Source of the DNA: an uncultured Mediterranea sp.
GTDB lineage: Bacteria; Bacteroidota; Bacteroidia; Bacteroidales; Bacteroidaceae
NCBI GenBank assembly: GCA_939791845.1
Contig: CALNEX010000005.1
Span: forward strand, 1-34,902
Length of the DNA stretch: 34,902 nucleotides
Direction of reading: 5' to 3'
Shown: piece by piece, positions 1 to 34,902 of the stretch
How the letters are laid out: every line of letters begins with the position of its first letter
Position numbering within the stretch: position 1 is the first letter of the stretch
The notes under the pieces: model-generated
Databases searched by the model: none
Told to the model about the DNA's origin: nothing
Seen by the model: only the letters and a program-made list of their open reading frames with translations
Translations under genes and position numbers: made by a program

Positions 1-34
1 TCTTTTATATCCCAAGAAGAAGGTTATCTATTAA

Positions 35-136
35 CTTGCGAAACTTGAATTACTAACTATCAAAAAGGTATTGGTTCGGGAGGGCATTTCTTCGGAAACG
101 TCTGCCACGATGGAACCTTTTACGGGAAACAACTAA
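35..136 (+). pseudogene. 3' remnant of an undecaprenyl-phosphate sugar phosphotransferase (PglC/WcaJ-like C-terminus)
   Basis: In-frame ...LLTIKKVLVREGISSETSATMEPFTGNN* ending at TAA 134-136 resembles the conserved C-terminus of Bacteroides initiating sugar transferases; the same frame has a TAA at 32-34 and the family-typical residues are not visible upstream of LLTIKKV. Confidence 0.5.
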
Positions 137-147
137 ATTTTTGGAAT

Positions 148-756
148 ATGTATTTATACGGAGCAAGCGGACATGCCAAGGTGATCATAGATATCCTTAT
201 AGCCAATGACATACCGATAGAAGGATTGTTTGATGACAATGCATCCCTCGACCAGTTGCTTGGATATCCGGTATTCAGGCCTTCGAAGGTGAAGGGACCT
301 TTGATTATCAGCATCGGTAATAATCAAATAAGGAGGAAAATTGCTAGGCAGTTGGATGTGGCTTGGGGGATGGCGATCCATCCCACGGCCGTTATATCGG
401 AAAAGGCCGAAATTTGTGAAGGCACGGTAGTGATGCAGGGAACTGTGATACAATCGTGTGCCCGCATAGGAAGACATTGTATTATCAACACCGGAGCATC
501 GGTAGACCATGAATGTCTGATAGGAGACTTTGTACATATCTCTCCACATTCTACTCTATGTGGTAATGTACAAGTAGAAGAAGGAGCATGGATAGGTGCT
601 GGGGCTGTGGTCATTCCGGGGGTGAAGATAGGGAAATGGAGTGTAATCGGGGCTGGTGCAGTGGTAGTAACAGATGTACCAGATAGGGTTATTGCGGTTG
701 GAGTGCCGGCAAAAATCATAAGAAGCACGAATATGAACGGTGATATGTTGTCATAA
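148..756 (+). CDS. PglD/NeuD-family sugar O-/N-acetyltransferase (left-handed beta-helix)
   Basis: MYLYGASGHAKVIID N-terminus (NeuD/PglD nucleotide-sugar binding) and hexapeptide repeats (GTVIQSCARIGRHCIINTGASVDHECLIGDFVHISPHSTLCGNVQVEEGAWIGAGAVVIPGVKIG). Confidence 0.88.
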   Translation: MYLYGASGHAKVIIDILIANDIPIEGLFDDNASLDQLLGYPVFRPSKVKGPLIISIGNNQIRRKIARQLDVAWGMAIHPTAVISEKAEICEGTVVMQGTVIQSCARIGRHCIINTGASVDHECLIGDFVHISPHSTLCGNVQVEEGAWIGAGAVVIPGVKIGKWSVIGAGAVVVTDVPDRVIAVGVPAKIIRSTNMNGDMLS

Positions 757-848
757 TTTGTAATTCAGGGAGGGTAAAACCAACCTACGCAGATTAGATT
801 TATCTTATAAAAAAGTGAAAAATATGCGCTTGTTTTGTTTGAAAAGCG

Positions 849-856
849 TACCTTTG
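849..856 (+). promoter_or_regulatory. Bacteroides-type -7 box TACCTTTG
   Basis: Matches TAnnTTTG, 20 nt upstream of the ATG at 876. Confidence 0.6.
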
Positions 857-875
857 CCACATCATACCTCACTTA

Positions 876-1376
876 ATGGCAACAACAATGAAACCTTACG
901 ACGTAAATACGGTAGCCGATTATATGATTCAGCGTCTGAATGTGGACGAGGAGATGAATCTGATTAATCTCAAATTGCAGAAATTATTGTATTATCTGCA
1001 GGCATGGTCGTTGGGCATACACAAAGAGCGGTTTATGAATTGCACTTTTGAAGCTTGGGTGCATGGGCCGGTATGCAGGACGTTGTATGACCGCTTCAAG
1101 GGGGATAAGTCGTTGTATTCGTTTATTACTTCTGCTGATGTGCAGAATAAAAATCCGCAATGCTGCATTGAACCTGAAGACTTGGAATTTATCAATTTTA
1201 TTCTTGATAATTATGCGGGATTTTCGGGAACGGAATTGGAAGTGATGACGCACCGGGAAAAGCCTTGGCAGGAGGCCAGACGGGGAGTCGCGCCGTTGGA
1301 GAGATGTACAAAAGAAATTTCGGACGCATCCATGAGGGATTTTTATGGGAAAAAATGGGAGAAAATCTCTGATTGA
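876..1376 (+). CDS. Panacea-domain (DUF4065/SocA/GepA-like) protein, probable antitoxin
   Basis: YDVNTVADYMIQR...INLKLQKLLYYLQAWSLGIHKERFMNCTFEAWVHGPVCRTLYDRFK is the characteristic Panacea domain pattern. Confidence 0.8.
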   Translation: MATTMKPYDVNTVADYMIQRLNVDEEMNLINLKLQKLLYYLQAWSLGIHKERFMNCTFEAWVHGPVCRTLYDRFKGDKSLYSFITSADVQNKNPQCCIEPEDLEFINFILDNYAGFSGTELEVMTHREKPWQEARRGVAPLERCTKEISDASMRDFYGKKWEKISD

Positions 1377-1380
1377 CAGT

Positions 1381-2103
1381 ATGGGGCGGGGCAGGCGGCT
1401 GACTGAAGAAAAGCCGAAGGCTGCATCGCTTATTGCCGCGACGGATCAGAAGGGGCTTCCTTTCTTGACGTTCTCATTCAGGTATTGTTCCCAACAAGAT
1501 TATTTTGGCATAGCGGGACAAGATGCCGCGTGGTTTGCCAACTTGCAGGACCGCTTGAAGGATTTGAGCGGAAAGACGGGTGCCATTGTTGAAGACACGA
1601 AAGCCGTGCAGGATTATCGGCTTCATCCCATAAACTGGGACAAATCACCGATTGGAATCGAAGATTTGAAGTCAATTCCGGAGGTGTTGAGGAATGCGGC
1701 GGAAGATGACTTTTTCTGGCAATTCCAATTGTCGAAAGGAACGGGAAGGGTTGTCGGCTTTTTCAATGAAGAGATGACGGTCTTCTATATTGTATTGTTG
1801 GATCCCAAGCATAATATTCAACCCTCGAAAGATTTTGGTTATCAGGTGGATGATACGGAAGTCGCTTTGACGGAATATGAGCGTGTGCAGATGTCTATCG
1901 CTGCTGCGGAAGATTTGAGGCATCAATGTAAATATGTGTCAGATTGCCCGTTGACGGATTTGCAGAATGAATATATCCGTTCGGATGTCTTTTTTGCTTG
2001 CTTGGATAATGATTTGAAGGAAACTTATGCGGATTTGATGCGACAGGGTGTGTTCCAAGAGCGATTCAAGGATTTCCTGTTGAATGAATTTATGTCCGAT
2101 TAG
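1381..2103 (+). CDS. Hypothetical protein, putative toxin partner of the Panacea-domain protein
   Basis: In-frame ATG at 1381 lies 4 nt after the stop of the Panacea gene (the ORF-track start at 1345 would overlap it); contains HPINWDKSPI ... FFWQFQLSKGTGRVVGFFNEEMTVFYIVLLDPKHNIQPSK; translationally coupled arrangement. Confidence 0.6.
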   Translation: MGRGRRLTEEKPKAASLIAATDQKGLPFLTFSFRYCSQQDYFGIAGQDAAWFANLQDRLKDLSGKTGAIVEDTKAVQDYRLHPINWDKSPIGIEDLKSIPEVLRNAAEDDFFWQFQLSKGTGRVVGFFNEEMTVFYIVLLDPKHNIQPSKDFGYQVDDTEVALTEYERVQMSIAAAEDLRHQCKYVSDCPLTDLQNEYIRSDVFFACLDNDLKETYADLMRQGVFQERFKDFLLNEFMSD

Positions 2104-2295
2104 GAGATTAATTCCCCATTTCCTTCGGAGAAATGCATCATTCTCCTAAAACTTCGATCGGAAAAATGTTGTTTTTAGTGCCAAAGTTCGGTCGGAAGTG
2201 TGTTTTCCAATGTATAAATACCACTTTCCCGAAGTCCCTCTTTTGCTTGCTGAACACCTACTTTACGCCGCTAAAGTCCCTCTCTACGCCAGTCA

Positions 2296-3504
2296 TCAGA
2301 ATCCAGTCAGGAACTCCCGTATCGGATAGATGCGGATGCCCTCGTGACTGTTTCCAGAAAATCCGTCCGCGGTAACTACGAATTTGGGATAGTTGTCCGG
2401 TATCTTGAGCAGGTTGCCGAACTCGCGCTGTGCAGTGGATTCGTCATCTATACGGAGGGCTACCTGGACATAAATCCGTTCGTTTTCTTTTTCACCTACA
2501 AAATCAATCTCTTGGTTGCCCCAATTGCCTACCTTGACCGTATAACCTCGATAAAGCAGGTGGTTGTAGACAAGGTTTTCCAATAGTTTGGCTCGGTCCG
2601 TCTGACGATAACCGATGATGACATTGCGTATGCCCAAGTTTTCAAAATAGTATTTTTCACCGATTTCAAAGATGCGCTTGCCTATCAGGTCATATCTTTC
2701 TACCCGATGAATCAAGAAAGCATTGCCGAGGTACTGCGTGTAGCTTAGTATCTGATTGACTGAAATAGGGGTGTGCTGGGATTTCAGATAGTCGCTGATA
2801 TTTTTGGCGGAAAAGAGATTCCCGATGTTTTCGGACAAGAAGCGGATGAGGCGTTCCAGAAAATCCGTGTTCCGCAGGTTGTAGCGGCTGACTACATCAC
2901 GGAACACGATGGTGGAATAGACACTTTTCAGATATTCATTGGCCACTTCATCGGTGAGCGTCAAGTTGGTCAAATAGGGGAGGCCGCCGTATCGACTGTA
3001 CAGTTCGAGGCTGGCATCTTCGTCCTTTAAATGATGAAAACTTAGAAATTCCGGGTATGACAAGCTGTAGACATTGAATGCAATGTATCGACCGCTCAGG
3101 TAGGTAGCCAGTTCTCCTGAGAGCATTTTGGCATTGCTGCCTGTCAGGTAGAGGTCGTTTGTCGTTGACAGTAACAAGGAACGTATGGCCTTTTCGAACT
3201 GAGGGATTTCTTGTATTTCGTCTATGAAGATGTAGTTGTAGCCGGTTGCGCAAAGCAGGGAAGTAATGTGGGCATGCAGGTCTTCCACCGTATGGATATG
3301 GCTGAAAGCAAAGTCTTCCATATTAATATAGATGATATTGGCATCCGGTTCTTCTTCAAGAATATGCTTCATTAATTGGAAAAGCAGGAAGCTTTTTCCG
3401 ACGCGTCTTTGCCCGACCAATACTTTGGTTATGTTTTTCCGGATAAATGGTTTGATTCTTTCCAAATAACCTTTCCTTTCGATAAGTGTGTGGGGTAGCT
3501 GCAT
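2296..3504 (-). CDS. AAA_14 / DUF4143 family ATPase
   Basis: VLVGQRRVGKSFLLFQLM (Walker A), NYIFIDEIQEIPQFEKAIRSLL (Walker B), LTGSNAKMLSGELATYLSGRYIAFNVYSLSYPEF, C-terminal DUF4143 nuclease-like ENLVYNHLLYRGYTVKVGNWGNQEIDFVGEKENERIYVQVALRI. Confidence 0.9.
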   Translation of the reverse strand: MQLPHTLIERKGYLERIKPFIRKNITKVLVGQRRVGKSFLLFQLMKHILEEEPDANIIYINMEDFAFSHIHTVEDLHAHITSLLCATGYNYIFIDEIQEIPQFEKAIRSLLLSTTNDLYLTGSNAKMLSGELATYLSGRYIAFNVYSLSYPEFLSFHHLKDEDASLELYSRYGGLPYLTNLTLTDEVANEYLKSVYSTIVFRDVVSRYNLRNTDFLERLIRFLSENIGNLFSAKNISDYLKSQHTPISVNQILSYTQYLGNAFLIHRVERYDLIGKRIFEIGEKYYFENLGIRNVIIGYRQTDRAKLLENLVYNHLLYRGYTVKVGNWGNQEIDFVGEKENERIYVQVALRIDDESTAQREFGNLLKIPDNYPKFVVTADGFSGNSHEGIRIYPIREFLTGF

Positions 3505-3513
3505 ACAGTCTAG

Positions 3514-3613
3514 AGTTTTAATTATACTTCAAATTTTACGCAAATATACGAAAAGTTTTAATCATACTTCAAACTTTCCGTGGAAATCTGGAAAGTTTTA
3601 ATCATACTTCAAA
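3514..3613. repeat. Three direct copies of AGTTTTAATYATACTTCAAA at exact 40-bp spacing
   Basis: Copies at 3514-3533, 3554-3573, 3594-3613 (one C/T difference in copy 1), upstream of the AAA ATPase start. Confidence 0.95.
3541..3573 (-). promoter_or_regulatory. Promoter of the AAA ATPase: -7 TATATTTG (3541-3548) and -33 TTTG (3570-3573)
   Basis: On the minus strand TTTG-N21-TATATTTG fits the Bacteroides sigma-ABfr consensus; the -33 TTTG lies inside repeat copy 2. Confidence 0.65.
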
Positions 3614-3646
3614 CAGCAAGAGAATTTCTAATAAATATAAAAACAA

Positions 3647-4888
3647 ATGGATAAACGAATTTACCTGTGCCTTGCCCACATGAGCGGCAATGAACAGAAG
3701 TATATCCAGGAGGCTTTCGACACGAACTGGGTGGTGCCCCTTGGTCCGAACGTGAATGCCTTTGAGGAAGAGTTGGAACAGTTTGTGGGACAGCGCAAGA
3801 AAGTGGTGGCCTTGTCCGCCGGCACGGCGGCGGTGCACCTGGCCTTGATTGCCTGCGGCGTGAAGGCCGGTGACGAGGTGTTGGTGCAGAGCTTCACGTT
3901 CTGCGCTTCTTCGCATCCGGTGACGTACCTGGGGGCCACGCCTGTGTTTGTAGATTCGGAAGTGGAGACCTGGAACATGGATCCAGAGCTGCTGGAGCGG
4001 GCCATTGTGGACCGTATGGAGAAAACGGGCAGGAAGCCGAAGGCCATTGTTCCGGTGTATCTGTACGGGATGCCCGGGAAGATAGAGGAAATCATGCGAG
4101 TGGCCAATAAGTACGACATCCCTGTGATAGAGGACGCAGCAGAAGGGCTGGGCAGTCGTTATGACGGGCAGGTGTGCGGCACGTTCGGACGGTATGGCGT
4201 GCTGTCTTTCAACGGTAACAAAATGATAACGACCTCCGGAGGCGGTGCGCTGATTTGTCCGGATGAGGAGACGAAGCGGAAGGTCATGTTTTATGCCACG
4301 CAGGCGCGGGAATCCTATCCGTATTACCAGCACGAGGAGATTGGCTACAACTACCGGCTGAGCAATATCTGTGCGGGCATCGGGCGCGGCCAAATGACGG
4401 TGCTGGACGAACATATCGCACACCACAAACATATACAGGCACTTTACAAAGAACTGCTCAAAGAAGTTGGCGGGATTACAATCCATGAGAATCCTTCAAC
4501 CCGCCACGACAGCAATTATTGGTTAGTCACCATCTTGCTCGATTCTGGACTTCACGTAAAAGGAGATGAACATGCCTATGAAAGCACGATACATGGTGCA
4601 GTGGGAGGAGCCTCCGGTGTGACCCACACAGTTTCCAATCCGCATACAACCTGCGAACCACATGCAAACGTGGAAGCCATGCGCATGGCCTTGGATGCAG
4701 CAGGCATAGAGTCCCGCCCGTTGTGGAAACCGATGCACCTGCAACCAGTGTATAAAAATAATCCTTGCTACACAGTTGGAACTTCGGAATGGTTATTCAA
4801 AAGAGGATTATGCCTGCCGGCCGGACCCTGCGTCACCGACCAAGACGTGGAGTACATTGTGCAAACCATCAAAGATTGTATTCTATAA
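3647..4888 (+). CDS. DegT/DnrJ/EryC1/StrS family PLP-dependent sugar aminotransferase (PglE-like)
   Basis: NWVVPLGPNVNAFEEEL, ALSAGTAAVHLALIACGVKAGDEVLVQSFTFCAS, VPVYLYGMPG, EDAAEGLGSRYDG..GTFGRYGVLSFNGNKMITTSGGGAL, YNYRLSNICAGIGRGQM, SRPLWKPMHLQPVY. Confidence 0.92.
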   Translation: MDKRIYLCLAHMSGNEQKYIQEAFDTNWVVPLGPNVNAFEEELEQFVGQRKKVVALSAGTAAVHLALIACGVKAGDEVLVQSFTFCASSHPVTYLGATPVFVDSEVETWNMDPELLERAIVDRMEKTGRKPKAIVPVYLYGMPGKIEEIMRVANKYDIPVIEDAAEGLGSRYDGQVCGTFGRYGVLSFNGNKMITTSGGGALICPDEETKRKVMFYATQARESYPYYQHEEIGYNYRLSNICAGIGRGQMTVLDEHIAHHKHIQALYKELLKEVGGITIHENPSTRHDSNYWLVTILLDSGLHVKGDEHAYESTIHGAVGGASGVTHTVSNPHTTCEPHANVEAMRMALDAAGIESRPLWKPMHLQPVYKNNPCYTVGTSEWLFKRGLCLPAGPCVTDQDVEYIVQTIKDCIL

Positions 4889-4902
4889 ATAAGGATAAGC
4901 CA

Positions 4903-6813
4903 ATGATTTCAAACATCTCAAACTGGTATTTTTCCAAAAGGGCACTTCCTTTCTGGGTCATCCTCCTATTGGATTGCCTGATAGTGCTGGGAGCGGACTT
5001 CTTTGTTTATGCGCTCAACAACGGAGCCTTGCAGACTCTTCAGGATTTTGGACTATTGGCAGGGACTTTCAGCTTCTATCTTGTTTTTTATGTGGCAGGA
5101 TTCAGGCTGTTCCACACCTATTCGGGCATCATCCGTTATTCTTCCTTTGTGGATTTGCAACGGACAGGCTTTGCCATGCTCACCGGGCTGGCATTGATCA
5201 TGGTGGTGAAATATGTTTTCCATTCAGACCGCTGGCTCATGGAGATACGCATGAGGGACATCGGACTTGCCGCCTTGCTGGCGACCCTGTTGATATGGGC
5301 CGTGCGTGTCCTGGTGAAATTCCTGTATGACTCCGTTTTCCATCAGAAACAGGCCAAGCGTGTCTTTATCTATGGGGTGAAGGCCGGCGGCGTGGGATTG
5401 GCCAAAAGCATCCGTAACCAAGATGCTTCCGCGTTTACCCTTGCGGGATTCGTGTCGGACGAATCGGACATGACCAGCCGATACCTGATGGGCGTACGGG
5501 TGTACCCGAATGATGACAACTTGATGAAAGAAATGAAACGACTACGCGCAAAGGTTTTGTTGGTATCTCCGCTGAAGAATGATGCCATCCGGAATAATCC
5601 GGCCATGGTGGACCTGTTGGCAGAGGCAGGCATCAAGATATACATGGCTACCGGTATGCAGGAATGGGACGGGAAAAGTGACCTAAGCCACACACAGCTG
5701 AAGGAAGTGGAAATAGAGGACTTGCTGCCCCGTGAAAAAATAGAAATCAACCTGGATTCAGTCAAAGAATTGCTGACACACAAAGTCATCATGATTACCG
5801 GAGCTGCGGGGAGCATCGGCAGTGAAATCGTGCGGCAAGTGGCTCAGTTCAGTCCCCGGAGACTGATGTTGATAGACCAGGCAGAAACCCCGCTGCATGA
5901 CATCCGTCTGATGATGGCGAAGCAATGGCCTGACATAGAGGCGCAAACCATCGTTGGAGACATCTGCATGAAGGAACGGATGGAGGAACTCTTTGCGGAA
6001 AGCAGGCCGGACTACGTATTCCACGCGGCGGCCTACAAGCATGTGCCGATGATGGAAAACAATCCGGGAGAAAGCATTCGGAACAATGTGGACGGCACGA
6101 GAATCATTGCAGACTTATCCGTGAAATACGGTGTGAAGAAATTTGTCATGGTGTCTACAGACAAAGCGGTGAACCCGACCAACGTGATGGGGTGCTCCAA
6201 GCGCATCTGCGAGATTTATGTGCAGAGTCTGGACAAGGCCATCAAGGATGGTAAGGTGCAGGGAGTAACCCAATTCGTGACTACCCGTTTCGGGAATGTG
6301 TTGGGTTCAAATGGTTCTGTCATTCCTTTGTTCAAGGAACAAATCAAGCATGGAGGCCCGGTGACAGTGACCCACAAGGACATTGTGCGCTATTTCATGT
6401 TGATACCCGAAGCCTGCAAGCTGGTGCTGGAAGCGGGAACCATGGGGAATGGCGGTGAAATCTTTGTGTTCGACATGGGGAATCCCGTAAAAATCATTGA
6501 CCTTGCCCAGCGAATGATTCAGCTGAGCGGAGCCAAGGATGTAGAGATACAAATCACCGGTTTACGCGATGGAGAGAAACTCTATGAAGAAGTGCTGAAT
6601 GAAAAAGAAAACACGCAGCCTACGTTTCACCCCAAAATCAAAATCGCCAAGGTGCGGGAATATGATTACGAGGATGCCTGTCGACAAGTGAATGCACTGG
6701 TAAAAGCCAGCGTGACGGAAAGCGACTTGGAAATCGTGAAACGAATGAAAGACATGGTGCCGGAATTCAAGAGCCAACATTCCGTTTATGAAGTGCTTGA
6801 TAAAGTTGATTGA
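4903..6813 (+). CDS. CapD/FlaA1/PglF-like membrane-anchored nucleoside-diphosphate-sugar 4,6-dehydratase
   Basis: In-frame ATG at 4903 (MISNISNWYFSKRALPFWVILLLDC); transmembrane N-terminus; HKVIMITGAAGSIGSEIVRQ, HAAAYKHVPMMENNPGESIRNNVDGT, FVMVSTDKAVNPTNVMGCSKR, TTRFGNVLGSNGSVIPLF. Confidence 0.92.
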   Translation: MISNISNWYFSKRALPFWVILLLDCLIVLGADFFVYALNNGALQTLQDFGLLAGTFSFYLVFYVAGFRLFHTYSGIIRYSSFVDLQRTGFAMLTGLALIMVVKYVFHSDRWLMEIRMRDIGLAALLATLLIWAVRVLVKFLYDSVFHQKQAKRVFIYGVKAGGVGLAKSIRNQDASAFTLAGFVSDESDMTSRYLMGVRVYPNDDNLMKEMKRLRAKVLLVSPLKNDAIRNNPAMVDLLAEAGIKIYMATGMQEWDGKSDLSHTQLKEVEIEDLLPREKIEINLDSVKELLTHKVIMITGAAGSIGSEIVRQVAQFSPRRLMLIDQAETPLHDIRLMMAKQWPDIEAQTIVGDICMKERMEELFAESRPDYVFHAAAYKHVPMMENNPGESIRNNVDGTRIIADLSVKYGVKKFVMVSTDKAVNPTNVMGCSKRICEIYVQSLDKAIKDGKVQGVTQFVTTRFGNVLGSNGSVIPLFKEQIKHGGPVTVTHKDIVRYFMLIPEACKLVLEAGTMGNGGEIFVFDMGNPVKIIDLAQRMIQLSGAKDVEIQITGLRDGEKLYEEVLNEKENTQPTFHPKIKIAKVREYDYEDACRQVNALVKASVTESDLEIVKRMKDMVPEFKSQHSVYEVLDKVD

Positions 6814-6855
6814 TACGAGCATCCGGTAGACTACAGCTTTTAAATTTTTATATAT

Positions 6856-6904
6856 AACAATAGCGACTGTTACTATAGACTCAATAGTGGCAGTCGCTAT
6901 TGTT
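6856..6904 (+). terminator. Intrinsic-terminator-like hairpin after the CapD-like gene
   Basis: AACAATAGCGACTGTTACTAT / loop AGACTCA / ATAGTGGCAGTCGCTATTGTT: about 21-bp stem (two G-U) followed by T-rich sequence. Confidence 0.85.
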
Positions 6905-7000
6905 TTGTTGTAACTATATGTGCTTGCAGTCTTTTATCGGATTATGTTGCTCTATAAAGATGTTTGCCCATCAGACAGCCGTAATTTGCAGGGAAAGTCC

Positions 7001-7008
7001 TATATTTG
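7001..7008 (+). promoter_or_regulatory. -7 box TATATTTG for the cobUTSC operon
   Basis: TAnnTTTG 21 nt upstream of the cobU ATG. Confidence 0.6.
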
Positions 7009-7029
7009 CATCCTTGAATTGCAAAAAAC

Positions 7030-7554
7030 ATGAAGCGAATTATTCTCATCACCGGAGGAGCCCGCTCGGGCAAGAGCACGTATGCCGAGCAGTTGGCACT
7101 TGCTTTGTCTCCTTGTCCTGTTTACATGGCCACCGCGCGCATTTGGGATGAAGATTTCCGAGAGCGTGTCCGTCGCCATCAGGCACGCCGCGGGCCGGAG
7201 TGGACAAACATAGAGGAAGAGAAATACTTGAGTCGCCACAATCTGGCGGACCGGGTTGTATTGGTGGACTGCGTGACACTGTGGTGTACCAACTTCTTCT
7301 TCGATTTAGATAGCGATATTGACCGTGCCCTGGAGGCCGCGAAACAGGAATTTGATGCATTTACCCGCCAGGAAGCCACGTTCATCTTTGTCACCAATGA
7401 GATAGGTCTTGGCGGTACGTCGGACAATGAGTTACAGCGGAAGTTTACCGACTTGTTAGGGTGGATGAACCAGTATATTGCGGCTTGTGCGGACGAAGTG
7501 GTACTGATGGTGTCCGGCATTCCATTGACCATAAAAAATGATAGAATAGTATGA
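7030..7554 (+). CDS. cobU: Bifunctional adenosylcobinamide kinase/adenosylcobinamide-phosphate guanylyltransferase
   Basis: [24 protein letters not shown]-loop, [44 protein letters not shown]. Confidence 0.93.
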
Positions 7555-8591
7555 TACAGACATTTCACATTACTCCTCTTGACCAGCAGTTGCGCCCTTT
7601 GCTGCAGGAGAAGATAGACAATCTGACCAAGCCGAAAGGCTCTTTGGGACGCTTGGAAGAAGTGGCCCTGCAAGTAGGATTGATTCAACAAAGCTTGTCG
7701 CCTGTGTTGCAGCATCCGCAAAATATCATTTTTGCGGCTGATCATGGCATTGAGGAAGAAGGAGTCAGCGTGTCGCCACGCGATGTCACTTGGCAGCAGA
7801 CCTTGAATTTCCTCAATGGCGGAGCCGGGATCAATTTCCTTTGCCGCCAGCATGGCTTTGCCTTGAAAGTGGTGGATGCAGGGGTGGACCACGACTTGCC
7901 GTATGAGCGGGGCATTATCAATAAGAAGGTGCGTCGGGGTAGTCGGGATTTCCTGCACGAAGCTGCTCTGACTGAGGAAGAAGTGTCGCAGTGCATGACG
8001 TATGGGAGCGAGGTGGTAAGGCTGTGTCGTGAAGAGGGGAGCAACGTATTGAGCTTCGGGGAGATGGGCATTGGAAACACCTCCCCGTCTTCTGTCTGGA
8101 TGCATCTGTTTACCGGAATTCCTCTGGAGCAATGTCTGGGGGCGGGCAGTGGTTTGGATAGTGCGGGTATCCGCCATAAGTACGAAGTACTGAGGAAAGC
8201 CGTGGCACATTATGCGGGTGACGGGTCTCCTCTTGACATCATGCGTCATTTCGGCGGGCTGGAGATGGTAATGGCGGTAGGAGCCATGCTTCAGGCAGCG
8301 GAACTGAAGATGCTCATCCTGGTAGATGGATTTATCATGACAAACTGTATGCTGGCCGCCTCCCGGCTTTATCCGGAGGTGCTGGAGTATGCCATCTTCG
8401 GTCACCAAGGCGACGAGTCGGGACACAAATTATTGTTGGATTGGATGCATGCCCGTCCTTTGCTCAACCTTGGATTGCGCTTGGGCGAAGGTTCCGGGGC
8501 AGTCTGTGCCTATCCGATAGTGGATTCGGCCGTGCGGATGATCAATGAAATGGACAGCTTCTCCCACGCGGAAATAACCAAATACTTCTGA
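7551..8591 (+). CDS. cobT: Nicotinate-nucleotide--dimethylbenzimidazole phosphoribosyltransferase
   Basis: [79 protein letters not shown]. Confidence 0.95.
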
Positions 8592-8596
8592 CCCCG

Positions 8597-9334
8597 ATGA
8601 AGAGACTGCTTGCTGCCCTCATCTTTTTTACCCGGCTGCCGTTTTGGCGTTTGGCGACGGTGCCTGCCGAGTGTTTCAAGCACGTGGTGCCTTACTGGCC
8701 GTTAGTGGGATGGCTGACAGGAGGCATCCTGGCAGGCATGCTTTGGCTGTTGGGGCAAATATTTCCGCTGCATGTGGCCTGGATGGGAGCCATTGCTGCC
8801 CGCTTGCTTGTGACCGGCTGCTTGCACGAAGACGGCTTGGCCGATTTCTGTGACGGCTTCGGTGGAGGCACGACGCGCGAACGGACACTGGCCATCATGA
8901 AGGATTCTCACATCGGTACCTATGGCGTGGCGGGGCTGACTGTCTACTTCCTGTCATGGTCGCAAATGGCAGTCTTTCCACTTGCCACCTTGTGCGCCGT
9001 GGCATTCTGTGCCGATGTCTATGCCAAGTGGTGCGCGTCGCATATCGTTAACTTGTTGCCCTATGCCCGCAAAGAGGAAGAGAGCAAAGCGAGGGTGACG
9101 TACAGCCGGATGACATGGCCGGAAATCATGACCGGCATGTTTGCCGCCGGGTTGCCCTTGGTGCTTTGGTTGCCTGCGGGATTGGGGTGGGCCTGCCTAT
9201 TCCCGCCGATTGTGTTTCTCCTGCTTTGCGGCTGGATGAAGCGGCGCATCGGAGGATACACGGGTGATTGTTGCGGGGCGGCGTTCCTGCTTTGCGAGCT
9301 CTCGTTTTATGTAGGTGCGATGATTGGGCCATGA
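8597..9334 (+). CDS. cobS: Adenosylcobinamide-GDP ribazoletransferase (cobalamin synthase)
   Basis: ALIFFTRLPFW, LLVTGCLHEDGLADFCDGFGGGTTRERTLAIMKDSHIGTYGV, GGYTGDCCGA. Confidence 0.95.
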   Translation: MKRLLAALIFFTRLPFWRLATVPAECFKHVVPYWPLVGWLTGGILAGMLWLLGQIFPLHVAWMGAIAARLLVTGCLHEDGLADFCDGFGGGTTRERTLAIMKDSHIGTYGVAGLTVYFLSWSQMAVFPLATLCAVAFCADVYAKWCASHIVNLLPYARKEEESKARVTYSRMTWPEIMTGMFAAGLPLVLWLPAGLGWACLFPPIVFLLLCGWMKRRIGGYTGDCCGAAFLLCELSFYVGAMIGP

Positions 9335-9861
9335 AAGTGATACTTGTCCGACATACTTCGGTGGGCGTCCCTCCGGGCACTTGCTATGGGCAAACGGACG
9401 TGCCTTTGCGGTCCACTTTTCTTGAAGAAGCGGAGGCAGTGCACAGGCAATTGGCAGGCTATGGGCCATTTGACAAGGTATATACCAGTCCTTTGAGCCG
9501 GTGTACCCGTCTGGCAGACTATTGCGGCCATGCCGATGCCGTGCATGATGTCCGTCTGCTGGAATTGGATTTTGGCATTTGGGAAATGCAACGCTATGAC
9601 GAAATACGCGACCCCCGCTTGGCAGCATGGTATGCCGACTATCTGCATGTGCCTGCCACGGGTGGCGAATCCTTTGCCGGACAATTGCATCGCGTCTCTT
9701 GTTTTCTGGATGAATTGCGGGGAAAAGACTACCGCCGTGTAGCTGTATTCACCCATGGTGGTGTCATGGCTTGCGCCCAGGTGTATGCCGGGCTTGTCCG
9801 TCCCGAGGAGGCATTCGGCCGGGTGCCTTCCTACGGTGGAATCTTTCCTATCCTCCTGTAG
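9331..9861 (+). CDS. cobC: Alpha-ribazole phosphatase (histidine phosphatase family)
   Basis: ATG at 9331 overlaps the cobS stop (ATGA); MKVILVRHTSVGVPPGTCYGQTDVPL, YTSPLSRCTRLAD, LLELDFGIWE, VAVFTHGGVM. Confidence 0.88.
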   Translation: MKVILVRHTSVGVPPGTCYGQTDVPLRSTFLEEAEAVHRQLAGYGPFDKVYTSPLSRCTRLADYCGHADAVHDVRLLELDFGIWEMQRYDEIRDPRLAAWYADYLHVPATGGESFAGQLHRVSCFLDELRGKDYRRVAVFTHGGVMACAQVYAGLVRPEEAFGRVPSYGGIFPILL

Positions 9862-10807
9862 TGACAAGCAGCAGGAAGGCAACGAGGGCAACCATCACCC
9901 CTTCCGCCCTTTGGTTGATGCGGACAGCACGTTGCATGTCCGCAGTTGCAAGCGGTCGTTCGTTTGAGCCTATGTAAGGTTTCCAAACCTCTACACCAAA
10001 ATAGTCATGCGGCCCGCCGAAGCGACAATCCAAGATGCCTGCCAAGGCTGCTTCTGGGTATCCTGAATTGGGACTGGTATGTTCCTTGCCGTATCTCAGT
10101 ACAAATTTCAGCAGGTCCGGACGGCCCGCCACGCACACCATCAGCAGGGCAGTCAGTCGGGCCGGGATGTAATTGGCCACATCGTCCAGCCGGGCGGCAA
10201 AACAGCCAAAACGCCGGTAGCGTTCGTTGCGATAACCTATCATTGAATCCAGCGTGTTTATCATCTTGTACATCACCATTCCCGGAACACCCAGCAACAA
10301 ATACCAAAAAAGTGGAGCAATGACCCCATCGCTCAGGTTTTCTGCCAATGTCTCCAAAGCGGCGGCGCGTACTTCTTGTGCGGAAAGGGCTTGTGTGTCA
10401 CGTCCCACGATGCGTGCCACTTGCCTGCGCCCTTTGTCCAACGAATGGTCGAGGGCATGGAACACCTCCCGCACCTCGCGCACCAGTGTTGTCCCGGCCA
10501 GGCAGTAGAAGATGAGGATTGTTTCCAACGCCACCCCCAACCAAGGCGAGACATATACATTTATTCCGTGCAACAATATCCAGGTCAATCCATAAATGCC
10601 CACCACCAATACGATGGCCACCGCCATGCCCTTGGCAAAACGTAGTCGTCCTTTATTCAGGCGATGCTCGCACAGGGCGATGGCACGTCCGAAAGCCACC
10701 ACCGGATGAGGAAGCCAGACAGGGTCGCCCAGCCATCGGTCAAGTCCCCAGGCCAGTAACAAAGGAAGTATGGACATCAAATATTCCATGAGGCTACTCC
10801 ATTTCAA
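9848..10807 (-). CDS. cbiB: Adenosylcobinamide-phosphate synthase
   Basis: LLAWGLDRWLGDPVWLPHPVVAFGRAI, RDTQALSAQEVRAAALETLAENLSDGVIAPLFWYLLLGVPGMVMYKMINTLDSMIGYRNERY. Confidence 0.95.
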   Translation of the reverse strand: MKWSSLMEYLMSILPLLLAWGLDRWLGDPVWLPHPVVAFGRAIALCEHRLNKGRLRFAKGMAVAIVLVVGIYGLTWILLHGINVYVSPWLGVALETILIFYCLAGTTLVREVREVFHALDHSLDKGRRQVARIVGRDTQALSAQEVRAAALETLAENLSDGVIAPLFWYLLLGVPGMVMYKMINTLDSMIGYRNERYRRFGCFAARLDDVANYIPARLTALLMVCVAGRPDLLKFVLRYGKEHTSPNSGYPEAALAGILDCRFGGPHDYFGVEVWKPYIGSNERPLATADMQRAVRINQRAEGVMVALVAFLLLVTTGG

Positions 10808-11822
10808 ACCATTGCCGGATGGCCGTCACCAATCGTTCATTGTCCTCCGCCCGCTGGGTGGAGATGCGGAAATATGTGCTGTCCAATCCCTCGAAGTTGG
10901 AAGCGTCACGAATCAGCAGGCCGTGTTTATGGGCCAGGTAATCCTTCAGCGCGGACGCCTTGCCCATCCGGAGGCGCACCAGCATGAAGTGTGTGTCTGT
11001 ATCCCATACTTCCATCCCGCCGGCTTGGCGGAGCAAGGATTGCAGTCGGGCTGTTTCTGTCAGACAGCCCGGCAGGTCGAAAGGTACGGCTTGGGGATGG
11101 GCCAGCAGGAACATGCCAGCCAAAAGGGCCACGCCATTGACCGACCAAGGCATCCGATGTGTGCGCAAATGATAGAGCACAGAAGCATTTCCCGTCAGGT
11201 AACCTAAACGCAGCCCGGGCATGGCATAACGCTTAGTCAGGGAGTGAAGCAACAAGACGTTGGGCATTTCCACGGCTTCCCGAGCCGCGAGCAGGGGCTT
11301 TAGGGTAAAGTCCTCATACGATTGGTCAATGACGAAGAGGATGTGCGGGTTGTCTGCGGCCAGCCGGAGGAGCAAATCCTTGTCCACAACCTGCCCCGTG
11401 GGGTTGTTGGGATTGCAAAGCCAAAGCATCCGCAGGTCTTCCGGCAACCTGCCATTCCCCGGCAGGTGGTAAAGGGAAATGACCTGATGTCCGTGGATGC
11501 GGCAAGCGTCGGCATACTCGCTGAACGTGGGTTGCAGCACTGCACTCCGTACGCCGGCAAATGATTGGGCCAAGAGATAAATGGCTTCCGTGGCACCACT
11601 GGTCACACAGACCTGTTCGGGCTGGATGCCGGAGGCCTTTGCCACACGAGCTTCAAGCGTGTAGGGCTGTGGTTCCGGATAAGTGGATATGGCTTCGTCC
11701 ATACGTTCGCGCAGCCAGGTTTTCAATGCCGTCGGGTCAATCCAGTTGGTAAGGTTGGAACTGAAATTAGCCGTTATCGGACGGTTGTATTTGTAGAGGT
11801 CGTCTCCATGTCCTTCTATCAT
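10794..11822 (-). CDS. cobD: Threonine-phosphate decarboxylase-like PLP enzyme
   Basis: HGDDLYKYNRPITANFSSNLT, CNPNNPTGQVV, VIDQSYEDFT, LHSLTKRYAMPGLRLGYLTGN; sits between cbiB and cobQ. Confidence 0.88.
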   Translation of the reverse strand: MIEGHGDDLYKYNRPITANFSSNLTNWIDPTALKTWLRERMDEAISTYPEPQPYTLEARVAKASGIQPEQVCVTSGATEAIYLLAQSFAGVRSAVLQPTFSEYADACRIHGHQVISLYHLPGNGRLPEDLRMLWLCNPNNPTGQVVDKDLLLRLAADNPHILFVIDQSYEDFTLKPLLAAREAVEMPNVLLLHSLTKRYAMPGLRLGYLTGNASVLYHLRTHRMPWSVNGVALLAGMFLLAHPQAVPFDLPGCLTETARLQSLLRQAGGMEVWDTDTHFMLVRLRMGKASALKDYLAHKHGLLIRDASNFEGLDSTYFRISTQRAEDNERLVTAIRQWFEME

Positions 11823-13318
11823 CGTTGCTCGGTGGTTAGAATGTTATATAATGAAGGTATATTTGTGTGGGCACGGACGTGTGCAGCCAGTTTGTCGTAT
11901 TGCGTTTCCTTGAACGTTGGATAGTCAAAAGTTTCCTTCCCTGCCACTTTGTCGGCGTAGGGGGCCAACAGGAAGTCAATGAATGGCTGATTGTCCAAAA
12001 TGCCGTGCAGGTAAGTGCCCATGCAGTGGCGGTCTGCCATATATCCGTCCGCCGTGCCATCCGTCAGCAGGGTCAATGGCGAGGGAGGTTCTCCTTCGAT
12101 AGGAGAGGTAAGTCCCATGTGTATTTCGTAACCTTTCATTTCGGCCGTTTCATCCGGGGTGTTCAAGTAGAAACGGACTTGTCGGGTCACCTTGTCGGGA
12201 GTCATGCGGGTTTGGACAGGCAGCAGGCTTAAGCCGGGCAGGCATTCCGTGTCCCCCTCCAGATGTTCCGGGTCGGTTATTTCATGTCCCATCATCTGGT
12301 AGCCGCCGCAGATGCCCAGGATGGTTTTTCCTTTGCGTCGGGCGTGGAGGATGGCTTCAGCCACTCCGCTGCGTCGCAGTTCAGCCAGGTCGTCAATGGT
12401 ACTTTTGCTGCCGGGCAGGATGATGATGTCCGCCTTCTCCAATTCGCGGATATGATTGGTGTAGAAAAGGTGGACACGCGGATCCTGTTCCAACACATTG
12501 AAGTCGGTGAAGTTGCTCAGGTGGCGCAGGAGGACGATGGCCACGTTCACTTTGCCCAGTTGTGCTTCCGCTGCCTTGACGGCCAGGGAGACAGAGTCTT
12601 CGTCTTCTATCAGGATGCCTTGGTAGTAGGGAATCACACCCAGGACGGGGATGCCGCATAAATCCTCCAGCATCTTTATGCCCGATTCAAACAAGCGCAA
12701 GTCTCCTCGGAACTTGTTCACAAAAATGCCTTTTATCAGCCTCCGTTCTTCCGGGTGGAGCAAGGCCAGTGAGCCATAGAGACTGGCAAAGATGCCACCC
12801 CGGTCTATGTCTCCCACCAGGAATACGTCCGCCCCGGCATATGCAGCCATAGACAGGTTCACCAAGTCTGTGTCGCGCAGGTTGATTTCGGAGATGCTGC
12901 CTGCTCCTTCCAATACGACGGGATTATGGCGTGCTGCCAGCCGGTCGTAGGCGGCACACACTTCTTTTCGCAGTATTTCGCGGCCTTCCTGGCTGAAATA
13001 ATCGTAGGCGTTGCGGTTGCCGATGGGGCGGCCGTTCAGCACCACCTGCGAGGTGTGGTCGGACTGCGGTTTCAGCAGCAGCGGGTTCATGTCCGTATGG
13101 CACGGCACGCCTGCTGCCTCGGCTTGCACGGCCTGTGCCCGTCCGATTTCCAGTCCTTCGGGCGTGGCAAAGGAATTGAGCGCCATGTTTTGTGCCTTGA
13201 ATGGTGCAGGATGGTAGCCATCTTGCCGGAAGATGCGGCAGAAGGCGGTGGCCAGTATGCTTTTGCCCACATCGCTTCCCGTGCCGGCCAGCATCATGGA
13301 GTGTAGTCGTTTCTGCAT
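11819..13318 (-). CDS. cobQ: Cobyric acid synthase
   Basis: MLAGTGSDVGKSILATAFCRIFRQDGYHPAPFKAQNMALNSFATPEGLEIGRAQAVQAEAAGVP, PILLPGSKSTIDDL-type motif, GICGGYQMMG; ATG at 13318 preferred over the TTG start at 13348 because a -7 box TATTTTTG lies at 13346-13353. Confidence 0.93.
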   Translation of the reverse strand: MQKRLHSMMLAGTGSDVGKSILATAFCRIFRQDGYHPAPFKAQNMALNSFATPEGLEIGRAQAVQAEAAGVPCHTDMNPLLLKPQSDHTSQVVLNGRPIGNRNAYDYFSQEGREILRKEVCAAYDRLAARHNPVVLEGAGSISEINLRDTDLVNLSMAAYAGADVFLVGDIDRGGIFASLYGSLALLHPEERRLIKGIFVNKFRGDLRLFESGIKMLEDLCGIPVLGVIPYYQGILIEDEDSVSLAVKAAEAQLGKVNVAIVLLRHLSNFTDFNVLEQDPRVHLFYTNHIRELEKADIIILPGSKSTIDDLAELRRSGVAEAILHARRKGKTILGICGGYQMMGHEITDPEHLEGDTECLPGLSLLPVQTRMTPDKVTRQVRFYLNTPDETAEMKGYEIHMGLTSPIEGEPPSPLTLLTDGTADGYMADRHCMGTYLHGILDNQPFIDFLLAPYADKVAGKETFDYPTFKETQYDKLAAHVRAHTNIPSLYNILTTEQR

Positions 13319-13345
13319 AGTCAGTGCTGTTGTTGAAATGGGGCG

Positions 13346-13353
13346 CAAAAATA
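13346..13353 (-). promoter_or_regulatory. -7 box TATTTTTG upstream of the cobQ-cobD-cbiB operon
   Basis: Reverse complement of CAAAAATA; 28 nt upstream of the ATG at 13318. Confidence 0.55.
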
Positions 13354-13379
13354 CATAATCTATCCGGATATAGACAAAG

Positions 13380-13409
13380 TTGGGGAGGAAAAATGAATTC
13401 CCTCCCCAA
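13380..13409 (-). terminator. Hairpin downstream of the outer-membrane barrel gene
   Basis: TTGGGGAGG ... CCTCCCCAA, 9-bp perfect stem with a 12-nt loop; T-tract is weak. Confidence 0.5.
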
Positions 13410-13426
13410 TCAAAGTGCTATTGGAC

Positions 13427-16327
13427 TCATCTGCGTGGGCCAAATCCAGGTCCTCGGCGGCCAAATCCCGGGCCGCGCATTTCGGGCTGCTTGTTGGAGC
13501 GTTTGCCACCGAAAATGTTGAGGCGGTAAATGAAGTGCAGCATACAGTAGCTGTTGATGCCGTTGTACTCGTAGACGGAGCGTCCTGAGGCAGTGAGCGA
13601 GCGGGTGATGTTGCTTTGCTGTTTGAGAATGTCGTAGAATTCAAGGCTGATGGTGGCATCTCCACGCAGGAAAGTCTGGGCAATCTGGGCATTCCAAATC
13701 AGTTCATTGCGGTTCATGCTGCTGTCGCTGTATCCGCGTCTGCTTTGGTTGGCAAGGTTGGTGGAGATGCTCATGTTCCACGGTGTGTTGATGGTGGTGT
13801 TGGCCCCATAGCTGAAATTATAGGGTTGCTGGTTGTTGCTGGGAGTCAGTTTGTCCCGCTCGATGGAGTAGGAGAGGGTGCCGTTTATGCCGAACTCCAG
13901 CCAGTCGTTGCGGTAGGTGGCGTTGAGGCGTTCGTTCAGCGTCAGGTTGGTGGTGGTGTTCTTCTGCTCGATGGCTTCCGCGCCCTGGCCGGAGGTCAGG
14001 TAACCCACGTTGTTGGCATAGTTGGCGTTGGTGAAGGAGCCGATGGTGAACTTCTTGTTCTTCAGGGCCGTGTTGAAGCCGAACATGCCGAAGGCGTTCC
14101 AATTGCCGTTGATGTTGCGGGGCGTGGTGGTCCATCCGCCGGTGGCATCGTTGTAGACACGGCTGCTGCTGATGCTGTTTTGCGTCAATTGGAAATTGGC
14201 GTGCGCAAAGATGCCGCGTTGCTTGTCCGGAATATAGTTGTTGTAGAACAAGCGCAGGTTATGCCTGAAAGAAGGCTTCAAGTCCGGATTGCCCACCTGG
14301 ATGCTCAGGGGGTTGGAGTCATCTGTGACAGGTAACAGGTTCTCCATGCTGGGCTGGCTGCTTCGTCCGCGGTAGGTGACGCGCAACTGGCTGAGTTTGG
14401 AGAAGCGTACCCGCAAGTCGATGTTCGGTGCGAAATTGAAGACATTCCGGGTGCTGATGGTGTCAATGTCGCCCTTCTGATAGGTCAGGCGCGTGTTTTG
14501 CGGTTGGAAGGACAAGCCGGCGTTCAGCTGGTATTTGGTGCGCATGAAGCGCAGGCCTACCTGTGCATCGTGGGCGTAGGTCTGATACTTGGCATATTTG
14601 CTTTGGTCATCGTCCCGGTAGTCCAGATAGCCGTCGGGCAGTGCGTCGCCCATCTCCCAGCCCAGCGAGGTCAAGTCGTAGGTGTTCTTGTTGCTTTTGC
14701 TCAGGCTGTATTGGAAGCGGTAGCTGAATTGGAGGAAGGTACCCTTGGCAATGGGCTCGCTGTACGTCATCTGTGCTTGGTAGCTGTAGTTATCGGAGGG
14801 CGAGGTGATGTAGCGGCGGATGATGTCATTGTTCTGGGTGGTGCCCGTCAGGAAGTAATAGGTGTCCGAGGAGGAATATTGGTCATTGTCGCTGTCCCCG
14901 TATTCAAACCGGCCGCGGAAGGTGATGTTGCGTCCTTTGCTGTTCAGCTTGCGGTTGACTTGCAGGGTGGCGTTGGCGGAGATATCATCGCCATCGCTGC
15001 TGCTGCGGTTGTTGCTGGTGTTGACGCGGATGTCCTTCAGGGGATCATCGCCGCTCAGGATGTCTGCCTTTGACAAGGCACTCAAGTCCAGGTAGTCATT
15101 GGGATTGGCCACATAGCTGTAAGGGTCGTCATTGAAAGTGCCCGACTGGGAGAAGGAACTGCTTCGCGTCTGCGTGTAGGAGAAATTGGGGCGGAAGATG
15201 ATGTTGGTCAGCGTGTCCGGCCTCCATTCCATTTTGAAATTGGCCCATACAGAGACGTTGCGGTTGTTTTGCGTGGAGTTGGAGTTGGAGAAAGACGAGG
15301 AGCTCTGTCCTGTCAGGAAGTTCTCGGTATATCCGGTGCTGATTTGGTCGTTGTCCCGGTAATTGTAGCGTGCGCTTCCCTCCAGGGCAAGCTTCTCGCT
15401 TTCCGTGGCAAAGTTCAGGCCAATGTCTTTGCGAGTCGTCAGGCCGGAATTGCGTCGCCAGCGCGGGCCGCCTCCACCTCCGGAGAATCCCTGGTCGTTG
15501 ACGTTGTTGGCACGTCCGATGAAGGTCACTTGGGTGTTGCCGCGGAAATAGTTCATCATGGCGCGGGCCGAGTAGCGGTCTTCGGTGCCTCCGGCCACGT
15601 CGGCGTTGCCGAACCATCCGGTATTCATCTCTTTCTTCACGGTCAGATCCAATACGGTTTCCTCTTCGCCGTCGTCAATGCCGGTGATGCGCGCCAAGTC
15701 TGATTTCTTGTCGTAAGTCTTCAGCTTTTCAACCATTTCCACGGGCAGGTTCTGGAGGCCGGTGGCCACATCGCCGCCGAAGAACTCCTTGCCGTTGACC
15801 AATATCTTGGATACGTCTTTTCCGTTGATTTTCACGTTGCCGTCATCATCCACCTCGGCACCGGGCAGTTTCTTCACCAGTTCCTCCAGCGTGGCACCTT
15901 GGGGCGTGCGGTAGGCCGATGCGTTGAATTGCACCGTGTCTTCCACCACCTGCACCTGCGGGGCCTCGGCCACCACCACGGCTTCGGCCAGCAGGATGGC
16001 GTCGGGTTGGAGCACGATGTTCTCCATCCGTTTGGGAGCTGATGAGAGTTGCACGGGGATGAATTGGGGCTGATAGCCTATGTAGGTCACCTTGAGCACG
16101 TATTTGCCGGGCTTGGCTTGTAGGCGGTAGTATCCCTGCATGTTGCTGGCCATGCCGGTGGACTGGGTGCTGTCCGGGAGGTTGAGTAACTGTACGCTGG
16201 CGGCGATGGCGGGTTGTTCGGTGTCACCTTCCATGACGCGTCCCGATATTTCGACCGCTTTTTTCTGTGAGAATGCGGACAATGCCACCATGCTGAGCAG
16301 TATCGTCCACGTAACGAATCGTTTCAT
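13427..16327 (-). CDS. TonB-dependent-receptor-like outer membrane beta-barrel protein (CarboxypepD_reg-like N-domain, OMP_b-brl_3 type)
   Basis: Signal peptide MKRFVTWTILLSMVALSAFSQ; ISGRVMEGDTEQPAIAASVQLLNLPDS; plug-like YRTPQGATLEELVKKLPGAEVDDDGNVKINGKDVSKILVNGKEFFGGDVATGLQNLP; long barrel. Confidence 0.88.
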   Translation of the reverse strand: MKRFVTWTILLSMVALSAFSQKKAVEISGRVMEGDTEQPAIAASVQLLNLPDSTQSTGMASNMQGYYRLQAKPGKYVLKVTYIGYQPQFIPVQLSSAPKRMENIVLQPDAILLAEAVVVAEAPQVQVVEDTVQFNASAYRTPQGATLEELVKKLPGAEVDDDGNVKINGKDVSKILVNGKEFFGGDVATGLQNLPVEMVEKLKTYDKKSDLARITGIDDGEEETVLDLTVKKEMNTGWFGNADVAGGTEDRYSARAMMNYFRGNTQVTFIGRANNVNDQGFSGGGGGPRWRRNSGLTTRKDIGLNFATESEKLALEGSARYNYRDNDQISTGYTENFLTGQSSSSFSNSNSTQNNRNVSVWANFKMEWRPDTLTNIIFRPNFSYTQTRSSSFSQSGTFNDDPYSYVANPNDYLDLSALSKADILSGDDPLKDIRVNTSNNRSSSDGDDISANATLQVNRKLNSKGRNITFRGRFEYGDSDNDQYSSSDTYYFLTGTTQNNDIIRRYITSPSDNYSYQAQMTYSEPIAKGTFLQFSYRFQYSLSKSNKNTYDLTSLGWEMGDALPDGYLDYRDDDQSKYAKYQTYAHDAQVGLRFMRTKYQLNAGLSFQPQNTRLTYQKGDIDTISTRNVFNFAPNIDLRVRFSKLSQLRVTYRGRSSQPSMENLLPVTDDSNPLSIQVGNPDLKPSFRHNLRLFYNNYIPDKQRGIFAHANFQLTQNSISSSRVYNDATGGWTTTPRNINGNWNAFGMFGFNTALKNKKFTIGSFTNANYANNVGYLTSGQGAEAIEQKNTTTNLTLNERLNATYRNDWLEFGINGTLSYSIERDKLTPSNNQQPYNFSYGANTTINTPWNMSISTNLANQSRRGYSDSSMNRNELIWNAQIAQTFLRGDATISLEFYDILKQQSNITRSLTASGRSVYEYNGINSYCMLHFIYRLNIFGGKRSNKQPEMRGPGFGRRGPGFGPRR

Positions 16328-16478
16328 CTGTCTATTCTTCTTTATACCTTAAAAAAATGAGTTGTCAATGTCCGTTTGACGTCCGATGGCGGGAAAGGTT
16401 TAATGGGGCAAATGATAAAATGTCTTATTATTCGGCTATTTCTTTTAAAGCACCCGTGCCTGCTTCCCGGAGAAACCT

Positions 16479-16486
16479 TATCTTTG
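16479..16486 (+). promoter_or_regulatory. -7 box TATCTTTG upstream of element copy 1 and aroB
   Basis: TAnnTTTG; the 142-bp repeat begins 11 nt downstream. Confidence 0.6.
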
Positions 16487-16497
16487 CCGCGGGAAAC

Positions 16498-16639
16498 AGG
16501 AATTTAGTTTAGGCGCGGATTACGCGGATTTCACGGATATATTATTTGTGAAACCATTGGCATTCATAATTCTATGATAAAACTTAATCCGTGAAATCCG
16601 TGTAATCCGCGCCTAAAAGACATCGATAAATTATCATTT
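16498..16639 (+). repeat. Inverted-repeat leader element, copy 1 (142 bp)
   Basis: Nearly identical to 20521-20663; left arm 16508-16538 and right arm 16587-16617 form a 31-bp inverted repeat with one mismatch (G-U in RNA) around a 48-nt AT-rich loop. Confidence 0.95.
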
Positions 16640-16650
16640 GACCGACTTAT

Positions 16651-17715
16651 ATGATGAACAAGCAAGAAGTAATCCTTTGCGAGGGCTTGGCAGACAGCCT
16701 GGGGCGTGCCTTTGCCCAATGTCCGCACGACAAGATCTTCGTCCTGACCGATGAACACACCCACCGCCTCTGCCTGCCCCTGCTGGAAGGCGTGGAAGGC
16801 CTGGCAGAGGCCGTGCAGATTGTCATAGGACCGGAAGACGTGCACAAGAATCTGGAGACATTGGCTTCCGTTTGGCTGGAGTTGAGCAACAAGGGTGCCA
16901 CGCGCCGTTCGCTGATGGTGAATTTGGGCGGGGGCATGGTGACCGACTTGGGCGGATTTGCCGCCTCCACTTTCAAGCGGGGCATACCTTATATTAATAT
17001 ACCCACCACGCTGCTGGCCATGGTCGATGCGGCCGTGGGCGGCAAGACGGGCATCAACTTCAACGGGCTGAAGAATGAGGTGGGCGTGTTTGCGCCGGCC
17101 GTCAGCGTGCTCATCGAAACCGAATTCCTGCGCACGCTGGACGACCGGAACTTCTTTTCGGGCTATGCCGAGATGCTGAAGCACGGCCTCATCAGCACGA
17201 CCGGGCACTGGGCCGAGCTGCTGGCTTTCGACACGGATCCTGTCGACTATGCACGGCTGAAGGCGATGGTGGGCCGTTCGGTGCAGGTGAAGGAGAACAT
17301 CGTGCGCGAGGACCCCTTGGAGCGGGGCATCCGCAAGGCGCTGAACCTGGGGCACACCGTGGGCCATGCCTTCGAGAGCCTGGCCTTGGCCGAAGGGCGT
17401 CCCGTGCTGCACGGATATGCTGTGGCGTGGGGCCTGGTGTGCGAACTGTACCTGGCGTGTCTCAAGACGGGTTTCCCGCAAGACAAGATGCGGCAGACCG
17501 TTGGCTTCATCAAGGAGCATTACGGCGTGTTCGCTTTCGACTGCAAGGAATACGAACAACTTTATGCCCTGATGCAGCATGACAAGAAGAACACGGAGGG
17601 TGTCATCAACTTTACCTTGCTGGAAGACATTGGCGGGATTGCCCTCAATCAGACGGCTGACAAGAAAACCATCTTCGAAGCCTTGGACTTCTACCGGGAG
17701 ACAATGGGGGCATAG
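16651..17715 (+). CDS. aroB: 3-dehydroquinate synthase
   Basis: LMVNLGGGMVTDLGGFAASTFKRGIPYINIPTTLLAMVDAAVGGKTGINFNGLKNEVGVFAP, RKALNLGHTVGHAFES. Confidence 0.96.
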   Translation: MMNKQEVILCEGLADSLGRAFAQCPHDKIFVLTDEHTHRLCLPLLEGVEGLAEAVQIVIGPEDVHKNLETLASVWLELSNKGATRRSLMVNLGGGMVTDLGGFAASTFKRGIPYINIPTTLLAMVDAAVGGKTGINFNGLKNEVGVFAPAVSVLIETEFLRTLDDRNFFSGYAEMLKHGLISTTGHWAELLAFDTDPVDYARLKAMVGRSVQVKENIVREDPLERGIRKALNLGHTVGHAFESLALAEGRPVLHGYAVAWGLVCELYLACLKTGFPQDKMRQTVGFIKEHYGVFAFDCKEYEQLYALMQHDKKNTEGVINFTLLEDIGGIALNQTADKKTIFEALDFYRETMGA

Positions 17716-17738
17716 TTAGGCTACTTTAACACAAGCGC

Positions 17739-17766
17739 GTGCAGCATTTGGCGTGCCCCGGCATTT
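17739..17766 (+). promoter_or_regulatory. Bipartite motif copy A: GTGCAGCATTT-N10-GGCATTT
   Basis: Same two blocks and spacing as at 25539-25566 (+) and 25465-25491 (-). Confidence 0.5.
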
Positions 17767-17811
17767 CTTCTTACGTGAAGCGAAATGTATAACTTAAAAC
17801 GTGAACTTGCA

Positions 17812-18570
17812 ATGAAAAGTATGATGACAAGAAGTAAGAAATGGTTGGTGGTGTGCATGGCGGCGGTGGCTTCGTTGGGCTTCCAGTCCTGTCTGGACGA
17901 TGATGACAATGACTACTCGTTGCTGTATCCCAATGCGCTGGTGACGGTGAAGCACGATGCGGACAACTCATGCTACCTGCAGCTGGACGAGCAAACCACG
18001 TTGTTGCCTGTCAATATGAAGACCTCGCCTTTTGGTGAAAAGGAAGTGCGTGCCCTCGTCAATTATTCCGAAGTGGACGAGCCCAGCGGGATTTTCAGCC
18101 AGGCTGTCCAGGTCAACTGGATAGACAGCCTGCTGACCAAGCCCATGGCTCCCAACCTGGGCGAGACAGAAAACAATGCGGTCTATGGCAGTGACCCGGT
18201 GGAAATGGTGGCCGATTGGGTGACGATAGCCGAGGACGGATACTTGACCCTCCGTTTCCGCACCGTGTGGAATGACCCGGGCAAAAAACATTTTGTAAAC
18301 CTCATTCCGACCCATAACCCCGATGACCCCTATGAGGTGGAGTTCCGCCACAATGCATACGGGGACACCTACGGGCAGGCGGGAGACGGGCTGGTGGCTT
18401 TCAGCTTGGCTTCCTTGCCCGACACGGAGGGAAAAACTGTGAAGCTCACCTTGAAGTGGCAATCCTTTACCGGCGAGAAGTCGGCCCAGTTTGACTATTG
18501 CACCCGCAAGGCCCTGTCATCTTCCTCGTCGGGAGTCGTGGCTGTGAGGAGCAACCTGAACCTGAAATGA
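17812..18570 (+). CDS. NigD-like lipoprotein
   Basis: ATG at 17812; lipobox-like VASLGFQSCLDDDDNDYS; EFRHNAYGDTYGQAGDGLVAFSL shared with the second NigD-like protein at 25604. Confidence 0.85.
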   Translation: MKSMMTRSKKWLVVCMAAVASLGFQSCLDDDDNDYSLLYPNALVTVKHDADNSCYLQLDEQTTLLPVNMKTSPFGEKEVRALVNYSEVDEPSGIFSQAVQVNWIDSLLTKPMAPNLGETENNAVYGSDPVEMVADWVTIAEDGYLTLRFRTVWNDPGKKHFVNLIPTHNPDDPYEVEFRHNAYGDTYGQAGDGLVAFSLASLPDTEGKTVKLTLKWQSFTGEKSAQFDYCTRKALSSSSSGVVAVRSNLNLK

Positions 18571-18576
18571 CCATAT

Positions 18577-18671
18577 ATGCGCAAGAAGGCGCATCGAAAC
18601 CGGACAGGGCCGTCTTGAAGGCCCGGATCAAACAGATGGCGCGGATTTCCTGCTGGATGAATTCGCGCCAT
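18577..18671. repeat. Three consecutive short inverted repeats
   Basis: ATGCGC-N6-GCGCAT (18577-18594), GGGCC-N8-GGCCC (18607-18624), ATGGCGCG ... CGCGCCAT (18636-18671). Confidence 0.75.
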
Positions 18672-18769
18672 TTGTGCTTGAAACGGGGAACGTAAGTCTT
18701 GCTGTTGACGTTTTATTATTAAATAATCAAAATCTTGCCATGCTACGTGGTGTATCTGAAAAGTTTTCC

Positions 18770-18777
18770 TATATTTG
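18770..18777 (+). promoter_or_regulatory. -7 box TATATTTG for gdhA
   Basis: TAnnTTTG about 74 nt upstream of the probable ATG at 18852. Confidence 0.55.
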
Positions 18778-18851
18778 CAGTGTTGTTTGCTTACACTTTG
18801 CGCGTAGCAAATGAATGAGAAAGACTTTAATTACCTTTAATGCGAAATATT

Positions 18852-20189
18852 ATGAACATCGAACGTATCATGGCCTCGCTGGAGGCAAAACATCCTGGTG
18901 AATCCGAGTACCTTCAAGCCGTGAAGGAAGTGCTTCTTTCCATAGAAGACGTGTACAACCAGCATCCCGAATTCGAGAAAGCAAAGATTATCGAGCGCTT
19001 GGTGGAGCCCGACCGCATCTTCACGTTCCGCGTGACGTGGGTGGACGACAAGGGCGAAGTGCAGACCAACCTGGGCTACCGGGTGCAATTTAACAATGCC
19101 ATTGGCCCGTACAAGGGCGGCATCCGCTTCCACGCATCCGTCAACCTCTCCATCCTGAAGTTCCTGGGCTTCGAGCAGACCTTCAAGAACGCCTTGACCA
19201 CGCTCCCGATGGGCGGCGGCAAGGGCGGTTCGGACTTCTCGCCCCGCGGCAAGAGCGATGCGGAAATCATGCGTTTCTGCCAGGCCTTCATGCTGGAGCT
19301 GTGGCGTCACCTGGGGCCCGACATGGACGTGCCTGCCGGCGACATCGGCGTGGGCGGCCGTGAAGTAGGCTACATGTTCGGCATGTACAAGAAGCTGACC
19401 CGCGAGTTTACCGGCACTTTCACAGGCAAGGGACTGGAGTTCGGCGGATCACTCATCCGTCCCGAGGCCACGGGATTCGGCGGCCTGTACTTCGTCAACC
19501 AGATGCTTCAGACCAAGGGCATTGACATCAAGGGCAAGACCGTGGCCATCTCCGGTTTCGGCAACGTGGCTTGGGGCGCTGCCACCAAGGCCACGCAGCT
19601 GGGTGCCAAGGTTGTCACCATCTCCGGCCCGGACGGCTATGTCTATGACCCGGACGGCATCAGCGGCGAGAAGATTGATTATATGCTGGAGCTCCGCGCA
19701 TCGGGCAACGACATCGTGGCCCCGTATGCCGAAGAGTTCCCCGGTGCCACCTTCGTGCCCGGCAAGCGTCCGTGGGAGGTGAAGGTGGACATCGCCCTGC
19801 CTTGCGCCACGCAGAATGAACTGAACGGCGAGGATGCCCGCCACCTGATAGACAACGGCGTCCTCTGCGTGGGCGAAATCTCCAACATGGGCTGCACGCC
19901 GGAGGCCATCGACCTCTTCGTCGAGCACAAGATGATGTATGCGCCGGGCAAGGCCGTCAATGCCGGCGGCGTGGCCACCAGCGGCCTGGAGATGTCGCAG
20001 AACGCCATGCACCTCAGCTGGAGCGCCGCCGAGGTGGACGAGAAGCTGCACGGCATCATGCACGCCATCCACGACCAGTGCGTGAAGTACGGCACGGAGC
20101 CTGACGGTTACATCAACTACGTGAAGGGAGCCAACATCGCCGGCTTCATGAAGGTGGCTCATGCCATGATGGCCCAGGGGGTCATTTGA
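18852..20189 (+). CDS. gdhA: Glutamate dehydrogenase (NADP-type)
   Basis: GYRVQFNNAIGPYKGGIRFHASVNLSILKFLGFEQTFKNALTTLPMGGGKGGSDFSPRGKSDAEIMRFCQAFM; in-frame ATG at 18852 (MNIERIM). Confidence 0.96.
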   Translation: MNIERIMASLEAKHPGESEYLQAVKEVLLSIEDVYNQHPEFEKAKIIERLVEPDRIFTFRVTWVDDKGEVQTNLGYRVQFNNAIGPYKGGIRFHASVNLSILKFLGFEQTFKNALTTLPMGGGKGGSDFSPRGKSDAEIMRFCQAFMLELWRHLGPDMDVPAGDIGVGGREVGYMFGMYKKLTREFTGTFTGKGLEFGGSLIRPEATGFGGLYFVNQMLQTKGIDIKGKTVAISGFGNVAWGAATKATQLGAKVVTISGPDGYVYDPDGISGEKIDYMLELRASGNDIVAPYAEEFPGATFVPGKRPWEVKVDIALPCATQNELNGEDARHLIDNGVLCVGEISNMGCTPEAIDLFVEHKMMYAPGKAVNAGGVATSGLEMSQNAMHLSWSAAEVDEKLHGIMHAIHDQCVKYGTEPDGYINYVKGANIAGFMKVAHAMMAQGVI

Positions 20190-20229
20190 GGAAAGACTTT
20201 GTTTAGTTGTATTTGTATTTGTGGTTTAT

Positions 20230-20268
20230 GCCGCCCCTTGCCTGTGAAGGTTATGGGCGGCTTTTTTT
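20230..20268 (+). terminator. Intrinsic terminator of gdhA
   Basis: GCCGCCC ... GGGCGGC followed by TTTTTTT. Confidence 0.9.
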
Positions 20269-20270
20269 GT

Positions 20271-20450
20271 TTCCGGGTGTCGGAAGGGAGTAGTTCCGGG
20301 TGTCGGAAGGGAGTAGTTCCGGATGTCGCAACCGGGTGGTTGCGGATGTCGCAACCGGGTGGTTGCGGATGTCGCAACCGGGTGGTTGCGGGTGTCGCAA
20401 CCGGGTAGTTGCGGGTGTCGCAACCGGGTAGTTGCGGGTGTCGCAACCGG
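20271..20450. repeat. 23-bp-period tandem array of seven hairpins
   Basis: Spacer G(G/A)TGT alternates with 18-nt palindromes: CGGAAGGGAGTAGTTCCG (20281, 20304), CGCAACCGGGTGGTTGCG (20327, 20350, 20373), CGCAACCGGGTAGTTGCG (20396, 20419), with half units at both ends. Confidence 0.95.
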
Positions 20451-20500
20451 GCGAACCGGGTTGTTGATTCGCGTTTTCTCCGTATTTCGCATTTTTGCAT

Positions 20501-20508
20501 TATCTTTG
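20501..20508 (+). promoter_or_regulatory. -7 box TATCTTTG upstream of element copy 2 and the M24 gene
   Basis: TAnnTTTG; the 143-bp repeat begins 12 nt downstream. Confidence 0.6.
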
Positions 20509-20520
20509 TGCTCGAAAAAT

Positions 20521-20663
20521 AGGAATTTAGTTTAGGCGCGGATTACGCGGATGGACGCGGATATATTATTTGTGAAACCATTGGCATTCATAATTCTATG
20601 ATAAAACTTAATCCGTGAAATCCGTGTAATCCGCGCCTAAAAGACACCGATAAATTATCATTT
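20521..20663 (+). repeat. Inverted-repeat leader element, copy 2 (143 bp)
   Basis: Same sequence as 16498-16639 apart from a short changed stretch in the left arm (GGATGGACGCGGAT versus GGATTTCACGGAT) and one C/T; ends immediately before the ATG at 20664. Confidence 0.95.
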
Positions 20664-21827
20664 ATGTTACAATCCGAACTCAAGCTGCGGCGTGACAAGA
20701 TACGCGCCCTGATGGCGGGACAAAAGATTGATGCCGCCCTCATCACGTGCAATGTGAATCTGATTTATGCGTATGGCCAAGTGGTCAGCGGCTACCTGTA
20801 CCTTCCCTTGGACGGGCCGGCCCGTCTGTTTGTCAAGCGGCCGAACAACCTGAAAGGCGAGCATATCCATCCCATCCGCAAGCCGGAACAACTGCCGGAC
20901 TTGCTGAAGGAAATGGGCCTTCCCTTGCCGGGCCGCCTGATGCTGGAAGGGGATGAATTGCCTTATAATGAATATGCCCGTTTGGCGGCCTGCTTCCCCG
21001 GTGCGGAAGTGCTGCCTTGCGGGACCGCCCTTGTCCGCCGGGCACGCAGTGTGAAGACCGAAATGGAGTTGGAACTGTTCCGCCGTTCGGCAGCGGCCCA
21101 TGCACGGGCATACGGTCGGATACCCTCCGTGTACGTGGAAGGCATGACAGACCGGGCCCTTTCCATTGAAATCGAACGCCTGATGCGTCTGGAAGGCTGC
21201 CTGGGCATCTTCCGCGTCTTTGGGCGGAGCATGGAAATCTTCATGGGAAGCGTGCTGACGGGAGACAATGCCGCTGCGCCCAGCCCTTACGATTTTGCCT
21301 TGGGAGGGGAAGGGATGGATCCGTCCTTGCCGGGCGGTGCCAACGGCACGTTGCTGAAGCCCGGACAAAGCGTGATGGTGGACCTGGGCGGCAATTTCTT
21401 CGGCTATATGTGCGACATGAGCCGGGTCTACTCCATAGGCCGTTTGCCCCGGCAGGCCTATGATGCCCACCAGGTTTGCCTGGAAGTGCAGGAGAAGGTC
21501 GCCTCGATGGCCCGACCGGGCGTGACGGGCGAAGACCTGTACAACGCCGCCCTCGGGGTGGTGACCCGCGCCGGATGGGCGGACCACTTCATGGGCATCG
21601 GGCAGCAGGCCAAGTTCATCGGTCACGGCATCGGCTTGGAAATCAACGAGGCACCGGTGATTGCCCCCCGCATGAAACAGGAATTGGAGCCGGGCATGGT
21701 CTTTGCCCTCGAACCGAAAATCGTGTTGCCGGAAGTAGGCCCCGTGGGCATCGAGAACTCGTGGGCGGTGACCGCCGACGGGTTGGAGAAGCTGACGCAG
21801 GCACCGGAAGAAATCATCGAACTCTGA
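20664..21827 (+). CDS. M24 family metallopeptidase (Xaa-Pro aminopeptidase-like)
   Basis: Creatinase-like N-domain; MVDLGGNFFGYMCDMSRVYSIG, GHGIGLEINEAPVI, LEPGMVFALEPKIVLPEVGPVGIENSWAVT. Confidence 0.9.
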   Translation: MLQSELKLRRDKIRALMAGQKIDAALITCNVNLIYAYGQVVSGYLYLPLDGPARLFVKRPNNLKGEHIHPIRKPEQLPDLLKEMGLPLPGRLMLEGDELPYNEYARLAACFPGAEVLPCGTALVRRARSVKTEMELELFRRSAAAHARAYGRIPSVYVEGMTDRALSIEIERLMRLEGCLGIFRVFGRSMEIFMGSVLTGDNAAAPSPYDFALGGEGMDPSLPGGANGTLLKPGQSVMVDLGGNFFGYMCDMSRVYSIGRLPRQAYDAHQVCLEVQEKVASMARPGVTGEDLYNAALGVVTRAGWADHFMGIGQQAKFIGHGIGLEINEAPVIAPRMKQELEPGMVFALEPKIVLPEVGPVGIENSWAVTADGLEKLTQAPEEIIEL

Positions 21828-21833
21828 CCATCC

Positions 21834-22430
21834 TCACAGCCTTTTCAGGGCCAGTTTGATGACTTGCTCCACCGGGGCAGAGGGCTCTTCCTTCAGGATG
21901 CCGATCACCACCTTTTGCGAAGGGCCTTGCGCGAAGCCCAGCATCGTGAGGGCGGCCACCGCCTCGTCCATCACTTCATTGTTGGCGGGGAGGGTGGCGG
22001 TTCCTCCGGTGCTGGCCGCGGCCACGGCCCCGGTCTTGATTTTGTCCTTCAAGTCCACAATGATGCGTTGCGCCGTCTTCAGGCCGATGCCTTTCACGCT
22101 TTTCAGCAGGTTGGCGTTCTCGTTGCTGATGACGTTGATGAGTTCGTTTGGCGAGAGGGCGGAGAGAATCATGCGCGCCGTGTTGCCGCCGATGCCCGAT
22201 ACCGAGATGAGCAGCAGGAACAGTTCCCGCTCTTGGCGGTCGGCGAACCCGAAGAGCACGTACGCGTCTTCGCGGATGGCCTCGTGGATGTAGAGCTTGC
22301 ACGCCTTCTTTCCTTGGATGGCGGAGTAGGTGTTGAGGGAGATGTTGGCGGCATATCCCACGCCGTGGCAGTCGATGACGGCGGTGGCGGGAGTCAGTTC
22401 GGCTATGTCGCCCTGGATGTATTCTATCAT
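21834..22430 (-). CDS. ruvA: Holliday junction branch migration protein RuvA
   Basis: [76 protein letters not shown]. Confidence 0.96.
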
Positions 22431-22521
22431 ATCTTGGGAAAATTTGTTCTGCGAAGTAACAAAATCGGGTAATTCAATCTCAAAGAACAGTGTCGCAGGT
22501 ACGCTCCGGCAATGTTACCCT

Positions 22522-22558
22522 AAAAAAGAAAACCGCTAACTAATTATTAGTCAGCGGT
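22522..22558 (-). terminator. Terminator downstream of the tRNA-Ala
   Basis: On the minus strand CCGCTGACTAA/TTAGTTAGCGG hairpin followed by TTTTCTTTTTT. Confidence 0.75.
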
Positions 22559-22565
22559 TGGTTCG

Positions 22566-22639
22566 TGGAGCATAGCGGACTCGAACCGCTCACCTCGACA
22601 CTGCCAGTGTCGCGCTCTAGCCAGATGAGCTAATACCCC
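22566..22639 (-). tRNA. tRNA-Ala (anticodon GGC), CCA not encoded
   Basis: Minus strand GGGGTATTAGCTCATCTGGCTAGAGCGCGACACTGGCAGTGTCGAGGTGAGCGGTTCGAGTCCGCTATGCTCCA; 5-bp anticodon stem CGACA/TGTCG, loop CTGGCAG, T-loop TTCGAGT. Confidence 0.93.
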
Positions 22640-22657
22640 GTTCTTTTTTTGACGGTG

Positions 22658-22665
22658 CAAAGATA
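22658..22665 (-). promoter_or_regulatory. -7 box TATCTTTG for tRNA-Ala
   Basis: Reverse complement of CAAAGATA, 19 nt upstream of the tRNA 5' end. Confidence 0.55.
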
Positions 22666-22748
22666 AGGCGTTTTTTTATTATGGCAAAACTTTCTCGACG
22701 TTTTTTTTATTTCCAGCGAAAAAAAATGGTTCATAAGGGAATATTTGC

Positions 22749-22756
22749 TAAGTTTG
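22749..22756 (+). promoter_or_regulatory. -7 box TAAGTTTG for DUF4286-ruvC
   Basis: TAnnTTTG, 22 nt upstream of the ATG at 22779. Confidence 0.5.
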
Positions 22757-22778
22757 CAGCGAAAAACAAAAGATAACT

Positions 22779-23084
22779 ATGCTGATATTCAATACGACTT
22801 ATCATGTGGAAGAAGGCCAGGAGAAATATTTCTTGGTTTGGATGCAGGAATATTACTTGCCTGAAGTGGAAAAGGATGGTGTCCTCCATATGCCGCGCAT
22901 CGCGCGGATATTGAGCCATCGGGAAGAAGGAAGCAGTTGCTTCTCGGTGCAATTTGAAGTGGAGGATTCGGCCCGCTTGCATCATTGGCACCAAAGGCAA
23001 GGAACAAGGCTGGCCGGGGAAATGCAGAAGATATTCAAGGACAAGGTGGTTGGCTTCCCCACATTGATGGAGGTGTTGGTGTGA
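22779..23084 (+). CDS. DUF4286 family protein
   Basis: [42 protein letters not shown] small Bacteroidota protein. Confidence 0.75.
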
Positions 23085-23650
23085 TACGACCGGTTGAAGA
23101 GAAAATAATATTAGGCATCGACCCGGGAACCACCATCATGGGATATGGTGTGCTCCGGGTGGCGGGCGTGAAACCGGAAATGGTGGCCATGGGCATCATA
23201 GACCTGCGAAAATATGCCAACCATTACCTGAAGTTGCGGCATATACACGAGCGGGTGTTGAGCATCATTGAAAGCTATTTGCCGGACGAAATGGCCATCG
23301 AGGCACCTTTCTATGGAAAGAATGTACAGTCCATGCTGAAACTGGGACGAGCCCAAGGTGTGGCCATGGCCGTGGCGTTGAGCCGGGATATCCCCATCAC
23401 GGAATATGCGCCTTTGAAGATCAAAATGGCCATCACCGGCAATGGACAAGCTTCCAAGGAACAGGTAGCGGACATGCTGCAACGGATGTTGCACTTCAGC
23501 AAAGATGACATGCCTACCTTCATGGATGCCACTGATGGATTGGCCGCCGCTTATTGCCATTTCCTGCAAATGGGGCGTCCTTCTGTGGAGAAAGGCTACC
23601 GCAGCTGGAAAGACTTTGTGGCCAAAAACCCGGACAAAGTGAGCCGATGA
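23081..23650 (+). CDS. ruvC: Crossover junction endodeoxyribonuclease RuvC
   Basis: [57 protein letters not shown]; probable GTG start at 23081 overlapping the previous stop (GTGA). Confidence 0.93.
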
Positions 23651-24868
23651 CTAATAACTGAGACGCAGACCCGCCTGCAATGTGAAATTGCATGGGTTAT
23701 CCTTGCGGATGGTCTGCAGCTCCGAACCATCATCGAAGAAGTAGGAGACACCAGGCTCCAAGTACACCCCCACATGGCGGCCAAGGTTGTATTGTGCACC
23801 CACGGATGCCATGACGGACAGTTGGACAGGATCCACCGTTTCCTTTTCAGTTCCTATTTTGCCATAAACACATTTTTCGATGACACCTCCCGCTGACACG
23901 TAGAGGGTGAAACGCTTTGCATCCACAAAATTCCAGTTGCCTCGAATAGGTATACCCAGATAATGCAATTTCTGACTCGTCTTTTCGGCATCTCCTTCAT
24001 AGAGGATGTCTGAAGCCAAGAATGTATAGACCAATCCCGTCTCAACGGAGAAGCCCCTGGGCAGGTTCTTGCGGAGTGAAAAACCGGCACTGACAGGCTG
24101 CTTGTGGTCTATGGATACTATCCGGCGACTGCGGCTTTGCAAGTAGGGAAGGCCATTCTGAAAAAACAGTTCCTGTCCTTTGGGGATGGTGAGGATGCCG
24201 TTTGAAGTGGCGGCCAAATCCAGGTTGAGATGGCCTGTCCCCAAATCACTTTGCTGGAAGTGCTGAGGGCCGTCACCATCCGGCGAATAGCCGAAGCCTC
24301 CCGTGTTGCCAACGGAGATGCCTATGGACCATCCTTTTCCTGACCGTGCACGGGGTCTGCCGGACATGGCTAACAGTGGTTGATCCACATCCGGAAGTTC
24401 GGTGCTTTTTTTCGTTTCCGACTTAGAGGTACCCGGGGTGTGAGACTCCTTCTCTTTCGTTTCCTCACTTTTCTTTTCTTCTTCCCTTTCTTCCGTTTCT
24501 GTATGGGCAAGAATGTTTGTTTGTACGGCAGCATCTGTCAGCAGCACATCTGCCAAACGGACAGGTGGAAGAAGAGGCTCTGAGGTTTGTGGCGTTGCCT
24601 GTACGGGCAGCTTGTCAGCAACCTGTGGCGTTGCGGCCGGCAAGATATGGGACGGACTGTCCGGCAGGTTGTTGTCTGCCAGGCGCAGCCCGATGAACGA
24701 CACAGCCCCCACCAACAGGGCGGCAGCAACCATGGCCCATCGGCGGAAAGGAATGAGCTTGCGTCGGGGGAGTGCTTGCTCTAACTTTTCCCAACCAGCC
24801 TGAGGCAAAGGCGCAGAGTAATCATCCAGGTTCTCTTTTATCTTTTTCAGCCAAGCTTCGTCTTTCAT
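23651..24868 (-). CDS. Dma-like fusion: anti-sigma-like cytoplasmic N-terminus, single TM, charged linker, C-terminal outer-membrane beta-barrel
   Basis: MKDEAWLKKIKENLDDYSAPLPQAGWEKLEQALPRRK + FRRWAMVAAALLVGAVSFIGLRL TM + E/K/S/T-rich linker (TETEEREEEKKSEETKEKESHTPGTSKSETKK) + barrel-like repeats ending FTLQAGLRLSY; adjacent to an ECF sigma gene. Confidence 0.8.
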   Translation of the reverse strand: MKDEAWLKKIKENLDDYSAPLPQAGWEKLEQALPRRKLIPFRRWAMVAAALLVGAVSFIGLRLADNNLPDSPSHILPAATPQVADKLPVQATPQTSEPLLPPVRLADVLLTDAAVQTNILAHTETEEREEEKKSEETKEKESHTPGTSKSETKKSTELPDVDQPLLAMSGRPRARSGKGWSIGISVGNTGGFGYSPDGDGPQHFQQSDLGTGHLNLDLAATSNGILTIPKGQELFFQNGLPYLQSRSRRIVSIDHKQPVSAGFSLRKNLPRGFSVETGLVYTFLASDILYEGDAEKTSQKLHYLGIPIRGNWNFVDAKRFTLYVSAGGVIEKCVYGKIGTEKETVDPVQLSVMASVGAQYNLGRHVGVYLEPGVSYFFDDGSELQTIRKDNPCNFTLQAGLRLSY

Positions 24869-24886
24869 ACGCTTTCTCTTGTTTGA

Positions 24887-25435
24887 TTAGCTATGTTGTT
24901 TTATCCATTCACGCACCTTGACGGCCATCGAGGCCTTGGCACGAGTCAGTTGCGAGGCGGACGATTTCTCGTTGATGCCCAGCAACGTGGCTATTTCCTT
25001 ATGGGATTTTCCTTCAAAAACATAAAGGTTCAACACGGTACGATATCCTGTAGGCAGGTCGGCAATAAAGCCCATCAACACCTCGCGGGGGATGGCATCG
25101 ATATCGGTCGAATCGGGCTCGTCAAAGACTTCAGGGACTTCATCAAGGGCAACGGGCTTGTGCATGACATCGTTGCGCCGCAAATATTGCAAAGCCTGAT
25201 TCACCATGACACGTTCCATCCACGCCTTCAAGGAGCCTTCGCCGCGCCAAGTGAATTTGTCAAATGAGTTGAACAGTCGCAGGAATCCATCATGCAGCAG
25301 GTCTTCTGCCACATCGCGCTGGCCGACGTAGCGCAGGCATACGCCCAGCAAGCGACCTGCATAGCGCTCATACAATACCTTGTAGGCTGCGCGGTCGCCC
25401 CGTCTGCAATGTTCGGCCAATTCCTGCTCTTCCAT
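24887..25435 (-). CDS. ECF-type RNA polymerase sigma factor
   Basis: YKVLYERYAGRLLGVCLRYVGQRDVAEDLLHDGFLRLFNSFDKFTWRGEGSLKAWMERVMVNQALQYLRR ... LPTGYRTVLNLYVFEGKSHKEIATLLGINEKSSASQLTRAKA; ATG at 25435 (track start 25450 is GTG). Confidence 0.93.
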   Translation of the reverse strand: MEEQELAEHCRRGDRAAYKVLYERYAGRLLGVCLRYVGQRDVAEDLLHDGFLRLFNSFDKFTWRGEGSLKAWMERVMVNQALQYLRRNDVMHKPVALDEVPEVFDEPDSTDIDAIPREVLMGFIADLPTGYRTVLNLYVFEGKSHKEIATLLGINEKSSASQLTRAKASMAVKVREWIKQHS

Positions 25436-25464
25436 CTCTGTTCGTGACACGTGTTCGTAGGGAT

Positions 25465-25491
25465 TAAATGCAACGGCGGCAAAAATACTGC
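25465..25491 (-). promoter_or_regulatory. Bipartite motif copy B: TGCAGTATTT-N10-TGCATTT, overlapping a -7-like TATTTTTG (25480-25487)
   Basis: Minus strand GATGCAGTATTTTTGCCGCCGTTGCATTTAATCCC, upstream of the sigma gene. Confidence 0.5.
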
Positions 25492-25548
25492 ATCGGCCGG
25501 GGTGAAAAATCGGGCTTTAGTCTTTTTAACGCCCAGCCGTGCAGTATT
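25484..25548. repeat. Inverted repeat in the divergent sigma/nigD intergenic region
   Basis: AATACTGCATCGGCCGGG (25484-25501) and CCCAGCCGTGCAGTATT (25532-25548). Confidence 0.8.
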
Positions 25549-25566
25549 TAACGCAAAAAGGGATTA
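25539..25566 (+). promoter_or_regulatory. Bipartite motif copy C: GTGCAGTATTT-N10-GGGATTA
   Basis: Upstream of the NigD-like gene at 25604; same spacing as copies A and B. Confidence 0.5.
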
Positions 25567-25603
25567 CTTTCGTGTCATAAATCCCAAAAACATTTTCATA
25601 GGA

Positions 25604-26296
25604 ATGAAACGAATCTATTTTTTAGTTGTCTTATGCTGCACCTTGGCCGCAACATTCTGCTTCCAATCTTGCTTGGAGGATGACACCTATGGCGGTGAAA
25701 ACCTGCTCTTTGCGGTAGGCACAGTCCGGGTCATGGAAGGGCAGGATTATTATTTCGAGTTGGACGAAGGAAGCCTCCTGTATCCGACTGACACCACCGA
25801 CATACACGACTATCAAGTAGTAAATGACCAACGTGCCTTTGTTTACTTCACTCCCTTGGACGAGAAGCTGGCCGGCTATGAGTACAATGCGAAGTTGGAG
25901 CACATTGAGAATATCCTGACCAAGGACATCTATCGCATGCCGCCCGACAAGGCCGACAGCATCGGGCACGACCACATTGATGTGGATAACATATGGCTGA
26001 CGGATGACCATGTCAACATCGTCTACAAGATACACCACAGCAATAATCCGGAAAAGCTGCATATGTTGAACCTGGTTGTCAATGAAACCGATGAACCGGT
26101 CATGGACGGATATCTGCATCTTGAGTTCCGCCACAATGCCTATGACGATGCTCCTGTGCAAGCTGGCACGGGCATTGTTTCTTTTAAGTTGGATGAGGTG
26201 CGCGACCAGTTGGCGAATGCCCAGGGCATACGTGTACATGTTGCCACCATTTATAATGGTAATCAGACATTCACCATAAATCAGACGATCCATTAG
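25604..26296 (+). CDS. NigD-like lipoprotein
   Basis: ATG at 25604; lipobox-like AATFCFQSCLEDD; LHLEFRHNAYDDAPVQAGTGIVSFKLDEV similar to the protein at 17812. Confidence 0.85.
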   Translation: MKRIYFLVVLCCTLAATFCFQSCLEDDTYGGENLLFAVGTVRVMEGQDYYFELDEGSLLYPTDTTDIHDYQVVNDQRAFVYFTPLDEKLAGYEYNAKLEHIENILTKDIYRMPPDKADSIGHDHIDVDNIWLTDDHVNIVYKIHHSNNPEKLHMLNLVVNETDEPVMDGYLHLEFRHNAYDDAPVQAGTGIVSFKLDEVRDQLANAQGIRVHVATIYNGNQTFTINQTIH

Positions 26297-26452
26297 GTTT
26301 ATTTCATGCCACTTTTTGCCCCAAAATCGCATACATATCCGCTACATATCCATTCTATTTCCATAATTCCTTACAGAAAATATTTTTGTAAGGATTTTGC
26401 TTAATATATCACGTTGATAACCAGTTAAATACAAAACAGGAAGCCCTCTCAA

Positions 26453-26494
26453 AAAAACACTTAAGAGTTATGCTCGCAACTCTTAAGTGTTTTT
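26453..26494. terminator. 17-bp perfect hairpin downstream of the NigD-like gene
   Basis: AAAAACACTTAAGAGTT / ATGCTCGC / AACTCTTAAGTGTTTTT. Confidence 0.85.
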
Positions 26495-26501
26495 GCGGTA
26501 G

Positions 26502-26551
26502 GTGTTAAGAGTTAGCGGAAAAACTCTTCAGTGTTTTTTTTAGAAACACTT
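26502..26551. repeat. Degenerate further copies of the AACTCTTAAGTGTT motif
   Basis: GTGTTAAGAGTT (26502-26513, inverted), AACTCTTCAGTGTT (26522-26535), AAACACTT (26544-26551, inverted). Confidence 0.7.
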
Positions 26552-26662
26552 GACAAAGTATAGTTTATCTTTCGGAAAGCCTCCGGCAGTGGTGGGACAC
26601 GGAATAAAGTGCTTTTCTTGAAACTTATTGCGCAATGTGTTCGCAGTTTCCCGATAATTCGT

Positions 26663-26670
26663 TATTTTTG
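26663..26670 (+). promoter_or_regulatory. -7 box TATTTTTG for purU-his operon
   Basis: TAnnTTTG, 43 nt upstream of the ATG at 26714. Confidence 0.5.
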
Positions 26671-26713
26671 CACCCGTAAACAGCAAATATTTCAATCAAA
26701 AAGAAAGGAAATA

Positions 26714-27568
26714 ATGAAAACAGCGAAACTATTGCTGCACTGTCCTGACCGTCCGGGTATCCTGGCGGAGGTGACGGACTTCATTACGGTGAACAAGGGA
26801 AACATTGTCTACCTGGACCAATATGTGGACCATGTGGAGAATATTTTCTTCATGCGCATTGAGTGGGAACTGGAGAGTTTTTTGGTTCCACAGGAGAAAA
26901 TCCACGATTACTTTGCCACACTCTATGCCCAAAAATACGCGATGGACTTCCGCCTTTATTTTTCGGACTACACGCCGCGTATGGCCATCTTCGTGTCCAA
27001 GATGCCGCATTGCCTCTATGACTTGTTGGCGCGTTATACGGCGGGTGAGTGGAACGTGCGGATTCCCCTCATTATCAGCAATCATCCCGACTTGGAGCAC
27101 GTGGCGCGACGCTTCGACATTCCCTTTCACCTTTTCCCCATCACCAAGGAGAACAAGGCTGAACAGGAACGGCGCGAGTTGGAACTGATGGCCGAACACG
27201 GTGTGAACTTCATAGTCCTGGCGCGTTATATGCAGGTGGTGTCCGAACAGCTTATTGATGCCTTTCCTAACCGCATCATCAACATACACCACTCCTTCCT
27301 GCCTGCCTTCGTGGGGGCGAAACCCTATCATGCTGCCTTCGAGCGCGGAGTGAAAATCATTGGTGCCACCAGCCACTATGTGACCACGGATTTGGACGCA
27401 GGCCCCATCATTGAGCAGGACGTAGTGCGCATCACCCACAAGGACACCGTGCAAGACTTGGTGAACAAAGGCAAGGACCTGGAGAAGATAGTCCTGTCCC
27501 GCGCCGTGCAGAAGCACATCGAGCGTAAGATATTGGCCTACAAGAACAAGACAGTGATATTCAATTAA
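26714..27568 (+). CDS. purU: Formyltetrahydrofolate deformylase
   Basis: ACT domain LLLHCPDRPGILAEVTDFI; NIHHSFLPAFVGAKPYHAAFERGVKIIGATSHYVTTDLDAGPIIEQDVVRI. Confidence 0.93.
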   Translation: MKTAKLLLHCPDRPGILAEVTDFITVNKGNIVYLDQYVDHVENIFFMRIEWELESFLVPQEKIHDYFATLYAQKYAMDFRLYFSDYTPRMAIFVSKMPHCLYDLLARYTAGEWNVRIPLIISNHPDLEHVARRFDIPFHLFPITKENKAEQERRELELMAEHGVNFIVLARYMQVVSEQLIDAFPNRIINIHHSFLPAFVGAKPYHAAFERGVKIIGATSHYVTTDLDAGPIIEQDVVRITHKDTVQDLVNKGKDLEKIVLSRAVQKHIERKILAYKNKTVIFN

Positions 27569-27580
27569 TCCCATAGAGCC

Positions 27581-28171
27581 ATGAGCATAGCAATCATCAA
27601 ATACAATGCAGGCAATATCCGCTCCGTGGACTATGCCTTGCGCCGCCTGGGTGTGGAGCCGGTCATCACGGCAGACGAGGAAACGTTGCGCCGGGCAGAC
27701 CGCGTGATATTCCCCGGCGTAGGCGAGGCCGCCACTACCATGGAATTTCTCCGCACTTCTGGATTGGACCGACTGATACTCAGCCTGAGGCAACCCGTAT
27801 TGGGCATCTGCCTGGGCATGCAACTAATGTGCCGCCACTCCGAGGAGGGCGATGCCGACGGACTGGGCATCTTCGATGCCGAGGTGCGCCGCTTCGTCTC
27901 CACCCGCCACGAGGACAAGGTGCCCCACATGGGATGGAACACCATCGGACGGACGTGCAGCCCCTTGTTCCGCGGATTTGAAAAGGATGAGTATGTCTAC
28001 TTCGTGCACAGCTACTACGTGCCGCTGCATCCATGCACGGCGGCGGTGACGGACTACATACATCCTTTCAGCGCGGCTCTGCACAAGGACAATTTCCATG
28101 CCACCCAGTTCCACCCTGAGAAGAGCGGAAGCGTGGGCGAGCGCATCTTGCATAATTTCCTGACCTTATAA
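27581..28171 (+). CDS. hisH: Imidazole glycerol phosphate synthase subunit HisH
   Basis: IIKYNAGNIRSVDYALRRLG, FPGVGEA, LGICLGMQLMCRHSEEGD, ATQFHPEKSG. Confidence 0.95.
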   Translation: MSIAIIKYNAGNIRSVDYALRRLGVEPVITADEETLRRADRVIFPGVGEAATTMEFLRTSGLDRLILSLRQPVLGICLGMQLMCRHSEEGDADGLGIFDAEVRRFVSTRHEDKVPHMGWNTIGRTCSPLFRGFEKDEYVYFVHSYYVPLHPCTAAVTDYIHPFSAALHKDNFHATQFHPEKSGSVGERILHNFLTL

Positions 28172-28188
28172 TATAAATATGTATAGCC

Positions 28189-28932
28189 ATGATTGAATTG
28201 ATACCTGCCATAGACATGATTGAAGGGAAGTGCGTACGCCTCTCCCAAGGAAAGTATGAGAGCAAGAAAATCTATCATGAAGACCCGCTGGAGGTGGCAA
28301 AAGCCTTCGAGGCACACGGCATTCGTCGCCTGCATGTGGTAGACTTGGACGGGGCGGCCTCGCATCACATCGTGAACCACCGGGCTTTGGAGCGACTGGC
28401 CACACATACTTCGCTGGACATTGACTTTGGCGGAGGCATCAAGACGGACAAAGATTTGCAAATAGCTTTCGAATGTGGCGCAAAGATGGTGACAGGAGGA
28501 AGCATTGCCGTGAAGGAGCCCGCCACCTTCCTACGCTGGCTGCAGGCATACGGGGCGGAGCGCATCATTCTTGGTGCGGACGTGAAGGATGGACGCATTG
28601 CCGTCAGCGGCTGGAAGGAAGAAAGCACGTGCCAACTCTTCCCTTTCCTGGACGACTATGTGGCGAAGGGAGTCATGCAAGTCATCTGCACGGACATCGG
28701 CCGGGATGGAATGCTGCAAGGCCCGTCGCTGGAGTTATACAAAGAGATATTGCGGCAACATCCTTCCCTCCATTTGGTAGCAAGCGGGGGCGTCAGCGGC
28801 ATCCGTGATGTGGAGGCACTGGCCGGGGCGGGCATTCCGGCCGTCATCATCGGCAAGGCTTTCTACGAAGGGCGCATCACGCTGGAGGATATGGAAAGAG
28901 CGATAACCACTAATCACGATACAAAATGTTAG
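28189..28932 (+). CDS. hisA: Phosphoribosylformimino-5-aminoimidazole carboxamide ribotide isomerase
   Basis: [60 protein letters not shown]. Confidence 0.95.
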
Positions 28933-29684
28933 CAAAACGAATCATACCCTGCCTGGACATCAAGGACGGACAAACGGTGAAAGGCACCAACTTTGTCAAC
29001 CTGCGCCAGGCGGGTGACCCCGTCGAACTGGCCCGTGCCTACAGCGGGCAGGGGGCGGACGAACTGGTATTTCTGGACATCACCGCCAGCTTTGAGGGGC
29101 GCAAAACCTTCACGGAACTGGTGAAACGCATTGCCGCCAACATCAGCATCCCTTTCACCGTGGGAGGCGGCATACACGAACTGGACGATGTGGCGAGCCT
29201 GCTGGAGGCGGGGGCGGACAAGATTTCCATCAACTCGGCCGCCATTCGCCGTCCGGAATTGATAGACGAGATAGCAAGCCACTTTGGTTCTCAAGTCTGC
29301 GTCCTGGCCGTGGATGCCAAACAGACGGACAAAGGGTGGCGTTGCTACCTGAACGGAGGACGGGTGGAGACGGACAAGGAGCTTTTCGCCTGGACACGCG
29401 AGGCGCAGGAACGCGGTGCAGGCGAAGTGCTTTTCACCAGTATGGACCATGACGGAGTGAAGACGGGCTATGCCAACGAAGCCTTGGCCCGGCTGGCCGA
29501 CACACTCTCCATCCCGGTCATTGCATCGGGCGGAGCGGGTGCCAAAGAGCACTTCCGAGACGCATTTGTGGAAGGAAAAGCCGACGCCGCACTGGCTGCC
29601 AGCGTTTTTCACTTCGGAGAGATAAATATTCCCGAATTAAAGTCGTATCTTTGCGCCCAGGGAATTCCCGTCCGCTTGGTATGA
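28926..29684 (+). CDS. hisF: Imidazole glycerol phosphate synthase subunit HisF
   Basis: [54 protein letters not shown]. Confidence 0.96.
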
Positions 29685-29710
29685 ACGGATTAGTAACAAA
29701 TAATGGAAGT

Positions 29711-30322
29711 ATGAACTTGAACTTTGAGAAGATGAACGGGCTTGTCCCCGCCATCATACAAGATGCCGACACGGCCAAGGTGCTGATGCTGGGATTCATG
29801 AACGAGGAAGCTTACCACCGAACGGTGGAGAGCGGTAAGGTGACTTTCTTCAGCCGCACGAAGAATCGACTTTGGACCAAGGGCGAGGAGAGCGGAAACT
29901 TTCTGCACGTCGTCTCCATCCAGGAAGATTGCGACCACGACACGTTGCTCATTCAGGCACATCCTGCAGGTCCCGTCTGCCACACCGGCACGGATACTTG
30001 CTGGGGCGACAAGAACGAGCAGCCTGTGATGTTCCTCAAGACCTTGCAGGACTTTATCTGCAAGCGCCACGAGGAGATGCCCGAAGGCTCCTACACCACC
30101 AGCCTCTTCCGCTCCGGCGTCAACAAGATGGCGCAGAAGGTGGGCGAAGAGGCCGTGGAAACGGTCATTGAGGCTTGCAACGGCACGGACGACCGCCTCA
30201 TCTACGAGGGAGCTGACTTGCTATATCACCTCATCGTCCTCCTGACGTCCAAGGGCTACCGCATCGAGGATTTGGCCCGCGAACTTCAGGAACGTCACAG
30301 CGGCACATGGAAGAAGCACTGA
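29711..30322 (+). CDS. hisI: Bifunctional phosphoribosyl-AMP cyclohydrolase/phosphoribosyl-ATP diphosphatase
   Basis: VLMLGFMNEEAYHRTVESGKVTFFSRTKNRLWTKGEESGNFL plus C-terminal GVNKMAQKVGEEAVETVIEA; ATG at 29711 avoids overlap with hisF. Confidence 0.95.
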   Translation: MNLNFEKMNGLVPAIIQDADTAKVLMLGFMNEEAYHRTVESGKVTFFSRTKNRLWTKGEESGNFLHVVSIQEDCDHDTLLIQAHPAGPVCHTGTDTCWGDKNEQPVMFLKTLQDFICKRHEEMPEGSYTTSLFRSGVNKMAQKVGEEAVETVIEACNGTDDRLIYEGADLLYHLIVLLTSKGYRIEDLARELQERHSGTWKKH

Positions 30323-31014
30323 TAAGATACAAGGACGTAGAAATACACCAACAGGAGTTGTGCGTGTTGGGCGGTGTGAACCTGGAGTTGCACGCAGGCG
30401 AGTTGGTCTACCTGATAGGCAAGGTAGGTTCCGGCAAGACCAGCCTGCTCAAGACTTTCTACGCCGAGCTGGACGTGGAGTCGGGCGAGGCCGAAGTGCT
30501 GGGCTACGACATGCGCCGCCTCAAGCGCAAGCACATCCCCGAATTGAGGCGGAAGTTGGGTATCGTTTTCCAGGACTACCAGTTGCTCACCGACCGCACG
30601 GTCTACCATAACCTGGAGTTCGTGCTGAAGGCCACTGGCTGGAAGGACAAGGCGAAGATAAAGGATCGCATTGCCGAGGTGCTGGCTTTGGTGGGCATGG
30701 AGCGCAAGGGATACAAGTTTCCCCACGAACTGTCCGGTGGAGAACAACAACGTATAGGTATTGCGCGGGCCATGCTCAATTCGCCTCGAATTATCCTGGC
30801 TGACGAGCCCACAGGCAACCTGGACGCGGAGACGGGATACACCATCGCGGGACTGCTGGACAACTTGAGCCGCCAAGGTTCCTTGGTGGTGGTGACGACG
30901 CACAACCTGCGCCTGTTGGAGGACTTCCCCGGACGGGTTTACCGCTGTACCGACCATCGCTTGGAGGAAATCACTGGAAGCAAAGATTATACGGACAAAA
31001 AATCAACAATATAA
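30307..31014 (+). CDS. FtsE-like ABC transporter ATP-binding protein
   Basis: GKVGSGKTSLLKTFY Walker A, LSGGEQQRIGIARAMLNSPRIILADEPTGNLD signature; FtsE/LolD-like; no FtsX-like permease adjacent. Confidence 0.85.
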   Translation: MEEALIRYKDVEIHQQELCVLGGVNLELHAGELVYLIGKVGSGKTSLLKTFYAELDVESGEAEVLGYDMRRLKRKHIPELRRKLGIVFQDYQLLTDRTVYHNLEFVLKATGWKDKAKIKDRIAEVLALVGMERKGYKFPHELSGGEQQRIGIARAMLNSPRIILADEPTGNLDAETGYTIAGLLDNLSRQGSLVVVTTHNLRLLEDFPGRVYRCTDHRLEEITGSKDYTDKKSTI

Positions 31015-31018
31015 CGAA

Positions 31019-32350
31019 ATGAATACAGGAATGAAAGTTTTAAAGTTTGGAGGTACTTCGGTAGGTTCCGCCCAGCGGATGAAAGAAGTGGCCAAATTGA
31101 TTACCGACGGCGAACGCAAGATAGTGGTGCTTTCCGCCATGTCGGGTACCACGAACACCTTGGTGGAGATTTCGGACTATCTGTACAAGAAGAATCCGGA
31201 AGGTGCCAATGAGATCATCAACCGGCTGGAAGCCAAATACCGCGGACACATTGATGAATTGTATGCCACGCCGGAGTACAAGCAGAAGGGCTTGGAACTG
31301 ATTCGCTCGCACTTCGACTATATCCGCTCCTACACGAAGGACTTGTTCACCCTTTTCGAGGAGAAAGTCATCCTGGCACAGGGGGAACTGATTTCCACGG
31401 GCATGATGAACCTCTACCTGCTGGAATGTGGTGTGAACACCGTCCTCCTGCCCGCCTTGGAGTTTATGCGAACGGACAAGAACGCCGAACCCGACCCCGT
31501 TTACATCAAGGAGAAGCTGCACGCCCAGCTGGAGTTACATCCTGATGCTGACATCTACATCACGCAGGGCTTCATCTGCCGCAATGCCTACGGCGAGATT
31601 GACAACCTGCAGCGTGGAGGCAGCGACTATACCGCTTCCCTTATCGGTGCCGCCATCAATGCTTCGGAGATTCAGATTTGGACGGATATCGATGGCATGC
31701 ACAACAATGACCCGCGCATCGTGGACAAGACCTCGCCCGTGCGCCACCTGCACTTCGAGGAAGCCGCCGAATTGGCCTACTTTGGTGCCAAGATCCTGCA
31801 CCCCACGTGCATTCAGCCCGCCAAGTACGCCAACATTCCCGTACGCCTGCTCAACACGATGGATCCCAAGGCCGAAGGTACCCTCATCTCCAACGACACG
31901 GAGAAAGGCAAAATTAAGGCCGTGGCCGCCAAGGACAACATCACCGCCATCAAGATCAAGTCCAGCCGCATGCTCTTGGCCTACGGTTTCCTGCGCAAGG
32001 TCTTCGAGATATTCGAGAGCTACCAGACCTCCATTGATATGATTTGTACTTCCGAGGTGGGCGTCTCTGTCTCCATTGATAATGTGAAGCACCTGAATGA
32101 AATCTTGGACGACCTGAAGAAGTACGGTACCGTCACCGTGGACAGCGACATGTGCATCATCTGTGTTGTGGGCGACCTGGAGTGGGAAAATGTGGGCTTC
32201 GAGGCCAAGGCTTTGGATGCCATGCGCGATATCCCTGTCCGTATGATTTCCTTCGGCGGAAGCAATTACAACATCTCTTTCCTCATCCGCGAGTGTGACA
32301 AGAAGGCAGCCCTCCAGTCGCTGAGCAAGGCGCTCTTCAACGAAGGATAA
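31019..32350 (+). CDS. lysC: Aspartate kinase (monofunctional)
   Basis: MKVLKFGGTSVGSAQRMKEV, GFICRNAYGEIDNLQRGGSDYTASLIGAAINASEIQIWTDIDGMHNNDPRIV, C-terminal ACT domains. Confidence 0.93.
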   Translation: MNTGMKVLKFGGTSVGSAQRMKEVAKLITDGERKIVVLSAMSGTTNTLVEISDYLYKKNPEGANEIINRLEAKYRGHIDELYATPEYKQKGLELIRSHFDYIRSYTKDLFTLFEEKVILAQGELISTGMMNLYLLECGVNTVLLPALEFMRTDKNAEPDPVYIKEKLHAQLELHPDADIYITQGFICRNAYGEIDNLQRGGSDYTASLIGAAINASEIQIWTDIDGMHNNDPRIVDKTSPVRHLHFEEAAELAYFGAKILHPTCIQPAKYANIPVRLLNTMDPKAEGTLISNDTEKGKIKAVAAKDNITAIKIKSSRMLLAYGFLRKVFEIFESYQTSIDMICTSEVGVSVSIDNVKHLNEILDDLKKYGTVTVDSDMCIICVVGDLEWENVGFEAKALDAMRDIPVRMISFGGSNYNISFLIRECDKKAALQSLSKALFNEG

Positions 32351-32378
32351 TGCAATCCACAAATACAGATACAACCAC

Positions 32379-33539
32379 ATGAAAGGAACATTCCCTTTAG
32401 CCAAGTTTCAGGCGTTGCGCACACCTTTCTATTATTATGATACGAAGGTGCTGCGCGACACCTTGGACACCATCCGCACGGAGGCAGGACACTATGAAGC
32501 CTACGCCGTGCACTATGCCATCAAGGCCAATGCCAATCCCAATGTACTGGCCGTCATCCGCGAGAGCGGGCTCGGGGTCGACTGCGTCAGCGGGGGGGAG
32601 ATACGCGCTGCCGTCAAGGCCGGATTCCCCGCCTCGAAAATAGTCTTTGCCGGCGTGGGTAAGTCGGATTGGGAAATCAATTTGGCCTTGGACCACGACA
32701 TCTTCTGCTTCAACGTGGAGTCCATCCCGGAGTTGGAGGTTATCAACATGCTGGCCGCCGCCAAGGGTCGGAAGGCGCGTGTGGCTTTCCGCATCAATCC
32801 CAACGTTGGTGCTCACACGCACGCCAACATCACCACAGGCCTGGCCGAAAACAAGTTCGGCATCAGCATGGAAGACATGGACCGGGTGATAGACATCGCC
32901 TTGGGCATGTCGAACGTGGAGTTCATCGGCCTGCACTTCCACATCGGGTCGCAGATTCTGGACATGGGCGATTTCACGGCACTCTGCAATCGTGTCAATG
33001 AGTTGCAGGAAAAGCTGGAGGCCCGCCAGATACGCATTCCCTACATCAACGTGGGCGGCGGACTGGGCATCGACTACGCGCATCCCAACCGTCAGCCCGT
33101 GCCCGACTTCAAGGCCTACTTCGCCACCTACCACGCCCACCTCAAGCTTCGTCCTTACCAGACGCTGCACTTCGAACTGGGTCGTTCGGTGGTGGGACAG
33201 TGCGGCTCTCTCATCGCGCGGGTGCTCTACGTCAAGCAAGGCACCAACAAGCAGTTCGCCATCCTGGACGCGGGCATGACCGACCTCATCCGTCCCGCCC
33301 TCTACCAGGCCTATCACAAGATAGAGAACATTTCCTCGGACCTCCCCGTGCAGACCTACGATGTGGTGGGTCCCGTTTGTGAGTCATCCGATGTTTTCGG
33401 CAAGGCTGTCGACCTCAACGGGGTGCGGCGGGGCGACTTCATGGCCATCCGCTCGGCGGGTGCCTACGGCGAAATCATGGCATCGGTGTACAACTGCCGC
33501 GAGTTGCCGCAGGGATACACATCGGACGAACTGGGGTAA
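32379..33539 (+). CDS. lysA: Diaminopimelate decarboxylase
   Basis: TPFYYYDTKVL, VHYAIKANANPNVLAVIRESGLGVDCVSGGEI, GLHFHIGSQI, NVGGGLGIDY, GPVCESSDVFGK. Confidence 0.96.
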   Translation: MKGTFPLAKFQALRTPFYYYDTKVLRDTLDTIRTEAGHYEAYAVHYAIKANANPNVLAVIRESGLGVDCVSGGEIRAAVKAGFPASKIVFAGVGKSDWEINLALDHDIFCFNVESIPELEVINMLAAAKGRKARVAFRINPNVGAHTHANITTGLAENKFGISMEDMDRVIDIALGMSNVEFIGLHFHIGSQILDMGDFTALCNRVNELQEKLEARQIRIPYINVGGGLGIDYAHPNRQPVPDFKAYFATYHAHLKLRPYQTLHFELGRSVVGQCGSLIARVLYVKQGTNKQFAILDAGMTDLIRPALYQAYHKIENISSDLPVQTYDVVGPVCESSDVFGKAVDLNGVRRGDFMAIRSAGAYGEIMASVYNCRELPQGYTSDELG

Positions 33540-33582
33540 ACAGCATGGCAGACACAGACAAGGAAACAAGAGACGGCCGATA

Positions 33583-34446
33583 CTAACTGTTTTCTTGTCT
33601 GTTCGCCTCGTTTCGTATTTGTTGGGGCGTTTTGCCCAAATGCTGCCTGCAGAAAGTAGTGAGGTAAGGAATGGAAGAGAAGCGATATTCTTCGGTGATT
33701 TTGCCTATGGTTTTAGTGGTGAGGGCGAGGTCACGGTAGATGCGCTCGGCTTTGCGCTGGGTCATCCATTTGTAGGCAGGTTCGCCAAACGTTTCCTTGA
33801 AACGGCGTTTGAAAGTGTCGATGCTGATGCTGGCCAGTTTGGCAAATTCGCCGAGGTTATCCACTTTGAGATAGTTTTCGTAGACGAAGTCCTTGAAATC
33901 ACGGTTCTTGCCGATGAGGGGGTAGAAGAAAGTGGCCAGTTCTTCCTTGCCATAATACGCACGCAGGAGGATGAACAGTTCGCGCAGCTTCAGTTCGTGG
34001 AAGTGCACGCAGCCCAATCCGTCTTCGAGGAGGTGACTCAGGTTGATGAGGTACTCCTCCAAGCGGGGGCGTATGGGCAGGATATGAAATTTGTATTGGT
34101 AGTTTCTGGGGATGTATTGGGGTAGTTGCTCCAGCGTGAAGCGGTCGCACAAGCTGATGTCGTGCGGCGAGCGGCAACTGATGCAGGTGCAGTCCGTGAG
34201 CACTTGGATGTGGGAGCAACTGTTGTGCACCTGCAGGGAGAAGTGTCCCGCGGGGTGCAGGACTTGATGAAAGTTGTCGGTAGTGACAAGGACGTCACCC
34301 CTAAGCACGAAGATGAGGACCGTCTGGCTGGTGTCGATGATCTGCCGTGTACCTTTCGGGAAATGTTGCAGGCATACGTTGGCCGCTTGTGGCAGTCGGT
34401 AATTCAAGCAACTTTGGTGCTCTTCAATATACAATAAGGATTCCAT
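33583..34446 (-). CDS. AraC-family transcriptional regulator
   Basis: C-terminal HTH: FAKLASISIDTFKRRFKETFGEPAYKWMTQRKAERIYRDLALTTKTIGKITEEYRFSSIPYLTTFCRQHLGKTPQQIRNE. Confidence 0.9.
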   Translation of the reverse strand: MESLLYIEEHQSCLNYRLPQAANVCLQHFPKGTRQIIDTSQTVLIFVLRGDVLVTTDNFHQVLHPAGHFSLQVHNSCSHIQVLTDCTCISCRSPHDISLCDRFTLEQLPQYIPRNYQYKFHILPIRPRLEEYLINLSHLLEDGLGCVHFHELKLRELFILLRAYYGKEELATFFYPLIGKNRDFKDFVYENYLKVDNLGEFAKLASISIDTFKRRFKETFGEPAYKWMTQRKAERIYRDLALTTKTIGKITEEYRFSSIPYLTTFCRQHLGKTPQQIRNEANRQENS

Positions 34447-34583
34447 TGACTTGTTTTCTATGAACGTCGTTTGTTTTGTCCGTTATGTCCGGATTTGCGC
34501 ACAAAGATGACACAAATATTTCAATGGGAGTGCAAGGCTGGGGAGAAATTAACAAAGAATAAGAGTCGAAGGAGGAATAAAAA

Positions 34584-34644
34584 GAGGCACACAGCCACAG
34601 AAAAGTCAACTCTAAGGAATGACAAATCTGTGTTTGTGTGCCTC
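34584..34644 (-). terminator. Hairpin downstream of glutamine synthetase
   Basis: GAGGCACACA (34584-34593) with TGTGTGCCTC (34635-34644) plus CACAG/CTGTG inner pairing. Confidence 0.5.
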
Positions 34645-34663
34645 CGTGTTCGAATAGTAGGCT

Positions 34664-34902
34664 TTATTTCGTGAACAGCAGTTCGCGATACTTGGGCAGG
34701 GGCCAGATTTCGTCGTCAATCTCCATCTCGAGGTGGTCGATGTGGTCGCGGATTTCGTTGAGGAAGGGGCGGACGCTCTCCTCGTAGGCGAAGGCACGGT
34801 CCTTGTAGCAGGGCAGGTGGTTGGCCACTTTCCTTGCCTCGATCATGTCGCGCACCAGCTTCTTGATGGCGGTGACGCGGTGGGAGATTTCGCGGATCAG
34901 CT
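34664..34902 (-). CDS. glnN: Glutamine synthetase type III, C-terminal part (runs off the window)
   Basis: LIREISHRVTAIKKLVRDMIEARKVANHLPCYKDRAFAYEESVRPFLNEIRDHIDHLEMEIDDEIWPLPKYRELLFTK matches the GSIII C-terminus pattern (DDExWPLPKYRELLF). Confidence 0.8.
   Translation of the reverse strand, partial: LIREISHRVTAIKKLVRDMIEARKVANHLPCYKDRAFAYEESVRPFLNEIRDHIDHLEMEIDDEIWPLPKYRELLFTK

Follow-up and report, generated by a model that had tools for sequence, protein, structure and literature searches.

A recurrent hairpin before two start codons

The window, by which we mean the whole 34,902-nt stretch of DNA analysed here, raises the question of why a putative aroB gene and a putative M24 peptidase gene are preceded by almost the same long hairpin, and what kind of element this hairpin represents. 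The relevant features, all on the plus strand, are:

16479-16486, +: -7 box TATCTTTG of the aroB promoter, outside the element; kept 5′ of aroB in most relatives aligned
16494-16639, +: element copy 1 (146 bp), with a core of family K1 and a type A loop; it takes up the leader of putative aroB
16494-16507, +: constant left end of copy 1, AAACAGGAATTTAG (consensus AAATAGGAATTTAG), common to 110 both-ended elements with any core
16508-16538, +: left arm of the hairpin core of copy 1
16539-16586, +: AT-rich loop of copy 1, type A, 48 nt
16587-16617, +: right arm of the hairpin core of copy 1
16625-16639, +: constant right end of copy 1, GATAAATTATCATTT
16651-17715, +: ORF of putative aroB (3-dehydroquinate synthase; name from the first-pass annotation); orthologs indicate 16654 as the probable true start
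20501-20508, +: -7 box TATCTTTG upstream of the M24 gene; two related genomes retain a TTTG box
20517-20663, +: element copy 2 (147 bp; GGATGGACGCGGAT left-arm variant), in the M24 leader
20517-20530, +: constant left end of copy 2, AAATAGGAATTTAG
20531-20552, +: outer left arm of copy 2, 22 nt
20620-20641, +: outer right arm of copy 2, 22 nt
20649-20663, +: constant right end of copy 2, GATAAATTATCATTT, with ATG immediately after
20664-21827, +: ORF of the putative M24 peptidase gene (name from the first-pass annotation); orthologs share the same start

The near-identical repeat that the first-pass annotation had placed at 16498-16639 and 20521-20663 is confirmed, and the unit proves to be a few bases longer at its left side (16494-16639 and 20517-20663). 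In copy 1 the two arms of 31 nt are 97% complementary and enclose the 48-nt loop, as had been noticed. The segment 16488-16660 is predicted to fold as RNA with -65.1 kcal/mol (z -8.4), and the predicted stem stops 33 nt 5′ of the ATG, with an AT-rich stretch in between. The stem of copy 2 consists of a 22-bp outer part and only 7 inner pairs, because the patch change from GGATTTCACGGAT to GGATGGACGCGGAT breaks the inner pairing; this patch is not a private mutation and recurs as a left-arm variant in several copies. Also borne out were the proximity of the repeat to the start codons (11 nt for aroB, or 14 nt to the second ATG suggested by orthologs, and 0 nt for the M24 gene) and the position of the promoter outside the repeat. 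The -7 box is present upstream of both copies, but its distance, originally given as 11-12 nt, is 7 and 8 nt when measured to the true left ends.

An Rfam scan of the window returned tRNA only and no family matching the element, and a known RNA family was rejected on this ground. An intrinsic terminator was likewise discarded, as neither strand has a U-run after the stem. Tandem 23-bp GC-rich repeats (TTGCGGGTGTCGCAACCGGGTGG-like; 20320-20450) are also present in the window, in the interval that separates the preceding gene from the M24 promoter.

Placement between stop and start codons

That the repeat is far beyond chance is evident from the dozens of copies of the same family in the genome of origin (G000, Bacteroides; 1.93 Mb in 190 contigs, 63% complete; a metagenome assembly, as are most of the relatives), from which searches by sequence and by region gathered about 46 full and about 36 partial elements. 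Since the contigs C3, C21, C38, C40, C95, C151 and C172 begin or end within element copies, the repeat has fragmented the assembly and the true copy number is higher than counted. With neighbours assigned by a hexamer-based gene caller and not by a trained finder, 36 of the 46 full copies are flanked by two co-directional genes and share their orientation, and a same-strand gene is found downstream of 40 copies. Typically, 0-25 nt separate the right end from the ATG that follows, and the left end lies at the upstream stop codon or includes it.

Nine or more species contributed 110 both-ended elements, and for 101 of them a gene was called on either side; because part of the sampling of relatives followed element matches, counts per species are biased. 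In 68 of these 101, no more than 40 nt separate the right end from a start codon on the same strand (median 11-14 nt), compared with 1.8% of random positions and with 4 cases of the mirror arrangement. Co-directional genes flank 79 elements; in 60 of these the upstream stop codon falls between -20 and +10 relative to the left end, and about 44 of the 60 have it wholly or partly within the element. The stop types among the 60 include TAA split across the junction (T-AA) in 29 cases, TAG at positions 4-6 in 10 and TAG at positions 12-14 in 2. The left end of K1 elements, AAATAGGAATTTAGTTTAGG, reads TAG in all three frames (positions 4, 12 and 17).

Of the 21 leader copies, 14 have a TAnnTTTG box in the 45 nt preceding the left end, at a distance of 1-23 nt, versus 1 of the 64 operon copies; by chance it would be expected in 0.84% of windows. 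The regular promoter spacing suspected earlier is hence real in leaders, and the element makes up nearly the whole leader wherever it is located in one. The spacing arises because the element fills the entire stretch from transcription start to ATG. The placement rule common to leader and operon copies is the untranslated gap immediately before a start codon.

Constant ends flank changing cores

Each element consists of a constant left end AAATAGGAATTTAG, a palindromic core and a constant right end GATAAATTATCATTT, and both ends are nearly constant over the 110 elements. The left end and the reverse complement of the right end match at 10 of 14 positions (AAATaggAATTTAg / AAATgatAATTTAt), and thus form imperfect inverted repeats; where GAT precedes the left end, as in 24 of 110 copies, the two ends additionally form direct repeats (GATAAAT-N4-ATTTA). 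Clustering of the cores between these ends, with 72% identity required over 60% of the longer core, yields 13 clusters, a number that depends on the threshold, as looser linkage merges some of them to leave 6 groups. Exemplars of all 13 clusters are strongly self-complementary, with z-scores of -4.3 to -13.7 against mononucleotide shuffles. K1-type palindromes are widespread in the genus without these ends, and core and ends are therefore separable modules. The interchangeable hairpin between constant ends, which goes beyond the first-pass annotation, is a more unusual feature than the leader placement that had been singled out there.

Recombination among copies is indicated, as all four combinations are present at 320 of the 666 informative site pairs; the left-arm patch by which the two window copies differ is also found with both loop types. 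Covariation between the K1 arms did not exceed that of shuffled controls, either by score (0.035 versus 0.034) or by the fraction of paired cells (96.5% versus 96.4%, with 145 of 500 shuffles reaching the observed percentage). This result argues against a selected RNA helix of the K1 sequence, which we rejected; it disfavours only a sequence-specific helix and leaves room for a role of hairpins as such.

Exact copies of the left motif are numerous only in a close group of species. Those of the right motif abound more widely, in 30 of 160 genomes of the genus with up to 54 copies, and outside the genus they are essentially absent (three genomes, one copy each); controls with either motif reversed stayed at or near zero. 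A scan of GTDB genomes located the two-ended form at 25 places, all in uncultured Bacteroides, and most matches belong to the named avian-gut candidates intestinavium, merdigallinarum, pullicola and intestinipullorum.

Cores are exchanged or missing at orthologous sites

For 15 sites in G000 an orthologous site could be compared between species, with one genome per species. The core is exchanged and both ends are kept at C1:32621, C22:19869, C43:7121, C47:5264, C54:6849, C69:6777 and C7:5063 (G000 coordinates), and likewise at trpF-trpA and in the M24 leader of the window. Where the core differs or has gone, the flanks persist along with the ends.

The trp operon of G000 (contig C47; trpB-E-G-D-C-F-A; L064, L148) carries an element at every non-overlapping gene junction. 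Between trpG and trpD, a K1 core is present in G000 and G032, an unrelated hairpin with the same ends in G112, and the right end only in G014. Between trpF and trpA, K1 in G000 and G032 is replaced in G014 by a different hairpin (GGCACACAGATGAC...) flanked by the same ends, and mainly a left end is found in G112 and G069. The trpD-trpC junction holds an element in G000 and only 13-14 nt in G032, G014, G112 and G069; in G032 and G069 this short gap is a bare right end (GATAAATTATCACTT, GATAAATTATCATCG). The same junction provides the clearest pair of empty and filled sites. There CCGATAAA stands at either side, although what serves as the 'empty' site is in fact a solo right end. No constant target-site duplication is seen in the flanks, and because the flanks disagree a classical terminal-inverted-repeat element with a fixed duplication was set aside as unlikely. 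The operon of G000 is preceded by a short ORF, M-R-H-F-A-N-T-Y-W-W-W, which looks like the leader peptide of a trp attenuator.

The leaders of the window behave similarly. In G112 the M24 leader reads TACCTTTG...AAACAGGATTTAG, followed by an unrelated CAATTGACAATTGAC hairpin and then TTTAAATTATCATTT-ATG, and in G143 it contains a K1 core. Matches in the aroB leader of relatives are weaker, with 2-4 mismatches per end: G112 shows element-like ends around another sequence (a weak match), the core of G069 is very short, and in G032 and G014 the leaders are short and retain a remnant resembling the left end.

Nature of the element

We consider it probable, at roughly 0.62, that the element is a modular intergenic mosaic repeat with an interchangeable core, largely neutral, that resides in the gap before start codons. 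Copy number, placement, polarity, the constant ends, and the exchange or absence of cores at orthologous sites form the observed basis of this reading, and from them we infer that the repeat spread as selfish or commensal DNA. New cores might arrive when copies recombine or undergo gene conversion at their shared ends, or by the action of a transposase in trans, and might be lost by deletion between short repeats in the ends, across the palindrome, to yield single 'solo' ends. The left end would supply stop codons for the upstream gene (for K1 elements in all three frames), and an AT-rich stretch between hairpin and AUG would be maintained by the right end, so that placement before a start codon could be tolerated with neither neighbouring gene damaged. 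Start regions of Bacteroidetes are normally weakly structured from -20 to +20 and have no Shine-Dalgarno sequences (PMC6847099). The window leaders would measure about 160 nt versus approximately 30 nt as is typical of Bacteroides; in B. thetaiotaomicron the median is 32 nt (PMC7366714). We read the window element as a long leader that is probably neutral, or largely so, for both aroB and the M24 gene, and not as a dedicated regulator. Against the mosaic repeat, constant ends of 14-15 bp are short for ordinary homologous recombination, the sites compared show no consistent target-site duplication, and the strong orientation bias could be a sign of selected function.

The first-pass description of a MITE- or REP-like dispersed palindrome was correct, and ordinary MITE families constitute the foremost alternative, albeit an unlikely one. 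Such families would share terminal inverted repeats and be mobilized in trans by the transposase of a single insertion sequence favouring AT-rich gaps before start codons, and an apparent core swap would represent excision, after which another family re-inserted at the hot spot. The imperfect inverted repeats of the ends agree with this, and copy numbers, intergenic placement and species-limited bursts are all MITE-like (cf. PMC10969869). However, the flanks lack the constant target-site duplication, an unsystematic look at the sequences examined met no insertion sequence with the element ends, the polarity relative to genes is unusual for MITEs, and the core families have otherwise no sequence in common.

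Exchange might instead be dedicated, with a recombinase docking on the constant ends in leaders and at operon junctions and swapping hairpins of different strength in one polarity, and thereby re-tuning the expression of neighbouring genes genome-wide; we regard this as rather improbable. Equally doubtful in our view is a portable mRNA leader whose hairpin is kept to control translation or stability of the downstream message by insulation, RNase processing or stabilization. Strict polarity and position before the ATG would suit such a leader, every core exemplar folds far better than its shuffled counterparts, old sites retain some core even though its sequence changes, and hairpins of other MITEs alter mRNA processing (PMC10969869). 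Yet self-complementarity is equally expected from the propagation of palindromes, K1 lacks covariation, and copy 2 has a broken inner stem. Moreover, the recipient genes have no apparent common function, and orthologous genes work without a core (aroB in two relatives, trpD-trpC in four). Finally, the main reading of the first-pass annotation, insertion or retention specific to transcription-start regions, accords with the -7 boxes of leader copies but is very improbable, given that copies in operons exceed those in leaders 64 to 21, that co-directional genes flank 36 of the 46 full elements of G000, and that promoter proximity follows from an element filling the whole leader; as most copies have no promoter, promoter-targeted insertion was rejected.

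Relation to known repeats

Descriptions of intergenic repeats in bacteria usually assign a single sequence family to each element. The element described here reverses this picture, since its two short ends are constant and its hairpin changes, at fixed stop-to-start places and in one polarity. Related species thereby offer natural experiments in which the same gene pair, above all in the trp operon, is separated by different hairpins or by none. Two questions thereby become open to direct tests: what influence structure between cistrons has on expression, in a phylum whose translation starts without the help of Shine-Dalgarno sequences, and by what route such palindromes spread when no transposase is visible.

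Nearest in kind, on our best reading, are the NIMEs of Neisseria and MITEs. NIMEs combine 20-bp dRS3 repeats, which have 6-bp terminal inverted repeats, with families of 30-160 bp RS elements (PMC3898611). The likeness lies in short constant repeats joined to variable, sequence-unrelated intergenic units: in the element, constant short ends flank cores of 13 clusters that are exchanged at orthologous sites, and in NIMEs recombination at the constant repeats has been suggested, a parallel to our element (PMC3898611). In contrast to the arrays of 200-2700 bp formed by NIMEs, the element occurs as single units, its two ends are unlike each other, its cores are long palindromes, its position before the start codon is fixed and polar, and no phage integrase is linked to it. 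Furthermore, its ends AAATAGGAATTTAG and GATAAATTATCATTT do not match the dRS3 sequence ATTCCC(N8)GGGAAT (PMC3898611).

With MITEs the element shares imperfect terminal inverted repeats, and it is short, non-coding and multi-copy, with presence and absence among relatives. As in BrickBuilt and in ERIC and Correia elements, tens of intergenic copies are distributed patchily among relatives (PMC4596501, PMC10969869). BrickBuilt of P. gingivalis is the nearest described element within the same order, Bacteroidales, and also places a changing middle between a constant leader and tail, with nested MITEs (PMC4596501). Its middles, however, are arrays of one 23-nt repeat, whereas those of our element are many unrelated palindromes; BrickBuilt is located 49-591 nt from genes with GAAA/AAAA duplications, and our element 0-25 nt from the start codon with fixed polarity and no duplication seen.

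REP/REPIN sequences mobilized by RAYT proteins are similarly dispersed, intergenic and recurrent palindromes. This system was rejected, as PF01797 (Y1_Tnp) genes are absent from the genome of origin (63% complete) and from most of the element-rich relatives and are present in many species without the motif; there is also no sign that the ends are RAYT signals. Palindromes of the GGATTTCACGGATT type in many Bacteroides species belong to the same core family K1 but lack the constant ends. The open-access literature searched contained no description of the element, and subscription journals were mostly uncovered, so that an earlier description is possible. Within the same open-access scope, text matches to end and core sequences led to unrelated papers only, and publications on Bacteroides with MITE or REP held nothing on the element.

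Variant forms

At one orthologous site (C162:3153 in G000, L219 in G032) the elements have opposite orientations, and that of G032 agrees with the genes. Very long cores of 187-320 nt, composed of nested palindromes of the AATTCTTCATTC and CTCCTTCCGGAAGGAG types, occur in L190-L193 (G037) and L202-L203 (G015); this nesting suggests that a core becomes longer when one palindrome inserts into another. Some K1 cores share the inserted piece CTATTCCTTAGCATAATCAAACGATGTTTTGAGCGAAGCTAAATCCGCG (G000 C47:10645-10831, C1:22017-22201 and C47:2489-2674; L140 in G143; L168 in G032) and are a putative nested or recombinant variant common to several species. A further subset has extra conserved outer flanks, approximately AAGTAGATGTTGATATTTAGTTTATACGAT 5′ of the left end and AATTCTTGCGACTTACTT 3′ of the right end (L199-L201 in G107, L184 in G032, L193 in G037, L203 in G015). 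These elements, which often lie away from a same-strand start codon, are possibly a longer form of the element.
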